Shown: in pieces, positions 1-64,000 of the stretch
How positions within the stretch are numbered: position 1 is the stretch's first letter
How the letters are laid out: every line of letters starts with the position of its first letter
Origin: Lachnospiraceae bacterium
GTDB taxonomy: Bacteria; Bacillota; Clostridia; Lachnospirales; Lachnospiraceae
Length of the DNA: 64,000 nt
Reading direction: 5' to 3'
Assembly (NCBI GenBank): GCA_014239155.1
Contig: JAAZZQ010000003.1
Span: 62,001-126,000, forward strand
Notes under the pieces: generated by a model
Database searches by the model: none
Seen by the model: only the letters and a program-made list of their open reading frames with translations
What the model was told of the DNA's origin: nothing
Made by a program: the position numbers and the translations under genes

Positions 1-58
1 TAAACATTTTTATCCGCTTTTGCCATCGCGCAACCATGCCTTTCTTTCCTATTTTATT

Positions 59-180
59 AAGAATGCTATCAGCATTCTTGCTGCGGCGTGCAAGTCAGCT
101 CTGCTGACAGGTTACGGATTCGCACGCCTGCAATCCTGCCGGAAGCTTATCTCAGTTGGAGTTTTCTCCAACTGAGATAA
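59..180 (+). repeat. Dispersed palindromic repeat, family 1, copy a
   Basis: This is a palindrome-rich intergenic element. It opens with a hairpin around AAGAATGC/GCATTCTT, contains GTCAGC-tct-GCTGAC and paired GCGTGC/GCACGC arms, and ends in a 14-bp stem formed by TTATCTCAGTTGGA and its complement. Close relatives in the same orientation lie at 17245-17368 and 23195-23272. It sits upstream of pta and has no coding content I can support. It may be a REP- or MITE-like element; the identity is not established. Confidence 0.8.
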
Positions 181-312
181 ATCAAAAAATTCGACTTTTA
201 GAGTATACCACATTTTTACAACATTGCAAATACTTTTCAAAAAAGTTCAAACATACGTTTTTGTGCTATTTGAATAAAAATTATTTTTCCTGCATTATTT
301 TTAATACAACCA

Positions 313-340
313 TTGCAAATGAAAAAAATTTGTATACAAT
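313..340 (+). promoter_or_regulatory. Putative sigma-A promoter of pta
   Basis: TTGCAA at 313-318 and TACAAT at 335-340 are separated by 16 bases, about 100 bases before the pta start. Fit to the consensus is moderate and the reading rests on sequence only. Confidence 0.45.
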
Positions 341-442
341 AGTAATTAGAAACATAATCGAGCCCTCTAAACATCATGGTGTAAACGCTTTCATAAACAG
401 GCTACAAAACAAAAATTTTAAGAAAAAGGAAGGATTAAAACT

Positions 443-1426
443 ATGTACGGATTTGGAACAATGATTGACCAACTGAAAAAGAACCCCAAAACAATTGTCT
501 TCACAGAAGGTACAGACCCACGTATTCTCGAAGCTGCTTCCCGTCTCTTAGCAAGCAGTTTCCTTCATCCCATTCTTGTCGGCAACGAAGAAGATGTTTT
601 GAGTGCTGCGGAGGAAGCTGGCTACAATATCCGTGGCGCACAGATTATAGACAGCAATCATTATGACCGCTTTGACGAGATGGTAGAGCGCTTTTGTGAG
701 CTTCGCAAGAGTAAAGGTATAACACCGGAAGATGCAAGAAAAATTTTATCCCAGCCAAACTACTTTGGCACAATGTTAGTGGAAATGGGCGTTGCGGATT
801 CGCTTCTTGGCGGCGCAACATACTCCACAGCAGATACTGTTCGCCCTGCCCTTCAGATTATTAAGACAAAACCTGGCAACAACATTGTATCCTCCTGCTT
901 TATTCTTGTGCGTCCCGGTGCAACAGGCGAAAATGAAGTACTTGCCATGAGTGACTGTGCCATCAATATCAATCCGACAGAAGATGAACTGGTTGAAATC
1001 TGTGGTGAGACAATTGAGTGTGCTAAAATTTTTGGCGTGGACCCAAAAGTTGCATTTTTAAGTTACTCCACGCTTGGATCCGGCAAAGGACCTGATGTAG
1101 AAAAAATGAGAAATGCAGCCTTAAAAGCGAAAGTAAAATATCCAATGACTCCAATCGAGGGCGAACTACAGTTTGATGCCGCCGTTTCTCCGCGTGTAGC
1201 ACGTACAAAATGTCCAAAATCCGCAGTAGCTGGCCATGCAAATACCTTCATCTTCCCAGACCTTAGCTCTGGAAATATGGGCTACAAAATTGCACAGAGA
1301 ATGGGTAACTTTGAAGCATATGGACCGATTCTTCTTGGACTAAATGCACCCGTCAATGACCTCTCCCGCGGCTGTAACGCGATTGAGGTGTACTCAATGG
1401 CAATTATTACAGCAGCGTTGGTGTAA
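443..1426 (+). CDS. pta: Phosphate acetyltransferase
   Basis: Interconverts acetyl-CoA and acetyl phosphate in the cytoplasm, the first step of acetate formation and ATP gain during fermentation. The 327-residue protein matches the short, single-domain Pta type across its length: an N-terminal TEGTDPRILEAA stretch, a central LGGATYSTADTVRPAL segment, SYSTLGSGKG, and a C-terminal GNMGYKIAQRMG. An AAGGAAGG ribosome binding site lies 8 bases before the ATG. The usual partner, acetate kinase, is not next to it: the next gene, degV, converges from the other strand. It is followed by several hairpins and a strong terminator, so it is probably transcribed alone. Confidence 0.95.
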   Translation: MYGFGTMIDQLKKNPKTIVFTEGTDPRILEAASRLLASSFLHPILVGNEEDVLSAAEEAGYNIRGAQIIDSNHYDRFDEMVERFCELRKSKGITPEDARKILSQPNYFGTMLVEMGVADSLLGGATYSTADTVRPALQIIKTKPGNNIVSSCFILVRPGATGENEVLAMSDCAININPTEDELVEICGETIECAKIFGVDPKVAFLSYSTLGSGKGPDVEKMRNAALKAKVKYPMTPIEGELQFDAAVSPRVARTKCPKSAVAGHANTFIFPDLSSGNMGYKIAQRMGNFEAYGPILLGLNAPVNDLSRGCNAIEVYSMAIITAALV

Positions 1427-1446
1427 TCATTATCTCTATCAATCGA

Positions 1447-1503
1447 GTAGGGAAGTCTTATCTTCCCTACTTGTCGCGCGATCTGCGCGCCACTTTAGTG
1501 GCA
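1447..1503. other. Cluster of three hairpins after pta
   Basis: Three palindromes follow one another: AGTAGGGAAG/CTTCCCTACT at 1447-1472, GCGCG/CGCGC at about 1476-1490 and GCCACT/AGTGGC at 1489-1502. None has a T-tract, so they are not terminators themselves. They may stabilise the pta mRNA 3' end or be a third kind of palindromic repeat. Confidence 0.5.
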
Positions 1504-1529
1504 TATTTCCTTTGGGTGCCCATGTGCAT

Positions 1530-1558
1530 AAAAAGCAGACCGATGGTCTGCTTTTTTT
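1530..1558 (+). terminator. Rho-independent terminator of pta
   Basis: AAAAAGCAGACC-GAT-GGTCTGCTTTTTTT is a perfect GC-rich stem with T-runs on the pta side and A-runs on the other. It may therefore also end the converging degV transcript. Confidence 0.9.
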
Positions 1559-1566
1559 GTGCAATT

Positions 1567-2436
1567 CTATCTCAATTTCTTACAGCATGTCACTGCCAAG
1601 GAACCTGGTCCAATATGGCAGGAAACGCTTAACGATAACGGATCTACTGCAATAATTGGATAATCCGGAAGGTGTGCCTGAACTTCTTCCTGAAACACCT
1701 TTGCCGCCTCTTCATTCTGTGTATGCGCAATTGCCAGATAAATCTGATTCTCACGAGAAAGACCGCCAAAACGCTTCTCAATATCATTCTTAATGGCATT
1801 TATCATAATTGTTTTTGCCTGATTTACTGTTCTAGCCTTTGCAAAGGCGTCTAATTTTTCCCCCTGTATCTGCAATACAGGTTTTAGACGCAGCAATGTT
1901 CCAAGCGCAGCGGCTGCTGGCGTAATGCGTCCTCCCTTTTTCAAATAGTACAAAGTATCAATCATAATATAGATGCTGGAATTAAACTTGTCCGCCTCCA
2001 AAATATCGCGAATCTCGCTGCCGCTCTTTCCTTCCTTCATAAGTGCAATCGCATCAAATGTAGATTGCTTTTGAGTGACAGAAATCCGCTGATTATTTAC
2101 AACATGAACTCTTCCGTCATAGTCTTGTGCCAACATTGCAGCGGTCTGGCAGGAACCGCTCAGACCACTCGACATAGGAATATGCACCACTTCATCATTC
2201 TCTTTTAAAAGCTCGTCCCAAAGTCCAATGATAGATTCCGGTGACGGTTGTGAAGTAGAAATATCTGCATTCTGAGCAAGTTTCTGGTAAAACTCATTTT
2301 GACTAAGTGTGATTTCCTCATAGTAAGTTTCCCCATCAATCATAAAGGGCATTGGCAATACATGAATTCCAAGCTCCTTTGCCTGACTCTGCGTGATACC
2401 ACTATTACTGTCTGTAACAATTGCTATTTTTGACAT
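1567..2436 (-). CDS. DegV family fatty-acid-binding protein
   Basis: DegV (FakB-type) proteins bind a long-chain fatty acid and present it to the fatty acid kinase FakA, giving acyl phosphate for phospholipid synthesis. The 289-residue protein begins with the family signature IAIVTDSNSGI, and has STSQPSPE near residue 60, PMSSGLSGSCQTA near 90 and YYLKKGGRI near 165. These are the positions that line the lipid pocket in the family. The FakA-like kinase is encoded just upstream (4659-6380), with recG between, which supports a joint role. The ATG has a GGGAG site upstream. The lipid bound cannot be read from sequence. Confidence 0.88.
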   Translation of the reverse strand: MSKIAIVTDSNSGITQSQAKELGIHVLPMPFMIDGETYYEEITLSQNEFYQKLAQNADISTSQPSPESIIGLWDELLKENDEVVHIPMSSGLSGSCQTAAMLAQDYDGRVHVVNNQRISVTQKQSTFDAIALMKEGKSGSEIRDILEADKFNSSIYIMIDTLYYLKKGGRITPAAAALGTLLRLKPVLQIQGEKLDAFAKARTVNQAKTIMINAIKNDIEKRFGGLSRENQIYLAIAHTQNEEAAKVFQEEVQAHLPDYPIIAVDPLSLSVSCHIGPGSLAVTCCKKLR

Positions 2437-2505
2437 ATCATCCTATCTCCCTGTTATTATAAAATAATAGTTTTCCCTGTATATTGCTTTTCATACAAGC
2501 GAAAC

Positions 2506-2549
2506 AACTGTTAAAAAAGCAACTTGCCACCAATGATTTTCTAACAGTT
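2506..2549 (-). terminator. Possible terminator between recG and degV
   Basis: AACTGTTA at 2506-2513 pairs with TAACAGTT at 2542-2549 around a 28-base loop, in the 133-bp gap after recG. The long loop and modest T-tract make it a weak call. Confidence 0.35.
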
Positions 2550-2569
2550 TTAAGGAACCAAAATTCCTG

Positions 2570-4654
2570 TCAAATATTAATAAATTCTACATTAGAAGCC
2601 ACATTTGTCTCATAGTGCTTCCAAAATTGCTGATATTCTTCCGAATGCTTCTCCTGATGAATATAAGCATTATATAGCATGGCAGCACAACTTTGCGCCT
2701 CCTGAAGAATTTTAGCATCCTGATAAATATCGCCAAGACGAAACTGAAACTGACCACTCTGCCGAATCCCAAACAAATCTCCGGGGCCTCTCAATCTCAT
2801 ATCTTCCGAAGAAATAAAAAATCCATCATTAGAACGATTCAGCACCTGCAATCGCTCCATTGTATCATTCTGACTCGAACCGGAAATAAGGATACAATAG
2901 GCTTGATCTTTACCACGTCCGACGCGCCCACGAAGCTGATGTAGCTGCGCAAGACCAAAACGTTCCGCATTTTCCACCAACATCACTGTAGCATTTGGCA
3001 CATTAATGCCAACCTCAATAACTGTAGTAGAGACAAGCACATCAATATGATGCGCCGCAAACTCCTCCATAACAAAGTTTTTTGCCTTGGGATTCATCTG
3101 TCCGTGAAGATATTCCACACACACCGTTTCTGGTAGTGCTTTTTTTAACTTTTCTGTATATTCTATCACATTTTCCAGAACTGGCATATCCCCCATCATC
3201 TCATCATTTGCTTCGACCATAGGGCAAATCACATATGCCTGTCTTCCATTTGCCACTTCTTTTGCAATAAAATCATATGCTTTTTTTCGGTAATCTGTAT
3301 TGACTACGCAATTCTTTATTGGAAGCCTGTTTGCCGGAAGCTCATCCATTACGGAGATATCCAAATCCCCATATAAAATCAAGGCAAGTGTTCTAGGAAT
3401 CGGCGTCGCACTCATAACTAAAATATGTGGCTGTAGTCCTTTTAACGCCAACGTCTCGCGTTGTTTCACGCCAAATCGGTGCTGTTCGTCTGTGATTACC
3501 AGACGAAGGTCACAGAAATCCACGTCGTCTTGTAACAGTGCCTGCGTTCCAATAATCACATTGCCAGTGCCAAGAACAATACTTTCTTTGGCTCTGCGTT
3601 TTTCCTTTGTTGTTAGCGATCCTGTCAAAAGCACTGGCTTTAAGGGCAACTGATAATTCTGCACCAGTTCCAAAACAGACTCATAATGCTGTTTGGCAAG
3701 TACTTCCGTTGGTGCCATAAACGCCGCCTGATGATGATTCATCACACACAAAAGCATTGCCAAAATTGCTACAATGGTCTTCCCAGAACCCACATCTCCC
3801 TGAACCAGACGATTCATAAGGCGTGTCGAACACATATCCTGCTCAATCTGTTTCCAAACCTGCTTCTGCGCACCGGTAAGTTCATAGGGAAGTCTGCCAA
3901 TTAAATTTTGACAAGCGTCAACGCGCATCATTGGTGTATCATTAATTTCCTGTGCTGTCAAATCTTTTAAAAACATAACAGATACAATAAAGAATAAAAA
4001 CTCCTCAAACACAAGGCGTTTTCTGGCAGCAGTCAGCGCTGTATAATTTTCTGGAAAATGAATTCCTGTCACAGCGGACTTCAAATCAGGCAAACCATAT
4101 TTCTGACGCACAGACACAGGCAGGTAATCCTGCCCCCAGTCTAAACAATCAACTGCCAAATGCATTGTTTTTGTTATTGCGGCAATAGTAAGTCCTTTTG
4201 TGGTCGGATATACTGGGGTGAGTCGATGCACATTTTGAGCAAATTCCTCAGGACTTACAATCTTTGGCTGATCGAATGCAATTCGATTGTTCTTCAGCAC
4301 AATGCGTCCGCGGAAAATGTATTGTTTTCCAACCTGCAGACTATTTTTTATATAAGGCATATTAAAATAAATAATATCGCATGCACCACTGTCATCTCTA
4401 ATGTGCACAGTCGTGATGGACATATTTTTCCTTATATGTATGGTTTGGGGAGCATTAATAACCATAGCGCGCACCGCGTACACTTGATTTACTTTTAACT
4501 CCCCTATCTTGACAATATCACGCCATTCCTCATAATCTCTAGGGTAATGTTTCATTAAATCATCAAGGGTAAAAATGTTTAATTTATGATATAATGTCGC
4601 TGTCTTTTCACCGATGCCCTTCAGCTCCGTAATCGGATCATTCAATTGCATCAT
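2570..4654 (-). CDS. recG: ATP-dependent DNA helicase RecG
   Basis: Branch-migrates Holliday junctions and rescues stalled replication forks. The 694-residue protein has an N-terminal wedge/OB region starting at LNDPITELKGIGEKTA, then helicase motifs: GDVGSGKT (Walker A), DEQHRFG (motif II), MSATPIPRTLAL (motif III), STTVIEVGINVPNA and QLHQLRGRVGRG (motif VI). A longer reading frame upstream exists, but the ATG at 4654 is chosen because GGAG lies 7 bases before it and only 4 bases separate it from the stop of the upstream gene. That spacing points to translational coupling in the asp23-fakA-recG operon. Confidence 0.95.
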   Translation of the reverse strand: MMQLNDPITELKGIGEKTATLYHKLNIFTLDDLMKHYPRDYEEWRDIVKIGELKVNQVYAVRAMVINAPQTIHIRKNMSITTVHIRDDSGACDIIYFNMPYIKNSLQVGKQYIFRGRIVLKNNRIAFDQPKIVSPEEFAQNVHRLTPVYPTTKGLTIAAITKTMHLAVDCLDWGQDYLPVSVRQKYGLPDLKSAVTGIHFPENYTALTAARKRLVFEEFLFFIVSVMFLKDLTAQEINDTPMMRVDACQNLIGRLPYELTGAQKQVWKQIEQDMCSTRLMNRLVQGDVGSGKTIVAILAMLLCVMNHHQAAFMAPTEVLAKQHYESVLELVQNYQLPLKPVLLTGSLTTKEKRRAKESIVLGTGNVIIGTQALLQDDVDFCDLRLVITDEQHRFGVKQRETLALKGLQPHILVMSATPIPRTLALILYGDLDISVMDELPANRLPIKNCVVNTDYRKKAYDFIAKEVANGRQAYVICPMVEANDEMMGDMPVLENVIEYTEKLKKALPETVCVEYLHGQMNPKAKNFVMEEFAAHHIDVLVSTTVIEVGINVPNATVMLVENAERFGLAQLHQLRGRVGRGKDQAYCILISGSSQNDTMERLQVLNRSNDGFFISSEDMRLRGPGDLFGIRQSGQFQFRLGDIYQDAKILQEAQSCAAMLYNAYIHQEKHSEEYQQFWKHYETNVASNVEFINI

Positions 4655-4658
4655 CGTA

Positions 4659-6380
4659 TCACTCCGCAGAAACAATATAGGAATAAATTGGCTGACCTCC
4701 AAACTGAAGTTCTACATCACAATTTCCAAACTCCGCACGAACCATATCAGCAAGTTTTTGAGCCTGTTCTTCTTGAATGATATCGCCATAATAAATACTG
4801 ATTAGCTCATACTCGTCCGACATCATTTTCCGAATCATATTGAATGCTACATCTTGCAAATCTGTACCGACTGCCAAAATGCCCTGATCACCAATTCCCA
4901 TAAAGTCGCCCTGATGAATTTCCTTGTCATCAATCATAGTATCCCGCACTGCATAGGTCACCTGCCCCGTCGCGACACGCTGCACCTCTTCCTTCATAAC
5001 AGCCTCATTTTCCTCCACAGAAATGTCTGGCACATAATTGATGATGGCTGTGATACCTTGGGGCACTGTCTTTGTCGGAATCACAATAATATTTTTATCA
5101 CTTGTCAACTGTTTTGCTTGATTTGCCGCAAGAATGATGTTTTTATTGTTGGGGAAAATGAAAATATTATCCGCATCAATTTTCTCAATCGCATTAAGCA
5201 TATCCTCCGTGCTAGGATTCATTGTCTGACCGCCCTCAATAATACAATCCACTCCTAATGACCGGAAAATCTCATTCATTCCCTCACCAATAGAAACTGC
5301 TATAAATCCCGTCTCTTTATGTCCTACTGCTGCATAATCCTGTGTGTCTGATGCATTTTTTTCTGGTAACGTTGCGCTCTGCATCTGTTTTTCCATCATA
5401 TCAGAAACCTTTTCATCCCGCTCAAGACGCATATTTTCAATAATGATTGTTGTAAGAGAACCATATCGCAACGCCTTTTGCATAGCAAGTCCGGGATCGT
5501 TTGTATGCACATGCACTTTGACAATCTCATCATCTGCCACAACCACAATAGAATCACCAATTGAAGATAGGTACTCTTTAAAATCCATCTCCTGTTTGAT
5601 ATTAAATGGTTTACTCAGCATAATCAAAAATTGCGTGCAATAACAAAACTTAATCTCTGCATTTGCCTGTGCCTCAATTGTAGATAGCATTGCGCCCTGA
5701 GTAGTTCCTTTTTTGCTGGATTCAGCTTTGCCAAAAATATCAAATGACAGGTCCATCTCCTTGCCAAGAAGCGCATCGTAAGCACCTTTTAGCACTTCTA
5801 CCAATCCTTGACCACCAGAGTCAACTACGCCAGCTTGTTTCAATACAGGAAGCATCTCCGGTGTCTGTGCAAGCACTGCGTCCGCCTCCTTAATGATTTC
5901 GCCAATAAATACCTCTAAATCCTTTTCTCCCGTCATTGCAAGGTCGCTTGCACGCTTCGCCGCGCCTTTTGCAACTGTCAGAATTGTTCCTTCCTTTGGT
6001 TTCATAACCGCCTTGTATGCAGTTTCAACTGCTTTTTCACAGGCAGAGGCAAGAATGGCCACATTGATCTCATCATACTCCCGAATAACTTTTGTAAATC
6101 CTCTGAAAAGCTGTGACAATATGACACCGGAATTTCCCCGTGCGCCCCTTAAAGAGCCTGACGAGATTGCTTTTGCCAGAGAAACCATATCCGGTTCTGC
6201 GATAGCTGCTACTTCCTTGGCAGCAGACATAATTGTCATCGACATATTGGTGCCAGTATCGCCGTCTGGAACAGGAAAGACATTCAGTTCATTGATCCAC
6301 TCTTTTTTATGTTCCAAATTTTTTGCTCCGGCAAGAAACATCTTTGATAACATTTTCGCATCGATTACATTTAATCCCAC
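4659..6380 (-). CDS. fakA: DAK2 domain fatty acid kinase, FakA/YloV type
   Basis: FakA phosphorylates fatty acids bound to FakB (DegV) proteins. The 573-residue protein has an N-terminal DhaL-like domain with NVFPVPDGDTGTNMS (metal/ATP site) and GARGNSGVILSQ, a middle linker, and a C-terminal DegV-fold domain with a FPNNKN segment. The start is a GTG 9 bases after GGAGG; there is no better ATG. It lies 14 bases after asp23 and 4 bases before recG, the usual Firmicute order. The symbol follows the characterised Staphylococcus homologue; function here is inferred from family. Confidence 0.9.
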   Translation of the reverse strand: MGLNVIDAKMLSKMFLAGAKNLEHKKEWINELNVFPVPDGDTGTNMSMTIMSAAKEVAAIAEPDMVSLAKAISSGSLRGARGNSGVILSQLFRGFTKVIREYDEINVAILASACEKAVETAYKAVMKPKEGTILTVAKGAAKRASDLAMTGEKDLEVFIGEIIKEADAVLAQTPEMLPVLKQAGVVDSGGQGLVEVLKGAYDALLGKEMDLSFDIFGKAESSKKGTTQGAMLSTIEAQANAEIKFCYCTQFLIMLSKPFNIKQEMDFKEYLSSIGDSIVVVADDEIVKVHVHTNDPGLAMQKALRYGSLTTIIIENMRLERDEKVSDMMEKQMQSATLPEKNASDTQDYAAVGHKETGFIAVSIGEGMNEIFRSLGVDCIIEGGQTMNPSTEDMLNAIEKIDADNIFIFPNNKNIILAANQAKQLTSDKNIIVIPTKTVPQGITAIINYVPDISVEENEAVMKEEVQRVATGQVTYAVRDTMIDDKEIHQGDFMGIGDQGILAVGTDLQDVAFNMIRKMMSDEYELISIYYGDIIQEEQAQKLADMVRAEFGNCDVELQFGGQPIYSYIVSAE

Positions 6381-6394
6381 TTCAGAAATCCTCC

Positions 6395-6751
6395 TTAATC
6401 AATCACTCGAACGCCCTCAACAAAGATGTTGATGTTTTCGATTTCGAGACCTGTGAAATTTTCAACCTTGTACTTTACATTATTAATCAAATTATCACAT
6501 ACGGTAATAATACTAACGCCATAAGCAACAATAACGTGAAAGTTAAGGAACAATTTATTATTGACAATATTTACTGATATTCCATGTGTGATGCTATCTT
6601 TCATCAAAAGCTTCACCAGTCCATCCTTTACATTCACTGAAGCCATGCCAACAATTCCAAAACACTCTACCGCTACACTTCCCGCGTATTGGGCAATCAC
6701 TTCAGGATCGACATAGATATTCCCCATATGGGTATTCATTGATCCTTTCAT
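6395..6751 (-). CDS. Asp23/Gls24 family envelope stress protein
   Basis: A 118-residue Asp23-family protein of the type (YloU) always found before the DAK kinase. It has the typical pattern VIAQYAGSVAVECFGIVGMA followed by a VNIVNNKLFLNFHVIVAYGVSI strand pair. Members attach to the membrane or envelope in Gram-positive bacteria and are often induced by stress. AAGGAGG lies 7 bases before the ATG. It is first gene of the asp23-fakA-recG operon and diverges from rpmB; a TATAAT at 6825-6830 could be its -10 box. Confidence 0.88.
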   Translation of the reverse strand: MKGSMNTHMGNIYVDPEVIAQYAGSVAVECFGIVGMASVNVKDGLVKLLMKDSITHGISVNIVNNKLFLNFHVIVAYGVSIITVCDNLINNVKYKVENFTGLEIENINIFVEGVRVID

Positions 6752-6911
6752 AGAAATCCTCCTTCTGTTATTCTATCATTCCATTATCAAATAGAAAAAT
6801 CAAATAAAAAACATTAATGTTATTATTATAACCGTTTTTTGGAAAAAAAGAAACATCTATTTTTAGACATTTCAATGTTTACAAAAAAATTACATTTTTT
6901 ATAAAAAAAAC

Positions 6912-6940
6912 TTGCCAAACACCTCTTTTTTTGATAAGAT
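6912..6940 (+). promoter_or_regulatory. Sigma-A promoter of rpmB
   Basis: TTGCCA at 6912-6917, a 17-base spacer, and TAAGAT at 6935-6940, about 50 bases before the rpmB start codon. Confidence 0.7.
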
Positions 6941-6989
6941 ACAACTGTTGTGAGTCAAATGACTTAGTTTAGTCGAGGAGGTGCTAACG

Positions 6990-7175
6990 ATGGCAAAATG
7001 TGATATTTGTGGCAAAGGTGTTCATTTCGGTAATAATGTAAGCCATTCTCATAGAAGATCCAATGCAATTTGGAATTCCAATGTAAAGAGAGTAAAATGC
7101 AAAGTAAATGGAGCTGCCAAGAGAATGCATGTGTGCACAAGATGTCTGCGTTCTGGAGCTATTGAAAGAGCATAA
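6990..7175 (+). CDS. rpmB: 50S ribosomal protein L28
   Basis: Structural protein of the large ribosomal subunit. The 61-residue product starts MAKCDICGKG and has two CxxC pairs (CDIC and CTRC), the zinc-binding form. The ATG at 6990 is chosen over an upstream GTG because AGGAGG ends 9 bases before it and it gives the conserved MAKC N-terminus. Single-gene transcript with its own promoter and terminator. Confidence 0.97.
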   Translation: MAKCDICGKGVHFGNNVSHSHRRSNAIWNSNVKRVKCKVNGAAKRMHVCTRCLRSGAIERA

Positions 7176-7195
7176 TCAAGTTCATAGTCATGTAA

Positions 7196-7236
7196 AAAGA
7201 GTCGGCACTATTTAGCTTTCATAGTACCGGCTCTTT
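7196..7236. terminator. Bidirectional terminator, rpmB and J-domain gene
   Basis: AAAGAGTCGG-c-ACTAT pairs with ATAGT-a-CCGGCTCTTT around a 9-base loop, with T/A runs on both sides. It overlaps the stop codon of the converging minus-strand gene. Confidence 0.8.
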
Positions 7237-7775
7237 AAATTTTCATACTCCGTTTGAATCAGCAACAGCGTTTTTGTATCACCGCATTTGTTATCTGGGT
7301 GAAAAATCTTCAACAGTTCTTTGTATCGTTTGCGCAAAGCCATATCATTATCCACCCCGCGGAAAAAGCTTGTACTCTCATAAGCACCTGACTCATATTG
7401 TGCATGTGATGACTTGGAACCAGACATCCTCTGGCGTCTGTACTTACTCTTCTCATGTTCAAAGTTCAAGCGCTCACACTCTAGTGCTTTTCGGTCAATT
7501 GCCAATTGTTGATAAGCGTCCTCGATAATTTTTTGTTTCTTTGCAATAAAAATTTCATTGTCATCATACCGCTTTTGAATTGTCTTCTCACGCATGTCCA
7601 AAATGTTTTTTTCCCGCTCAAGTTTTCGCTTTAAATCCTGTAATTCCCGGTTGAGCTCATGCAGTTCATCTCTTTTTGACTGAATTCTGACCTGCTCCTG
7701 AAACATCCATGCCTTCATCTTCTTGATGTCATTTGGATCTTCAGCCGCCATGAGCGCCTCATCAAAATCCAACAT
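7212..7775 (-). CDS. Coiled-coil protein with C-terminal J-domain-like motif
   Basis: Residues about 20-115 are a charged, heptad-like coiled coil (QSKRDELHELNRELQDLKRK and similar). The last 45 residues, LRKRYKELLKIFHPDNKCGD and what follows, carry the HPD tripeptide of DnaJ domains in a helix-loop-helix context, although the region is shorter than a full J domain. Proteins like this could dock DnaK to a partner held by the coil. I do not recognise a named family beyond J-domain-containing. GGGAG lies upstream of the ATG. The cellular role is unknown. Confidence 0.75.
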   Translation of the reverse strand: MLDFDEALMAAEDPNDIKKMKAWMFQEQVRIQSKRDELHELNRELQDLKRKLEREKNILDMREKTIQKRYDDNEIFIAKKQKIIEDAYQQLAIDRKALECERLNFEHEKSKYRRQRMSGSKSSHAQYESGAYESTSFFRGVDNDMALRKRYKELLKIFHPDNKCGDTKTLLLIQTEYENLKSRYYES

Positions 7776-7796
7776 ATTTCCTACTCCCTTTTTGCT

Positions 7797-7937
7797 TTAT
7801 TTACAGTCAAATAGATAATACCCCAAAATAATAAAAAATGCAATCAAAATCAACCCAATCCATGTGCTTCCAATAACCAGCATAAAAAGCATGCCGATTG
7901 CAATCCAAAACAAGGTATAACCTACCAACTTACACAT
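7797..7937 (-). CDS. Small membrane protein
   Basis: About 46 residues with two hydrophobic segments separated by a Gly-Ser turn (FWIAIGMLFMLVIG, then WIGLILIAFFIILGYYLF). The ATG at 7937 has GAGGTG 7 bases upstream; a longer frame reaching 7979 has no good ribosome binding site. It lies between gerW and the J-domain gene in the same direction. No function can be assigned. Confidence 0.55.
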   Translation of the reverse strand: MCKLVGYTLFWIAIGMLFMLVIGSTWIGLILIAFFIILGYYLFDCK

Positions 7938-8004
7938 TATCTTGCACCTCGGCATATCTTTCTTTATTATATGCACCATGTGCCTGATTTATTTCCTTAG
8001 AGTC

Positions 8005-8403
8005 TTAATCTTCGTACTCATACTCTGGAAACGCGGTGTCAATCACCTCTTCGTCACTTGGCATCTCTTCCTTTTTTGTGGTAAAACGATCAATCAAATC
8101 TGGAACCATGTCAATAATCTTTGTCACTGTGTCCTGATTCTTGATATTGACAAGTCTTACCTGTCCATTCTTAACCACAAGAACTGCACTTGGCGACATC
8201 TTTCCTGTCATTCCTCCTGCACCGCCGCTTTTCTTTTCCTGACAAGATGAACCTGCCCCGACACCAAATGTCACGTCAACTAATGGAATGATTGTTGTAT
8301 CTCCTGCCTGTGTGGGCTCACCAACTACGGTTTTGGAAGAGAGAAAACTCTCCATTCCCTGCATCATGGAATTTACTACTTCATTAAAACTGTTATCAGA
8401 CAT
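8005..8403 (-). CDS. ytfJ: GerW/YtfJ family sporulation protein
   Basis: YtfJ (GerW) is needed for full spore germination in Bacillus and is made in the forespore. The 132-residue protein shows the family pattern: N-terminal helix, GEPTQAGDTTIIPLVDVTFG, a Gly/Ser-rich loop, then SPSAVLVVKNGQVRLVNI. The partner ytfI lies immediately upstream with 27 bases between, the same pair order as in Bacillus, which strengthens the call and marks the organism as a spore former or descended from one. GGAGGG lies before the ATG. Confidence 0.9.
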   Translation of the reverse strand: MSDNSFNEVVNSMMQGMESFLSSKTVVGEPTQAGDTTIIPLVDVTFGVGAGSSCQEKKSGGAGGMTGKMSPSAVLVVKNGQVRLVNIKNQDTVTKIIDMVPDLIDRFTTKKEEMPSDEEVIDTAFPEYEYED

Positions 8404-8430
8404 TTTATCCCTCCAAAATCAATTAATCCA

Positions 8431-9375
8431 TCAGGTTTTCTCACGCTTTAACTGCCTCAGCAGGCACTTAATATTTCTGTCAAAAAACAGAATGCAGGCA
8501 ATCCGGACAAACACAAACACACTGATACGTCCCCGAAAAGAAAAGTCTCCTTCCATAACTACTCTGTCAAACTCTGGCTGTATATCTATATTTCCCAGAT
8601 GAATTGGGTAAAACATTCCCCAAACGGCAAGCACTTCTCCCATAACTGCAGGGTCAGCAAATCCTAAATGCAGATTTATCTGAAAATTTCGTGGAGACAA
8701 TTTACGCAAAGCATATCTAAATTGTTTCTGACATGTCGCAAAAGCCTGTTTTGTGCTCTCAAGCTGCAGCACTTCAAGATAATACTTTATGTTATCCTTT
8801 ATCTTAACTATTGTATCACAAACTTTGCTAAATGTGAACTTTATATTTTTTAAAAATTTTACAAAATTAATAAAAAATCGCTTAATTTTTTCCAGAATAT
8901 TTTGTTTTTCCTTTGGCATATCAGACCCTACATTCTCGGCATCCATATTCAAACACACATTCTTATTCATCGGCGCTTCCCATTTGTTAGCAGTCTCATC
9001 TGAAATTACATCTTGTGTTTCTGCAGCCTGGATTTCATTGTTGTGTTCTATTTTAGTCTTTGTTGATTTTCCTTTTTTATGCTTCCTTTTTTTGTTCGCT
9101 CTTTTCAGATTATCATAAATCACAATGCCAAAAATTTTTAGATAAATATGGAATCCCCGTTCTTGTCCTTTCTGAAATTCCCCCCAAACAGACACAATAC
9201 GACACAGCCAGGAAAAATTTAATTTTGTGGAAAACGCACTGTCATAGTAACTGCCTTCTCCGCGATAGCGCACTGGCACAAACATAACCAGCAACAATAT
9301 CAAAATAACAAGTCCAAGAATAACAAGGAACACAATTCCTGCTATCTTCAGCACAGTGAAAAGTATCGATACCAT
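8431..9375 (-). CDS. ytfI: DUF2953 membrane protein (YtfI-like)
   Basis: A 314-residue protein with one long N-terminal membrane segment (residues about 8-32) followed by the DUF2953 core: VRYRGEGSYYD, FSWLCRIVSV, IFGIVIYD, and near the C-terminus LHLGFADPAVMGEVLAVWGM and QPEFDRVVMEG. A Lys/Arg-rich and polar spacer lies in the middle. Paired with ytfJ, so a sporulation role is likely by context. GGGGAG lies 5 bases before the ATG. Confidence 0.85.
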   Translation of the reverse strand: MVSILFTVLKIAGIVFLVILGLVILILLLVMFVPVRYRGEGSYYDSAFSTKLNFSWLCRIVSVWGEFQKGQERGFHIYLKIFGIVIYDNLKRANKKRKHKKGKSTKTKIEHNNEIQAAETQDVISDETANKWEAPMNKNVCLNMDAENVGSDMPKEKQNILEKIKRFFINFVKFLKNIKFTFSKVCDTIVKIKDNIKYYLEVLQLESTKQAFATCQKQFRYALRKLSPRNFQINLHLGFADPAVMGEVLAVWGMFYPIHLGNIDIQPEFDRVVMEGDFSFRGRISVFVFVRIACILFFDRNIKCLLRQLKREKT

Positions 9376-9384
9376 AAGCTCCCC

Positions 9385-9699
9385 TTAATAATTGAAAAGT
9401 AACTTTACGTTGTATGTTCCGTTTTCCCGATAGACATCTGCAACCATATCTATCACCAAATCTACCGCTCCGCTATACCCTGCAGCGATGCCGACAATAT
9501 AGGGAGTATTTGCTTTTTTCTTATAGTATTTCTGTTTGAGGATACCACTGTGATATATTTCTAATAAATCTCTATTTTTTGCAAGTGCAATAATATACAC
9601 ACAGGGTTGTGGTCTTCCTGTCCGCAGCTTCCACATTACCTTTCTGCGTTTTTTATCCAATGACGGGCTGATATACAATCTTTTACTAAAACGCACCAT
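9385..9699 (-). CDS. Conserved-looking hypothetical protein
   Basis: 104 residues, rich in basic residues at the N-terminus, then a mixed beta/alpha stretch (CVYIIALAKNRDLLEIYHSG, YIVGIAAGYSGAVDLVIDMV, NVKLLFNY). No signal peptide or membrane helix is obvious. It is 9 bases before the ytfI start, with a GGAG site, so it is probably the first gene of the ytfI-ytfJ operon. I do not recognise the family. Confidence 0.65.
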   Translation of the reverse strand: MVRFSKRLYISPSLDKKRRKVMWKLRTGRPQPCVYIIALAKNRDLLEIYHSGILKQKYYKKKANTPYIVGIAAGYSGAVDLVIDMVADVYRENGTYNVKLLFNY

Positions 9700-9797
9700 T
9701 CTCTCTGCTCCTATATTTTAGAATCGCCTCTTAGAACTTATCAGATAATCCAACAAAACTATTTTATCATATCCTCCAAGATTTTACAAATCAAAAA

Positions 9798-9815
9798 AAG
9801 GTCAGAGCTGACCTT
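9798..9815 (-). terminator. Terminator of the Nudix gene
   Basis: AAGGTCA-GAGC-TGACCTT followed on the minus strand by a run of seven T, 14 bases after the Nudix stop codon. Confidence 0.85.
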
Positions 9816-9828
9816 CTTTTTGGTTGTT

Positions 9829-10275
9829 TTAACGAGGTTTTATCCATTGTTTATTCTTCCGAAGATCCAGATATTCCTGATACGCCTGCTCCAAAATCTG
9901 TTTTTCGTTAGAAAATTTTAGCAGGTGATAAGCCTCATGATATTTGTAATATCCCGAATCAACAAAAAATTCCTCCCGTTGTGGCTTACTGTAATAATTA
10001 TCCGCCATCATTAGATACCAGTGGACTTCTTTTTCCACAATATCCTGAGGCACATTAAAGGTGTATTCACTTTTTCCGATATATTTCATGACAGTAGCCT
10101 TCACGCCTGACTCTTCAAACACTTCACGCAGGGCAGTCTCAACATGTTTTTCTCCCATCTCAACGGTTCCTTTTGGCAAGACCCATCCCTCATACCTGTT
10201 TTTGAAATTTTTGTACAAAAGTAAAATTTTCCCCCTGAAAATGACTACGCCGCCACAGCTTGTAGCTTGTATCAT
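9829..10275 (-). CDS. Nudix hydrolase
   Basis: A 148-residue protein with a complete Nudix box at about residues 36-58: GTVEMGEKHVETALREVFEE continuing SGV, which gives G-x5-E-x7-REVxEExGV with the metal-binding glutamates present. Such enzymes hydrolyse nucleoside diphosphates linked to another group; the SCGGVVIFRGKILLLYK start resembles the diadenosine polyphosphate/MutT-like branch, but the substrate cannot be fixed. GGAGG lies 6 bases before the ATG. It is followed by its own terminator and preceded by the receiver gene in the same direction. Confidence 0.88.
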   Translation of the reverse strand: MIQATSCGGVVIFRGKILLLYKNFKNRYEGWVLPKGTVEMGEKHVETALREVFEESGVKATVMKYIGKSEYTFNVPQDIVEKEVHWYLMMADNYYSKPQREEFFVDSGYYKYHEAYHLLKFSNEKQILEQAYQEYLDLRKNKQWIKPR

Positions 10276-10301
10276 GTTTTTCCTCCTGTAGGGTACCTAT
10301 A

Positions 10302-10664
10302 CTAAAAATCTTTCATGCTGTCCATAATACTTATAATCTGACTTGTCTCATAAGGCTTTGTCACAAAGTCCGCAGCACCCAACTTAATTGCATCCAACAT
10401 TTTATTTTTCTGCCCAGAAGCAGTCACCATAATAATCTTGGCATCCTCATCATACTCCTTAATCTTGACAAGTGTCTCAAGCCCATCCATCACGGGCATA
10501 GTAATATCCAACGTCACGAAATCTGGGTTCAATTCGCAGTACTTTTCATACCCTTCCTGTCCATTCTCCGCCTCATCAAGCACTTCATAACCATTTTCAA
10601 CAAGGATATGTCGAAGCATATACCTGGATGTTTTAGAATCATCTACTATTAAAACAGTACTCAT
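10302..10664 (-). CDS. CheY-like single-domain response regulator
   Basis: A 120-residue receiver domain with all key residues: D8/D9 acidic pair, D53 phospho-acceptor (FVTLDITMP), T81 and K103 (VTKPYE). There is no output domain. It lies 42 bases after a CheX-like gene, as CheY-like regulators often do next to their phosphatase. No kinase, flagellar or Che receptor gene is in the window, so whether it acts in chemotaxis or another phosphorelay is open. Confidence 0.9.
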   Translation of the reverse strand: MSTVLIVDDSKTSRYMLRHILVENGYEVLDEAENGQEGYEKYCELNPDFVTLDITMPVMDGLETLVKIKEYDEDAKIIMVTASGQKNKMLDAIKLGAADFVTKPYETSQIISIMDSMKDF

Positions 10665-10706
10665 ATTTAACTCTCCTTATCCTCTAAAAATTCAATTCGT
10701 ATTATT

Positions 10707-11579
10707 TTATTCATATACTTCTAAAACTGCCTTAAAATAATAGCCATTGGCATGAACAGGAATAATATATAACTTCTCATTGCTGACAAAAGGTCCCTCT
10801 GCAGAATATTCCGGTGAATTCATATCAATCAAGAAATCTTCATAGCTTAAATTTGTGGCAAACAGACCATTTACGCAATTAATAAACTCTCCCACATTAT
10901 CCAATGCATCTTCATCTACTGTGTTATAAGTATCTTCTGTAAAATAATTGGCAATCGCAAGCAAACCATCATCAGGTGCACTTATGTAGACTTTCATATG
11001 CATATCACCCGAAATCATTTGACATGCATACTTATCAAGCTGTAACGAACTGGCTGTATATGCCTTTTCCAGATACATATCACCATCTATCAGCCGGCGG
11101 ACCGTCTGAACAAAAGTGAGGGTATACTCTTTCAGACGCTTAGCCTTTAATGGAACAAACGCATCAACACACTGTTCCAAATCATCATGAATCAATGCTT
11201 CCATCACAATGTCACTGTACCCTCCTATCTGTTGAAATTCATCCAGACATGGATTAATCTGTTCTAAACGAATCATTCCTTTATCCAGCAAACTTTGCAC
11301 AAACCGCATAAACGTATTCGACTGATAAGATAATATCTCATCTAATTTATCATCTGTGATATATCCAGCCTCCACGGCAGTCTCTCCAAAACGTTCGTTC
11401 TCTTTATCTATTCGCTCCAGAAGTTCATGCGTCGCTGCCGATGTGAGAACTTTATTAATTACTGCTATCGTCTCCACCTCAGCCTTAAAATCCTTTTGGA
11501 CAGGAAGTAATTCATCAAGCTGTTCCTGTGTTATCATTTGTTTATTTACCAGATAATTTCCAAATAAGCGGTTGATCAT
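10707..11579 (-). CDS. CheX/CheC-like phosphatase domain protein
   Basis: 290 residues in two parts. Residues about 1-110 form two helical repeats starting LFGNYLVNKQMITQEQLDELL and ETAVEAGYITDDKLDEIL, which resemble the N-terminal repeats of type II secretion/pilus ATPases (MshEN-like). The C-terminal half has a CheX-like layout, with EDALDNVGEFINCVNGLFATN carrying the E-x2-N type active-site pattern of CheC/CheX/FliY phosphatases. Adjacent to a CheY-like gene, it probably dephosphorylates that regulator. Family placement is by motif and context only. Confidence 0.6.
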   Translation of the reverse strand: MINRLFGNYLVNKQMITQEQLDELLPVQKDFKAEVETIAVINKVLTSAATHELLERIDKENERFGETAVEAGYITDDKLDEILSYQSNTFMRFVQSLLDKGMIRLEQINPCLDEFQQIGGYSDIVMEALIHDDLEQCVDAFVPLKAKRLKEYTLTFVQTVRRLIDGDMYLEKAYTASSLQLDKYACQMISGDMHMKVYISAPDDGLLAIANYFTEDTYNTVDEDALDNVGEFINCVNGLFATNLSYEDFLIDMNSPEYSAEGPFVSNEKLYIIPVHANGYYFKAVLEVYE

Positions 11580-11720
11580 TTTCCGGCTCCCTTCTACATT
11601 ATATTTAATTTGTCACCGCACAAATTATATCTATATTCTAATATACACCTTTTTACAAAAAATTACAAAGAATTATTGAAATTTTTATAAATAAAACGTT
11701 ATAATTCAGCCATGCCATTT

Positions 11721-11778
11721 ATAAGTCGCCAGAATGTATATTTTTACCAATAATATTAGGTGTTTGCTGGCGACTTAT
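11721..11778. other. Long-loop inverted repeat at the SEDS-PBP gene end
   Basis: ATAAGTCGCCAG at 11721-11732 is repeated inverted and perfect as CTGGCGACTTAT at 11767-11778, with 34 AT-rich bases between. It overlaps the stop codon of the SEDS-PBP gene. It may act as a terminator, but there is no T-tract directly after it. Confidence 0.5.
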
Positions 11779-14546
11779 TTCTCTTTGTAATATTGTTCCA
11801 AGATTCTTCTTGCCACAGGAACAGCATATTCTCCTCCTGATCCAGCGCCTTCCATAATCACTGTAATCTGGAGTGGTTGTTCTGTATTATAAGTGTATCC
11901 TGTAAACCATGCATGAGAATCTGAAGCTTTATTGTATTCCGCAGAACCCGTCTTTCCCGCTGCACCAAACAACTGACTTTCAAGACGTGTTCCTGTTCCC
12001 TCAGCGACAACTGCGGTCATCATCTCCTGCAGCGCCTCCGCTTCCTGTTGGGTAATCTGCTGCCCCAATGATTCTGGTACATATTGTTTAATCACAGTTC
12101 CATCCACAGTTTCAATATGATCTATCATATATGGCGTCATCATTTCTCCATTATTTGCAATTGCCGCAGTGACCATAGCCATCAGAAGCGGTGTGATCTG
12201 TGATGTTCCTTGACCAATGGCTGTCTGTAACATCACGCTGTCATTCTCTGTAATCTTATCGGAAATATTGCTGCTCTTTGTGGGAAAATCCACAGGGAGC
12301 TCCCGATTAAAATACAAGCTATGCAATGTCCGCTCAAATTTTTTTCTATTAATTTCCAAACCAATACTGGCAAAGGCAGAATTACAAGACTTTGCAAACG
12401 CTTTTTTTAAATCAACTGTTCCATGAACGGTATTATGAAAACAACGAATTGTATTGCCATCGTTTGTAAATTTTCCTGTACACTGAAACGCATACTCTTT
12501 ATAGGTATCAGGATTTTCCCGAATATACTCTAAAACAGTAAGAATTTTAAATGTTGACCCCGGTGGATATACGCCTTGTGTCACTCTATTTAACAGTACA
12601 GAACTTGTTGTATCCTCAATAATATCATCCCAAATCTCTTGAATTGCATTGGGATCAAAATCCGGTTTGGATACCATTGCAAGAATTTTTCCTGTCGCTG
12701 GCTCTGTAATTACCACTGCTCCATCATACAATCCCAAAGCCTCATACGCAATTTTCTGCAGCTTTGCATCAAATGTAGTCACAACAGTATTTCCCATATG
12801 TTTCTCGCCTGCCAAATCATTTTGCAATTTATCATTGAGGGAAATATTAGAAGAGACAAGAAACATATTTGCACTTTGTTCTATTCCCATTCTTCCATTT
12901 GATGCATACCCTATCGCATGTGCAAAAATCTTGTTAAAAGGATAACGGCGCTCATTTGTATCGGTATCTGTTGTCGCAAGCACTTCTCCATCTGCCGATA
13001 AAATATCCCCGCGTATTGTCTGTGCCGCCAAAAGATCCTGTCGTTTTGTATTGTAGGAGTTATTGACAATCTGCGGACTGTCAAAATGTACATAGTGAAT
13101 TAGATAACCACCAATTGCCACAAAAAGTCCCGCAAAAACTCCTGCTGCAAGATTCATATAAAGCTTTGAAAACTGCAAACTTTCCCCGTTGCCTTCTTCG
13201 CTGGCTCCTTCTACATTGCCATATTCCTGCGCATCATACAATTCCTGATTGATGTAGAGTCCTTGTATTACAGAAAACATCATTAATGTTGCCAACACAG
13301 AACTTCCACCATAACTAATCAGAGGTAGAGTCACACCTGTAAGTGGTATAAACTTACTATTTCCGCCAATTGTGAGAAACAATTGTACAATATAAATTAA
13401 ACCAAGTCCATATGCCACATACTTTGCGTAAATCATATGACAGGAATGTGCAATGCGAACAATTTCCAAAAACAAGTTGACGCAAACTGCAATTAGGCAA
13501 ATGCCAAATATAACACCAAATTCCTCACAGATAGCCGAAAAGATAAAATCCTGTTCTACATAAGGAATGGAACTTGGTGTCCCTGCATCAATTCCCATGC
13601 CAAACCAGCCACCAGTTCCAATACCAAACAGAGACTGTGCAATCTGATACCCCGTGGAATTAATGTCTGTCCAAGGGTCCAGCCATGCCGCAACACGCAC
13701 GCGCACATGAGAAAACAATAGATAGGATACATACGCGGCCACCGCTCCTCCCAGAACTCCTGCTGCCAAATATCTTAATCGATGTGTGGACACATACAAC
13801 AATACAATATAAGTGATAAAGTAAATTAGCGCACCGCCAAGGTCTTTAGACGCTGTTAAAATCAAAACATGGATTCCTGCCAATATCGCAGAGAGTAAAA
13901 TATGCCCAAAATGTTTTGCTCTTGATAAGATTGACGCGACAAACAACACATAGATAATCTTGACAAATTCCGATGGCTGAAACGACAATCCAAAAAGAGA
14001 AAATGACAGCTTAGAACCATTTGTTATGCTTCCTCTAATTAACACAATCCCCAATATTACAATGCCAAGCGCTGCAAACAGACATTCAAATAAAAAGTCA
14101 AAATGCTTTATTACTGAGAAATATTTTACAAAAGCTGGAATGATTAGCGCCACCACTAAAGACACTGCCACAATTGTAAGCTGCCGAATCGAACGTGTGA
14201 GTGACAGCCGTGTTAAAATCACAAAACTAACAGATAATAGGAGCGCAATATGATTCTGTACCAATCTATCTGCTTTTGGATAAATCACCCGCATTAAAAC
14301 CAAAAATGCAAACACAATAATGATTTGAAATAAAGGCAGGAAAAGATATGTTAAATCTTTTCTTGACGAAAGCAGAACCAAACTCCCTACTATGTGATTG
14401 GCAAAGATCATAATGTACTGTAGAACGAAAACAAAACCCCTGCGTTCTCTATCATCGCGCCAGAGGATAATATAACTGGTGATTGTATACAGCACTATAT
14501 TTACAGCCAGAATATATTTTGATAATTCGATCACTGCTCTCAGCAT
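11775..14546 (-). CDS. Fused SEDS glycosyltransferase and class B PBP
   Basis: 923 residues joining two peptidoglycan enzymes that are normally separate. Residues 1 to about 430 are a polytopic FtsW/RodA/SpoVE domain with FQPSEF, a DFIFSAICEEFG loop, and TGVTLPLISYGGSS. After a linker and one more membrane segment (about 455-475) comes a penicillin-binding transpeptidase with S664-T-F-K667, S730-C-N and K865-T-G, so all three active-site motifs are intact. The protein can polymerise lipid II and cross-link the strand in one chain. It starts 1 base after the U32 gene ends, and zapA lies further upstream, so a division or elongation role fits. Similar fusions are known in Lachnospiraceae. Confidence 0.93.
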   Translation of the reverse strand: MLRAVIELSKYILAVNIVLYTITSYIILWRDDRERRGFVFVLQYIMIFANHIVGSLVLLSSRKDLTYLFLPLFQIIIVFAFLVLMRVIYPKADRLVQNHIALLLSVSFVILTRLSLTRSIRQLTIVAVSLVVALIIPAFVKYFSVIKHFDFLFECLFAALGIVILGIVLIRGSITNGSKLSFSLFGLSFQPSEFVKIIYVLFVASILSRAKHFGHILLSAILAGIHVLILTASKDLGGALIYFITYIVLLYVSTHRLRYLAAGVLGGAVAAYVSYLLFSHVRVRVAAWLDPWTDINSTGYQIAQSLFGIGTGGWFGMGIDAGTPSSIPYVEQDFIFSAICEEFGVIFGICLIAVCVNLFLEIVRIAHSCHMIYAKYVAYGLGLIYIVQLFLTIGGNSKFIPLTGVTLPLISYGGSSVLATLMMFSVIQGLYINQELYDAQEYGNVEGASEEGNGESLQFSKLYMNLAAGVFAGLFVAIGGYLIHYVHFDSPQIVNNSYNTKRQDLLAAQTIRGDILSADGEVLATTDTDTNERRYPFNKIFAHAIGYASNGRMGIEQSANMFLVSSNISLNDKLQNDLAGEKHMGNTVVTTFDAKLQKIAYEALGLYDGAVVITEPATGKILAMVSKPDFDPNAIQEIWDDIIEDTTSSVLLNRVTQGVYPPGSTFKILTVLEYIRENPDTYKEYAFQCTGKFTNDGNTIRCFHNTVHGTVDLKKAFAKSCNSAFASIGLEINRKKFERTLHSLYFNRELPVDFPTKSSNISDKITENDSVMLQTAIGQGTSQITPLLMAMVTAAIANNGEMMTPYMIDHIETVDGTVIKQYVPESLGQQITQQEAEALQEMMTAVVAEGTGTRLESQLFGAAGKTGSAEYNKASDSHAWFTGYTYNTEQPLQITVIMEGAGSGGEYAVPVARRILEQYYKEK

Positions 14547-14547
14547 A

Positions 14548-16740
14548 TTATTCTACTCCACGTTTATAATGTCCATTTGTAAATTCCTTTAGTGGAAATT
14601 TTGCAATCTTATCTGTATTGGGACAAGTCATTTGACTTAGATAGTATTCAATCACTGCTTTTGTCTGTCGTTTATCTTCAATAGAAAAATCCAGTCGCAA
14701 TACCGGATAGTTCTTTTGTAGAATTTGCGCAAGCTGTTTGTGAAGGGATAATGGAACCGTATTATAAAGGATATTGTAACAGTGTGTACAATTCTGCACA
14801 ATTGTAATATCATTCTGATATCGATCCGTCAAATGATATCTATTATTTGTACCTGTAGCATTCTTTATACAATGTTCTAAGGTTTTCTTCACACAATTTG
14901 CAGAAAACATCAGTGGTAGAAAACCATATAAAACAATCCCAAGACAACTGCTCACAGTAAGATTTCCCAACTCCTTCTGATTTAATTCCAAAGGGAGTGT
15001 AACTTGCGCACACTGTTCTGATAAAAAAGTAAGTGCAGCATTGTTCCACACATACAAAGTATAATCGGAATAAATCTCTCCCGAATACTTTATTGTGTCA
15101 AGCCATTCAAGTTCCTCCAAGTTTCTAACCATCACGCCACAAAACTGATGACTCGCAATGAGCCTTTTATATACCGTTGTATAGGAATAAGACCGCTTGC
15201 GAAATATATAGGGCAAAACTAAAACGTATTCCTTTTCAGACAACAAATAATTTTCTTGGAAATTTTCATTGAGCAGCAAATCCGCATCCACATAAATCTT
15301 GCGTATCTTGGAAAAATTGTTTGCTGTCAAAAGTTGTTCTGCCGTTGTGACAAGCACACACACAACATTTGTTTCTGTCTGAACAGTTTTGCAATCATTT
15401 ACTCTGTGGTGTAACGCCTCTAGAGAATATTGTCTCTTTTTATCTGTTAATCGAACCCGATCACAACACTGTTTTTCCAATTCAAAACATGCTGCTCGCC
15501 GAAGATTATTCAGTGCCTTGACTGGTAAAAACGAAGCGTTATCTGTGTCAACTGTAAGTTTTGTAAGCGTGAAAGAAGTGTCCCCCAACTTGCCAATTTT
15601 TTGTAAAATATCCTCCTCTGTAAGTGGTCTGTTAAGTGCAGGACTAACCAAATCCCCTCTCACTGTCACAGAAATTTCCTCCTGCGAAAAAGTCAATTCT
15701 GCGGACTCTCCTGCACGGATTTTTGCAGTTCCAGTGATTGGCAGCAGAATATCTTTAGAAATATACTTTTCCCGAACAGCTTCGAGAACTGCTTGCACAC
15801 TGCCGGAATATCCCGGTTCCTTCAAAGTAACCATAGATTTATCATTGTGTTTTTGATAATATCCACTACACGTGTCAGAACGTATATACAAACTTCGTAT
15901 CCACTGCTCATCTTTTGTCGACACTTTGTATGGTCTGTCTGGATTTTCCAGATACAAATCCATATACTTTCTGTATATAGCAGTCACACCAGCAACATAT
16001 TCTGGACTTTTCATGCGCCCTTCAATCTTAAAAGAATCCACTCCTGCTTGTATCAATGCTGGTAACATTGGCAATGTATACATATCTTTTAAACTGAGTG
16101 GATACTGTTTTTTTCCGCCGCCAGCATTGTCCGTATATGGCAAGCGACACGGTCCTGCACAGCGCCCACGATTTCCACTTCTGCCGCCTAGAATCGAGCT
16201 AAACAGACACTGACCAGAGTAGGCATAACACATTGCACCATGCACAAAACACTCAACTTCCAAACCTGTTTCTTCTTTAATGTCTTGAATTTCATCAAGA
16301 GAAAGTTCCCTTGCTGGCACAACACGGCACACTCCAAGTTTTTTTAGATACGCAGCACCATAAATTCCAGTGATGGTCATTTGCGTGCTCGCATGTAATT
16401 CCAATTTAGGAAAATTTTCACGAAGGCACTGCAACACTCCTATATCCTGAATAATAACACCATCTAAACCAGATTCGTACAAAGGTTGTATATAAGGGAT
16501 AAGATTTGCAAACTCCTGCTCTTTTACCAGTGTATTGACTGTCAAATAAATTTTTCTGCCAAAAAGATGGGCAATTCGGAGTGCTTTTTGAATTTCTTCT
16601 GTTGTAAAATTACTTGCATAAGCGCGCGCACCATATTGTCCACCGCCAAGATAAACTGCGTTAGCACCAGCGTTCACTGCCGCTTTAAAACATGCAAAAT
16701 CGCCTGCTGGCGCTAACAATTCTACTTTTTTAACGCTCAT
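14548..16740 (-). CDS. U32 family peptidase
   Basis: 730 residues. The N-terminal half is a classic U32 domain: VELLAPAGDFACFKAAVNAGAN, QDIGVL, LHASTQMTITG, EVECFVHGAMCYAYSGQCLFS and GRCAGPCRLPY, with cysteines of a probable iron-sulfur site, then SLKDMYTLPMLPALIQAGVDSFKIEGR. The C-terminal part is the extra domain found in long (YrrO/RlhA-like) members. Some members hydroxylate rRNA or tRNA rather than cleave protein, so peptidase may be a misnomer. The start at 16740 is chosen over a longer frame because AAGGA precedes it and the protein then begins just before the conserved VELLAPAGD. It is 1 base from the SEDS-PBP gene. Confidence 0.9.
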   Translation of the reverse strand: MSVKKVELLAPAGDFACFKAAVNAGANAVYLGGGQYGARAYASNFTTEEIQKALRIAHLFGRKIYLTVNTLVKEQEFANLIPYIQPLYESGLDGVIIQDIGVLQCLRENFPKLELHASTQMTITGIYGAAYLKKLGVCRVVPARELSLDEIQDIKEETGLEVECFVHGAMCYAYSGQCLFSSILGGRSGNRGRCAGPCRLPYTDNAGGGKKQYPLSLKDMYTLPMLPALIQAGVDSFKIEGRMKSPEYVAGVTAIYRKYMDLYLENPDRPYKVSTKDEQWIRSLYIRSDTCSGYYQKHNDKSMVTLKEPGYSGSVQAVLEAVREKYISKDILLPITGTAKIRAGESAELTFSQEEISVTVRGDLVSPALNRPLTEEDILQKIGKLGDTSFTLTKLTVDTDNASFLPVKALNNLRRAACFELEKQCCDRVRLTDKKRQYSLEALHHRVNDCKTVQTETNVVCVLVTTAEQLLTANNFSKIRKIYVDADLLLNENFQENYLLSEKEYVLVLPYIFRKRSYSYTTVYKRLIASHQFCGVMVRNLEELEWLDTIKYSGEIYSDYTLYVWNNAALTFLSEQCAQVTLPLELNQKELGNLTVSSCLGIVLYGFLPLMFSANCVKKTLEHCIKNATGTNNRYHLTDRYQNDITIVQNCTHCYNILYNTVPLSLHKQLAQILQKNYPVLRLDFSIEDKRQTKAVIEYYLSQMTCPNTDKIAKFPLKEFTNGHYKRGVE

Positions 16741-16762
16741 AATGTCGTTCCTTACCAAATAT

Positions 16763-16797
16763 GAGCAATCAGACCATATCACATTGCCCGATTGCTC
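16763..16797 (-). other. Hairpin between zapA and the U32 gene
   Basis: GAGCAATC pairs with GATTGCTC across 19 bases in the short gap after zapA. No T-tract follows, so it may only attenuate or protect the transcript. Confidence 0.35.
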
Positions 16798-16801
16798 AAT
16801 C

Positions 16802-17209
16802 TTATTTCTTGTATTCTTTAAGCTCTGTCTCAAGGCGAATGATTTGTTTGGAATCCTCATTTAACGTTTCATTTGCTTCTTTCAGAGCCTTTGACACATT
16901 GTCTAGTTTAATCTGTGTAGCAATCAGTTCATGCTTCAGATCATAGAGCTCATTATCTTTTGCTTTTAAATCCTGTTCTAAAAGGTCAATCTGTTTTTTT
17001 GCTTTAAAATAATCATCAGCGATATTTAATTGGACAAGCATATTCTGCTTTTCAACGGATTGCCTCTTATAACTATCCAGCTTCGCATACTCATTTAGCT
17101 TGCTGTTAATATAAGATGCAACCTTCTGTAAATACTCGACACTTTCATTGCCGCTGACTGTCAGTACCTTTCCTCCGATAATAACCTCTGTATCTGTTCT
17201 GGCAGACAT
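16802..17209 (-). CDS. zapA: Cell division protein ZapA
   Basis: Binds FtsZ and bundles its filaments at the division site. The 135-residue protein starts with the ZapA domain (TEVIIGGKVLTVSGNESVEY and QKVASYINSKLNEY) and continues as a long coiled coil (about residues 70-132). The tail is longer than in Bacillus ZapA, as is common in Clostridia. It is upstream of the U32 and SEDS-PBP genes and probably cotranscribed. Confidence 0.9.
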   Translation of the reverse strand: MSARTDTEVIIGGKVLTVSGNESVEYLQKVASYINSKLNEYAKLDSYKRQSVEKQNMLVQLNIADDYFKAKKQIDLLEQDLKAKDNELYDLKHELIATQIKLDNVSKALKEANETLNEDSKQIIRLETELKEYKK

Positions 17210-17244
17210 AATCTTGCCCCTTTCTCCCTCGATGTTTCAAATTC

Positions 17245-17368
17245 AAGAATGCCATCGGCATTCTTGCCGCGGCGTGCGGGTCAGCTCTGCTGACAAATTA
17301 CGGATTCGCACGCCTGCAATTTTGCCGGAGGCTTATCTCAGCCGGAGATTGTACTCCTACTGAGATAA
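17245..17368 (+). repeat. Dispersed palindromic repeat, family 1, copy b
   Basis: Closely similar to the element at 59-180: AAGAATGCC/GGCATTCTT hairpin, GTCAGC-tct-GCTGAC, GGATTCGCACGCCTGCAA, and the terminal TTATCTCAG/CTGAGATAA stem. A further piece at about 17369-17440 (CTTATAGAAATAGAAGTG and CTTCTCCGGCTGA) resembles the sequence that precedes copy c. It fills the gap between ruvB and zapA. Confidence 0.85.
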
Positions 17369-17451
17369 AATTATATTTTACTCGCTGCTTATAGAAATAG
17401 AAGTGAGAGCCTTCTCCGGCTGAATAAACTATGATTATAAATTATATCAGA

Positions 17452-18450
17452 TTATTCGGGCATTTCAAGTCCAAAATGACGATATGTAAGCTCTGATACC
17501 ATTCTTCCGCGCGGTGTACGTGTTATAAAGCCATTTTTTATCAGATATGGCTCATACACATCCTCTATTGTACCGCTATCCTCGCCAATTGCAGCAGACA
17601 GTGTATCCAGCCCAACTGGCCCACCATTAAATCGGTCAATCATTGTCATCAGAATAAATCTGTCTGTTTGGTCCAGTCCAAGTTTATCCACTTCCAACAT
17701 ATCAAGCGCTGTATTTGCGGCCTGTAGCGTTATTTTACCATCATATTTTACCTGCGCAAAATCGCGGACTCTGCGCAGCATACGATTTGCAAGGCGCGGT
17801 GTGCCGCGGCTCCTTCTGGCAAGTTCTAACGCCCCCTGCTCGTCAATCTGCACCTTTAAGATACGCGCGGAATGCTGAATAATCAATTTTAATTCCTCAA
17901 CAGAATAAAATTCCAGATGTTGAATCACACCGAACCTATCCCGTAAAGGCGCTGTTAGAAGTCCAGCTCTAGTGGTGGCGCCAATTAATGTAAAACGGGG
18001 CAAATCAAGTCGCACAGACCTTGCAGAAGTTCCTTTTCCTATCATAATGTCAATCACAAAATCTTCCATAGCAGGATACAACACTTCCTCTACCTGTCTG
18101 TTTAGCCGATGAATCTCGTCTATAAATAAAATATCCCCCTCTTGGAGTGCATTTAATATTGAAGCCATATCTCCAGGCTTCTCAATAGCAGGTCCACTGG
18201 TCACTTTAATATTAACTCCCATCTCATTTGCAATAATCCCCGCAAGTGTAGTCTTTCCAAGACCGGGAGGTCCATAAAAAAGCACATGATCCAGAGAATC
18301 ATTACGTTGTCTTGCAGCCTCAATATAAATCTTTAAAATTTCCTTTGCCTTTTTTTGTCCAATATACTCTTTCAGATATTGCGGACGCAGACTTCCTTCA
18401 ATTTTAATATCCTCGTCCAAAAGCTTTGTCTCAATCACTCTGGCTGCCAT
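17452..18450 (-). CDS. ruvB: Holliday junction branch migration ATPase RuvB
   Basis: Hexameric motor that drives Holliday junction migration with RuvA. The 332-residue protein has [11 protein letters not shown], Walker [12 protein letters not shown], Walker [12 protein letters not shown], sensor [17 protein letters not shown] with the arginine finger region, and the C-terminal winged helix ending [16 protein letters not shown]. It is 18 bases after ruvA. No ruvC is present in the window. Confidence 0.97.
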
Positions 18451-18468
18451 ATGAACCCTCCAAACACT

Positions 18469-19074
18469 TTAAAATGTACTAATAATTTTCAGGGCTTGTT
18501 TTAATACTGCTCCTGAATCCATTTCCTCTGTAATTGTTATCTGATTGATCGCTTTGAATGCTTCCGCAGGCGTATAGCCTAAAGAAACCAATGCCTCTGT
18601 TGCTTCATTCTTCGCGCTAGAATCTGACTGTACATCTCCTACAGACTTCTGCTCTGCAGAATCTGCGTAGATAAGTTTCACTTTGTCTTTTAGCTCAAGA
18701 ATAATTCTCTCAGCGGATTTATTCCCAATTCCGGGCGCCTTAGAAATTGCTTTGAAATCCCCTGAAAGAATGGCAAACCGAAGATCTTCTGCACTCATTG
18801 CAGACAGAATACTCAATGCCCCTTTTGGACCTATCCCATTGACCGCAATCAATTTCTTATAAATCTCCAAATCATCTTTTGACAGAAAGCCAAATAGATG
18901 AAATGCATCCTCCCGCACACTTGTATAAGTATATATTTTTATTGTAGCTCCAACTCCCGGCAGACGCTGTGCCACACTGAGCGGTATCCTAATATTATAG
19001 CCGATATTATTACACTCTAATACCAAGTTATCGTCGGCAATATCAACAATCTCACCTTTCATATATGCGTACAT
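18469..19074 (-). CDS. ruvA: Holliday junction DNA helicase subunit RuvA
   Basis: Tetramer that binds the four-way junction and loads RuvB. 201 residues with an N-terminal OB fold (MYAYMKGEIVDIADDNLVLE), two helix-hairpin-helix motifs (LIAVNGIGPKGALSILSAM and APGIGNKSAERIILELKDK) and the C-terminal RuvB-binding domain (EALVSLGYTPAEAFKAI). First gene of the ruvAB pair; repeat family 2 lies just upstream. Confidence 0.97.
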   Translation of the reverse strand: MYAYMKGEIVDIADDNLVLECNNIGYNIRIPLSVAQRLPGVGATIKIYTYTSVREDAFHLFGFLSKDDLEIYKKLIAVNGIGPKGALSILSAMSAEDLRFAILSGDFKAISKAPGIGNKSAERIILELKDKVKLIYADSAEQKSVGDVQSDSSAKNEATEALVSLGYTPAEAFKAINQITITEEMDSGAVLKQALKIISTF

Positions 19075-19092
19075 ATTTCCACCCCGCTGTTT

Positions 19093-19232
19093 TGTAACAG
19101 TTCCGCCTTTGGCTTCCTGTTACAAGGCATCAAGCCATGCAAAATCGCTTCGCGATGACTTGACGCATCTCTGCCATTACGTATTTTTACGGACTTTGCA
19201 GTGAATGCAAAGTCCTAGACTGAACTGTAACA
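19093..19232 (+). repeat. Dispersed palindromic repeat, family 2, copy a
   Basis: A 140-bp element bounded by TGTAACAGTTC and GAACTGTAACA. Inside are TGTAACA/TGTTACA arms, an ATCGC-ttc-GCGAT hairpin and a perfect GGACTTTGCA/TGCAAAGTCC hairpin. A shorter relative is at 58499-58602 and a degenerate inverted one at 56953-57018. The inverted ends suggest a small non-autonomous mobile element. Confidence 0.8.
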
Positions 19233-19276
19233 TTGTTTACTCCAACTATTATAACACAACTTGTCCAAAAAAGAAA

Positions 19277-19309
19277 GGAGAAAAAGAAACGTATGTTTTC
19301 TCTTTCTCC
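19277..19309 (-). terminator. Terminator of the ilv operon
   Basis: GGAGAAAGAGAAAA pairs with the complementary TTTCTTTTTCTCC arm around a 6-base loop, followed on the minus strand by a T-rich stretch, directly after ilvC. Confidence 0.8.
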
Positions 19310-19326
19310 CTTCCTGTATTTTTTGA

Positions 19327-20376
<1,050 letters not shown>

Positions 20377-20414
20377 TTATACACACGCACACAAAAGCGG
20401 CGCGGATATTGCTG

Positions 20415-20915
20415 TTACTCAAGATTTACTAAATCCTCTGTACCTCGTCCAAGTCCCGCAATACCAGTTCTGGCAATCTCAAGAATCTCATAATCCTGAA
20501 GAAGACCAATAAAAGCTTCAATCTTAGACTGACTTCCTGTAAGTTCCACTATCAGACTATCCACGTTGACATCGACAATCTTTGCGCGAAAAATATCTGC
20601 TACAGAGATGACTCCCTGACGCTTCTCCGGAGTCGATCGCACCTTGATTAGACAAAGCTCTCTGTAGACACTTTTCTCTGGCTTGAGCTCTCGGATATCC
20701 CTGACATCAACCAGTTTCGCAACCTGTTTTTCAATCTGGTCAAGAATCTCCTCCTCTCCCGAAGCCACAATAGTTATGCGACTGTAGCGCGGATCTGCGG
20801 TGACACCTGCTGTAATGCTTTCAATATTGTAGCCACGTCTGGAAAACAAACCAGAAATACGGCTTAACACACCAGAATTGTTATCAACCAAAAGCTGAAA
20901 TACTCTATTCTGCAT
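20415..20915 (-). CDS. ilvN: Acetolactate synthase small subunit, second copy
   Basis: Regulatory ACT-domain subunit that confers valine feedback on IlvB. 166 residues: ACT domain at about 4-75 (LLVDNNSGVLSRISGLFSRR, GYNIESITAG), then the C-terminal IlvN/IlvH domain (ELCLIKVRSTPEKRQGV, IVELTGSQSKIEAFI). It is the more canonical of the two copies and lies next to ilvC. The gap to the other copy is 64 bases with a separate ribosome binding site. Confidence 0.93.
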   Translation of the reverse strand: MQNRVFQLLVDNNSGVLSRISGLFSRRGYNIESITAGVTADPRYSRITIVASGEEEILDQIEKQVAKLVDVRDIRELKPEKSVYRELCLIKVRSTPEKRQGVISVADIFRAKIVDVNVDSLIVELTGSQSKIEAFIGLLQDYEILEIARTGIAGLGRGTEDLVNLE

Positions 20916-20979
20916 AAAGATACACTCCCTTTATATGTAAATCACAAAATAACCAAAAATTATTGTAGCAATTCTACTA

Positions 20980-21462
20980 TTAATTGTCAATACATTTGGG
21001 CAAAGCTAAAGTCCCTGTTCTGGCTACTTCTACAATACTGATAGATTTTAACATATCCAACATAACCTTGATACGCTCTGGCATATCACAGATTTGTATA
21101 ATCATATTATTGTTGGACATATCAACAATATCCGCCTTCATAATCTCACAAATCTCCATAATATCACGCCGCGTTCCACGGTTGTACTTTACCTTAATCA
21201 ACATAAGTTCTCTGCTAATGCTGTCCTTTTCATCAAAAGTTTTCACTTTGATAACATCCAGCTTTTTATTAAGCTGCTTTTCAATCTGCTCAATGGTCCT
21301 CTGATTCCCAGAACTTACAATTGTCATGCAGGAAACCGCTGGGTCATCTGTCTCACCAACTGCCAGACTATCAATATTAAAGCATCTTCTCGAAAACAAA
21401 CCCGAAACCTTGCAGAGTACACCAGCCCTGTTTTCTACTAATACGGAATATATTTTTTTCAT
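20980..21462 (-). CDS. ilvN: Acetolactate synthase small subunit, first copy
   Basis: 160 residues with the same two-domain layout as the neighbouring copy (VLVENRAGVLCKVSGLFSRR, then ELMLIKVKYNRGTRRDI), but clearly diverged: FNIDSLAVGETDDPAVSC replaces the GYNIESITAG segment, and the C-terminus is shorter. It follows ilvB after 16 bases, so it is the copy best coupled to the catalytic subunit. It may form a mixed regulatory complex with the second copy or sense a different ligand; this is inference. Confidence 0.9.
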   Translation of the reverse strand: MKKIYSVLVENRAGVLCKVSGLFSRRCFNIDSLAVGETDDPAVSCMTIVSSGNQRTIEQIEKQLNKKLDVIKVKTFDEKDSISRELMLIKVKYNRGTRRDIMEICEIMKADIVDMSNNNMIIQICDMPERIKVMLDMLKSISIVEVARTGTLALPKCIDN

Positions 21463-21478
21463 ATCAACTGGAACCTCC

Positions 21479-23107
21479 TCATTTTACCAAATCCATCGGA
21501 TCGACGAGACACTCCATAAGCATGGTATTGTCCTGTGCCAAAAATTCTTTTAACTTCCCCTGCGCATGAGACATATTTTCCACTCGGATAAACGGAATAT
21601 CATATGCCGCCGCAAGCTTTTCCAGATTCGGAGTACCATCTTTAATATCTACAACAGAATAATTATCCTTGTATGTATAATGCTGAAATTCACGTACCAT
21701 ACCAAGGTAATTATTTTTGAGGACGATAATCTTTACTGGAATATGATGTTGCATGATTGTCGCAAGCTCCATCATTGACATCTGAAATGAGCCATCGCCG
21801 CAAACCGCCACAACTTGTCTACTCATATCGCCACGCTTAACCCCCATTGCAGCAGGTATAGAATATCCCATTGTTCCCATACCGCCCGATGTAAGGAAAC
21901 GTCCTTGTTTCACAATATGATAATTGCAGCTCCAAATTTGGTTCTGCCCCACATCAGCAACATAGACTGCATCTTCCTTCATCTCATTGGAAAGCATTGT
22001 GATAAATGCCGCGGGATCCACATATTCCGGATTGGGATTGCGCCTTTGAACCATTGTCTCACGATAGCCCTCCAACGTATGAATCCACGCTTCATGCTCA
22101 CAGGTAAACTCTTCTTTTGCAATATCTTCAAAAATATGCCTTGCATCTCCTACAAGCGGAATGGAAGGTCCTACATTTTTACCAATTTCAGCAGGGTCCA
22201 CATCAATATGTACCAAAATCTTATTGGTTGTAATCAAATCTGGCTGACTGACAGCCCTGTCTGCCACACGCGCACCGACCATGATTAAAAGATCAGACTC
22301 GTTCATAGCGCGGTTTGCATACGCCTTTCCATTGTTTCCAACCATGCCGAAATACAGAGTGTCCTCAGTAGGCATAACACCAATTCCCATCATTGTGGAT
22401 ACAACAGGAATCCGATATTTATGGACAAATTCACGAAGGGCATAAACTGCCTCACTCAGATGAACACCTCCGCCGGCACAGATAATTGGTCTCTTTGCCC
22501 TCTCTAACTCCTTAACCACTTTCTTAATCTGTACAACATTTCCTTTAATTGTTGGTTTATATGCACGAATATTGACTTCTTCTGGATATTTAAAATTTCT
22601 GATAGCCGCATTCTGAATATCAATTGGAACATCAATTAGCACAGGACCTTTTCTTCCAGAATTTGCAATATAAAAAGCTTCTTTAAACACACGAGGAATC
22701 TCTTCCACATTCTTAATCAGATAACTGTATTTTACAAAAGATTCAACAGCCCCTGTAATGTCCGCTTCCTGAAAAACATCGCTTCCAATCAGTTCACTTT
22801 TTACTTGTCCTGTAATACATACAATGGGAATACTATCTGCAAAGGCTGTCGCAATACCCGTTATCAAATTGGTTGCACCCGGTCCGCTTGTCACAGCACA
22901 CACTCCTACTTTACCGGTGACTCGGGCTTCTCCGCTTGCTGCGTGCGCAGCATTCTGTTCTGTTCTAACTAATATTGTCCTGATTTCCGAATCGAGAATG
23001 CTGTTGTAAAATGGGCAGATCGCCACTCCGGGATAGCCATATACTGTGGTAACGCCCTCTTTCTCGAGACATTTTACGATTGCGTCAGCACCGATCATGT
23101 TGTTCAC
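21479..23107 (-). CDS. ilvB: Acetolactate synthase large subunit
   Basis: Thiamine diphosphate and FAD enzyme that condenses pyruvate with pyruvate or 2-ketobutyrate. The 542-residue protein has the N-terminal VYGYPGVAICPFY and EQNAAHAASGEAR segment with the catalytic glutamate, TSGPGATNLITGIATA, the central FAD-binding domain, and the ThDP motif CGDGSFQMSMMELATI to KNNYLGM. First gene of the ilv operon. No T-box or other leader that I can recognise lies in the 350 bases upstream, which instead hold repeat family 1. Confidence 0.95.
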   Translation of the reverse strand: MNNMIGADAIVKCLEKEGVTTVYGYPGVAICPFYNSILDSEIRTILVRTEQNAAHAASGEARVTGKVGVCAVTSGPGATNLITGIATAFADSIPIVCITGQVKSELIGSDVFQEADITGAVESFVKYSYLIKNVEEIPRVFKEAFYIANSGRKGPVLIDVPIDIQNAAIRNFKYPEEVNIRAYKPTIKGNVVQIKKVVKELERAKRPIICAGGGVHLSEAVYALREFVHKYRIPVVSTMMGIGVMPTEDTLYFGMVGNNGKAYANRAMNESDLLIMVGARVADRAVSQPDLITTNKILVHIDVDPAEIGKNVGPSIPLVGDARHIFEDIAKEEFTCEHEAWIHTLEGYRETMVQRRNPNPEYVDPAAFITMLSNEMKEDAVYVADVGQNQIWSCNYHIVKQGRFLTSGGMGTMGYSIPAAMGVKRGDMSRQVVAVCGDGSFQMSMMELATIMQHHIPVKIIVLKNNYLGMVREFQHYTYKDNYSVVDIKDGTPNLEKLAAAYDIPFIRVENMSHAQGKLKEFLAQDNTMLMECLVDPMDLVK

Positions 23108-23194
23108 TCTTATCCTTTCAAATGTGATTTATTCTGCTGCAATTTGTATTTTACCCACCACTTATAGAAGTAGAAGTCTTCTCTAGCTGAGTTC

Positions 23195-23272
23195 AAGAAT
23201 GCCATCAGCATTCTTGCTGTGGTGTGCGAGTTGGCTCTGCTGACAGATTACAGATTCGCACGCTTACAATCC
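23195..23272 (+). repeat. Dispersed palindromic repeat, family 1, copy c
   Basis: Partial copy: AAGAATGCCATCAGCATTCT hairpin, GTGTGCGAG, CTCTGCTGACAGATTAC and GATTCGCACGC match the other copies. The terminal CTCAG stem is missing. The preceding 23159-23190 (CTTATAGAAGTAGAAGTC) matches sequence that follows copy b, as if units were once in tandem. It lies between ilvB and the divergent lipoprotein gene. Confidence 0.75.
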
Positions 23273-23356
23273 AAAACTGCTGCAAAACATATTTCATTAT
23301 ACATAAAATTACAGATTAAGTAAACCTTTATTTTTAAGAATACAACAATTTTCGCA

Positions 23357-23385
23357 TTGATTTTATAAGTATATTATGCTAAAGT
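23357..23385 (+). promoter_or_regulatory. Possible promoter of the lipoprotein gene
   Basis: TTGATT at 23357-23362 and TAAAGT at 23380-23385 with a 17-base spacer, about 75 bases before the chosen start codon. Confidence 0.4.
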
Positions 23386-23459
23386 ATGCTTATGCAATCA
23401 ATCCCGAAAACGTGTCTTCGAGAATTAGAGAAAGAAACCATAAGAAGGAAACCATAAAA

Positions 23460-24047
23460 ATGAACCACATTTCATCAGATAAAAAAATAATATTCTTCGT
23501 CGCTGCAATGACTAGCGCCGCCTGTCTATCTGGCTGCGGTAAAGCAAGTGACGAGGAGAAAGCACTGGCAGTTTTTTCAACTTCTGTATCCGAATTTGCA
23601 AATTATATAAAAGATACCGATGAAAAAATAAACAGTCTTGATGTTAGCCAAGAAAAATCTGTAACAGAACTTTTAGAAATACTAGATGATATGGAAAACC
23701 AGTTTGCAAATTTCTCGCAATTAGAAGTACCTTTGCAGTATGCGGGTGTTTCTAATCTAGCCAGACAGGCAAGCACAGATATGTCTCTTGCTGTATCTTA
23801 TTATCACACAGCATACGAGTCAGAGCCTTTTGATGAAAATTATGCAACTGCGGCTTATCAGTGCTATTCAAATTCCATTGAATATATCCGATACATTGGG
23901 TATTTATTAAAAGGAGAAAAAATACCAGAAAATGACCATGTCACGGTATACGAAGAATTAAACGACGAAAATATTCTCGACAAATGGCTGTCAGGAGATG
24001 ACGAAAATGAAGCGACTCCTGTCAATGCTCCAGAAGCCGCCAACTAA
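23460..24047 (+). CDS. Predicted lipoprotein of unknown function
   Basis: 195 residues. A signal peptide of type II (basic start, then IIFFVAAMTSAACLSGC) ends in lipobox LSGC, so the protein is probably lipid-anchored outside the cell. The mature part is helical and acidic (EEKALAVFSTSVSEFANYIK, EKSVTELLEILDDMENQF), and ends in a polar tail rich in Asp, Glu and Ala. The ATG at 23460 is preferred to an upstream frame because AAGGAA lies before it and it places the signal peptide at the N-terminus. Flanked by converging and diverging minus-strand genes; no partner is evident. Confidence 0.75.
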   Translation: MNHISSDKKIIFFVAAMTSAACLSGCGKASDEEKALAVFSTSVSEFANYIKDTDEKINSLDVSQEKSVTELLEILDDMENQFANFSQLEVPLQYAGVSNLARQASTDMSLAVSYYHTAYESEPFDENYATAAYQCYSNSIEYIRYIGYLLKGEKIPENDHVTVYEELNDENILDKWLSGDDENEATPVNAPEAAN

Positions 24048-24056
24048 GCCATTTTT

Positions 24057-24082
24057 AACATCGAATCATTCGATTCGATGTT
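24057..24082. terminator. Hairpin between converging genes
   Basis: AACATCGAAT-cattcg-ATTCGATGTT, a perfect 10-bp stem between the lipoprotein stop and the end of the DUF308 gene. T-tracts are weak on both sides. Confidence 0.55.
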
Positions 24083-24659
24083 ATTCATTTCCCTTAAATT
24101 CACGCACTCTTCTATCAGTGTCTTTCTGTGCGAGATATGAAAAAGCCAGAAGCACCAAATCAGAACCACCATCATAAATCATAGCAATCCCCAGAAGCAC
24201 CATTGTAATCTCATATGCGGTAAATGGATTTAACACCAACAGCAAGCCAACTACAATTGTAAGAATGGCAACAATTAATGCAATCCACCATTTGTCGCTC
24301 CCCGCCTTTTTAATATCCAATGTATACTGAATATCCATCAATCCATGAATCAGCACAATGACCCCTACAACTACTGGAATGATTGACAACACAATTCGCG
24401 GCTGTGTACAAATCCAAATGCCAAGAAGGACCAGTACAATTCCCATAAGCATATTAAATTTGTTATAAAAGCCAAGCCGCTCGCCGCGCAAAAAACTAAT
24501 TAGCTGAATGACTCCCATCAAAATTAATGCCCCGCCAAGCAAATAACATAATAAAACACCAAGAATATGTGGCCATATCACAAGAACAAGCCCCAACAAT
24601 ACCATTATTATTGCATTGATTAAATAATTATGCTTCATATCCTGTATAATTGATTTCAT
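24081..24659 (-). CDS. DUF308/HdeD-like membrane protein
   Basis: 192 residues with six hydrophobic segments in three pairs, each pair carrying a short GxxLVxxGxxxL pattern (IIMVLLGLVLVIWPHILGVL, LMGIVLVLLGIWICTQP, ILTIVVGLLLVLNPFTAYEI). This is the repeat layout of DUF308/HdeD proteins. Role in this organism is unknown; acid-resistance function is known only for the enterobacterial HdeD. GGAGGG lies upstream of the ATG. Confidence 0.85.
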   Translation of the reverse strand: MKSIIQDMKHNYLINAIIMVLLGLVLVIWPHILGVLLCYLLGGALILMGVIQLISFLRGERLGFYNKFNMLMGIVLVLLGIWICTQPRIVLSIIPVVVGVIVLIHGLMDIQYTLDIKKAGSDKWWIALIVAILTIVVGLLLVLNPFTAYEITMVLLGIAMIYDGGSDLVLLAFSYLAQKDTDRRVREFKGNE

Positions 24660-24787
24660 ACAATCCCTCCTTAATTTAGATAACCTCTAAAGATCTATTA
24701 CAGGAATATTTTAACTTCAATATAGAAGTATTGTAGCATACATTTTTTTAAATGAATACAAAAATTTTAATATTTTTCAAATACAAT

Positions 24788-25561
24788 CTAAAATACCCAC
24801 TCATACAATATCGCAAGCAATTCCCTGGCATAATATGTTGGCAGCAGCCATAATGCTGTGTCTCCTGAGACAGCTCCATGTTCTAGTCCAAGGCTATCCG
24901 CAACCTTTCCCGCTCTGTACTCATGATAATTATTGGTTGCAATCGCAATCTGTTCCTTAAGCCCTTGCTCTCTGATAATTTCATAAGAAAAAGCAAAGTT
25001 TTCCCGCGTTGTTGTAGATTGGTCTTCCTTGTATATTCGATTCGGTGCAATGCCATTGTTTACCAGATACAAATACATACAGTCCGCCTCTGAGATTGTC
25101 TCATCCACTCCTTGACCACCCGATACAATACACGCTGAATCTGGATTTGCATTCAAGTATTTTAACGCTGCTTTTAAGCGTTCTTCCAGTGGGATACTCG
25201 GTCGTTCACCATATACTTTACACCCTAATACAATCACAGTAGCATTTGGCACAGGCGCAGTGCCTGCTGCCTTCACCATCAGTATTGTCATCACAATCAC
25301 AAGAACTACTCCAACAATTATCCCTGACGCAAAAATGCTTAAAATAACTTTTCCAATCCTCTTTTGCCAAAAAACATGTATCAGTCTGTGTACCATCGGC
25401 AAAAATAATGCATAAAGTATCACACAGATACAAAGCACAATACCTACCGCATTTCCTATATTTAATATCCTTCTTCTAAGTACGGGAAGGAAGAAACCGC
25501 TAAAACTAGCTGCCCCAAATAAAAACAGCAGCACTCTTCCGATAATATTCCATATTTTCAA
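24788..25561 (-). CDS. YdcF/SanA-like membrane protein (DUF218)
   Basis: 257 residues. The first about 95 residues hold three hydrophobic segments; the rest is a DUF218 domain with VIVLGCKVYGERPSIPLEER, ACIVSGGQGVDETISEADCM, STTTRENFAFSYEII and IATNNYHEYRAGKVA, the conserved nucleotide-binding-like motifs of the family. Such proteins are linked to envelope integrity (SanA, ElyC), but the reaction is not known. Confidence 0.85.
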   Translation of the reverse strand: MKIWNIIGRVLLFLFGAASFSGFFLPVLRRRILNIGNAVGIVLCICVILYALFLPMVHRLIHVFWQKRIGKVILSIFASGIIVGVVLVIVMTILMVKAAGTAPVPNATVIVLGCKVYGERPSIPLEERLKAALKYLNANPDSACIVSGGQGVDETISEADCMYLYLVNNGIAPNRIYKEDQSTTTRENFAFSYEIIREQGLKEQIAIATNNYHEYRAGKVADSLGLEHGAVSGDTALWLLPTYYARELLAILYEWVF

Positions 25562-25590
25562 CTTTTTTCCCTCTCACAGTCGAAAAAAGA

Positions 25591-25609
25591 CGGCAGATAA
25601 TTTCTGCCG
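25591..25609 (-). terminator. Terminator of the TD-repeat lipoprotein gene
   Basis: CGGCAGA-aatta-TCTGCCG followed by six T on the minus strand, 26 bases after the stop codon. Confidence 0.8.
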
Positions 25610-25635
25610 CCCGATTTTTGCTTTAAATTTCCAAA

Positions 25636-26256
25636 TTACAAATCCTGACTAAACAATTCTGTACCATTGCTTGTCCTATAGACAATTCGCACCACAAGAT
25701 CAGAAGCACCAATTGACTCCCTCAGCTCATCGCGCATTGGCTCAAACTGAGCCTTAAGACCATCATACTGTTGCTGCATTTGTGTTTCCATCTCATCCTT
25801 TTGCTCATCTGTCAGGTCACTGCCATCTGTGCCAAGTGCTTCCTCTGAAAGTACAAAGACCATAGACAAGGTATTGCCCTCTGCTTCAAACTCCGTAGTC
25901 ATCGCACCGTTAAACATTGTGTTAAACAGTTCCACATAAGTAGAAGCTTCCTCAGAACTTACCCAATCCTCAGCAGCCGCGCCACTCTCTGCATCCTTGT
26001 TTGTTGCATCTGCTGCATCTGTTGTGTCTGTTGTATCTGTTGTGTCCGCTGTATCTGTTGTGTCTGTTGTATCTGCTGTATCTGCCTTCGCTGTATCTGT
26101 TGTATCTGCCTTTGCTGTATCCTCTACAGTATTGGTAACAGCTGCCGACTCTGCTGGTGCCTTATCATTATCTTTTGAACCACATGCTGTCATTGTAAAC
26201 ATCATTGATGTCACAATTGCCACTGATAAAACTGCATTAACAATCTTCTTTTTCAT
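25636..26256 (-). CDS. Predicted lipoprotein with Thr-Asp repeat linker
   Basis: 206 residues. A signal peptide with lipobox MTAC at about residues 22-25 is followed by a disordered linker (about 46-88) made almost entirely of Thr, Asp and Ala, then a folded C-terminal domain of about 115 residues (DWVSSEEASTYVELFNTMFN, NTLSMVFVLSEEALG, DLVVRIVYRTSNGTELF). The linker would hold the domain away from the membrane, spanning the wall. The C-terminal domain resembles small DUF4854-like domains, but I am not certain. Promoter and operon partners were not resolved. Confidence 0.8.
   Translation of the reverse strand: MKKKIVNAVLSVAIVTSMMFTMTACGSKDNDKAPAESAAVTNTVEDTAKADTTDTAKADTADTTDTTDTADTTDTTDTTDAADATNKDAESGAAAEDWVSSEEASTYVELFNTMFNGAMTTEFEAEGNTLSMVFVLSEEALGTDGSDLTDEQKDEMETQMQQQYDGLKAQFEPMRDELRESIGASDLVVRIVYRTSNGTELFSQDL
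25993..26121 (-). repeat. Short-unit repeat encoding the Thr-Asp linker
   Basis: In-frame 9-bp and 6-bp units coding TDT, TDA and ADT combinations run for about 43 codons. The nucleotide units are nearly identical (ACAGATACAAC-type), so length variation by slippage is plausible. Confidence 0.75.
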
Positions 26257-26456
26257 TCTAAATTCCTCTCCTCACAAAAAAATCATAAATAATTGTTTAA
26301 TGTCTTAACAATTCAGAAGTTTATCACGAATCAATTTCTGTGTCAACTACCAAAACATATTTTCGTGGCATTGTTTAAAATAACATTATTTTCCCAAATA
26401 TTTTCGTGCAACTTATACAGACATAAATAAACAATAGTTTACATTTTTTTACAATT

Positions 26457-29400
26457 TTACTCCTCTGGTTTGATAAGAGTATACTCCATGTTACTGTTAT
26501 GGTCAAATGGAAGTATTATTATACCATTTCCGTCCGTTGCCTTTTCAAGCTCCTGATGAATCAACACCGTTTTTCCACAACTATCTAATAGGAAATAATG
26601 TCTAGAAGACCATGAACAGTCTTTCTGAAGCCTAAGTTCTGTGATAACGTATCCTAATGTATCCGCATGCCCCAAAAATCCAGAAACATATGTCTTCAAA
26701 AGCAAGACTGGTGTCTCCTCATTCTGAAAGGTAACCACACTGCATCCACTGATAGCATCTGCGTAAATCTTATCTTCTGAAGTTCTATTTTGTACAACCT
26801 TTTTTAATTCAACCAAATTTGGGTCATAAATCAAATACAATGCATCCATCATAATTGTTGCTACTGTCTGGCATTGTTCTTCTTCTCCAAGCTGAATCAA
26901 AAGCCGAGGTTCCTCATCGTCTGATTCGATATAAGTGCCAAAAATAGGAAATCCTCTTTCCTCTATATAACCATCTGGAAGCAGAATCTGTTTACCTGTC
27001 TTTGTATCTGTCACTCTCAGCACATATCCTCCATCGCCACCATTATATTTCAAATCGACCAGTTCAATTTGCTCCTCTATGCCATCTCCATTTAAGTCAA
27101 TGTTTTGTGGAAAATCCAAATTAAATGCAGATTCATGATGATTTGGAAAAATCGCTTCAAGCTGTCGGGCATCTTCATCCATAATTTCTCTTATATTCTG
27201 ACTCGTAATCTCATATGGAGCAATAGAGGCTACATCAGAAGTCCTTAGATTTTTTGTACAGGGAATCCAAATACCATCTGCTCCATATGGCTGCAGCATT
27301 TGCACTGACGCAGAACTTCCATCTTCATAAAAATCAAATGTCACAGTACAGTGTGTACTGTCTGTGTCAGATCTTGTCACACGAGTTCCAACTTTATTAG
27401 GATTGTTCAATAAATTTAGCAAAAAAATTGCTGCGGAATCTGGTTCAAATAACTTTTTGTACCAGTCACTGTTTTTGTTATTCTTTGCATTCCTATTCAG
27501 GACTTCTCCAACTCCATTAAAAGAATAATAGTCCATCATTGTACCTGTAATTCCATTTGGATAGGCATTATTATATTCCTTTGCCATACAAATTCCATCC
27601 ATAAACTGTAATGTTTCCGATGTTATGATACAGTCCTTCTCATTTATTTCATATGTGAGCAGTTCACGCCATACAGTGACATGTGGGTCAGATACCCATG
27701 CATAATACAATATTTCTGCAGAGTGCTCTGTCACACTGACAATGTAATAATTACGCGCAATTAAATTCTCATCATCCTCTCCCCAAGGCCACGGACTCGA
27801 CCATCCAAACGACGCATTCTCTGTCTTTCCATCCAAACTCTGGCTTAACAACTCTCTTTCTATAAGCTCCTTTTGTACATCTATATTGGCAAGTTTTATA
27901 ATAGTCTTGGCATCACGATTACAGAATGCCTGTGCCCACTGCTCAATTATCTTTTTTACATATTTGGCAGATTCCCATTCACTCAAGTTCCTTTCCAACT
28001 CTATAAGTGTTTCCTCCGATGTTTCAAAATGCTGAATTGTCGTTTCCCATTCCTGTTGTAGCTGCTGTAAAGCTGTCACTTCTTTTAAGGATATTTGATT
28101 CTTTAACTTCTCCAGTTGTTTTTGCAAAACTTTTTTTTCTGTCACAATCTGCTCTTTCATTGCTTTTATATCCACAATGTTTTTCTGAAACTTTTGGTTT
28201 GTTGTTATATTGTCTTGGTCCAAATCATCTAAAATATCTTCTATCAAAGTTTCTGCTTCATACAGGAGTCTCGATGCATTCGTTTTAATAAAAATAGAAC
28301 CATCTACCACACAGGCGTCTATACTTTTCTCCTGATTAATATGAGACACATCAGAAGAATTTTTAGCATCAAATAACAAAGCGCCATAGCTAGTAATAAG
28401 AAATTGATAATGATATTGTTGGTCTTTTGTGACTGCAATCAATCGATTATCCCTAATCTCATAGGTTCCAAAAGGTAAATAAGAACTAAGAGAATCATGG
28501 GCGAATGTAAATGTTCCGTTTTCAAAAAGCGTCAGATTTGGAAACATTTGTTTCGCTTGTGGTAAAAATAGACCATAATTGCCTTCTGTTGTAATTGTTG
28601 ACATAACCAATTCTGCTTTTGCTGATTTCTTCTGTGTCATAAAGCATACTGGAACAGCAATACATACCAGCACTGCTGCCACCAAAACCCAAAATGCAGG
28701 TTTTTTATAATGTAACACATTTTTTACGCGCTCTTTCACACCCACCTCGCCAAAAGCAACTGGGCACGCTGTAATTACATGCCGATTTGCTGCACTGTTG
28801 AGCAACGCCTGCGAATACGCTTTTTTGTATTCCGTACCAAGCTTTTTGATAACATACTCATCACAAATCAGCTCAATATCTTTACAGAGCATAATATAGG
28901 CAATCCACACGCAGGGATTAAACCAATAGACCGACAAAATCAAAAATCCAGCGGGTTTTATCAAATAATCTTTTCTCTTTTTATGTGTCAATTCATGTTG
29001 TACCACATAGGGAAGTTCCTCACTGGAAATACTGCTTGGAACATAGATACGCGGGTGAATGATTCCAAATAAAAACGGGCTTTCTAATTTATCATTTCGA
29101 TATATTTTTATTATATTTTTTCCTTTGTTATTGTCATTTAATACCACTTCCAGCGGTACAGACATTTTAACGCAACTTCTAAGCCGCAGCCAACTAAGCG
29201 CCAAATAACAAAACATTAGTATTACACCAAAAATCCAAACCCAAGTACAAATTTGTACTGTTGTGAATGAGCTTGATATATTTTTTTCTCTTATATGCAC
29301 ATCTTTATGCTGAATCTGCTGATTAATTGGCTGTTTCTCTGGTACTGTGCTATTGCTATTTGGCTGTATTGTCTGATAGAGGTATTCTTCTACCGTTGGT

Positions 29401-29591
29401 GTATCTGGAATCAGACTAAATATAGACTCGACGGAAAACGGAACAATTAGGCGAATTCCAACCAATAACCACAGGAAACTGCGCATACTTTTTGGTGCTT
29501 TTCGAAGCAGAAACCGCACCAATAAAACCGCCAAAATTAGATAGCTTGCAGAACCACTCATATGAAAAATATTAATAAATAATTTCTCCAT
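26457..29591 (-). CDS. BlaR1/MecR1-type M56 family metallopeptidase sensor
   Basis: 1044 residues, much longer than BlaR1 (about 585-600). Residues 1-320 are the M56 core: four membrane segments, zinc site H199-E-L-T-H203 and a downstream ELICDEYV with the third ligand. After the last membrane segment (about 298-318) comes an extracellular part of more than 700 residues: a lipocalin-like start, a coiled coil at about 440-530, a middle domain and a C-terminal region with a calcium-like DLNGDGIEEQIELVD motif. No SxxK transpeptidase-like sensor domain is evident, so the signal is probably not a beta-lactam. It lies 20 bases after the BlaI gene and presumably triggers cleavage of that repressor. 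Confidence 0.85.
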   Translation of the reverse strand: MEKLFINIFHMSGSASYLILAVLLVRFLLRKAPKSMRSFLWLLVGIRLIVPFSVESIFSLIPDTPTVEEYLYQTIQPNSNSTVPEKQPINQQIQHKDVHIREKNISSSFTTVQICTWVWIFGVILMFCYLALSWLRLRSCVKMSVPLEVVLNDNNKGKNIIKIYRNDKLESPFLFGIIHPRIYVPSSISSEELPYVVQHELTHKKRKDYLIKPAGFLILSVYWFNPCVWIAYIMLCKDIELICDEYVIKKLGTEYKKAYSQALLNSAANRHVITACPVAFGEVGVKERVKNVLHYKKPAFWVLVAAVLVCIAVPVCFMTQKKSAKAELVMSTITTEGNYGLFLPQAKQMFPNLTLFENGTFTFAHDSLSSYLPFGTYEIRDNRLIAVTKDQQYHYQFLITSYGALLFDAKNSSDVSHINQEKSIDACVVDGSIFIKTNASRLLYEAETLIEDILDDLDQDNITTNQKFQKNIVDIKAMKEQIVTEKKVLQKQLEKLKNQISLKEVTALQQLQQEWETTIQHFETSEETLIELERNLSEWESAKYVKKIIEQWAQAFCNRDAKTIIKLANIDVQKELIERELLSQSLDGKTENASFGWSSPWPWGEDDENLIARNYYIVSVTEHSAEILYYAWVSDPHVTVWRELLTYEINEKDCIITSETLQFMDGICMAKEYNNAYPNGITGTMMDYYSFNGVGEVLNRNAKNNKNSDWYKKLFEPDSAAIFLLNLLNNPNKVGTRVTRSDTDSTHCTVTFDFYEDGSSASVQMLQPYGADGIWIPCTKNLRTSDVASIAPYEITSQNIREIMDEDARQLEAIFPNHHESAFNLDFPQNIDLNGDGIEEQIELVDLKYNGGDGGYVLRVTDTKTGKQILLPDGYIEERGFPIFGTYIESDDEEPRLLIQLGEEEQCQTVATIMMDALYLIYDPNLVELKKVVQNRTSEDKIYADAISGCSVVTFQNEETPVLLLKTYVSGFLGHADTLGYVITELRLQKDCSWSSRHYFLLDSCGKTVLIHQELEKATDGNGIIILPFDHNSNMEYTLIKPEE

Positions 29592-29611
29592 CGCTTCTCC
29601 TCCACATAATT

Positions 29612-29971
29612 CTAATCCTTATAATTATCAATAATCTTCTGGATTTCATCAATTTCCTGTTTGGAGAGATTCTTTTTTCGTGTGAACGCCGCAATAAAAC
29701 TAGGAAGTGACCCTGAAAAAGTCCGCTCGACAACCTCCGTACTCTCCGCTGACTGTACATCTTCTCTGGAAACCAGCGAAGTTACAACTGCGTCCTCTGA
29801 CTTTAGAACACCACGCTCAGAAAGCCTTCGTATAACAGTGTACGTGGTAGACTTTTTCCACTCTAATCTCTCCCTGCACAGCCGAACCAATTCCCTGCTT
29901 GTCACTGGCTCATTCTCCCATAAAATCTCGCAAAAGCGATATTCACTCTCAAATATTTTTGGCACATTCAT
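29612..29971 (-). CDS. BlaI/MecI/CopY family repressor
   Basis: 119-residue winged-helix repressor: ESEYRFCEILWENEPVTSRELV, then WKKSTTYTVIRRLSERGVLK as the recognition region, and a C-terminal dimerisation helix pair (TFSGSLPSFIAAFTRKKNLS and EIDEIQKIIDNY). It is cotranscribed with the M56 sensor gene. GGAGG at 29979-29983 precedes the ATG, and a dyad operator covers its promoter, so autoregulation is very likely. Confidence 0.93.
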   Translation of the reverse strand: MNVPKIFESEYRFCEILWENEPVTSRELVRLCRERLEWKKSTTYTVIRRLSERGVLKSEDAVVTSLVSREDVQSAESTEVVERTFSGSLPSFIAAFTRKKNLSKQEIDEIQKIIDNYKD

Positions 29972-29998
29972 TTTCTTTCCTCCATTCTGTACGCAAAA

Positions 29999-30052
29999 GG
30001 TCTAACGCATTAAACTCATTATCAGTTTAACACATTAGACCAACACTGTCAA
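29999..30052 (-). promoter_or_regulatory. Promoter and nested dyad operator of the blaI-type operon
   Basis: On the minus strand TTGACA (30047-30052), a 17-base spacer and TAAACT (30024-30029) form a near-consensus promoter. Two nested palindromes share the exact centre at 30020: GGTCTAA/TTAGACC (29999-30005 and 30035-30041) and TTAAACT/AGTTTAA (30010-30016 and 30024-30030). The inner dyad covers the -10 box, as expected for a BlaI-type repressor site. Confidence 0.85.
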
Positions 30053-30092
30053 TTATATTCTATTTTTCTTTTCTGTGTAAATTATCTAACGC

Positions 30093-31994
30093 TCATTCAT
30101 GATACCGCAAAACCTCTTCTGTATATTTCCGTTCCATATCATGCTTTAATTTCCGATTCTCCACCGTTTCAAAGATAATAGAAAAATCGTAATCAACCGG
30201 ATACAATTGCTCTGCTGCCACATGAAGTTTGACACGTTTATGATTAATCCAAATTTTTTTATCTGACAACTGAACACGCAGAACTCCTTTTTCATTGATA
30301 GGTTCGCACACAATACCTATCTTTTTGTCTGGAAACACCATCACACTGTCTCCAAGATGGTACTTTGTGCTAAGGTCTGCTTTATGTTTTGCGCCTTTTA
30401 CCTTTGCAATCTTGCATGTACCTAGTTTCTGAACAATGTTCTCCTTGCTGTGGAACCGATAGTTTTTGACTGCTGCCCCGCCATATGCCGCCTTAACTGC
30501 TGTCTTTAGCATTTCATTTGGCATACCTAGTCTATCAGCAATGTAAAATGCACAGCTTTCTCCTGCTTCACCAATAATCATTTGATAAGTTGGATTTAAA
30601 GTTTCTTTGTCAAAAGTCATTCTCGCATTAACAATATCTTTTGTTTTGTCCGCATACTCTTTAACTTCAGGATAATGCGTTGTGACAAGGAACAAACAAC
30701 CACTTTTCCGAAGTTCCTCCAATATTGCAATAGCAATCCCCATACCCTCTGTCGGGTCTGTGCCAGAACCCATCTCGTCCATAATCACAAGACTATTATG
30801 ATTGACTTCGCGCAATACTTCCAGCACATTTTTGATATGTGCAGAAAAAGTAGAAAGGTTTTCTGCAATATTCTGACCATCACCAATATCACACAGATAG
30901 CTGCTGTTCATGCAAATGTCTGCCTCCCTGCAAGCAACATGGAGTCCGCACTGTGCCATAATACAACTAAGCATAACCGTCTTGATTGCTACGGTTTTTC
31001 CGCCAGTATTTGGTCCTGTTATAATGATTCCTCTCGCCTGACTGCCGATTTCAAATTGCAACGGAACGTTTATCGTCCTGTCCATCAGTGGGTGTCTTGC
31101 ATCTTTCAGGACAATACGACGCTCTGTGTTGATAGCTGGTTCTACAGCATCCATGTCCATGCTCAGTTTTCCCTTAGAAAAAATAAAATCTAGCTTTTCT
31201 ATAATACGAATATTTTCATTCATTAACGGAATGACATCTGCGACCATCGCGGTCAATGTATACAGAATACGGTATACTTCATTTTCCTCACTAATATGCA
31301 ATAACTGCAATTCTTCATAATATTTTGCAACGCTGACTGGCTCAATAAAAAATGTGTTTCCTGTAGCTGACTTGTCAATCACGGTTCCCGATATTTTGAA
31401 TTTATACTCCTTTTTCACTGGCACACAAACTCTGCCGTTGCGCGTAGTACAATAGCTATCCGCCATACACTCCTTATTTGTGCGCATTAATTGCTCCGCC
31501 TTCTGTTTCATCTGGTCTTGACAACGTATTATGTCAGCCCTAATTTGTTTGAGTTCTTTAGCAGCATAATCATCAACCGCGCCACTTCTAATTTGACGGT
31601 TAATTTCCTCACGAAGCGTCTCTGCCGCATCAAGATTTTCCTCATAGTAAGCAAGCGGATTTTCGTATTGTTTCCCTCTGTCAAGATAATCTTTTAAGCG
31701 CCGGACAGCGACTAGAACTTTCTCTATCCGCTCTAGTTGATAGGGGGTCAAACAATCTCCTTTTTCAGCAATGGTTAGAATCTCCTTTGCTTCCGCAACA
31801 TTTTGAAGGGGTGGTGTGCCCAATTTTTCCATAAGTAGTCTGCTATTCGTCGTATCTCTAAGATGCTTTCTCAACTCACCTTCGGACAGATAGCAAAATA
31901 CCTCTGTGATCCTTTGTTTTGCGCAGTCTGTAACCGCAAGTGTTTTCCAATATTCTCTTATTTTATCAAACTCAATTTGCTTTTCAATATCCAT
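30093..31994 (-). CDS. MutS2-like ATPase lacking the Smr domain
   Basis: 633 residues. The N-terminal lever/clamp region resembles MutS2 (IEFDKIREYWKTLAVTDCAK), followed by the ATPase domain: Walker A ITGPNTGGKTVAIKT, the ENLSTFSAHI loop, Walker B LVIMDEMGSGTDPTEG and VTTHYPEVKEYA. MutS2 proteins are about 780 residues and end in an Smr nuclease domain; here the C-terminus stops after a short KOW-like stretch with no Smr. The second ATG of the frame (31994) fits the AAAGGA site better than 32000. A role in ribosome rescue or recombination control is possible but not shown. Confidence 0.85.
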   Translation of the reverse strand: MDIEKQIEFDKIREYWKTLAVTDCAKQRITEVFCYLSEGELRKHLRDTTNSRLLMEKLGTPPLQNVAEAKEILTIAEKGDCLTPYQLERIEKVLVAVRRLKDYLDRGKQYENPLAYYEENLDAAETLREEINRQIRSGAVDDYAAKELKQIRADIIRCQDQMKQKAEQLMRTNKECMADSYCTTRNGRVCVPVKKEYKFKISGTVIDKSATGNTFFIEPVSVAKYYEELQLLHISEENEVYRILYTLTAMVADVIPLMNENIRIIEKLDFIFSKGKLSMDMDAVEPAINTERRIVLKDARHPLMDRTINVPLQFEIGSQARGIIITGPNTGGKTVAIKTVMLSCIMAQCGLHVACREADICMNSSYLCDIGDGQNIAENLSTFSAHIKNVLEVLREVNHNSLVIMDEMGSGTDPTEGMGIAIAILEELRKSGCLFLVTTHYPEVKEYADKTKDIVNARMTFDKETLNPTYQMIIGEAGESCAFYIADRLGMPNEMLKTAVKAAYGGAAVKNYRFHSKENIVQKLGTCKIAKVKGAKHKADLSTKYHLGDSVMVFPDKKIGIVCEPINEKGVLRVQLSDKKIWINHKRVKLHVAAEQLYPVDYDFSIIFETVENRKLKHDMERKYTEEVLRYHE

Positions 31995-32092
31995 TTTCAT
32001 TTTCCTTTCTGTCAGATATTCCCTTCATTTTTTCTGGTTGTTTATCGTTGCTTCTCCCTTCGCTATATGATTTCAAGAAACACACAAAAAAC

Positions 32093-32123
32093 CCACGGCT
32101 GCCCAGACACACCTATACCGTGG
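32093..32123 (-). terminator. Second terminator after the small transcript
   Basis: CCACGG pairs with CCGTGG and is followed on the minus strand by GTTTTTTG. It lies 93 bases before the MutS2-like gene, so it could limit read-through into that gene. Confidence 0.65.
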
Positions 32124-32158
32124 TTTCTCCTTGATATCAAAATATATATGCACAAAAA

Positions 32159-32180
32159 AACATGACCATACAGTCATGTT
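32159..32180 (-). terminator. Terminator of the small transcript
   Basis: AACATGAC-tgtatg-GTCATGTT followed by seven T on the minus strand. No annotated gene precedes it, so it must end a short RNA from the promoter at 32448-32476. Confidence 0.8.
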
Positions 32181-32233
32181 CTAATGATTCAAAAATATAT
32201 ACTATCATATAAAACAATTGTAAGGCGAAAACA

Positions 32234-32275
32234 TCAGCAGCATCTGCAGCCGACAAATAGGCAAACTTCTAGCAT
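32234..32275 (-). CDS. Possible 13-residue cysteine-rich peptide
   Basis: ATG at 32275 opens the peptide MLEVCLFVGCRCC, with four cysteines in 13 residues, tandem TGC codons just before the stop, and the terminator 54 bases further on. The nearest purine-rich site (AAGGGTG) is about 15 bases before the ATG, which is too far for confident translation. Position between promoter and terminator is the main reason to list it. Confidence 0.2.
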   Translation of the reverse strand: MLEVCLFVGCRCC

Positions 32276-32306
32276 AAAAATATACTAAAAATCACCCTTG
32301 CAATAT

Positions 32307-32345
32307 TTACTTTGCAATTTTCTCCATTACAATTAAATTTAACAT
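32307..32345 (-). CDS. Possible 12-residue leader peptide
   Basis: ATG at 32345 is preceded by a consensus GGAGG (32353-32357) at 7 bases, better than for many long genes here. It encodes MLNLIVMEKIAK and then stops. It lies about 95 bases after the -10 box of the promoter at 32448-32476. It may be a true micropeptide or a leader whose translation controls the terminators downstream. Confidence 0.35.
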   Translation of the reverse strand: MLNLIVMEKIAK

Positions 32346-32447
32346 GCAAAATCCTCCATCAATTTATTTGAGCAACAATACAAGAATATTTTCATATTGC
32401 TACTTTAAACGCTGTTATTGTTATATGTTATCTCACAGCTTATAATT

Positions 32448-32476
32448 ATCATACGTATAAAAAAGCTTGTTGTCAA
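32448..32476 (-). promoter_or_regulatory. Strong promoter of a small unassigned transcript
   Basis: TTGACA (32471-32476), 17-base spacer, TATGAT (32448-32453): close to perfect sigma-A consensus, with no long reading frame downstream before two terminators. The transcript would be about 280 nt to the first terminator. The rest of the interval 32480-32606 is AT-rich with nothing I can assign. Confidence 0.75.
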
Positions 32477-32606
32477 GTATATTTCCTAAATATATTAATT
32501 TCAAAATATTTTTTGCACATACTTGCATACCTATCTTTGTTTTTAGGTTTGATTTATCAATTGATTTTAAATAATGAACTTTCACTTGATTGGTATCCAT
32601 TTTTTA

Positions 32607-33989
32607 TCACTCACTTTGATGAATCTCTTGTCTTTTCTTTTGTGTAAAAAAATGATCCACTTCCTTTTTAATAACCTCTGGCGGTAGAGACTTAGATAGA
32701 TACCCCTCTGGTCTAAGTGCAAGTGCCTTTTTGACACTCTCCTTGTCAACCTTGTTGGTTAAAAAAATGACAGGCGTGTCATTAAATTCCCTGTCAGAAC
32801 GAATCATCTCTAGTACCTGTTTCCCATTGCAAACTGGCATTTCATAGTCTAGCAGAATCAAATCGGGTCGATCAAGCGCCATATCTCTAATCGCGGACAT
32901 TCCGGATCTTGCTATCGTCACTCTATAATCATTACCAAACAAATCTTGCATTGTCCGCAACATAAAATCTGAATCGTCCACAATCAACAGCCGCCTTTTT
33001 GGCTCTGTTGTTATCCTTTTCTCTTTTTCCGGATTCAGATATTTCCTAACCTGTTCCATCGCATTCTCTGTAATTACATAAGTCCCACTCTCACTCTGTA
33101 TCTGGTCAGCCGAAGTCATACAATAAGCAAAATATCCTTTTCCAGTATCGAACAACATACTAAACTGCGGACTTTGCTTCTCATATACCATCTGAAATTG
33201 CTCGTAAGATAGAATCTGTTCCTCTTTCATCTCATACCCCTGCAAAGATGGAAAACAGCGCTTAATGCGTTCTACAAATTGTCTTGCCACATAACCCGCC
33301 GCATGCATCAACATTGTCTTTACCGCCTCGGATTTGATATTCATAACACTACCAATTGTCCCCGCAATAAATTTTTCCTCAAAAATCAGAAAAAACTCCC
33401 ATTTTTTCTTTTCCTTAGAAACAGCTATCAACCGATAATAAATTCCCTCTCCAAACTTCTCTCCTCCATAACAATCACTAAGCAGCCACGAATCTACTTG
33501 AAACATACTGTGCAACAGGCTGGCAACAGTTTGCCCCATCACTGCCTGCTCCTCATCTGGCATCAGATTTTCCCAATGCTTTATTTTTTCTCCACTCACA
33601 ATTGCACGGTCCTCTATCAATGTATGTCCAATCAACCAACCGGCGCACACACTGAGAAAATGGAGAACAGATTCCTCAGAATAATTTGTTCGTTCCAACT
33701 CCTTCTCAAGTGCCGGAAGCGTTCTTTCACGAAAGTTTTTGTGAATATGTCGATGTGTCTTTAACCCCTCATAGTGAATGGAAACCATGTATTTTTCCTC
33801 ATCTGCAAAATGCTGAACCGCATGTTCCTTAAAATACTTAACTGCCTCCTGACAAACCCAATGACTTTTCTCCTCCTGATGTCCAAAATCAAACAGTTTA
33901 TTAAGAATGCTAAATAGCTTTTTGTGTTCTCTGTCAATAATCTCTACTCCAATATTATACTGTTCATTCCATACCAACTGCGTTCCCAT
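32607..33989 (-). CDS. Bacteriohemerythrin-receiver fusion protein
   Basis: 460 residues in three parts. Residues 1-135 are a bacteriohemerythrin with all expected di-iron ligands visible: H22, H60, E64, H79, H83, H122 and D127, so it should bind oxygen. Residues about 145-325 are a middle domain with a CheX-like look (LMHAAGYVARQFVERIKR). Residues about 333-455 are a receiver domain with LLIVDDSDFM, phospho-acceptor LILLDYEMP and FLTNKVD. The protein could couple oxygen sensing to a phosphorelay in an anaerobe. It has no DNA-binding or enzymatic output domain. Its kinase is not in the window. Confidence 0.9.
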   Translation of the reverse strand: MGTQLVWNEQYNIGVEIIDREHKKLFSILNKLFDFGHQEEKSHWVCQEAVKYFKEHAVQHFADEEKYMVSIHYEGLKTHRHIHKNFRERTLPALEKELERTNYSEESVLHFLSVCAGWLIGHTLIEDRAIVSGEKIKHWENLMPDEEQAVMGQTVASLLHSMFQVDSWLLSDCYGGEKFGEGIYYRLIAVSKEKKKWEFFLIFEEKFIAGTIGSVMNIKSEAVKTMLMHAAGYVARQFVERIKRCFPSLQGYEMKEEQILSYEQFQMVYEKQSPQFSMLFDTGKGYFAYCMTSADQIQSESGTYVITENAMEQVRKYLNPEKEKRITTEPKRRLLIVDDSDFMLRTMQDLFGNDYRVTIARSGMSAIRDMALDRPDLILLDYEMPVCNGKQVLEMIRSDREFNDTPVIFLTNKVDKESVKKALALRPEGYLSKSLPPEVIKKEVDHFFTQKKRQEIHQSE

Positions 33990-34124
33990 ATACTTTTCTC
34001 CTTCGCTGTCATACTGCCATTCAAATATCCATTTAAATAACTCCTTTCTATAATATATTCAACATTCTCCAAAAATTTACATTTTTTTACATTTTTCGCT
34101 ACCTATACCATAACACCCACACAT

Positions 34125-34346
34125 ATGCGTGCAAATGAAAGGAATGATTATTTAAAGTGCCATGCGCTAATTTCACAGGAAGAAGTGCAAGAAGCAAAAA
34201 CGAATGAACTGATCAATAAAGTTTATGATGGCTCAACTAATAAACTATTGGCCGCGCTTCTTGGTAAGAAAAAATTGACAGCCAAACAAATTGAGGGATT
34301 ACTGGTGCCGTTTTCTATCCCATCAGAACTTAGTATGTACTCATAG
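34125..34346 (+). pseudogene. C-terminal remnant of a BlaI/MecI repressor gene
   Basis: 73 codons matching only the dimerisation half of BlaI/MecI proteins: LISQEEVQEAKTNELINKVY, then DGSTNKLLAALLGKKKLTAK and QIEGLL, which is the family pattern SxEEyxxxxxxxFlxxxYxGSxxxLlaxf. The winged-helix N-terminus is absent and no in-frame start with a ribosome binding site exists. It is not a fragment of the intact copy at 29612-29971, which differs in sequence. Confidence 0.6.
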
Positions 34347-34417
34347 ATAGGATCGTACACAAATTGGACATCGTCTGAATTTGTCAAATTCTCCATTCTC
34401 GCTTATCTCACAAAATC

Positions 34418-34444
34418 GGGCGAAAACAACATGTGTCTTCGCCC
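34418..34444 (-). terminator. Terminator of pgi
   Basis: GGGCGAA pairs with TTCGCCC across a 13-base loop, followed by GATTTTG on the minus strand, about 105 bases after the pgi stop. Confidence 0.6.
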
Positions 34445-34548
34445 TCACGCAATTATAACATTTCCTAATATTTTTATATCGTACTATATTACCATAGGAG
34501 GTTTCCGTATCATTTAACACAAAAATTTCCAAAATCAAATTTACTGTC

Positions 34549-36129
34549 TTATATATTCAGCAAATCACTATAAGCTTTCAATGCGCCGTCTGTATCATGA
34601 GCGAGCACTTTCTTTGCCAAAACCTTACCTAATTGAACCCCTTCCTGATCGAAGCTGTTGATGTTCCATACAAATCCCTGATACATCACCTTATTTTCAA
34701 AATGAGACAAAAGCGCTCCCAGTGCTTGGGGCGTTAACTGCTCACCGACAATAATACTAGAAGGGCGTCCACCTTCAAAATTTTTATTACGATTTTCATC
34801 GTTTTTTCCACATGCGAATGCTACAATCTGTGCCGCAACGTTCGCGCAAAGTTTCTGCTGGCTTGTGCTGTCCTGAATCACAACATCCCTACCCATTTGG
34901 TTATTTTTAAAGCCAACAAACTGAAGTGGAACAATATCCGTTCCCTGATGCAGTAACTGATAGAAAGAATGCTGTCCGTTCGTCCCCGGTTCACCGAAAA
35001 TAACAGGTCCTGTAGAATACTTCACCGGATCGCCAAAACGGTTTACCGACTTACCGTTGGATTCCATATCAAGCTGCTGCAAGTGTGCAGGAAAGCGGCT
35101 CAAGGCTTGAGAATAAGGTAGTACAGCCGTATTCTGATAACCAAGGACATTGCGCTCATACACACCAATCAATGCATCTAGCATCGCTGGATTTGTAAAG
35201 ATATCTTTGTTTTGTGCCAACTTGTCCTCCGCTGCTGCACCGTCAAGGAACTGTGCAAATACTTCAGGACCAAATGCCAGAGACAATACTGCACCACCCA
35301 CACCGGAAGTGGAGGAGAATCTACCACCGATATAATCATCCATAAAAAACGCTGCCAGATAATCATCGCTCTTTGCCAAAGGTGAAGTTTCGCTGGTAAC
35401 TGCAATCATATGCTTAGAAGCATCTAAACCTGCATTCTTTAACGCGTCCTTTACAAATGACTCGTTGGTCAGTGTTTCCAAAGTAGTACCAGATTTAGAC
35501 ACTAATACAAAAAGGGAATGCTCCACGTCAATGGAATTCAGCACTGCTGCCGCATCATCAGGATCTACATTACTAATGAACTTGGCTTCCATTTTAAACG
35601 TATTATTTACCTTAGCCCAATTCTCCAAAGCTAAGTACATTGCACGGGGGCCAAGATCGCTACCACCAATACCAATCTGTACAACGGTAGTAAATTTGTC
35701 CCCTGCCGCGTTCGTAATTTCACCGTTATGCACTTTATTTGCCAATTCTGCAATCTTTTGCTGTTGTTCCATATAAAAACTGCGTTTGTCCACACCGTCA
35801 GCAACAACAGCTTCGCCTAACTGTCCACGGGTCAGGTGATGAAGTACCATACGCTTTTCTCCAGTATTAATTACCTCACCGTTGTAAAGCGCCTCAAATT
35901 TCTCTGCAAGCTGCATTTCTTCTGCCAATTTTGCAAAAACCTCCAACGCTCTGTCATCCACCTGCTTCGCAGCATAGTTATAGGTAAGTCCTGCCGCCAT
36001 AGGGACATGATATTTCTTTACACGTTCTGCGCCGCTCTCCCCCGACATTGCCTCTGTAAGATTAACAGGCGCCACCTTTAACAGCTCCTGATATGCAGAA
36101 ATAGTATCTAAGTTATTCCAAGTAATCAT
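34549..36129 (-). CDS. pgi: Glucose-6-phosphate isomerase
   Basis: Interconverts glucose 6-phosphate and fructose 6-phosphate. At 526 residues it is of the long bacterial type rather than the about 450-residue form usual in Firmicutes. It has VQIGIGGSDLGPRAMYLAL, VSKSGTTLETLTNE (SIS domain), GGRFSSTSGVGG, a catalytic-loop MESNGKSVNRFGDPV and HSFYQLLHQGTDIVPLQFVGF. The start at 36129 follows AAGGAGG by 12 bases. The long-form sequence and its own promoter and terminator could point to acquisition by transfer; this is not tested. Confidence 0.95.
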   Translation of the reverse strand: MITWNNLDTISAYQELLKVAPVNLTEAMSGESGAERVKKYHVPMAAGLTYNYAAKQVDDRALEVFAKLAEEMQLAEKFEALYNGEVINTGEKRMVLHHLTRGQLGEAVVADGVDKRSFYMEQQQKIAELANKVHNGEITNAAGDKFTTVVQIGIGGSDLGPRAMYLALENWAKVNNTFKMEAKFISNVDPDDAAAVLNSIDVEHSLFVLVSKSGTTLETLTNESFVKDALKNAGLDASKHMIAVTSETSPLAKSDDYLAAFFMDDYIGGRFSSTSGVGGAVLSLAFGPEVFAQFLDGAAAEDKLAQNKDIFTNPAMLDALIGVYERNVLGYQNTAVLPYSQALSRFPAHLQQLDMESNGKSVNRFGDPVKYSTGPVIFGEPGTNGQHSFYQLLHQGTDIVPLQFVGFKNNQMGRDVVIQDSTSQQKLCANVAAQIVAFACGKNDENRNKNFEGGRPSSIIVGEQLTPQALGALLSHFENKVMYQGFVWNINSFDQEGVQLGKVLAKKVLAHDTDGALKAYSDLLNI

Positions 36130-36188
36130 AATCGATCCCGACCTCCTTAAATTTATTTTTATTGTGAACAAAAACTCTTTTCCTTAAA

Positions 36189-36217
36189 ATTATACTATGG
36201 AATATTGATAAATTCAA
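36189..36217 (-). promoter_or_regulatory. Sigma-A promoter of pgi
   Basis: TTGAAT (36212-36217), 17-base spacer, TATAAT (36189-36194), about 60 bases before the pgi start codon. Confidence 0.8.
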
Positions 36218-36351
36218 GTATATGGAAAAATTATATGACTATGGTTTTCCCATATTGCTATCATAAAAATATTTTTCATAAATATCTCTCTACAAGAAAT
36301 AAAATCTATTTGAACCAATAAATATATCTTTCAAGCCATTTTGGGATAAAA

Positions 36352-36428
36352 AATAGCGGCTGATTTTTCTCTGAATTATATGGTATTAATACCAAATACC
36401 ATTAACAAAGAAATATCAACTCGCTATT
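36352..36428 (-). terminator. Long hairpin terminator of the GNAT gene
   Basis: AATAGCG and CGCTATT enclose about 60 bases that pair further (GTTGAT with ATCAGC, TTTCT with AGAGAAA) around an inner AATGGTATT palindrome. A run of six T follows on the minus strand. It lies 30 bases after the acetyltransferase stop. Confidence 0.6.
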
Positions 36429-36457
36429 CTCAAACATCTCAATCATAATAATAAACT

Positions 36458-36892
36458 TTACAATTCTTTTGTAAAACAAATAATTCTATTTACTTCTGTA
36501 AAGTTCATCGCTTTGTGAAAATGAAAACTGTCTATATTCTCCATTTCACAATCACTTGCAAACTCTTGGCAGCCATTCTCCTTTGCCCACGTCTCACACT
36601 CTGCTAATAACTCTTTTGCATAGCCCTTATTGCGATACTCTTCTTTGACAAAAATTCCTTCTAAGTAGCCAACAGGAGTTGTTTTAGTGCCTTCTACATA
36701 GTCATATCGCAACTGACATTGGGAAAAACCAACAGGCATATCATTTTCAAATTTCAAAAAAAATTGCGCGTTTGCTTTCGTAAAAATCTCAGAAAATTCA
36801 TAAAATAACGCGTCGGTAGAATTATTATCCCACAGCAACACTGCCAAACTTACCAGTGTCGCCAAATCGCTTTTTCTCGCTTTTCGTACCAT
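36458..36892 (-). CDS. GNAT acetyltransferase, AAC(6')-I-like
   Basis: 144 residues with the GNAT core: VGYLEGIFVKEEYRNKGYAK contains the R/Q-x-x-G-x-A acetyl-CoA loop, and EFASDCEMENIDSFHFH with NRIICFTKEL at the end closely resemble aminoglycoside 6'-N-acetyltransferases. Whether it acetylates aminoglycosides or another amine cannot be decided from sequence. The ATG at 36892 is preferred to a TTG two codons earlier because GGGAG is 9 bases from it. Confidence 0.85.
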   Translation of the reverse strand: MVRKARKSDLATLVSLAVLLWDNNSTDALFYEFSEIFTKANAQFFLKFENDMPVGFSQCQLRYDYVEGTKTTPVGYLEGIFVKEEYRNKGYAKELLAECETWAKENGCQEFASDCEMENIDSFHFHKAMNFTEVNRIICFTKEL

Positions 36893-36931
36893 ACCCAAAC
36901 ACTCCCTTGATTGATACTTACATCATTATCA

Positions 36932-37543
36932 TTACTTTTCCAACATTTTTTTCAGGCATTTTACTATGCCTTCCCGATTTTTTGCTGATTTCATAAAATA
37001 TGGAAGTCGGTCTGCCTCTGTCCGCATTGTGTTTGCATCAAAAGGTTTTTCCCTTAAATCTGCACTTAAATATTCAATTAGGTATACCAAATGATCATGA
37101 TTCAGCGCCCAAACAGTCTTGCCTTTAAAATTTGCCAAAAACCAGAGCTCCAATCCAAAGAAAGGTTCACAGCCATTCTTAATATCGTTTGTATAAATAA
37201 AAGATGGTGTCTTTTGAACCTTCCCTTGCATAACATAATTACAAAAAGGACAAGCAACATTGCACACAGAAAGATTTTGCTTATTATGATTGGAGATAGA
37301 AACTCTGTAATATCGCCCACATTGCTTGCACTGATTCTCAAGTTGATAACGAAAGTTTGTACGAATCTCTATCTTTGAATATCCACAATTAGTACAGCTA
37401 AAATAAATATTTGTTATATCCGCTCTTACAATACTAGATTGACTGCATTTAGGGCATTTCACGCAAAGCCCAGAAATAACAGCCCTATTGAGCGCATATG
37501 TAGAATAAGGTTTATCTATTACACGTTTTTGGTTGTTCCCCAT
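36932..37543 (-). CDS. Zinc-ribbon protein of unknown function
   Basis: 203 residues. The first about 110 hold four CxxC pairs: CVKCPKC, CTNC, CKQC and CPFC (plus a lone Cys), i.e. two probable zinc ribbons. The C-terminal half has GLELWFLANFKGKTVWALNH, a segment suggestive of a small alpha/beta domain, and a helical basic end (FMKSAKNREGIVKCLKKML). No catalytic motif is recognised. It may bind nucleic acid or protein. The GNAT gene follows in the same direction after 39 bases. Confidence 0.7.
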   Translation of the reverse strand: MGNNQKRVIDKPYSTYALNRAVISGLCVKCPKCSQSSIVRADITNIYFSCTNCGYSKIEIRTNFRYQLENQCKQCGRYYRVSISNHNKQNLSVCNVACPFCNYVMQGKVQKTPSFIYTNDIKNGCEPFFGLELWFLANFKGKTVWALNHDHLVYLIEYLSADLREKPFDANTMRTEADRLPYFMKSAKNREGIVKCLKKMLEK

Positions 37544-37705
37544 TTATCGCCTCTCAACTCCCGAATCATATTTTCATAAACTATGCATTCTTGCCTATAA
37601 AAAATAACTGATTTTTGTTACTTTATACCTTTACATGCAAAAATCAAACACTAACATACACATATATTCTTAGTTTTAGAAAATAAGTCAACAATAACTA
37701 TGCTA

Positions 37706-39286
37706 TTACAGTTGCAAAACAGCATCAAAATGATCTAACACTTCTTTGCTCCTGTCATGTGTTATCACAATCACAATTTTATCCTTAATACCAAAAATCA
37801 TATTAAAAATTTCATTTGCTGTCGCGGTATCTAGATTGCTTGTCGGCTCATCAAACACAAGAACATCATAATCAAATACCATAAAGCGCGCAATATCAAT
37901 CCGCTGCTTCTCTCCAAAGGATACCTCACAGGAATCAGACACATCAATTTCTTTTTGTACTAGTTCACTATCCAGTTTTAAATCCTGACAAATTTGATTG
38001 ACCTTCTCATCAGATACATCTCTTCTGTAAAGCACAATATTATCTCTGACTGAACCGTCAATTAAAAATTCATTTCGTTGAATATAACCAATTTTTTGAT
38101 AAATACTATCGGAGTCAAGTATTCGGATATCTTGACTGTTTATTCGGACTGTACCCTCATACTCGCTTTCTGTCAGATATTTCATGAGTAAATGTATTAA
38201 TGTTGATTTTCCTTTTCCAGATTCACCGACAATCGCATATTTCTTGCCAGCTTCAAACGTCATATGAAATCCCTGAAATATTTCTTTATTTCCAAAGTAA
38301 AGATTGATATTATTAAATTCAATCTTTTGTACTTCGTCTACAAACTTTTTCTCTATCTTCTTCTCTATTGTCTGTTCCTGATTAATCCGACAAATAATTT
38401 CCTTTGTTGTTCCCATTAGATTTTTTTCTTGTACAAAACGCTGCAATGGTGAAAATACACCATTTAAAAGTTGGACTGCCGCAATCAAAAGTCCCACTGT
38501 CATATCTCCGTGAAGCACAAACCAGATACCCACAGCCATGCACAAAAGCTGCGAAAGCATTCCAATTGCCATTCCAATATTATTTGATGTAATTTTAGCA
38601 AAGAGATAATTCTTTCTTGACTTTTCATACTCCTCATCTCTTGCATTTAGTTTTTCGCTAAAAAGTTTTCCTAATCCCAAAAGCTTTACCTGTTCAAAAC
38701 CTTTTAAAAAATTTTCAAGCAATGCCATATAGACACTGTTGCTGCGCGTGTATTCCACTGTTTTTCTTGCCATAATTGCTCCTGGAATCTGTGACAAAAC
38801 AACAGTAAGAAAGGAAATGATGACAAAAGAAAACCCAAGCTTCCAATTGATTAAAAAGATGGACAACAGACACACTGCAGCAGATAACATATTGGCAATA
38901 ATATTGCATTTTGGCATCAAATAATTGTCCACCACAAGGTCAATATCTTTGGAATACAGGCTTAGATAATATCCATTTTTCTCAGCAAAAAATGTATTTA
39001 GTTCCTTATGATAAAGCGCCTTATAAAGATCTTTTTTCAAACAACGCACAATCTTATTGACATAGATAATTTCCGTATAATTATAGATAAACGAGACAAT
39101 TAACCAGCCTACTGCCATGTATATACAAAACAGCATTGTTGTTTGAAGAGAATCTGTTGGATCAATCACCACATCAATTACTTTTCCAAGCCAGAAGGAA
39201 AACTGCGCCATAAAAATTGCTGAGACAAATCCCAAAATCACTGTTAAAATATAAATTCCTCTATACCTTTTTTCTGCTGTTGCCAT
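37706..39286 (-). CDS. ABC exporter, fused permease and ATPase
   Basis: 526 residues: a six-helix ABC exporter transmembrane domain (about 1-290), then a nucleotide-binding domain with Walker A GESGKGKSTLIHL, Walker B VLVFDEPTSNLD and the switch VIVITHD. The signature motif reads VSFGEKQR instead of LSGGQ, a notable deviation, and the chain is shorter than most exporters (about 580). Such half-transporters form dimers. No substrate gene, peptide precursor or accessory protein is adjacent, so the cargo is unknown. Confidence 0.88.
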   Translation of the reverse strand: MATAEKRYRGIYILTVILGFVSAIFMAQFSFWLGKVIDVVIDPTDSLQTTMLFCIYMAVGWLIVSFIYNYTEIIYVNKIVRCLKKDLYKALYHKELNTFFAEKNGYYLSLYSKDIDLVVDNYLMPKCNIIANMLSAAVCLLSIFLINWKLGFSFVIISFLTVVLSQIPGAIMARKTVEYTRSNSVYMALLENFLKGFEQVKLLGLGKLFSEKLNARDEEYEKSRKNYLFAKITSNNIGMAIGMLSQLLCMAVGIWFVLHGDMTVGLLIAAVQLLNGVFSPLQRFVQEKNLMGTTKEIICRINQEQTIEKKIEKKFVDEVQKIEFNNINLYFGNKEIFQGFHMTFEAGKKYAIVGESGKGKSTLIHLLMKYLTESEYEGTVRINSQDIRILDSDSIYQKIGYIQRNEFLIDGSVRDNIVLYRRDVSDEKVNQICQDLKLDSELVQKEIDVSDSCEVSFGEKQRIDIARFMVFDYDVLVFDEPTSNLDTATANEIFNMIFGIKDKIVIVITHDRSKEVLDHFDAVLQL

Positions 39287-39340
39287 AATATTTATTCTCC
39301 TTTTTAATAGTTTTATAATTTGACTTCTATCATAGGAAAA

Positions 39341-39379
39341 AAGACCACTTGTGTAAATCGCTTTTTGTCAAGTGGTCTT
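39341..39379 (-). terminator. Terminator of the acetyltransferase gene
   Basis: AAGACCACTTG pairs perfectly with CAAGTGGTCTT (11 bp), followed by TTTTTTCC on the minus strand. Confidence 0.85.
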
Positions 39380-39439
39380 CTTTTAAAGGTAAGAGGTTTG
39401 TTATCCGCAATAAACACCTTCTGAGCGAAAAGATACTTA

Positions 39440-40012
39440 TCATTCAAGTATCTTTATAACTTTACATGGACTTCCCACCGCCACACAGTTCGCAGGAATC
39501 TCACGATTGACTACACTTCCTGCTCCGATTACGCTGTTCTCTCCTATTGTAACCCCGGGCAAAATAATACTTCCCCCACCAATCCATACATTGTTCTTTA
39601 TCTCAACTGATTGTGCATAAGTTCTGAAAAATGTAGTGTTTCTTTCCTTCCAATCTGTAACTAATCGTTCTTGTGGCAAAACAGGGTGAGAAGATGTATA
39701 AATTTGCACATTGGAAGCTATCAACACATTCTCTCCAATTGTTATCCTTTTGTTATCTACAAAAGTACAATTCATACCAATGATTACATTATCCCCAATA
39801 AAAATATTATCCCCGTGATCACAATGAAATGGTGTGTCTATTGTTACATTATTTCCTATATGCCCCAACAATTCATGAAGAATCCGCTCTCTTTCTTTTG
39901 TGTCTCTATAATCAGAAAAGTAATATTCTCGCGTTAGCTTTCTTGTGCGGGCAATCAAGTTTAATGTCGCCTCATCTGCGGTTTCCAAAAAATCAGAATC
40001 ATTATATTCCAT
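39440..40012 (-). CDS. Hexapeptide-repeat O-acetyltransferase (LacA/Maa type)
   Basis: 190 residues with an N-terminal maltose-acetyltransferase-like helix region (LIARTRKLTREYYFSDY) and left-handed beta-helix hexapeptides: IFIGDNVIIGMNCTFVD, ITIGENVLIASNVQIYTSSH (with the active-site histidine), VWIGGGSIILPGVTIGENSV, IGAGSVVNREIP and the closing GSPCKVIK. It transfers acetyl from acetyl-CoA to a sugar hydroxyl. Substrate unknown. Single gene with its own terminator. Confidence 0.92.
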   Translation of the reverse strand: MEYNDSDFLETADEATLNLIARTRKLTREYYFSDYRDTKERERILHELLGHIGNNVTIDTPFHCDHGDNIFIGDNVIIGMNCTFVDNKRITIGENVLIASNVQIYTSSHPVLPQERLVTDWKERNTTFFRTYAQSVEIKNNVWIGGGSIILPGVTIGENSVIGAGSVVNREIPANCVAVGSPCKVIKILE

Positions 40013-40119
40013 TTTTTCCTCCTGTTTAATTTTTCAATTTTTGAATATCATTATTCTATCATATGCCCACATACAATTCTACCAAAATTTGGTTAATTGA
40101 TACAATTTAGAGCTATCGC

Positions 40120-41403
40120 TCAAAATTCCTTATATTTTTTCCAGCTACACACAATGTAGAGAACCGATACCACCGCCACAAAGGAAAAAATCCCCGACCA
40201 TATCCACGGAAAACGTACTTGCATAAAATCCAACTCACTTGCTCCATTTATAATAAGTATAAAAGGAACTGTATAGTAAAATGGAAAGACATGCCGAAAA
40301 AATTGTCCAATTATTGCAGGCAACACACAACAAAGTATTTTTGAAATACGAACAACAGTTTTGCTTAAAATATCTGGTACGAAACACATCAGTGCAATTC
40401 CTGGCAAAAGTAAGATAATCAACTGACTTATCTGAAATATAATTCCTCTAAAATTATCTCGCCCAATGACATTCAAGAAAACAGGAAGCACCAATCCTAT
40501 AGCAGATGCCACAATTGACTGAAATGGGCTATTGCAATGCGCAGAGAAATACAATGACAGCGCAGCCGCCTCTATCATTCCAAAAAATCCTTGTAATAAA
40601 TAAAATGACAGGTACTTTTGTACACTCCAAGTAGAAGTATTATTATAACCATTCCACTCCCATACGCTCTCTCCCAACGCCTGACCACTAAAACAGCCTA
40701 GCCCATCCAGTCCAAAAACACTCCATACAAATAGAAAATCGAAAAGAACAATCACAGCAAACACACTGGCTGCTATTGTCATTCCCGCAGCAATTTTTGC
40801 TGCAATATCCTTCCGCTGCCCTTCTTTTGTAGTAAACAAAATTTGTTTGGTATTGTTATAATTTTCTTCTGAATAAATTGGAGACAAAGTAAGAACAATG
40901 AATACCAGTCCCAAAACAAATCCAATTCCCAAAACAGCCTCAAACACTTCCCAGCCATATGTATATTCCAATCGCAATGGTTTTCCTGTTGCCGCGCTTG
41001 CTTTTCCTAAATCTGTCTCTGCAATTGGATTGGTGTGCGCTGCCACTTTATAATCGTCATACGAACGAAAATATCCATCTGAGAAGTGTTTCATAATAAA
41101 CGCATTCAGATAATTCTGGTTCAAAAATCTCCCATAATACTCTTTTACACCGCTTGGAAATCCGTATTTTTGGATTATTGCCGACACTTTTTCATCGGTT
41201 AAAACTCCCTTAAATTCCTCTACAATCTCTCTGTCCATTCGAACTGCCTGCAAGCCCTTATATTCCACTCCATTTATTGTTATATAATTGTCCACAGCAA
41301 GTGTGTACATAAATAACAGTAGAATCATAATCGTTGCAGTAACACTCAATAAAAACAATTTCCTTGAACAAATTTTATATAATTCCATCTTGTACAATCT
41401 CAT
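40120..41403 (-). CDS. ABC transporter permease
   Basis: 427 residues with about seven membrane segments and a large extracellular loop after the first (about 40-150), the layout of ABC-2 type permeases (MELYKICSRKLFLLSVTATI, later YNNTKQILFTTKEGQRKDIAAK). The ATG at 41403 follows AAGGAGG by 5 bases and lies just after the ATPase stop. Last gene of the ECF sigma operon. The substrate is probably a peptide or envelope-active compound by analogy with similar operons, but this is inference. Confidence 0.8.
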   Translation of the reverse strand: MRLYKMELYKICSRKLFLLSVTATIMILLLFMYTLAVDNYITINGVEYKGLQAVRMDREIVEEFKGVLTDEKVSAIIQKYGFPSGVKEYYGRFLNQNYLNAFIMKHFSDGYFRSYDDYKVAAHTNPIAETDLGKASAATGKPLRLEYTYGWEVFEAVLGIGFVLGLVFIVLTLSPIYSEENYNNTKQILFTTKEGQRKDIAAKIAAGMTIAASVFAVIVLFDFLFVWSVFGLDGLGCFSGQALGESVWEWNGYNNTSTWSVQKYLSFYLLQGFFGMIEAAALSLYFSAHCNSPFQSIVASAIGLVLPVFLNVIGRDNFRGIIFQISQLIILLLPGIALMCFVPDILSKTVVRISKILCCVLPAIIGQFFRHVFPFYYTVPFILIINGASELDFMQVRFPWIWSGIFSFVAVVSVLYIVCSWKKYKEF

Positions 41404-41414
41404 ATGCTTCCTCC

Positions 41415-42326
41415 TTATTCCCAAGCCCCTCTATTATGGCTGCGTTCGCACAAATAATAATACAAGTACGCGTCTTCTAAAACTGGCTCTATTGCTTTTG
41501 CCTCCTGATGCGGTTTCTCTTGTGACACAATCCGAAGTTCCACAGTTCCTCCATGCTCACTAGCTCTAAGATTGCTCACCGCATAGATTGCATTTAATGC
41601 ATTGGCCTCTTTCTCCGACACAACACACTTCCACACACAACCAGCAACAGGTTCCAAAATCTGCGCCTGTGTCCCCATCTTAATAAATGTCCCCTGTTTC
41701 ATAATCATAATCTGGTCCGCAATATACTCCACATCTGATACAATATGTGTCGATAGAATAACAATGCGATCCTTTCCCAAAGCGCTAATAATATTCCGAA
41801 AACGCACACGCTCTCGTGGGTCTAAGCCTGCTGTTGGCTCATCTAAAATTAGAATTTTGGGCTCGTTTAAAAGTGCCTGTGCAATGCCAACCCGCCGCAA
41901 CATTCCACCAGAAAAAGTCTTTAATTTTTTATTCTGAACCTCTGTCAACCCCACTATTTCCAGTAGATTGTCAATCCGCTCTCTGGCGGTCTCTGGCGCA
42001 ATTGCTTTTAATGCCGCGATATAATTTAGAAACCGCACAGCACTAAAGTCTTTATAGTAGCCAAACTCCTGCGGCAGATACCCTAAAAGATTTCGGTATG
42101 CACCCCCAAGCTGCCTAATAGGGATTCCATCATATGTAATCTGCCCCTGTGTTGGCTTTAAAATGCCAACAATCATGCGCATCAAAGTCGTTTTCCCCGC
42201 GCCATTTTCCCCCAAAAGTCCATATATTCCATGTTCAAAACCTACTGTCAAATTCCAAACTACCTTTTTCTCCTGTTTTTTGTCTTGATATACCTTCTCC
42301 AGTCCAGTCAACATTAATCCGCACAT
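41415..42326 (-). CDS. ABC transporter ATP-binding protein
   Basis: 303 residues: Walker A GLLGENGAGKTTLMRM, Q-loop YLPQEFG, signature TFSGGMLRRVGIAQ, Walker B LILDEPTAGLDPRER and switch STHIVSD, followed by a C-terminal extension typical of ABC-2 export ATPases. It overlaps the membrane-protein gene before it by 13 bases with GGGGG 7 bases from the ATG, indicating coupled translation. Partner of the permease that follows. Confidence 0.93.
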   Translation of the reverse strand: MCGLMLTGLEKVYQDKKQEKKVVWNLTVGFEHGIYGLLGENGAGKTTLMRMIVGILKPTQGQITYDGIPIRQLGGAYRNLLGYLPQEFGYYKDFSAVRFLNYIAALKAIAPETARERIDNLLEIVGLTEVQNKKLKTFSGGMLRRVGIAQALLNEPKILILDEPTAGLDPRERVRFRNIISALGKDRIVILSTHIVSDVEYIADQIMIMKQGTFIKMGTQAQILEPVAGCVWKCVVSEKEANALNAIYAVSNLRASEHGGTVELRIVSQEKPHQEAKAIEPVLEDAYLYYYLCERSHNRGAWE

Positions 42327-43075
42327 AAAATTTCCCCCTTATCTAATACACGCAAAAAATGTTTGATTTGTAGGCAAAAAATACCAATACCCACAAACAA
42401 TGCAACAATCCAGAACCCTATCGCTGATGTTCTATACAACATGGGTATAAAAGCAAAAATTCCCCAAAAAAATGCCGAAAAAATGCCCACAGCAACCAAC
42501 AATAATATATTTTTTCTCCCAATCTCTGTGAGCATCACTGTCATACAAACACATTCTGTAAACACAAAAGGAACAAGAATATAAATACCAGTCGTTATAA
42601 TATCCTTTTCCAGTCTACTATTCGCAAAAATAATAAATATCATTAGCGCTGCAAGACTAAGAATCCCCGAATAAGCCATCTGGAATGTAACAAGCTGACG
42701 CACATTAAAGTAACAAGCCGCCTCTAACTCCGTAATTTTTGAAAAGAACATACTGCCGACTTCCAGAAAAGATAATGCCCCAAGCACACCTGAAAAAATC
42801 ATACCGTATTTTTCCCAAGACTCTATATCAAACCAGTTTGTCCAGACCAAAACAACAACACCAACACAGACTGCCAAATGCATCCATAATATATTTTTGT
42901 TCATATGGCGAATTTGTCCCTTTACAATCTGCCGCCACGAACTAATTTTATGTTCCTGCTCTGTCTTTTGGACTCCAATGCACTTTAAAATCTCTTGCTT
43001 TTTGGACACATCAACTATGACATTCCTGTCACTTTTTACAAATAAATCTTTGATAATATCTGTCTTTTCACGCAT
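42314..43075 (-). CDS. Six-helix membrane protein, possible anti-sigma factor
   Basis: 253 residues. An N-terminal cytoplasmic part of about 60 residues (DLFVKSDRNVIVDVSKKQEI) precedes six membrane segments. It overlaps the ECF sigma gene by 8 bases and the ATPase gene by 13, a position often held by anti-sigma factors, but there is no zinc-binding HxxxCxxC motif and no family I recognise. It may instead be part of the transporter. Confidence 0.65.
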   Translation of the reverse strand: MREKTDIIKDLFVKSDRNVIVDVSKKQEILKCIGVQKTEQEHKISSWRQIVKGQIRHMNKNILWMHLAVCVGVVVLVWTNWFDIESWEKYGMIFSGVLGALSFLEVGSMFFSKITELEAACYFNVRQLVTFQMAYSGILSLAALMIFIIFANSRLEKDIITTGIYILVPFVFTECVCMTVMLTEIGRKNILLLVAVGIFSAFFWGIFAFIPMLYRTSAIGFWIVALFVGIGIFCLQIKHFLRVLDKGEILCAD

Positions 43076-43598
43076 AATCTCCTCCTATTTTTTTCTTGAT
43101 TGTCGCAATTCCAAGTCGAAATCGCGACTTTGTTGTTGAGAGAGAACAGCCTGTAATTTTGGCAATCTCATGAAATTTTAGTTCATCATGAATACGCAAT
43201 ATTACAACCTCTCTCTGTTCTTGTGGTATGCTTTGCAATAGCTCCCGCAAGTAAAGTTCGCTGTCACAGTTTTCAATCGTTCTAATATCATTTAAATTTG
43301 AATATCTGTCCTCTTCTATATCTTCTATCCTATCAAAAGAAATTGTATTTTCTCGTTGTATAGATTGTCTGCGAAAATAATCACAGCACAGATTACGCGC
43401 AATCATAATAAGATATGCTCTAAGATTTTTGTGACCGCGCGAATCCATATATTTAAGATACCGCAAAAACACTTCCTGTGTAATATCATAAGAGTCTGTT
43501 GGATTTCCGGTGTAATATCGACAGAATCGGTAAATATCCTCATAATATGTTTCGACTGCCAACTGAACACGCTCCTGTTTGCTTTTCTGATTAATCAT
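43068..43598 (-). CDS. ECF-type RNA polymerase sigma factor
   Basis: 176 residues with sigma region 2 (YYEDIYRFCRYYTGNPTDSY, DITQEVFLRYLKYM, LRAYLIMIARNLCCDYFRR) and region 4 (SIPQEQREVVILRIHDELKF, HEIAKITGCSLSTTKSRF). It heads an operon with a membrane protein and an ABC exporter, so it probably controls its own operon in response to an envelope signal. The GGGGTG site is 5 bases from the ATG. Confidence 0.93.
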   Translation of the reverse strand: MINQKSKQERVQLAVETYYEDIYRFCRYYTGNPTDSYDITQEVFLRYLKYMDSRGHKNLRAYLIMIARNLCCDYFRRQSIQRENTISFDRIEDIEEDRYSNLNDIRTIENCDSELYLRELLQSIPQEQREVVILRIHDELKFHEIAKITGCSLSTTKSRFRLGIATIKKKIGGDYA

Positions 43599-43677
43599 TT
43601 GTCACCCCTGCAAGGAAATTTATTTGTATACACTATATAAGACTTATCTATTCCCAAAAAAGATTAACAAATCAAAA

Positions 43678-43703
43678 AAAGAGTGTAAATTACAACACTC
43701 TTT
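43678..43703 (-). terminator. Terminator of the DUF2828 operon
   Basis: AAAGAGTGT pairs with ACACTCTTT around 8 bases and is followed by seven T on the minus strand, about 30 bases after the DUF2828 stop codon. Confidence 0.85.
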
Positions 43704-43731
43704 TATTCTTCCTTACATATATGATTTCATT

Positions 43732-45336
43732 TTATGCCTTTGTTTTATTCGATTCCGTATTGCTTACGCCCACTGTAGAAAATATAGCATCTTCATCTAT
43801 TGCCTGCTCCACCGCATCATATCTTGGCACCATAAGCTGTTGTACCAACATCTTATACGGGTCCACCTCATTGCTAAGCACCATCTTTGTAATAACAGGT
43901 GAAAATCCACTTACAAGCGCCACACCAAGCGCATTTTCTCGAATAGGCACAGTCTTTGTTCTGCTGCAAATATTCCAGAACACCAGTCTTGGCAGACGAT
44001 ACCCATGTGATGCATATTTCTTTGCAAATGTATTAAACAACTTTTCGTCAGGAGATATATAACTGCCATTGACATAGTTTCTTGTCGCTGCATCAAATTC
44101 CATATCGGACAATATCAATAAATTTTCTGGAAGCTCGCACTGTGGCATATGATATTTCAGTGCAGTGTCCAAAATTAAATTAAATACTGCCTCTATGTTT
44201 GTGTTTGCCACCTCATTATAATGTATCGCAATACACAGTTTATCATACAGTGTCTTTCCCTTTGACAAATCTACAAACTGCGGGGTCTGACTAAATGTAA
44301 TATAAGTATCTTTAAACTGTCCTGTACAGTGCTCTGAAAAGTAAATTGCAATCGCGTTTGCCACTTCTAGACAGGACACCTGAGAACTGCCAACCTTCGT
44401 CCACATACTTCCAGAACCATCTGCGATACAAAGCGTATTTCCTGCACCCTGTACATAATCAGGCAATGCCTTCCACAATTCCTCCAAAGTATCATCCACA
44501 GGCTTTACATACACCCAACCAGGTTTTTTGTCATAGTCCATATAAGAGTGTACAATATCATGTGGATAAAGTACCCCTGCATGAACTGACTTCTCTCCCT
44601 TTTTCACTGCGCCGAGAAATGCTCGGCGACGCTCCTCGTCATTGCGCAAAAATGCAACATTATACAACAGATTCGCCCTTGATGGAACTGCTTCATAGTC
44701 AATATCAGACCATCTCTTTTGACTCATCTTCACTTCCACAACATTCAAATAACTTCTGTAAGAAGCCAGCATTTTGCGGTATTGTCTGCTTGTCATAGAA
44801 AGTTTTGTCGCCAACAGGCGCGCCAATCGCTTTGTGTTTGATGAAGAAGCATTTTCTGAAGGCAGCCACTTTGCACATAAACTAATTGATGTGCCTTTTT
44901 CCATATTTGTGCTATCTTCCTGAAGCTGTTTTTTTATTAGCTCCGCCGCTTCCTCTACAAGCGGCGTGTCAATCAATGCCACTAGAATATCCCTCCGAGA
45001 ATACTCTGGTATCAATGGCATCAAGGCTTTCATAAGCGCAGGGCGACTTTGTGAAAGCTCCATCAAAATAATCTTAAAAAGCCTGCGCTCTCCAAGTCCC
45101 TGCCGCACATCTCCCGCAAAAAACAGCCATCGTATCGCAAGCTTAGGTTCTTCATAATAAGCTTTGATAAACTGATCTACAATCTCTTTTGGTGAGGCAT
45201 TTCTGAAAGAAGAAACAGCAAAATTTAAATCAAGCAGAGCCTTCCCTGACGTTCTATAACCAACCGCACCATTTTCGGTAATTGATGTGTTATATTCATT
45301 ATTCAACATGTTCTTAACATTCTGCATGAATCCCAT
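43732..45336 (-). CDS. DUF2828 protein with VWA domain, Ro60/TROVE-like layout
   Basis: 534 residues. The N-terminal about 290 residues are helical and carry the DUF2828 hallmarks TENGAVGYRTSGKALLDLNF and FFAGDVRQGLGERRLFK. The C-terminal part is a von Willebrand A domain with a metal site: CIADGSGSMW (D-x-S-x-S, about residues 306-310), TYITFSQTP and LILSDMEFDAA. Helical repeats followed by VWA is the arrangement of Ro60, which binds Y RNAs and defective small RNAs; I infer an RNA-binding role. Four structured RNAs with tRNA features are encoded just upstream in the same direction with no terminator between, which supports that. AAGGAGG lies 8 bases before the ATG chosen (45336). Confidence 0.85.
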   Translation of the reverse strand: MGFMQNVKNMLNNEYNTSITENGAVGYRTSGKALLDLNFAVSSFRNASPKEIVDQFIKAYYEEPKLAIRWLFFAGDVRQGLGERRLFKIILMELSQSRPALMKALMPLIPEYSRRDILVALIDTPLVEEAAELIKKQLQEDSTNMEKGTSISLCAKWLPSENASSSNTKRLARLLATKLSMTSRQYRKMLASYRSYLNVVEVKMSQKRWSDIDYEAVPSRANLLYNVAFLRNDEERRRAFLGAVKKGEKSVHAGVLYPHDIVHSYMDYDKKPGWVYVKPVDDTLEELWKALPDYVQGAGNTLCIADGSGSMWTKVGSSQVSCLEVANAIAIYFSEHCTGQFKDTYITFSQTPQFVDLSKGKTLYDKLCIAIHYNEVANTNIEAVFNLILDTALKYHMPQCELPENLLILSDMEFDAATRNYVNGSYISPDEKLFNTFAKKYASHGYRLPRLVFWNICSRTKTVPIRENALGVALVSGFSPVITKMVLSNEVDPYKMLVQQLMVPRYDAVEQAIDEDAIFSTVGVSNTESNKTKA

Positions 45337-45380
45337 TTTCATTTCCTCCTTCTAAAAAAATTCAAACATGCTCTAAAAAA

Positions 45381-45499
45381 TGGAGCTGGCAGGACTTGAA
45401 CCCGCAATCGGTATTTCTTAAATAAAATTGCTGCAAAAGCTTTTATCAAAGCTTCTTCAAATATTCTGATACTGCTCTACCCAATTGAGCTACAGCCCC
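45381..45499 (-). ncRNA. tRNA-like RNA A with anticodon-arm insert
   Basis: Acceptor stem GGGGCTG/CAGCTCC (7 bp), D arm GCTC-AATTGGGTA-GAGC, variable CGATT, T arm GCGGG-TTCAAGT-CCTGC and discriminator A. No CCA is encoded. Where the anticodon arm should be, GTAT and ATAC can pair, but between them lie about 55 nt containing the shared module: AAGCTTT-GATA-AAAGCTT hairpin, then TTGCAGCAATTTTATTT. I cannot reconstruct a normal anticodon loop here, so no tRNA identity is given. It is nearest to the DUF2828 gene, 44 bases before its start. Confidence 0.8.
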
Positions 45500-45515
45500 A
45501 TATAGTACATTCAAA

Positions 45516-45629
45516 CGGGGCTATTCGGAATCGAACCGAAGAAAATAATGGAGTGACAGTCCACTTGTATAAAGTTGCTGCAAGAATCTTTGACAAGATT
45601 CTAATGCTCTACCACTGAGCGATAGCCCC
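45516..45629 (-). ncRNA. tRNA-like RNA B, Asp(GUC)-like with insert
   Basis: Acceptor GGGGCTA/TAGCCCC (perfect), D arm GCTC-AGTGGTA-GAGC, T arm TTCGG-TTCGATT-CCGAA. The anticodon arm GTGGA-CTGTCAC-TCCAT is present and gives anticodon GUC; discriminator G73 also fits tRNA-Asp. Between base 26 and the anticodon stem lie 40 extra bases: AGAATCTT-GTCA-AAGATTCT hairpin (the A in the left loop end is shared) followed by TGCAGCAACTTTATACAA. The variable region is 7 nt. No CCA is encoded. Confidence 0.82.
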
Positions 45630-45658
45630 AATACAATATAAAAATTAATTTGTAAAAA

Positions 45659-45774
45659 TAGGGCTAGCCGGAATCGAACCGACGACACGGGGATTATAAG
45701 TCCTAAAGAAAATTGCTGCAAAAGCTTTTGACAAAGCTCCTTTTTACCTGCTCTACCTGCTGAGCTATAGCCCT
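45659..45774 (-). ncRNA. tRNA-like RNA C, Ile(UAU)-like with insert
   Basis: Acceptor AGGGCTA/TAGCCCT (perfect), D arm GCTC-AGCAGGTA-GAGC, variable GTGTC, T arm GTCGG-TTCGATT-CCGGC, discriminator A. The anticodon stem is split: GG after the D arm, then a 43-nt insert (TAAAAAGG, AGCTTT-GTCA-AAAGCT hairpin, TTGCAGCAATTTTCTTTA), then GGA-CTTATAA-TCCCC. Removing the insert between bases 28 and 29 restores a perfect GGGGA/TCCCC stem and a standard tRNA with anticodon UAU. No CCA is encoded. Confidence 0.85.
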
Positions 45775-45792
45775 ATAATTTTTACTCAAATA

Positions 45793-45883
45793 GGAGTGGT
45801 TTGAAAATCGAGAATTCTATCGTGAAATCCATATGTAAGATTGCTGTATGTATCTTTATCAAGATACATTTCCAAACCACCCC
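45793..45883 (-). ncRNA. Structured RNA D with the same module, not tRNA-like
   Basis: A closing stem of 11 bp (GGGGTGGTTTG with CAAACCACTCC, one G-U) holds the shared module: ATGTATCTT-GAT-AAAGATACAT hairpin followed by ACAGCAATCTTACATATG. D and T arms cannot be found. It is the first RNA after the promoter, so the transcript 5' end probably lies at or a few bases before its stem. Confidence 0.75.
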
Positions 45884-45891
45884 ATGCATTT

Positions 45892-45920
45892 ACTATACCA
45901 CAATTCAAAAAATTAAACAA
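45892..45920 (-). promoter_or_regulatory. Promoter of the tRNA-like RNA and DUF2828 operon
   Basis: TTGTTT (45915-45920), 17-base spacer, TATAGT (45892-45897). The -10 box is 9 bases before RNA D, and the -35 box touches the stop codon of the upstream pseudogene. I see no second promoter between the RNAs. Confidence 0.65.
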
Positions 45921-46751
45921 TATACTCGTGGTATAACTTTTTGACCTCCTCAATCACACATGTATGTTCTTTTGTCTTTTTATCATAATCAATTCCCACT
46001 AATAAAATCTCACCTGAATACTCCCTTAGCGACTCTAGATATTGTCTTTCTTTAATTTGTGAAATTGCTGCTTCTGCACTTTTATCCCATTTTAACTCAA
46101 CTACAATTACTGGGCGATTGGGGTGATTATGCAATGGTAAATATACAATATCGGCAAATCCCTTGCCACATGGAAATTCACGAATAGGCTGATGATAATA
46201 CATAAACGCAGCAATAAATGCAATCATAATTGTACAGGACAGCGAATTTTCATCATTGTATTCAATGCTGGAAACAAAATCATTATGCACATTTTGTATC
46301 AGATTTGCAGTCTGCTCTGAATCACCATCCATCACAGCATTTAATAATATCCATTATACCATTCTTTCATCTGGTCAAAATCAACATCAAATTTCTCACA
46401 AAGAGACTGGCTCTCTCCTTCTGTAAAACCAATATCCTGTGTTAAGTCCATTGAATTTGTCATTGTATATTCCACAAAATTATTGACAGCAGACTGTCCT
46501 TTTGTCCGAACAACAGGCATGATCCCTGTAAGATATGCCAAACGGATATACTCTTTCGCATCACTGTTTTTGAACAGTCTGCGCAAAAATTCAATATAAT
46601 CTATTCTCTCTTGACAGTCTTCAGAAAACTCTCTAATTGGATAATCCCACTCATCAAAAATAATAACAAACTGATTTTTAGTATCATTATATATATTTGA
46701 CAAAGCATCTGCTATTGTATCATCTTCTAAAACTGTCTCGTTACCTGTCAT
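45913..46751 (-). pseudogene. Remnant of an AAA-ATPase/PD-(D/E)XK nuclease gene
   Basis: Two pieces of one family of AAA-ATPase-like proteins with a C-terminal nuclease domain, common in Lachnospiraceae. The 46341-46751 part has the Walker B region FVIIFDEWDYPIRE and LTGIMPVVRTKGQSAVNNF, then breaks off at WYNGYY. The 45913-46335 part has the nuclease core FADIVYLP and IVVELKWDKSAEAAISQIKE. The Walker A part and a stretch between the two pieces are missing, and a stop codon separates them, so it cannot be functional as one protein. Confidence 0.8.
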
Positions 46752-46838
46752 TTTATTTAACTTTTAATCAGATTTTATCATATAAAATGTAATAAAATCC
46801 TTATCAACGATTATTTTGAAATTACGCATAACACACAT

Positions 46839-46876
46839 AAGCGCCCAGCCAATCCAAAAAGGATTGCCGGGCACTT
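46839..46876 (-). terminator. Hairpin at the end of yitT
   Basis: AAGTGCCCGGCAATCC pairs, with two mismatches, with GGATTGGCTGGGCGCTT. It overlaps the yitT stop codon. There is no clear T-tract. Confidence 0.5.
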
Positions 46877-47756
46877 ATATTTTATCTCTTGTTATATCCT
46901 TATACCCTTCCCCAAAAATCTCACTTGCGGAAGACACAATCATAAACGCAGAGGAATCCTCATCTTTTACAATTTCCTCAAGGCGGGGATATACCTGTTT
47001 TCTGGTAACAATCATCAACAATTCTTTCGGCGCATTTGTATAAGCGCCTTTTGCTGTAATAACTGTCGCTGTAATATCTAACTCCTTACAAATACGCTGT
47101 TTCACTTGCTCTGGTTTGCTGCTGACAATATAGGTAAGTTTTGCCTCATCTGAACCATACAATATTTTATCCATCACAATAGAATCTGTAATTACAGCAA
47201 TACCAGCATAAAAAGCCACTGTCAAATCCTGAAAAACAATCCATGATGCAAGGATTACCATACTATCAAAAATCAAAAACAAAATACTCGTTTTAATATG
47301 TTTGCGCTTTGTCCGAACTACTTTTATAATAATATCAACACCGCCTGTTGTCGCGCCCGCTTTAAAGACAAGTGCAAGTGCAACACCAATCATTGCACCA
47401 CCAATCACAGCCGCAATTAACAAATCCTCTGTCATAGCACCATAGGCAGCAAAAGAGTTGATAAAAATTGTAATCAATATCAGTGCATACATTGTAGAAC
47501 AGATAAAACGCCACCCAAATTTCCACAACCCCAACAATACAATTGGAACATTAAAAAGCATATTTAATGTTCCCGTTGGAATTTTCAAAAAACGGTTTAC
47601 TAAGATAGAAATACCTGTCACCCCGCCGGGCGCAATATTATTTGGGTCTAAAAACAAACTGATTGCAGCGGCATAAATCACTGTCGCCACAGTCAGTATC
47701 CCATAACTTTTTATTTTCTTTGCTGCATTTTTGGTCTGTTTTACTACTGCTTCCAT
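46875..47756 (-). CDS. YitT family membrane protein
   Basis: 293 residues: five membrane segments of the YitT/DUF161 domain (ISLFLDPNNIAPGGVTGISI, FKAGATTGGVDIIIK) and a C-terminal DUF2179 domain (AKLTYIVSSKPEQVKQRICK, ELLMIVTRKQVYPRLEEIV, FMIVSSASEIFGEGY). Function of the family is not established. The ATG at 47756 has AGAGGTG just upstream; a GTG at 47789 that abuts the ilvA stop is possible but lacks a site. Probably cotranscribed with ilvA. Confidence 0.88.
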   Translation of the reverse strand: MEAVVKQTKNAAKKIKSYGILTVATVIYAAAISLFLDPNNIAPGGVTGISILVNRFLKIPTGTLNMLFNVPIVLLGLWKFGWRFICSTMYALILITIFINSFAAYGAMTEDLLIAAVIGGAMIGVALALVFKAGATTGGVDIIIKVVRTKRKHIKTSILFLIFDSMVILASWIVFQDLTVAFYAGIAVITDSIVMDKILYGSDEAKLTYIVSSKPEQVKQRICKELDITATVITAKGAYTNAPKELLMIVTRKQVYPRLEEIVKDEDSSAFMIVSSASEIFGEGYKDITRDKI

Positions 47757-47790
47757 AACACCTCTAAATGATTGCAAAAGATTTGCCACA

Positions 47791-49011
47791 CTAAATATTC
47801 GTTCTTACCTGCTTTGGTTGATAGCCTTTCTCTTCCAATGCTTTTATAATCTGATTCTTATGTTCTGTGCCAAACGTCTCAAGTGTAATCCGAAGCTCTA
47901 CTGCCGCATTTCTATTGATGGAAACAAATTGATTATGCTCTAATTTAATAACATTTCCATGAAGTGATGCAATCACTTCTGACACTTTTGTCAGTTCTCC
48001 TGGCTTATCAGGTAACAGAACAGATACCGTAAAAATCCGGTCTCTAAAAATTAATCCCTGCTGCACTACAGAGGACATGGTTATAATATCCATATTTCCT
48101 CCGCTTAATATAGAGACAATCCGCTTATTTTTTACATCTAGGTGACGCAGTGCCGCCACAGTAAGAAGCCCAGAATTTTCAACAATCATCTTGTGGTTTT
48201 CCACAATATCAAGGAAAGAAACGACAAGGTCCTCATCTGGCACTGTGACAATCTCATCTATATTATCCCTAATATACGGAAAAATATTCTTTCCTGGCGT
48301 CTTAACCGCGGTGCCATCCGCTATTGTATTGACTCCTGGGAGTGTCACGACCTCGCCAGCCTTCAATGATTCCTGCATACAATTTGCGCCTGCTGGCTCC
48401 ACACCAATCACCTTAATTTTAGGATTTAACAGCTTTGCAAGGGTTGACACCCCCGTCGCAAGTCCACCGCCTCCAATTGGAACCAAGATAATGTCCACAA
48501 GTGGTAATTCCTTAAAAATTTCCATTGCAATTGTTCCTTGACCAGTTGCGACTGCCAAATCATCAAATGGATGAATAAAGGTATATCCTTTTTCCTCTGC
48601 AAGCCGATAAGCATACTCACAGGCTTCGTCATAGACATCTCCTTCCAGAATGACCTCCGCGCCATATCCTTTTGTGCGATTTACTTTCATGAGTGGTGTG
48701 GAAGTGGGCATTACAATCACTGATTTCACACCATATTTCTTTGCTGCATAGGCAACTCCCTGTGCATGATTGCCTGCCGAAGCTGTAATTAAACCCTTCT
48801 CGCGCTCTTCTGGCGAAAGTGTGCTTATCTTATAATATGCGCCCCTCAGTTTATATGCTCCGGTAAGCTGCATATTTTCCGGTTTTAAATAAACTTTATT
48901 TCCTGTCTGTATACTTAGATACTCGCTATAAATTAGCTTTGTCTCCGAAGTAACCTTTTTTACAATTTCCGATGCCTCCTCAAACTTTTCTAGTGTAAGC
49001 ATATCTGACAT
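47791..49011 (-). CDS. ilvA: Threonine ammonia-lyase
   Basis: PLP enzyme turning threonine into 2-ketobutyrate, feeding isoleucine synthesis with the ilvBNNC genes at 19.3-23.1 kb. 406 residues: PLP lysine in LTGAYKLRGAYYKI, phosphate loop VPIGGGGLATGV, SGGNMDI near the end of the catalytic domain, and one C-terminal ACT domain (SVLLPDKPGELTKVSEVIAS). A single ACT domain and this length fit the short, TdcB-like or Clostridial type; valine or isoleucine sensitivity cannot be told. Confidence 0.93.
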   Translation of the reverse strand: MSDMLTLEKFEEASEIVKKVTSETKLIYSEYLSIQTGNKVYLKPENMQLTGAYKLRGAYYKISTLSPEEREKGLITASAGNHAQGVAYAAKKYGVKSVIVMPTSTPLMKVNRTKGYGAEVILEGDVYDEACEYAYRLAEEKGYTFIHPFDDLAVATGQGTIAMEIFKELPLVDIILVPIGGGGLATGVSTLAKLLNPKIKVIGVEPAGANCMQESLKAGEVVTLPGVNTIADGTAVKTPGKNIFPYIRDNIDEIVTVPDEDLVVSFLDIVENHKMIVENSGLLTVAALRHLDVKNKRIVSILSGGNMDIITMSSVVQQGLIFRDRIFTVSVLLPDKPGELTKVSEVIASLHGNVIKLEHNQFVSINRNAAVELRITLETFGTEHKNQIIKALEEKGYQPKQVRTNI

Positions 49012-49089
49012 AATTTACCTCCTCTTGGTATCTTTTTACTCTGTTCCATATAACCGTGCAATATTATCACAGGATTTCTTTATAGTTCC

Positions 49090-50256
49090 CTATTTCCAAA
49101 AAAACCATTTTTTCTTCTTAGGTTTCTCTTCATTATCCTCTTCAGACTTCTCCGTATTAGAACCCTCTTGACTTACAACATTTTCACTCAAAACTTGTTC
49201 CGCAGAATCCTCTGTCTCCAAACTGCCCTCATTTATAACACCACTGTCATTTTGTACTTTGTTTTCCACAGAGGTATTTGACTCTAACACACAATCCTCT
49301 GCACTTTCATTTGTTTCTGCCTCCTTTGTCTCAACATCAAACAGCGCGTTTACAAATTCATCTGCGTTAAACTTCTGCAAATCCTCAATTGTCTCACCAA
49401 CACCAATATATTTTACCGGAACATTTAGCTCTGATTGGATTGCTACTGCAATACCACCTTTTGCAGTTCCATCCATTTTAGTTAGAATCACCCCTGTAAG
49501 CTCTGCTACTTCTCCAAACTCCTTTGCCTGCGCAAGTGCATTCTGCCCGGTTGTCCCATCCAAAACAATCAGGTTTTCCCTATGTGCATCAGGAAATTCT
49601 CTATCGATAATACGATTCATTTTCTTTAGCTCTTCCATCAAGTTCTTTTTATTGTGAAGACGTCCCGCGGTATCACAGATTAATACATCAACTTTTCTCG
49701 CTTTTGCAGCGCTTACAGCATCATAAATTACAGAAGCTGGATCTGCACCATCTGCACCGCCAATCATATCAACCCCTGCGCGATGTGCCCACTCCGCAAG
49801 TTGATCTCCCGCGGCGGCTCTAAAGGTATCCGCCGCAGCAATCAAAACTTTTTTGCCCTGTCTCTTCAAAATTCCTGCAAGTTTGCCAACCGATGTTGTC
49901 TTGCCAACACCATTGACACCAATTATAAAAATAATAGATTGTTCATTTTCAAAATCATATGCGGTCTCTCCTACACGCATCTGTTCCTTTATGCTCTCGA
50001 CAAGCAATTCCTTACACTCCGAAGGATGACGCAAATGTTTCTTTTTCACTTCTTCTTTCATGCGCTCAATAATATCATTTGTCGCATTGACGCCGATATC
50101 ACCCATAATTAGAATTTCCTCTAACTCCTCATAAAAATCGTCATCAATCTCCGACGCCCCATAGAAAACGGCGTCAATGCCTGCAACAATATTGTCCCTT
50201 GTCTTACTTAACCCTGCTTTTAGACGGCTGAAAAATCCTTTTTTCTCCTCTGCCAT
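49090..50256 (-). CDS. ftsY: Signal recognition particle receptor FtsY
   Basis: SRP receptor GTPase that delivers ribosome-nascent chains to the translocon. 388 residues: a short N-terminus (MAEEKKGFFSRLKAGLSKTR), N domain, then G domain with FIIGVNGVGKTTSVGKLA, LICDTAGRLHNKKNL, ILTKMDGTAKGG and YIGVGETIEDLQKFN. After the G domain comes an extra acidic stretch of about 85 residues rich in Glu, Ser, Asn and Val, ending in KPKKKKWFFWK. Acidic regions are normally at the N-terminus of FtsY. The start lies 5 bases after the smc stop. Confidence 0.95.
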   Translation of the reverse strand: MAEEKKGFFSRLKAGLSKTRDNIVAGIDAVFYGASEIDDDFYEELEEILIMGDIGVNATNDIIERMKEEVKKKHLRHPSECKELLVESIKEQMRVGETAYDFENEQSIIFIIGVNGVGKTTSVGKLAGILKRQGKKVLIAAADTFRAAAGDQLAEWAHRAGVDMIGGADGADPASVIYDAVSAAKARKVDVLICDTAGRLHNKKNLMEELKKMNRIIDREFPDAHRENLIVLDGTTGQNALAQAKEFGEVAELTGVILTKMDGTAKGGIAVAIQSELNVPVKYIGVGETIEDLQKFNADEFVNALFDVETKEAETNESAEDCVLESNTSVENKVQNDSGVINEGSLETEDSAEQVLSENVVSQEGSNTEKSEEDNEEKPKKKKWFFWK

Positions 50257-50261
50257 ATTTC

Positions 50262-53200
50262 TTAGCCCCCATTCTTTCTCTCTTTTTCGTCCTGACTCCA
50301 AGTATCAACCTCGCTGTCAACAAGATTGACGCTCACAAGAGTTGACACCCCTTTTTCCTGCATGGTAATTCCATAGAGCCTGTCAGCCTGCTCCATTGTA
50401 CCACGTCTATGTGTGATAACAATAAATTGTGTACTCTTTGTAAGTTTATTCAGATACTTTGCAAACCTGTTCACATTCCCCTCATCAAGTGCCGCTTCAA
50501 TCTCATCCAACAAGCAAAATGGTGATGGTTTTAAATTCTGTATCGCGAAAAGCAATGCAATTGCGGTAAAAGATTTCTCGCCTCCCGAAAGCTGCATCAT
50601 ATTTTGCAGCTTCTTTCCTGGTGGCTGCGCAATAATGCGAATCCCTGCCTCCAAAATATCCTCTTCCTCAATCAACTCCAATGTTCCCTTTCCACCTCCA
50701 AAAAGTTCCTTGAACACTTTGTCGAATTCTCGTTTGATCTCTTCAAATTTCTCAGCAAACTGTCTGCGCATTGCAGAGTCAAGCTCCTGAATAATCCCTT
50801 GCAATGTCTTCTCCGCCTCAATTAAATCATCATGTTGATCTTTCAAAAAAGTATACCGCTCCATAAGAACTTTATAATCCTCAATTGCATTGACATTGAC
50901 ATCACCTAACTTTTTAATTTCATCTTTAATTCCCGAAATTTGTTTTTTCATGTCAGAGATATTATTCCATGTTTCATTTCGCATAGATACTGCATTATTT
51001 AGCGTGATTTCATACTCGTTCCACATATAGTTCATTTGGTTTTCTATTGACTCCTCTATCTTCTCCTGTTGGGAACGAAGTCTATACACTTCTTTGTCCA
51101 ATGCATTTTTCTTTTCTGAAATTTCTTCTCTTGTCTGAAAGAAACTTTTCTGCTTCTGTGACAATTTTTCTTTTGTCTTCTGCTTCTCCTTCAATGAAAT
51201 TTCTACATCAGATTGTGTGGTATGTGACGCAAGAATTGTTTTTCTAATCTCTTCCATATTCTGTTGCCTGTTCTGAATATCTGCCAGACAACAATCAAGA
51301 TTGGTCTGCACCTCAACAAGTTCTTCTTTGTTGTGCATTTGCTCTCCTTCAACGCGATTTAGATTTGTTTGTTCAAACTCTCGCTTTTGAAGTACTTTTT
51401 CATATGCGACATCCCATTCACTAATTCTTTTTGTATGCTCGGACTCCTTTATCCGACACGTCTCAAGCTCCTTTTGATAGATAGCAATCTCTTCTTCTAG
51501 TTTTTTCTCTTCCTCCTCCGATACTTTCAAATCATTTTGTGTTTTTTCCTTATCAATATAAATCTCTGCGGTTTTTCTCTCAATATCTTGTTGCTCCTCC
51601 CGCAATGTACCAAATCCTTGTTCAGCTTCATTTTTTCTCTCCTCAGCGGACACAACATTCATTCGAGCAGTATTCTGTTTTAGGAATAGCTCTTGAAGCG
51701 TTGTCTTTTTTTCTTCAATTGTTTTTCTGACATGATTGCGCTCCGCTTTGATATTCTCAATATCAGACATTGCTATATCTAACTTTTCCTTCGCAGCATT
51801 CAATTTTTGCTCCAACTCTCCTAGCTCTCTTCGCCGTCCTAAAAGATTGGAATTATTTTTAAACGCTCCGCCACTAATCGCTCCACCGGGCACAAGAAGC
51901 TCACCTTCTAGTGTCACAATCCGAATGCTATAATGATATTTTTTTGCAATTTTAACCGCATTATCAATATGATTAATCACCAAAATTCTTCCAAGCATTG
52001 TCTTTGCCACATTCTGATATTTCGCATCTGTGCGAACAAGTGAATCAGCAAGTCCAATCACCCCGTTTTCCTTTAGAGCGTCTGACATTTTAAAATCATG
52101 AGGCTTTGTAATGCTTGTAAGCGGCAAAAAAGTGGCACGCCCAAAACGATTTTTCTTTAGAAATTCAATCATTTTTTTTGCTGTTTCCTCGTCTTCTGTG
52201 ACAATATTTTGAATGCTTCCACCAAGTGCCGTCTCAATAGCATTCTCATATTCTTTATCGACCTTTATAATATCTGCAACAACTCCAACAATCCCCTTAT
52301 TTTGCTCCTTCTGTTCCATAACCTTCTGAATACTGTTTCCATATCCTTCATAGCGTTCTGTAAGATTTGAGATTGTATCAAGCTGAGATTTACAACGCTG
52401 ATACACAACTTGATTTTCACTAATTTCTTTGTCTTTACTACTTAATCGTTCCCGAAAAGCTGTGTTGTGTTCTTCCAGCTTACGCAAATCTGCACTGACT
52501 TCCACTATCTGGTCATTGATACGCTGAAACTCCTCGCGCAACTGTTTTATTTCAGCATCACGCTCCGCCTCATCACTTCTGGCACGCAGAATCTTGGAGT
52601 TTAATTCTGCCTTTCTAATTCGCATCTGTTCCATCATTGTGTCAAAACTACTCATCTTTGACTTGATCGTTGCCCTGTCATTCAGTATGGTAATAATTTT
52701 ATTTTTACCTTCTTCAATCTGATGGTCCAACTTCTCAATTTGTATCTGCACCTTAAGAAGCACACTTTTTACCTGATCGCGTTCTTTTGCAAGTTTGTCA
52801 ACTTTTTCATCGAGTGCTGTCTTGTTTACCAAAATTTTGGCATGTTCTTTCCCCTTGCCTTCTATCTGTTCTTGTATTGCGGTAATTCTCTCTTGAAAAT
52901 GCTGTTCATTCCCTTGTAATCCCTTGATTTGTTCCTTTAACACATTGATTTCACCTTCTAATTTGCCGCGCGTAACGCTTGCCTGCGTCAATGCATTTCT
53001 GTTACATTCAATCTGTTGTTCCAACTCCTCAATCTGAGTTTGAACCGCATCATATTCCACTTTAATTTGATCATATTGCTGCACAGTGTAGTCGTAATCT
53101 TCCTGTGCAATTATACGCTTTTTTTCAACCTCATTGAGCTGTTCCGTCAGCTTCTTATTTTCCACAAGAAACACATTCACATCCAGCTCTTTGAGTTCTT

Positions 53201-53858
53201 CTTTTTTTCTAAGATAAATTTTTGCCTTGTCAGATTGTTTTTGGAGAGGCTCCACCTGCTTCTCAAGCTCACTTAAAATATCCGACACACGTACTAGATT
53301 ATTTTTTTCATCTTCAAGTTTCTTTTGTGCAGCTAACTTTCGCTTCTTAAATTTGACAATTCCTGCTGCCTCGTCAAAAAGCTCACGTTTTTCCTCAGGT
53401 TTGCCACTTAAGATCTTTTCAATCTGTCCCTGCCCAATAATAGAATACCCTTCTTTACCAATACCTGTATCGTAAAAAAGCTCATTTACATCCTTCAAAC
53501 GACAGGGAGTTCCATTGATAGAATACTCACTTTCGCCTGAACGATATAAACGTCTCGCCACTGTTACTTCCTGATAATCAATTGCAAGTTTGTGATCGGT
53601 ATTGTCAAATGTAATTCCCACATATGCATAACCAAGTGGCTTTCTAAGTTCTGTGCCTGAGAAAATAACGTCCTGCATAGACTCTCCACGCAACTGCTTG
53701 ATACGCTGTTCACCAAGCACCCATCGCACGGCATCTGCCACATTGCTCTTACCAGAACCATTTGGCCCTACAATGCCAGTAATCCCTTGGTGAAACTGGA
53801 ACACAATCTTATTTGCAAACGATTTAAATCCCTGCACCTCTATACTTTTTAAATACAT
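50262..53858 (-). CDS. smc: Chromosome partition protein SMC
   Basis: Condensin ATPase for chromosome organisation. 1198 residues: MYLKSIEVQGFKSFANK, Walker A GPNGSGKSNVADAVRWVLGE, two coiled-coil arms, hinge at about 510-680 (GVVADIIKVDKEYENAIETA, GLADSLVRTDAKYQ, GGAISGGAFKNN), signature QLSGGEKSFTAIALLFA and Walker B PFCLLDEIEAALDEGN. Usual length and position between rnc and ftsY. Confidence 0.98.
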   Translation of the reverse strand: MYLKSIEVQGFKSFANKIVFQFHQGITGIVGPNGSGKSNVADAVRWVLGEQRIKQLRGESMQDVIFSGTELRKPLGYAYVGITFDNTDHKLAIDYQEVTVARRLYRSGESEYSINGTPCRLKDVNELFYDTGIGKEGYSIIGQGQIEKILSGKPEEKRELFDEAAGIVKFKKRKLAAQKKLEDEKNNLVRVSDILSELEKQVEPLQKQSDKAKIYLRKKEELKELDVNVFLVENKKLTEQLNEVEKKRIIAQEDYDYTVQQYDQIKVEYDAVQTQIEELEQQIECNRNALTQASVTRGKLEGEINVLKEQIKGLQGNEQHFQERITAIQEQIEGKGKEHAKILVNKTALDEKVDKLAKERDQVKSVLLKVQIQIEKLDHQIEEGKNKIITILNDRATIKSKMSSFDTMMEQMRIRKAELNSKILRARSDEAERDAEIKQLREEFQRINDQIVEVSADLRKLEEHNTAFRERLSSKDKEISENQVVYQRCKSQLDTISNLTERYEGYGNSIQKVMEQKEQNKGIVGVVADIIKVDKEYENAIETALGGSIQNIVTEDEETAKKMIEFLKKNRFGRATFLPLTSITKPHDFKMSDALKENGVIGLADSLVRTDAKYQNVAKTMLGRILVINHIDNAVKIAKKYHYSIRIVTLEGELLVPGGAISGGAFKNNSNLLGRRRELGELEQKLNAAKEKLDIAMSDIENIKAERNHVRKTIEEKKTTLQELFLKQNTARMNVVSAEERKNEAEQGFGTLREEQQDIERKTAEIYIDKEKTQNDLKVSEEEEKKLEEEIAIYQKELETCRIKESEHTKRISEWDVAYEKVLQKREFEQTNLNRVEGEQMHNKEELVEVQTNLDCCLADIQNRQQNMEEIRKTILASHTTQSDVEISLKEKQKTKEKLSQKQKSFFQTREEISEKKNALDKEVYRLRSQQEKIEESIENQMNYMWNEYEITLNNAVSMRNETWNNISDMKKQISGIKDEIKKLGDVNVNAIEDYKVLMERYTFLKDQHDDLIEAEKTLQGIIQELDSAMRRQFAEKFEEIKREFDKVFKELFGGGKGTLELIEEEDILEAGIRIIAQPPGKKLQNMMQLSGGEKSFTAIALLFAIQNLKPSPFCLLDEIEAALDEGNVNRFAKYLNKLTKSTQFIVITHRRGTMEQADRLYGITMQEKGVSTLVSVNLVDSEVDTWSQDEKERKNGG

Positions 53859-53879
53859 TCCTTACCCCACTGTCCACAA

Positions 53880-54587
53880 TCATTTCTTTCTGCCTTTAAT
53901 CTTTAACAGCGCCTCATATGCCGCCTGCTGCTCAGCTGACTTTTTCGTTCTTCCCACCCCACAACCAATCAGTTTATTATCAAGATATGCCTCAACATGA
54001 AATTGCTTATCATGGTCTGGTCCAGTTTCTCCAACCAACTCGTACCACAGTTGTGCTGTATTTTTCTTCTGTATTTCCTCCTGCAAAAGTGTTTTGCTGT
54101 CTAGGAATAAAATTTTATCTTCCAAGTCAGAGAGGATAAATCGATAAATAAACTTTTTTGCACTCTCAATACCACCATCAAGAAAAATAGCCCCAATTAC
54201 AGCTTCCATAACATCAGATATAATAGAGTCTCTTTTCCTTCCTCCTGTTGCCTCCTCTCCCTTTCCCAGCAAGATATAGGAGTTTAAGCTGATATCCTTT
54301 GCACAGTATGCAAGTGCTGGTTCACATACCATAGAAGCCCGCAGTCTTGTCAATTGTCCTTCCGGCATGTCCACATTTTCCTTGTATAAAAATTCGCTGG
54401 ATATAAGCTCTAACACCGCATCTCCCAGAAATTCTAATCTTTCATAATTACTTAGTTTATTAATCTTTTGCTCATTCGCAAAAGAACTGTGTGTCAATGC
54501 CTGCTTGAGCAATGCTTCTTCATGAAACTGATACCCAATCTTTTGTTGTAATTCTTGCAATGCCTCTCTCATATTACGCATAATCAT
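53880..54587 (-). CDS. rnc: Ribonuclease III
   Basis: Cleaves double-stranded RNA in rRNA processing and decay. 235 residues: catalytic domain with signature NYERLEFLGDAVLELI and downstream SDVMEAVIGAIFLDGG (metal-binding Asp and Glu present), then a double-stranded RNA-binding domain (TLLQEEIQKKNTAQLWYEL, GVGRTKKSAEQQAAYEALL). AGGGG precedes the ATG by 5 bases. It is followed by smc after 21 bases. Confidence 0.96.
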   Translation of the reverse strand: MIMRNMREALQELQQKIGYQFHEEALLKQALTHSSFANEQKINKLSNYERLEFLGDAVLELISSEFLYKENVDMPEGQLTRLRASMVCEPALAYCAKDISLNSYILLGKGEEATGGRKRDSIISDVMEAVIGAIFLDGGIESAKKFIYRFILSDLEDKILFLDSKTLLQEEIQKKNTAQLWYELVGETGPDHDKQFHVEAYLDNKLIGCGVGRTKKSAEQQAAYEALLKIKGRKK

Positions 54588-54705
54588 TATTACCCCTACT
54601 TTTATTGTATAACTATAATCGATCTGGAAATATTACTTTTTAGCTTGTGCACAACTCATAGGTCACTTTATCGACGTACTTCCTCTGTACAAGTCTGCGC
54701 ATAAA

Positions 54706-54725
54706 AAGCCCTTTACAAAGGGCTT
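54706..54725 (-). terminator. Terminator overlapping the end of acpP
   Basis: AAGCCCTTT-gt-AAAGGGCTT followed by TTTAT on the minus strand. The acpP stop codon lies inside the hairpin, and rnc downstream may be reached by read-through or its own promoter. Confidence 0.7.
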
Positions 54726-54949
54726 CTTGCTTTCTCAATCCATTGGACAGCCTCCTGCACTGTTGTTATCTTGTCCAAACCTTCTGTTGGTATGTGCAGT
54801 CCTGTCTCCCTCTCCACTCCCATAAATATCTGATATAAATCCAATGAATCCGCTCCTAAATCTGTAAGAAACGTCATTTCCATTGTAATCTCATCGGGAT
54901 CCATGCCCAAAACGGCTGCTATAACTTTTTTTAAAGCTTCATATTCCAT
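54713..54949 (-). CDS. acpP: Acyl carrier protein
   Basis: 78 residues with the phosphopantetheine serine in LGADSLDLYQIFMGVE. Carries the growing chain in fatty acid synthesis. It follows plsX, which takes acyl groups from ACP. The sequence is more diverged from E. coli ACP than usual (KKVIAAVLGMDPDEITMEMT at the start), but all helices are present. Confidence 0.92.
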   Translation of the reverse strand: MEYEALKKVIAAVLGMDPDEITMEMTFLTDLGADSLDLYQIFMGVERETGLHIPTEGLDKITTVQEAVQWIEKARSPL

Positions 54950-55009
54950 TTTACCAGATCCTTCCCTGTTTATCTCAAAATAACCTGTAACAAATATTTC
55001 TGTCCTACT

Positions 55010-56020
55010 TTAAACGGATATAAATATTTTCTCTTTTATCTTCTGATTAATTTTCTGCTCCTTAAAGGTTACACATTGAAGAATCGAATTTTTAATTTCA
55101 ATTGCTTTTGAACTTCCATGCGTCTTAACTACAAGACCATTCAATCCCAACAGTGGTGCCCCGCCATACTCATCGAGACTAAAGTCCTTGAGTGTTTCTT
55201 TAAGTGCAGGTTTTACTAACAGTGCACCGATTTTGCTTCGGAGCGAGGTCATCATGCCAGCTTTCACTTTCTTGATTAAAGTAGCGCCAACCCCCTCATA
55301 AAGTTTTAGGATAATATTTCCTGCAAACGCTTCACACACAATCACATCTGCATAACCTGTAGGAATATCTCTCGCCTCAATACTTCCTATAAAGTTGATT
55401 TCAGGACAGTTCTTTAAAAGCGGAAACGTCTCTTTTACAAGTGCATTCCCCTTCTCCTCCTCCGCACCAATATTTACAATTGCAACTTTTGGATTAGAGA
55501 TTCCCACAACACTTTCCATATATACAGACCCCATCTTTGCAAACTGTACCAAATGTGAGGGACGCGCATCTACATTTGCCCCACAGTCAATTAAAAGAGA
55601 ACAACCTGTCTCTGTTGGAATAAGTGGCGCAAGTGGTGGTCTTTCAATCCCCTTAATTCTTCCGACAATCAACTGTCCACCAACCAATACTGCGCCAGAA
55701 CTTCCCGCCGATACAAATGCATCACATACTTCGTTTTTTACCAGATTGAGTGCGACAACAATAGAGGAATCCTTCTTTTTCCGTATTGCCATCACAGGAG
55801 GCTCTGCTGTTTCAATCACCTCCGTCGCATTTACAACTTCAATCTGCTCCGTATTATACGTATATTGTACAAGTTCCTTTTTAATCACTTCCTGTAAACC
55901 TGTCAGATATACCTTGATTTTGCTGTTTTCATTGACAGCCTCCACGACCCCTTTTACAATCTCTAAAGGGGCATTATCCCCGCCCATAGCATCCACTGCT
56001 ATTCTGGTTATTTCATCCAT
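55010..56020 (-). CDS. plsX: Phosphate acyltransferase PlsX
   Basis: Makes acyl phosphate from acyl-ACP for phospholipid synthesis, the same product as the FakA/FakB route encoded at 1.6-6.4 kb. 336 residues: IAVDAMGGDNAPLEIVKGV, SAGSSGAVLVGG, GIERPPLAPLIPT, LIDCGANVDARPSHLVQFA and DVIVCEAFAGNIILKLYEGV. Among in-frame starts, 56020 is favoured because GGAGG lies 9 bases upstream; 56026 is only 3 bases from it. Confidence 0.95.
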   Translation of the reverse strand: MDEITRIAVDAMGGDNAPLEIVKGVVEAVNENSKIKVYLTGLQEVIKKELVQYTYNTEQIEVVNATEVIETAEPPVMAIRKKKDSSIVVALNLVKNEVCDAFVSAGSSGAVLVGGQLIVGRIKGIERPPLAPLIPTETGCSLLIDCGANVDARPSHLVQFAKMGSVYMESVVGISNPKVAIVNIGAEEEKGNALVKETFPLLKNCPEINFIGSIEARDIPTGYADVIVCEAFAGNIILKLYEGVGATLIKKVKAGMMTSLRSKIGALLVKPALKETLKDFSLDEYGGAPLLGLNGLVVKTHGSSKAIEIKNSILQCVTFKEQKINQKIKEKIFISV

Positions 56021-56093
56021 TGCCATAATCCTCCATATGTATATAAATATACTAAACCTGCCATCAAAAATCAAGGAAAAACAAAGAAAACAA

Positions 56094-56136
56094 CAAGGTG
56101 TAAAATCCTACTTATTTCATAGGACTTTACACCTTG
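56094..56136 (-). terminator. Terminator between rpmF and plsX
   Basis: CAAGGTGTAAAGTCCTA pairs with TAGGATTTTACACCTTG around a 9-base loop (17 bp, one mismatch), followed by TTGTTTTC on the minus strand. Confidence 0.8.
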
Positions 56137-56159
56137 CTATTTAATATAGAAACAATTGA

Positions 56160-56339
56160 TTAATCTACTGCAATAATCTCTTTCTTATTATAAGAGCCAC
56201 AAGCCTTGCATACTCTGTGGGGCATCATTAAAGCGCCGCATTTGCTGCATTTCACCAATGTAGGTACGCTCATTTTCCAGTTTGCTCTTCTCTTATCTCT
56301 TCTTGCTTTTGAAGATTTATTTTTTGGACATATAGACAT
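56160..56339 (-). CDS. rpmF: 50S ribosomal protein L32
   Basis: 59 residues: MSICPKNKSSKARRDKRRAN, WKMSVPTLVKCSKCG and HRVCKACGSYNKKEII, with both CxxC pairs of the zinc-binding form. GGAGG lies 7 bases before the ATG. Two bases after yceD ends, the usual yceD-rpmF pair. Confidence 0.97.
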   Translation of the reverse strand: MSICPKNKSSKARRDKRRANWKMSVPTLVKCSKCGALMMPHRVCKACGSYNKKEIIAVD

Positions 56340-56341
56340 TA

Positions 56342-56869
56342 TTACACCTCCTTATTCGCATTAAACAAATCCTTAATTACTGCCATTCTGGGGTCTGGGA
56401 CAAAATCATCACATCCACATTCTCCATCATTCAAATTCTTGCCACAAATCTTACAAATTCCCTTACAATCCTCTTTGCACAGAATCTTCATTGGCCAGTT
56501 TAATAACAATTCATTATTGATTAGTTCATCCACATTTAAGTGATATCCTTCTATAAATTCCAATGAATCTTCATCTTCTAAATCATCACCAATATAATCT
56601 GGTGACACAGCAATGCTGTCAAAGGATAAATCAAATGTATAATCAACATCTCTCAAACACCTGTCACAAGAAAGTGTAAACACTAATTTTGCTGTTCCCT
56701 GCACAAATGCTTTTGATTGTCCTATATTAGAAAGCTTCAGTACAACAGGACTTTTTTCCTTAATGGAAAAGACTCCCAACGGACTTAAAAATGTATCTGC
56801 CTCATACAAAACAGTCAACTCTTGTACTTGTCCTTCATTTATAAATACATCTGTCAAATTCACTAACAT
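56342..56869 (-). CDS. yceD: DUF177/YceD family protein
   Basis: 175-residue YceD protein: LSCDRCLRDVDYTFDL, EGYHLNVDELINNELLLNWP and the closing CKEDCKGICKICGKNLNDGE with further cysteines, a typical metal-binding end. YceD is encoded next to rpmF in most bacteria and is linked to 23S rRNA maturation; the exact role is not settled. GGAG is 6 bases before the ATG. Confidence 0.93.
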   Translation of the reverse strand: MLVNLTDVFINEGQVQELTVLYEADTFLSPLGVFSIKEKSPVVLKLSNIGQSKAFVQGTAKLVFTLSCDRCLRDVDYTFDLSFDSIAVSPDYIGDDLEDEDSLEFIEGYHLNVDELINNELLLNWPMKILCKEDCKGICKICGKNLNDGECGCDDFVPDPRMAVIKDLFNANKEV

Positions 56870-56952
56870 AGCAGACTCCTATCCACACATTCATTTATTA
56901 TACAGAACCATTCTAGGTTTGTCAACTGTATTTTGGAAAACTTTAGTGGGCG

Positions 56953-57018
56953 ATCGTAACACAGAAAGCCGAAAGCTGAACTGTTGCAGAGCGATAACTC
57001 CAAAATTACACTGTAACA
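56953..57018 (-). repeat. Dispersed palindromic repeat, family 2, degenerate copy c
   Basis: On the minus strand it reads GTTACAGTGTAATTTTGG, then GCAACAGTTCAGCTTTCGGC and TTTCTGTGTTAC. This matches the GTAACAGTTC-xGCCTTxGGC-CTGTTAC arm of copies at 19093 and 58499, but in the opposite orientation. Its first bases supply the last codons of the radical SAM-HAD gene. Confidence 0.6.
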
Positions 57019-58481
57019 CAATTCATCATTTCCCTATCCTCTTCAGAATCACCTGCTGAAACTACATCATTGGGAGAGATTCCCAGCCAACCACACAGCA
57101 TTTTTACTCCGTTGGCTTTGTCTGCGGCAGCAGAGACAATCTGCAAACAATTTTCTTCAATATAATATCGTATCTTTTCGTCCGCGAAGGAAATACAGCA
57201 CATCAAATCTTCAGCCTCCTGTGTCTGCCAAACTCTATGACTTGGACGCAATAACGTAACTTTATATAGTGTGTCATGTTCTCGGTAAGCCAATACCCGA
57301 AATCCAAATTTCCGCTGTAAAGAAAAAGCCTCCATGAGCCATAATCCTTTTAACAAATAAAAATATTCTTGTCTCCGATATAAAACAACATGTGCTCCTC
57401 CTGCAAAAATACCGCCTGCAAACAGATGACGAATCCTGCGGCAGCGCTCCATCGCTTTTTTATAAGGCAGTGTCGTGGCAAAAAACACAGGTATCTTTTC
57501 TCTTGCAAGTGCCTCTAGTCCTGCCATAATACCCGCTGGTATATCTGCCATCCCTTTGCCCGGAAACAAAGTTCCCTCAATGTCCAGAAAAACTGCTTTG
57601 GGGTGACGCGGAATCCGAAACAGCGGATAGGGACCGAAAAGTATTTGATTCATAAAATCCTTCCGTCCTCCATAAGCAAGATAACAAGAACATAACTTTC
57701 GATTGCACTCTGGATTCGGAAAATCCTCCAGCTCTTCCCAACGTTTCTGCGATACTAAAGTCGAACTGACATTACAAGTGTGCAGTTTTCCATCAGCCTC
57801 CACAAATAGACGCTTCTGACAAAATGCTGCATTAGCAGGGATAAACATCAGTTCTCTTTCAAAATAAGAATCAATCTCCAAAAAGGCGGCACGCTCCTCT
57901 TGTGTATAACACCGACGCAGACCGTCCATCTTGTTCACCCAAAAATAAATACCTCTTTTGCTTTCTTTTGAGGCATGCAGCGCTTGTTTTAAGGCACGCA
58001 AAACATTCAGATTTTCTGGCACGCCAACACTTCCTGCACAAAGCAGAACATCTTTTTCCACAAGCCTTCTGCACTTCGTTGAAAATTCTGACACAGATGT
58101 CATTTCTGGGTGAAATGTTGCCCAGAGCCTTAACTTCTTCAATACGCCTCCTGCATTTTCAAACCAATGCAGGAAGTCATGTATCGAAAAACTTAAGTTG
58201 GTTTGTATTCCCACTGCATCTATTTCTGCTTGTGCACTAAGATATGCTAGTCCCTGCCAATACCAAGAATGAATCATTGCCTCGCCATATGGCACCACCA
58301 TCAGTGCTCCAATATGCATCGCCTCCGCCTTCCTTTGAACGCTTTCAACAAAGGAAAACCATTGTATTCTATCCTTTTCAAGCTCTCGCTCTGACATAGA
58401 ATGCTTAGAAAATGGACAATAAGAACAATGGTAATTGCAACTTTTAAGGCTTCCGCGATACAGAATCATATGTTTGTCCAT
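57006..58481 (-). CDS. STM4011-type radical SAM protein fused to a HAD domain
   Basis: 491 residues. Residues 1 to about 275 are a radical SAM domain with CNYHCSYC (CxxxCxxC) near residue 15, a middle part with Cys clusters (CAGSVGVPE, CQKRLF, CNVSSTL) and NRKLCSCYLAYGG near the end, matching the STM4011 family. From about 292 a Cof-like HAD domain follows: VFLDIEGTLFPG, FFATTLPYKKA, then KANGVKMLCGWLGI and DVVSAGDSEEDREMM. The second acidic residue of motif I is Glu in place of Asp. The protein ends 4 residues later, inside repeat family 2, so the last HAD strand is missing. The target of the chemistry is unknown. Confidence 0.8.
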   Translation of the reverse strand: MDKHMILYRGSLKSCNYHCSYCPFSKHSMSERELEKDRIQWFSFVESVQRKAEAMHIGALMVVPYGEAMIHSWYWQGLAYLSAQAEIDAVGIQTNLSFSIHDFLHWFENAGGVLKKLRLWATFHPEMTSVSEFSTKCRRLVEKDVLLCAGSVGVPENLNVLRALKQALHASKESKRGIYFWVNKMDGLRRCYTQEERAAFLEIDSYFERELMFIPANAAFCQKRLFVEADGKLHTCNVSSTLVSQKRWEELEDFPNPECNRKLCSCYLAYGGRKDFMNQILFGPYPLFRIPRHPKAVFLDIEGTLFPGKGMADIPAGIMAGLEALAREKIPVFFATTLPYKKAMERCRRIRHLFAGGIFAGGAHVVLYRRQEYFYLLKGLWLMEAFSLQRKFGFRVLAYREHDTLYKVTLLRPSHRVWQTQEAEDLMCCISFADEKIRYYIEENCLQIVSAAADKANGVKMLCGWLGISPNDVVSAGDSEEDREMMNCVTV

Positions 58482-58498
58482 ATATTATCTCCCATTCA

Positions 58499-58602
58499 CA
58501 GTAACAGTTCTGCCTTCGGCCTCCTGTTACTGGCATCAAGCCAACTACTGTGTTTTCTTACGAATTTTGCAGTGCAGTGCAAAATCCTAGTTTACACTGT
58601 GA
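58499..58602 (+). repeat. Dispersed palindromic repeat, family 2, copy b
   Basis: Begins AGTAACAGTTCTGCCTTCGG and ends TAGTTTACACTGTGAC. It contains the GTAACAG/CTGTTAC arms, GGCATCAAGCCA and a hairpin ATTTTGCA/TGCAAAAT, as in the copy at 19093. It fills the gap between the STM4012- and STM4011-type genes and encodes the last 13 or so residues and stop of the former. Confidence 0.8.
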
Positions 58603-59886
58603 CCACTCGCACATTGCTTGATTTATTTTCGGAGAAATTAACTGTGGACCAAGATAATCCGAAAGCTCGAGTCCCGCATCGGTCAACGCAAAATATATTT
58701 TTGCATCCAAATCTGACTGTTGCACTATAAATCCCTGTTCTATCCACTCTCGCAACACAGGAAACTCTTCTAGCACATCTTTTCCAAAAAGTTCTCGATA
58801 TCGATTTTGTTCTAGTCCCGGACGAATAAATAAATGCCGTATAATATACCGCCTTTTTTGTTCCTCCTCAGATAACAGAATCCCATGTTTAATTTCCATA
58901 AAATCCATCGTGGTCTCATACTCTTTTAAGTGCTCAATACAGGCGCTTCTAGTGATGGCATAGGGACTGCAAAAGTGAAGTTCTCCAAGATAACTTCTGC
59001 CGCCACACCCCAACCCAATAGATGTTCCAAATCCACATTCAGAAAAAATGCGCGCCGTTTTCTGATGCACAAACCGCCGCATAGAATCCTGTCGATACCC
59101 TTCTGCTCGCAAAAAATCACTTGCCACCCGATACTGTACAAAAGCAGACTCTGGTTCCAAAACTACGCCCTCGCGCTCCATGCGTACACCATGTTTCACA
59201 TATAATGGATACAAAAAAATTTCCTCCGGCTCAAACCGCAGGGCTTCTTTTAAGGAATCCAACAAACTTGTCTCAGTCTGCCCCGGAATCCCATAGATAA
59301 AATCTACATTTACACAGGAAAAATCATAAGCTTTTATCAGCTCCAATGCCGCTCTTGCCTTCTGGGCAGTGTGCTGTCTTTTTAGCGCCGTAAGCTCCCT
59401 GTCAGAAAAACTTTGAATCCCCATACTGACACGTGATACCCCTGCTTGTTTTAAAATTTCAAGTTTCTCTGTTGTCGTCTGATTTGGAGCAGTCTCCACA
59501 ATCAATCCTCTTTTTGGGGAAAAACGAAAATGTTTTTCCAAAATATCAAATGTTCGTCCAAGTTGTCTCTCTGTCAAAAACAACGGCGTTCCCCCACCAA
59601 GCACCAACTCAGAAAATTCTGTCTGAACCGATTCCAAAATCTCTTGATATTGTCTGCTCTGACGCTCAATCGTATCCAGATATCTATCAACTTCGTCCTG
59701 TTCTATGCCTGTCACAGAAAATAAATTACAGTAGCCACACTTCGACTGACAAAAAGGAATATGAAGATATAAACCATGCCCTTTTCCTGCCATCACTGAA
59801 ATATAATCACTCAAGTGGATACCTGTCAAGGGACGATAAGCAGTCTTGTGCGGATAACTATACATATATTGAATATAGGGATTCAT
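58558..59886 (-). CDS. STM4012-type radical SAM protein (HemW-like)
   Basis: 442 residues resembling coproporphyrinogen dehydrogenase/HemW: GLYLHIPFCQSKCGYCNLFS with CxxxCxxC, ELVLGGGTPLFLTERQLG, VSMGIQSFSDRELTALKRQH and VNVDFIYGIPGQTETSL. Its neighbours identify it as the STM4012 type rather than a haem enzyme. The ATG at 59886 has GGTGG 5 bases upstream. The final 13 residues derive from repeat family 2, so the original C-terminus has been altered. Confidence 0.85.
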   Translation of the reverse strand: MNPYIQYMYSYPHKTAYRPLTGIHLSDYISVMAGKGHGLYLHIPFCQSKCGYCNLFSVTGIEQDEVDRYLDTIERQSRQYQEILESVQTEFSELVLGGGTPLFLTERQLGRTFDILEKHFRFSPKRGLIVETAPNQTTTEKLEILKQAGVSRVSMGIQSFSDRELTALKRQHTAQKARAALELIKAYDFSCVNVDFIYGIPGQTETSLLDSLKEALRFEPEEIFLYPLYVKHGVRMEREGVVLEPESAFVQYRVASDFLRAEGYRQDSMRRFVHQKTARIFSECGFGTSIGLGCGGRSYLGELHFCSPYAITRSACIEHLKEYETTMDFMEIKHGILLSEEEQKRRYIIRHLFIRPGLEQNRYRELFGKDVLEEFPVLREWIEQGFIVQQSDLDAKIYFALTDAGLELSDYLGPQLISPKINQAMCEWSQCKLGFCTALQNS

Positions 59887-59913
59887 TATTTCCACCCTTC
59901 TTTCACAACACAC

Positions 59914-60795
59914 TTAAATAAAAAAATGTTTATATGGAATTGTATTTACAACTGGATGGTTCACACCATGAAATTGGCAGCCATCTTCCCCATAACAAGT
60001 TCCATGATCGGAACAGCATATTACAAATGTATCACCCCGCAGTTTTTTCCATTCCGCAAATAATCTACCCAATTCCCCATCCACATACCGAAGCGCCGCC
60101 GCGTGGCTCTGAAGGCTGTCTGCGGATGCACCCTCAAGATAAAAGTAATTTGGATAATGAATCGCATCCACATTCAAGTACATAAAAATATGCTGTTCAG
60201 AATTTGCCTCGGCGACTTTTTTCAAGATAAAATCCACTTGATTTTTTGTGCTGTTTTTCACCGGGCAGCCAAAAGATGGATTCCAATAGCTTTTCTGAAA
60301 ATAAGATGGAAATACCTTTCCTAAATCTGAACGCTTATCAAAAAATGCCACTCCGCCTACACACCATGTATCATAACCGTCCTTCTCAAGCCCTTCCATA
60401 ATTGTACTTCCAGAAAATCCATAGGCTCCCTTTGGCGTCTTATTTCCCAGTCCAATCGCTTTTGGAAAAAATAAAAGCTCCCTGTCGGTCACATTTTTCG
60501 CTTCAAATGGACAAGGTAAAAATCCAGCAAACATCGCATGATGCGAAGGATAGGTAAAATTCCCCGGTGCCTGCCGCTTCTGCCATAGTCCATATTGATT
60601 CAAAACAGGTGTATTGCCAGAAGCCTCCTCCTGCACTGCCACATCATAGCGCAGCGTATCCAAACATATAAACAAAATGTCAGAAGTTCCTACTACCTGC
60701 GTCATATCCACCGAAGGTTTTTGCTCCTTTCGACCAGAGGTAAACAGGCGAAATGGTACTTCCTGTGCCGTCGATCTGACTATGTCTTCACTCAT
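59914..60795 (-). CDS. STM4013-type sulfatase/phosphoesterase
   Basis: 293 residues of the alkaline phosphatase superfamily: DILFICLDTLRYDVAVQEEA gives the metal and nucleophile (Thr) region, then YPSHHAMFAGFLP, and a C-terminal FVICCSDHGTCYGEDGCQFH with metal ligands DH and H. The substrate is unknown. It overlaps no neighbour but lies 16 bases after the ATP-grasp gene, in the fixed STM4014-4013-4012-4011 order. Confidence 0.85.
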   Translation of the reverse strand: MSEDIVRSTAQEVPFRLFTSGRKEQKPSVDMTQVVGTSDILFICLDTLRYDVAVQEEASGNTPVLNQYGLWQKRQAPGNFTYPSHHAMFAGFLPCPFEAKNVTDRELLFFPKAIGLGNKTPKGAYGFSGSTIMEGLEKDGYDTWCVGGVAFFDKRSDLGKVFPSYFQKSYWNPSFGCPVKNSTKNQVDFILKKVAEANSEQHIFMYLNVDAIHYPNYFYLEGASADSLQSHAAALRYVDGELGRLFAEWKKLRGDTFVICCSDHGTCYGEDGCQFHGVNHPVVNTIPYKHFFI

Positions 60796-60811
60796 TTTCT
60801 ACTCTCCATTT

Positions 60812-61870
60812 CTATGAACAATCCCTTTTCATTTTTTGCAACCATTCCTTCATCATCTGTACTTGTCGACGGTAAATCTTATTTTCATGATAAATATCCT
60901 GATAAATTAAATCACCCTGTGCATTCATCTCTATAATCCTTGGTCGCATACTTCCTTTTTCCAATAAAATGTCAATCCCTGCACTCCGAAGCCCCGGATA
61001 GAGAGCCATACTTTCCCTACACAACTGCGTTATTTCCTCAAAAGTATGTTTTGGTAGTCCCAGCGTGGCAACATCTACAGGGTGGTTATTCAAATGAAGA
61101 TTGGTAATAGGACCTTTTGAAAGTCTTGCCAACAAAAAATCCAATTGCCCGTCCTGCACCACTGCTCGCAAATCATAGGAATAACCTTGATATTCTGTCT
61201 TGGTATACCACCGCTCCACAATGCAGCCCAGCTCCAAAATCCGATTGAGCAAAGGAATGATTTCCTCTGTTTTAGAAAAACGCCGCAGACGCTTGGTATT
61301 CACAAACGAAGAATCATCCTGCAATAAAGCACATGTATAGAGTGCCATCTGCCCTGTCTGCAATTGCCAGCGCAACGCAGATACTCCTGCTGCGCCAGAG
61401 CCTTTTACTGGTTTAATAAACACCTGATGAACCCGCTGTTTGCGCATTTCCTCAAAAAGCAATTCCACTGTGCATGTTCCAGTGTCTGAGCTAACTGGTA
61501 TTTGCATCGCTTCTGTCACACATATACCTGCCCGCTGCAACTTAGCTTTGCATGTTCTTTTGTCCAGCAATTCGGTAATTGCGGAAGGTGTATTTAAAAA
61601 TATAATCTCCTGCGTCCGCGCTAAGCGGTCCAAATTTTGAAGCTGTTGTATATATGTATCAGCCAGCCTGTTTAACTCCTCAAGAGAGCAGCTAGACCAC
61701 AAAGGTGGATCAATCTTTACAAAAAGTGCTTCTGCGTTAGGAAGACAATTCTGCTCTGCCCAGCTTTTCCACTCTACAATTGTTACAGGCAGCCCTTTCT
61801 GTTCCGCTGCTTTTTTTAGATAAATCATTCTCTTCGTATCAGGACTGCCCAATATTACCACTTGTCTCAT
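60812..61870 (-). CDS. STM4014-type ATP-grasp protein
   Basis: 352 residues. An N-terminal VVILGSPDTKRMIYLKKAAE domain precedes an ATP-grasp core: VHQVFIKPVKGSGAAGVSAL (the glycine/lysine ATP loop), SYDLRAVVQDGQLDFLLARL, and RPRIIEMNAQGDL with the metal-binding Glu and Asn. ATP-grasp enzymes join a carboxylate to an amine or thiol. The start overlaps the end of the LRR gene by 4 bases, so translation is coupled. Confidence 0.82.
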   Translation of the reverse strand: MRQVVILGSPDTKRMIYLKKAAEQKGLPVTIVEWKSWAEQNCLPNAEALFVKIDPPLWSSCSLEELNRLADTYIQQLQNLDRLARTQEIIFLNTPSAITELLDKRTCKAKLQRAGICVTEAMQIPVSSDTGTCTVELLFEEMRKQRVHQVFIKPVKGSGAAGVSALRWQLQTGQMALYTCALLQDDSSFVNTKRLRRFSKTEEIIPLLNRILELGCIVERWYTKTEYQGYSYDLRAVVQDGQLDFLLARLSKGPITNLHLNNHPVDVATLGLPKHTFEEITQLCRESMALYPGLRSAGIDILLEKGSMRPRIIEMNAQGDLIYQDIYHENKIYRRQVQMMKEWLQKMKRDCS

Positions 61871-62754
61871 TCTGTCAATATGGGATACATATATACTTCA
61901 CCATTATAAATATCCACTTCCTCCTGATCAGAAACATCAACCTCGATTGGAAGTGCTTGCAACTTCTTCACCATCTCATCCGAAAAATAATTATGATGCA
62001 AATCCAGCTTTTTTATATTGGGATAATTTGGGATTTTTTCTAAAAGCAGTGCACCCCCTTTGTCAGACAATGTACCACTCGACAGATCCAACACACTGAT
62101 TTGCCCCATAAACTTGCTGTTTAGCACAACCTCCGTCAACTCATCCTGTATCTCACTATTGGCAATTCCAAGATATGTAAGCTCTGGAAAATCCATGTGT
62201 TCCAAAAGTTCTTTAATTGTATCTGCATCTCCATCAAAACCATACTCATCAATTCCAATAAAAAGAAGCAATTTTTTAAGTTTTGGAAACTTTGCTTTCT
62301 GAATAGATTCTATAACATCCTTTGGTAATCCTCCGCAGATAATTGTCAATGCTGTAAGCTCCTCATGACAAATATTATCTCCTAATTCCAACTCCATACT
62401 GCCCTTGATAGTCAACTCTTTTAACTGCGGCATTGCAGCCCAAATTTTACTGTAATCTCCCTGAATAATCCATGACACTTCACATTCCTCATAATCCATA
62501 TTTCCAATAAACAATTTCTGAATATGCGAGAACTTATCTGCGTTTTCCACAATAGCATCAATGATTGCCTGACAGCTTTCTCCACAGGGATCTCCCCAAC
62601 TGCCAATGGTCAGCTCATTTAAGTCTGAAAATTGTGCTGTCTCCATAATCTCCTGAATCATGTCTTCAGCACTACCATCGTCATAATCATAATAGTACGT
62701 ATTTTTGCTAACCTTAATGTTGTCCTCTTCCAATAATTCAAAATTCAAACTCAA
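61867..62754 (-). CDS. STM4015-type leucine-rich repeat protein
   Basis: 295 residues with at least six leucine-rich repeats (LNELTIGSWGD, IQKLFIGN, LKELTIKGS, LKKLLLFIGID, LTYLGIANSEI, ISVLDLSSGTL, IKKLDLHHNYF), an acidic N-terminus and a free C-terminus. The start is a TTG 8 bases after GGAGG, which also fits the length. First gene of the cluster. In an unmapped pathway it may be a scaffold or substrate for the enzymes downstream. Confidence 0.8.
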   Translation of the reverse strand: MSLNFELLEEDNIKVSKNTYYYDYDDGSAEDMIQEIMETAQFSDLNELTIGSWGDPCGESCQAIIDAIVENADKFSHIQKLFIGNMDYEECEVSWIIQGDYSKIWAAMPQLKELTIKGSMELELGDNICHEELTALTIICGGLPKDVIESIQKAKFPKLKKLLLFIGIDEYGFDGDADTIKELLEHMDFPELTYLGIANSEIQDELTEVVLNSKFMGQISVLDLSSGTLSDKGGALLLEKIPNYPNIKKLDLHHNYFSDEMVKKLQALPIEVDVSDQEEVDIYNGEVYMYPILTE

Positions 62755-62816
62755 CTGTACATCCTCCTTCTTTTAGTAGACTTTTAAAGTTCCTTCAACG
62801 ATTCCTACATAGCTCT

Positions 62817-62845
62817 ATCATACTACCATCAGTATAAATAAGCAA
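62817..62845 (-). promoter_or_regulatory. Promoter of the STM4011-4015-type cluster
   Basis: TTGCTT (62840-62845), 17-base spacer, TATGAT (62817-62822), about 60 bases before the first gene. No further promoter is obvious inside the cluster, which suggests one five-gene transcript. Confidence 0.75.
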
Positions 62846-62948
62846 TAAATTTATCGCTAAATCTGGCTTTATTTTAGAATAAATTCTAATCAAATGTTTA
62901 GGTTCTATAACTGGCAGAGCTTTAAAATACACAAAAATATATAAAAAG

Positions 62949-62981
62949 GGCTTACACCAACCCTTAATGTCAATGTAAGCC
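62949..62981 (-). terminator. Terminator of prfA
   Basis: GGCTTAC pairs with GTAAGCC around a 19-base loop, then CTTTTTAT on the minus strand, just after the prfA stop codon. Confidence 0.7.
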
Positions 62982-62993
62982 ACTCCTTTTCTA

Positions 62994-64000
62994 TTAATTC
63001 TGATTCATTTTCGCTAATTTCGCAGCTTGGTCGGCGGCGATACACGCGTCAATAATCTCTTGAATATCTCCATTCATCACTTTGTCAAGTTTGTAAATTG
63101 TAAGGTTAATGCGATGATCTGTCACGCGCCCCTGTGGGAAATTGTACGTCCGAATCTTCTCTGAACGATCGCCTGTGCCAATCTGACTTCTACGCATTTC
63201 TGCCTCCGCATCATGGCGTTGCTGTTGCTCTATATCATACAGTTTTGCTTTCAACAGTGCAAATGCTTTCGCTTTGTTTTGTAACTGCGATTTCTCTGTC
63301 TGACTATAAACCACAATTCCTGTCGGATAGTGTGTCAAACGCACCGCGGAATCAGTAGTATTGACGCACTGACCACCATTTCCTGACGCGCGCATCACGT
63401 CAATACGAATATCCTTGTCCTCAATTACAATGTCAATATCATCATCTACTTCTGGCATCACTGCCACACTAATTGTGGAAGTATGAATACGGCCTCCGGA
63501 TTCCGTTTCTGGCACACGCTGTACACGATGTACACCAGACTCATACTTCATAACAGAATAGGCTCCCTGACCCGATACCATAAAGGTAACACTCTTCATT
63601 CCACCAATGCCAATTTCTTCGCACTCCACAAGCTCCACTTTCCAGCGCCTGCCCTCCGCAAAATGCACATACATGCGATAAATCTCCGCTGCAAAAAGCG
63701 CTGCCTCATCACCGCCTGCACCTGCTCGAATTTCCACAATAACATTCTTGTCATCATTTGGATCTTTTGGCAACAACAGAATTTTCATCTGTGTCTCAAG
63801 CTCCTCAATGCGTTTTTTTGCCTCGCTTAATTCCTCCTTAAGCATCTCTTTCATTTCTTCGTCACTCTCGGATTCCAACAATGACAAGGAATCTTCCACT
63901 GTCTCATTACATTTCTTATATTCCTTATACGCCTCAACAAGTGGTGTCAAATCACTCTGTTCCTTCATTAACGCGCGAAAACGCTTCTGATCTTCAGTAA
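62994..64000 (-). CDS. prfA: Peptide chain release factor 1 (5' end outside window)
   Basis: Recognises UAG and UAA stop codons and triggers peptide release. The visible part covers about the last 335 of an expected 355-360 residues; the frame runs open through the window edge, so the ATG at 63968 is internal. Motifs: [34 protein letters not shown] with the PxT region, the catalytic GGQ loop [20 protein letters not shown], and [15 protein letters not shown]. Confidence 0.95.

What the first reader, a model, noticed from the sequence alone, without database searches (positions are those of the whole stretch)
43732..45897. DUF2828 (Ro60-like) protein in one operon with four tRNA-derived or module-bearing RNAs
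Seen: one promoter (TATAGT at 45892), four compact RNA folds in the same direction, then the DUF2828 gene 44 bases on, then a strong terminator. Three RNAs have complete tRNA acceptor, D and T arms. Known: Ro60 proteins combine helical repeats with a VWA domain and bind Y RNAs, and bacterial Y RNAs of the YrlA type have a tRNA-like part. Inferred: DUF2828 is the protein partner of these RNAs and the locus is an RNA-protein particle for RNA quality control, tRNA surveillance or defence. I know of no description of tRNA-like RNAs bearing this insert.
Basis: partly seen in the sequence, partly recalled or inferred. Interest (0 to 1): 0.93.

Follow-up and report, generated by a model that had tools for sequence, protein, structure and literature searches.

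The report
Ro60-like protein with tRNA-bodied Y RNAs
A gut bacterium encodes a relative of the human autoantigen Ro60 beside four small RNAs, three of which are almost complete tRNAs with an extra, probably protein-docking hairpin set into them, and the same pairing recurs in other bacteria and phages, pointing to a little-described RNA-protein machine.

Summary
Confirmed and extended. The DUF2828/DUF7788 protein is predicted to have the full Ro60 fold: all 7 Foldseek hits with E<=0.001 and the 10 best VIA-align entries are Ro60/TROVE. Its four RNAs share one element, a helix followed by (A/G)CAGCAA. An unbiased 7-mer count puts ACAGCAA first in the 800 nt upstream of DUF2828 genes: 135 of 193 loci sense, 7 antisense. 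At least one copy lies within 800 nt of the gene in 164 of 195 loci and 4 of 6 further phages. It occurs as a basal 5'-3' stem, sometimes around a permuted tRNA as in YrlA, or as a capped hairpin inside an un-permuted tRNA, where it splits the anticodon stem, most often after nucleotide 28 (102 tRNA bodies in 61 loci). Covariation is strong. In ten orthologues of window RNA R2 the body is nearly constant while anticodon positions 34 and 35 change 4 times each, which argues against decoding. Canonical Rsr loci carry another consensus, GTTACTTCG or a near form (6 of 8). Binding and function are untested. Best reading: a divergent Ro60 branch with its own Y RNAs, acting as tRNA-mimicking adaptors or baits.

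The parts
43732..45336 (-). DUF2828/DUF7788 protein, Ro60-like ring plus vWA (about 534 aa; the open frame begins at 45342)
   Evidence: Pfam; AlphaFold2 model; Ro60 fold; PHROG 850 'RNA-binding protein'
45793..45883 (-). R1: RNA with long closing helix, internal hairpin and ACAGCAA, no tRNA body
   Evidence: fold z -4.76; syntenic copy in L119
45659..45774 (-). R2: complete tRNA body with inserted module
   Evidence: Rfam tRNA 42.5 bits; covariation in alignment A5
45704..45746 (-). R2 insert between anticodon-stem nucleotides 28 and 29 (hairpin, TT, GCAGCAA, linkers)
45689..45703 (-). R2 anticodon arm 3' part: GGA CTTATAA TCCCC (anticodon UAU at 45698-45696), paired with G27 G28
   Evidence: anticodon variable in orthologues
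45516..45629 (-). R3: tRNA body with inserted module (GCAGCAA at 45581-45575)
   Evidence: Rfam tRNA 43.5 bits; z -3.74
45548..45564 (-). R3 anticodon-like arm GTGGA CTGTCAC TCCAT (4 Watson-Crick pairs plus one G-U)
   Evidence: the arm is lost in L119 and not found in the like RNAs of L120 and L126
45381..45499 (-). R4: tRNA body with inserted module (GCAGCAA at 45434-45428); anticodon arm unclear
   Evidence: Rfam tRNA 45 bits
43677..43704 (-). intrinsic-terminator-like hairpin after the gene

Best explanation
The DUF2828 protein is a divergent Ro60: a helical-repeat ring closed by a vWA domain. It docks on an RNA element made of a short helix (majority letters AAGACAC on one strand) followed mostly 0-2 nt later by single-stranded ACAGCAA. 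The four RNAs are its Y RNAs. In three of them the effector part is a whole tRNA body, with the docking hairpin set into the anticodon region. This is the circular permutation of the YrlA layout: there the docking stem holds the 5' and 3' ends and the acceptor is capped; here the docking stem is capped and the acceptor end is free. Inferred working: the ring holds the RNA by the docking element and the tRNA face recruits enzymes that handle tRNAs (repair ligase, nuclease, modification or CCA enzyme), so that the particle surveys, repairs or degrades damaged tRNA-like RNAs. Shown here by computation: predicted fold, association, element, topologies, covariation. Inferred: docking, recruitment, biological role.
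Against: No binding or expression data. 31 of 195 loci have no ACAGCAA within 800 nt (some loci are cut by contig ends), and the giant phages GAP32 and XbC2 have none there. One genome (G131, 98% complete) has a module-bearing tRNA without a detected DUF2828. Sequence similarity to TROVE is weak: no Pfam TROVE hit for the window protein at E 0.01 or for eight phage relatives at E 1 (one weak vWA_Ro60 hit, E 0.02), and only E 0.36 to TROVE chains in a PDB profile search. RtcB is not beside the gene in the window; it lies elsewhere in the genome. AlphaFold pTM is 0.75 and the alignments to Ro60 have rmsd 5.1-6.4 A.
Confidence: 0.65

Rival explanations
1. Bait reading: the tRNA bodies with intact anticodon arms are decoys or sensors for anticodon nucleases. 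The Ro60-like ring protects or presents them; bacteria use them to soak up or detect tRNA-cutting toxins, and phages use them against host anticodon nucleases.
For: 5 Watson-Crick anticodon stem rebuilt across the split in 54 of 102 bodies against 32 of 2040 shuffles, with U33 in 40 of 54 though not demanded. Positions 34 and 35 changed 4 times each among 10 R2 orthologues while 32, 33, 37, 38 changed 1, 0, 0, 1 and the acceptor 0. Homologues of the protein in 682 of 50,697 phage records. A competitive-inhibitor role for YrlA's tRNA-like domain against an anticodon nuclease was suggested by others (passages of PMC7790460).
Against: 48 of 102 bodies lack such a stem; R3 of L119 has lost the arm and none was found in the like RNAs of L120 and L126. 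4 changes is not clearly above the 2.4 per third codon position, so lack of constraint explains it as well as diversifying selection. No PADLOC hit.
Confidence: 0.25
2. RYPER-like reading: the RNAs tether the ring to PNPase or another exoribonuclease for structured-RNA decay, the tRNA body being only a scaffold.
For: Same layout as Rsr-Y RNA-PNPase as described in passages of PMC8394870; most Y-type RNAs have no recognisable T arm (found in 43 of 259).
Against: Does not explain why whole tRNA bodies with free acceptor ends were kept, nor the RNA ligase neighbours. PNPase was not tested here.
Confidence: 0.3
3. Working tRNAs with an intron: the module is removed and the tRNA decodes.
For: Leaving out the insert gives a regular anticodon stem and a variable loop of 3-5 in 54 of 102.
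Against: The anticodon varies among orthologues with near-constant bodies; some bodies have no anticodon arm; the same element also forms stand-alone RNAs.
Confidence: 0.04
4. Cis-regulatory elements: the stems are leader elements by which the protein controls its own message, and the tRNA forms are by-products.
For: In Vibrio phages L031 and L255 the element sits 28-29 nt before the start and by eye its 3' strand overlaps the start codon; elements within 70 nt of the start also in L032 and L037.
Against: Many copies lie downstream of the gene (70 within 800 nt in 80 IMG/VR loci) or hundreds of nt upstream, in several copies, and in tRNA bodies.
Confidence: 0.1

Closest known systems
Ro60 / Rsr (TROVE, PF05731), e.g. 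PDB 2nvo, 1yvr, 9l5y (Thermus phage phiLo)
   Same: Ring plus vWA fold over nearly the whole protein; gene next to small RNAs with tRNA-like parts; sometimes near RtcB.
   Different: 11-15% identity in the structural alignments; no Pfam TROVE match; Pfam DUF2828 + DUF7788 instead; different RNA consensus next to the gene.
YrlA-type bacterial Y RNA
   Same: Docking stem joined to a tRNA-like D/T/acceptor body; a few DUF2828 RNAs are permuted tRNAs, as YrlA is (layout from passages of PMC8394870 and from the canonical loci).
   Different: ACAGCAA instead of GTTACTTCG; window R2-R4 are un-permuted, with free acceptor ends and a capped docking hairpin. An anticodon-like hairpin is not a difference: canonical L202 has one too.
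Phage 'Ro-like RNA binding protein' (mycobacteriophages such as BigCheese) / PHROG 850
   Same: Same protein family as the window gene (window protein to PHROG 850, E 4.2e-129).
   Different: In the 18 phage regions fetched no RNA other than ordinary tRNA genes is annotated beside the gene; two of the 18 records carry no annotation at all or none in the stretch.

Membership tests
Ro60/TROVE protein | TROVE sequence domain (PF05731) | tested here: not met
   No hit at E 0.01 for the window protein or at E 1 for 8 phage relatives; own genome has no PF05731 match. Profile-profile comparison does see the relation (E 9.2e-6)
Ro60/TROVE protein | Helical-repeat ring closed by a vWA domain | tested here: met
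   Predicted model
Ro60/TROVE protein | vWA MIDAS residues D-x-S-x-S | tested here: met
   D308, S310, S312 invariant in both alignments; metal binding not tested
Ro60/TROVE protein | Binds a Y RNA | not testable with these tools
   Only genomic association
YrlA Y RNA | tRNA-like D, T and acceptor arms | tested here: met
   R2-R4; R2 type by covariation
YrlA Y RNA | 5' and 3' ends paired in the protein-binding basal stem | tested here: not met
   Not met for R2-R4, whose ends are in the acceptor; R1 has paired ends; met by the 263 Y-type sites
YrlA Y RNA | Consensus seen beside canonical Rsr genes (GTTACTTCG) | tested here: not met
   1 of 195 DUF2828 loci has it; 6 of 8 TROVE loci have it or a near form
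Functional tRNA with intron | Conserved anticodon among orthologues | tested here: not met
   R2, 10 distinct sequences
Known anti-phage defence system | Match to a PADLOC model | tested here: not met
   (library of 2023)

The most novel reading that the evidence does not exclude
A second, phage-rich branch of the Ro60 world whose Y RNAs include whole tRNAs with a docking hairpin grafted into the anticodon stem and freely changing anticodons: protein-bound bait tRNAs for anticodon nucleases, carried by both bacteria and phages.
Probability: 0.25. Interest if true: 0.93.

Novelty: new variant of a known kind. Interest (0 to 1): 0.82.

Why it matters
It would give a function-unknown family, found in 682 phage records and many gut bacteria, an RNA partner and a mechanism class, show that Y RNAs exist in two circularly permuted topologies around one split point in tRNA, and make the open question of what bacterial Ro particles do with tRNA testable in small genetic systems such as a Bacillus subtilis phage.

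Tried and rejected
A single-protein scan of viral contigs found no relative; repeated with an alignment. Rfam names only tRNA at these RNAs, and in 18 loci, canonical TROVE ones included, no Y RNA family at the gathering score, so Rfam could not serve as the membership test. The search for the R2 5' half in 397 family genomes found only the own genome, probably because its closest relatives are in the other collection. A scan for TROVE relatives in viral contigs gave only 4 loci. The canonical comparison rests on 8 loci: these 4 and 4 of the 6 genome loci (L198 and L203, short or doubtful frames, were left out of the count). GTTACTTCG or a near form was seen in 6 of the 8, and the eight carry 0-2 ACAGCAA each; their position was looked at only for the four genome loci, where one (L202) lies some 30 nt before the Y RNA and the rest in or after the gene. 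Coincidence of tRNA genes beside DUF2828 was rejected because of the shared element and covariation. Working intron-bearing tRNA was rejected because of the variable anticodon. A match to TROVE chains by PDB sequence profile was too weak to use (E 0.36). Literature: ten searches. DUF2828 occurs in 4 papers, none on RNA by its listing. Chen 2014 and the Sim 2020 review are not held, so the claim that these RNAs are undescribed covers the open library only.

Full report
What is in the window. The gene 43732-45342 (-), probably starting at 45336, matches DUF7788 (E 4.1e-38) and DUF2828 (E 1.2e-32). Upstream in the same direction lie four RNAs. Three match the Rfam tRNA model over its whole length although ARAGORN calls none; each has a long insert between the D and T arms. 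The first has no tRNA body but the same hairpin followed by ACAGCAA, inside a long helix. A terminator-like hairpin follows the gene; promoter-like matches are at chance level. The order R1-R2-R3-R4-gene is kept in L119, where it follows the same YitT-family gene (by eye) and where the broken AAA/PDDEXK frames of the window are absent. Outside this locus the nearest stretches to R2 in its own genome are 37-39 nt at 84-87% identity, inside tRNA-Phe genes, so R2 is not a fresh copy of a native tRNA.

The element. L003 and L118 hold the same locus and L043/L044 nearly so; one search drops L118 and L044, one search does not. ACAGCAA on the gene's strand occurs at 2.18, 1.77, 2.13 and 2.10 per kb in the 800 nt upstream of the four groups, against 0.06, 0.00, 0.05 and 0.05 on the other strand; at least one copy within 800 nt either side in 21 of 23, 11 of 12, 67 of 80 and 65 of 80 loci. 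Counting all 7-mers once per locus, ACAGCAA ranks first (135 of 193 sense, 7 antisense, 34 in the next 800 nt out), followed by overlapping words and by T-arm and D-arm words. Of six further phages, four have it within 800 nt and the giant phages GAP32 and XbC2 do not. In all, 18 of the 682 phage records with a homologue were examined.

Two topologies. Among 444 ACAGCAA sites in 166 loci (within 1000 nt of the gene), a downstream-paired helix ending 0-3 nt before the motif scores 7 or more at 265, against 52 with shuffled flanks. By the script's cut-offs 263 are Y type (partner downstream) and 92 H type (hairpin directly upstream, loop of four in 59); the two sets may overlap and the rest are unassigned. 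Both show the same strand letters, AAGACAC, and CTTG/CTAG marks the partner strand in 140 of 259 Y and 36 of 87 H cases after removal of duplicates, against 208 of 6920 background 9-mers. So the H hairpin looks like the Y stem with its ends joined by a tetraloop.

tRNA bodies. A strict search finds 102 distinct tRNA bodies with [ACG]CAGCAA between D and T arms in 61 of 195 loci. In 54 of 102 a five-pair Watson-Crick anticodon stem is rebuilt across the insert (32 of 2040 shuffles); insertion follows nucleotide 28 in 23, 31 in 12, 29 in 10, 26 in 6 and 27 in 3. The loop letters were not constrained, yet U33 is present in 40 of 54 and A/G37 in 52 of 54. In 21 selected RNAs 28 pairs are formed in 97.4% of cells, every anticodon-stem pair shows double changes, and the covariation score is 0.814 against 0.222 shuffled and at most 0.190 slid. 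These 21 were taken from the 32 listed, which had been chosen for five-pair stems with U33, so their anticodon pairing is met by choice; the acceptor, D, T and module helices were chosen less tightly or not at all. Part of the covariation reflects descent from different tRNAs. Of 259 distinct Y-type loops, 43 contain a T arm (3 of 263 shuffled) and 8 pass a pattern for T arm before D arm, a permuted tRNA; some of the 8 span neighbouring RNAs. In L030 (mycobacteriophage BigCheese) and L154 I read the split by eye at 28/29 again.

Specificity. A covariance model of the 21 RNAs, run on 250 family genomes, gives matches of 74 bits or more in 8 genomes, well above ordinary tRNAs at up to about 62 bits. 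Seven of the 8 have DUF2828 (23 of 250 do), with the RNA within about 1 kb of the gene. The eighth, G131, has such a tRNA before nicotinamidase- and PRPP-synthetase-like frames (named from the sequence, no search) and no detected DUF2828.

The anticodon. Ten distinct R2 orthologues keep the acceptor and D stem unchanged, the stem GGGGA/TCCCC (GGGGC/GCCCC in L119), and nearly the whole module. Parsimony on the gene tree gives 4, 4 and 1 changes at 34, 35, 36; 1, 0, 0, 1 at 32, 33, 37, 38; 0 in the acceptor; 0.24 per site in the module; 0.71 in the T arm; 1.29 in linkers; 2.41 at third codon positions. Other fast sites exist: one T-loop site changed 5 times, one linker site 4, one D-loop site 3. 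So the loop frame is held while the codon-reading positions drift or diversify. Decoding is unlikely; bait or unconstrained mimic remains open. Against a required anticodon: 48 of 102 bodies lack the five-pair stem, R3 of L119 has lost the arm, and none was found in the like RNAs of L120 and L126.

Known relatives. Of 8 TROVE loci compared, 6 carry GTTACTTCG or a near form, in RNAs of the layout GAG(G)..GTTACTTCG..CCTC; it is in 1 of 195 DUF2828 loci. L202's canonical RNA also reads by eye as a permuted tRNA split at 28/29 with a CTGTTAA loop, so the split point is shared with canonical Y RNAs. YrlA is described as a large 5'-3' stem that binds Rsr plus a tRNA-like domain (passages of PMC8394870). 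Ro-type proteins in phages have been noted (passages of PMC7765460, PMC7824862, PMC12714340). That YrlA lacks a free CCA end is recalled from the abstract of Wang 2018, not read here. The jumbo-phage paper calls the cellular protein a platform for RNA repair with a tRNA-like partner. What is new here, as far as the open library shows (searches named under Tried and rejected), is the RNA partner of DUF2828, its element, and the un-permuted tRNA-ended form.

Mechanism. Shown by computation: predicted fold, linkage, element, topologies. Inferred: the ring docks on helix-ACAGCAA and the tRNA face recruits or baits tRNA-acting enzymes. RtcB-type peptide motifs are found in the fetched flanks of 24 of 195 loci, and RNA ligase genes are annotated near DUF2828 in three phage regions, which favours tRNA repair or surveillance, but no test here separates the repair, decay and bait readings.

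Noticed in passing
window 45913-46751 (-): Two adjoining frames matching AAA-ATPase_like and PDDEXK_9, absent at the syntenic place in L119: looks like the remnant of a broken AAA/PDDEXK gene.
   Followed up: partly
L219 about 1500-1620, then frames at 1727 and 2224: Module-bearing tRNA in a genome without detected DUF2828, upstream of nicotinamidase-like and PRPP-synthetase-like frames; the two frames are named by eye.
   Followed up: partly
L031 about 1935-1976 and L255 about 1440-1482: In two Vibrio phages the helix-ACAGCAA element overlaps the start codon of the DUF2828 gene itself, suggesting autoregulation.
   Followed up: no
L202 about 166-330 and L200 about 600-760 (reverse complement): Canonical Rsr Y RNAs of Bacillota contain an anticodon-like hairpin (CGA-CTGTTAA-TCG).
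   Followed up: partly
L252 73-972, L254 3061-3969: Band-7/SPFH genes annotated near the phage DUF2828 gene.
   Followed up: no
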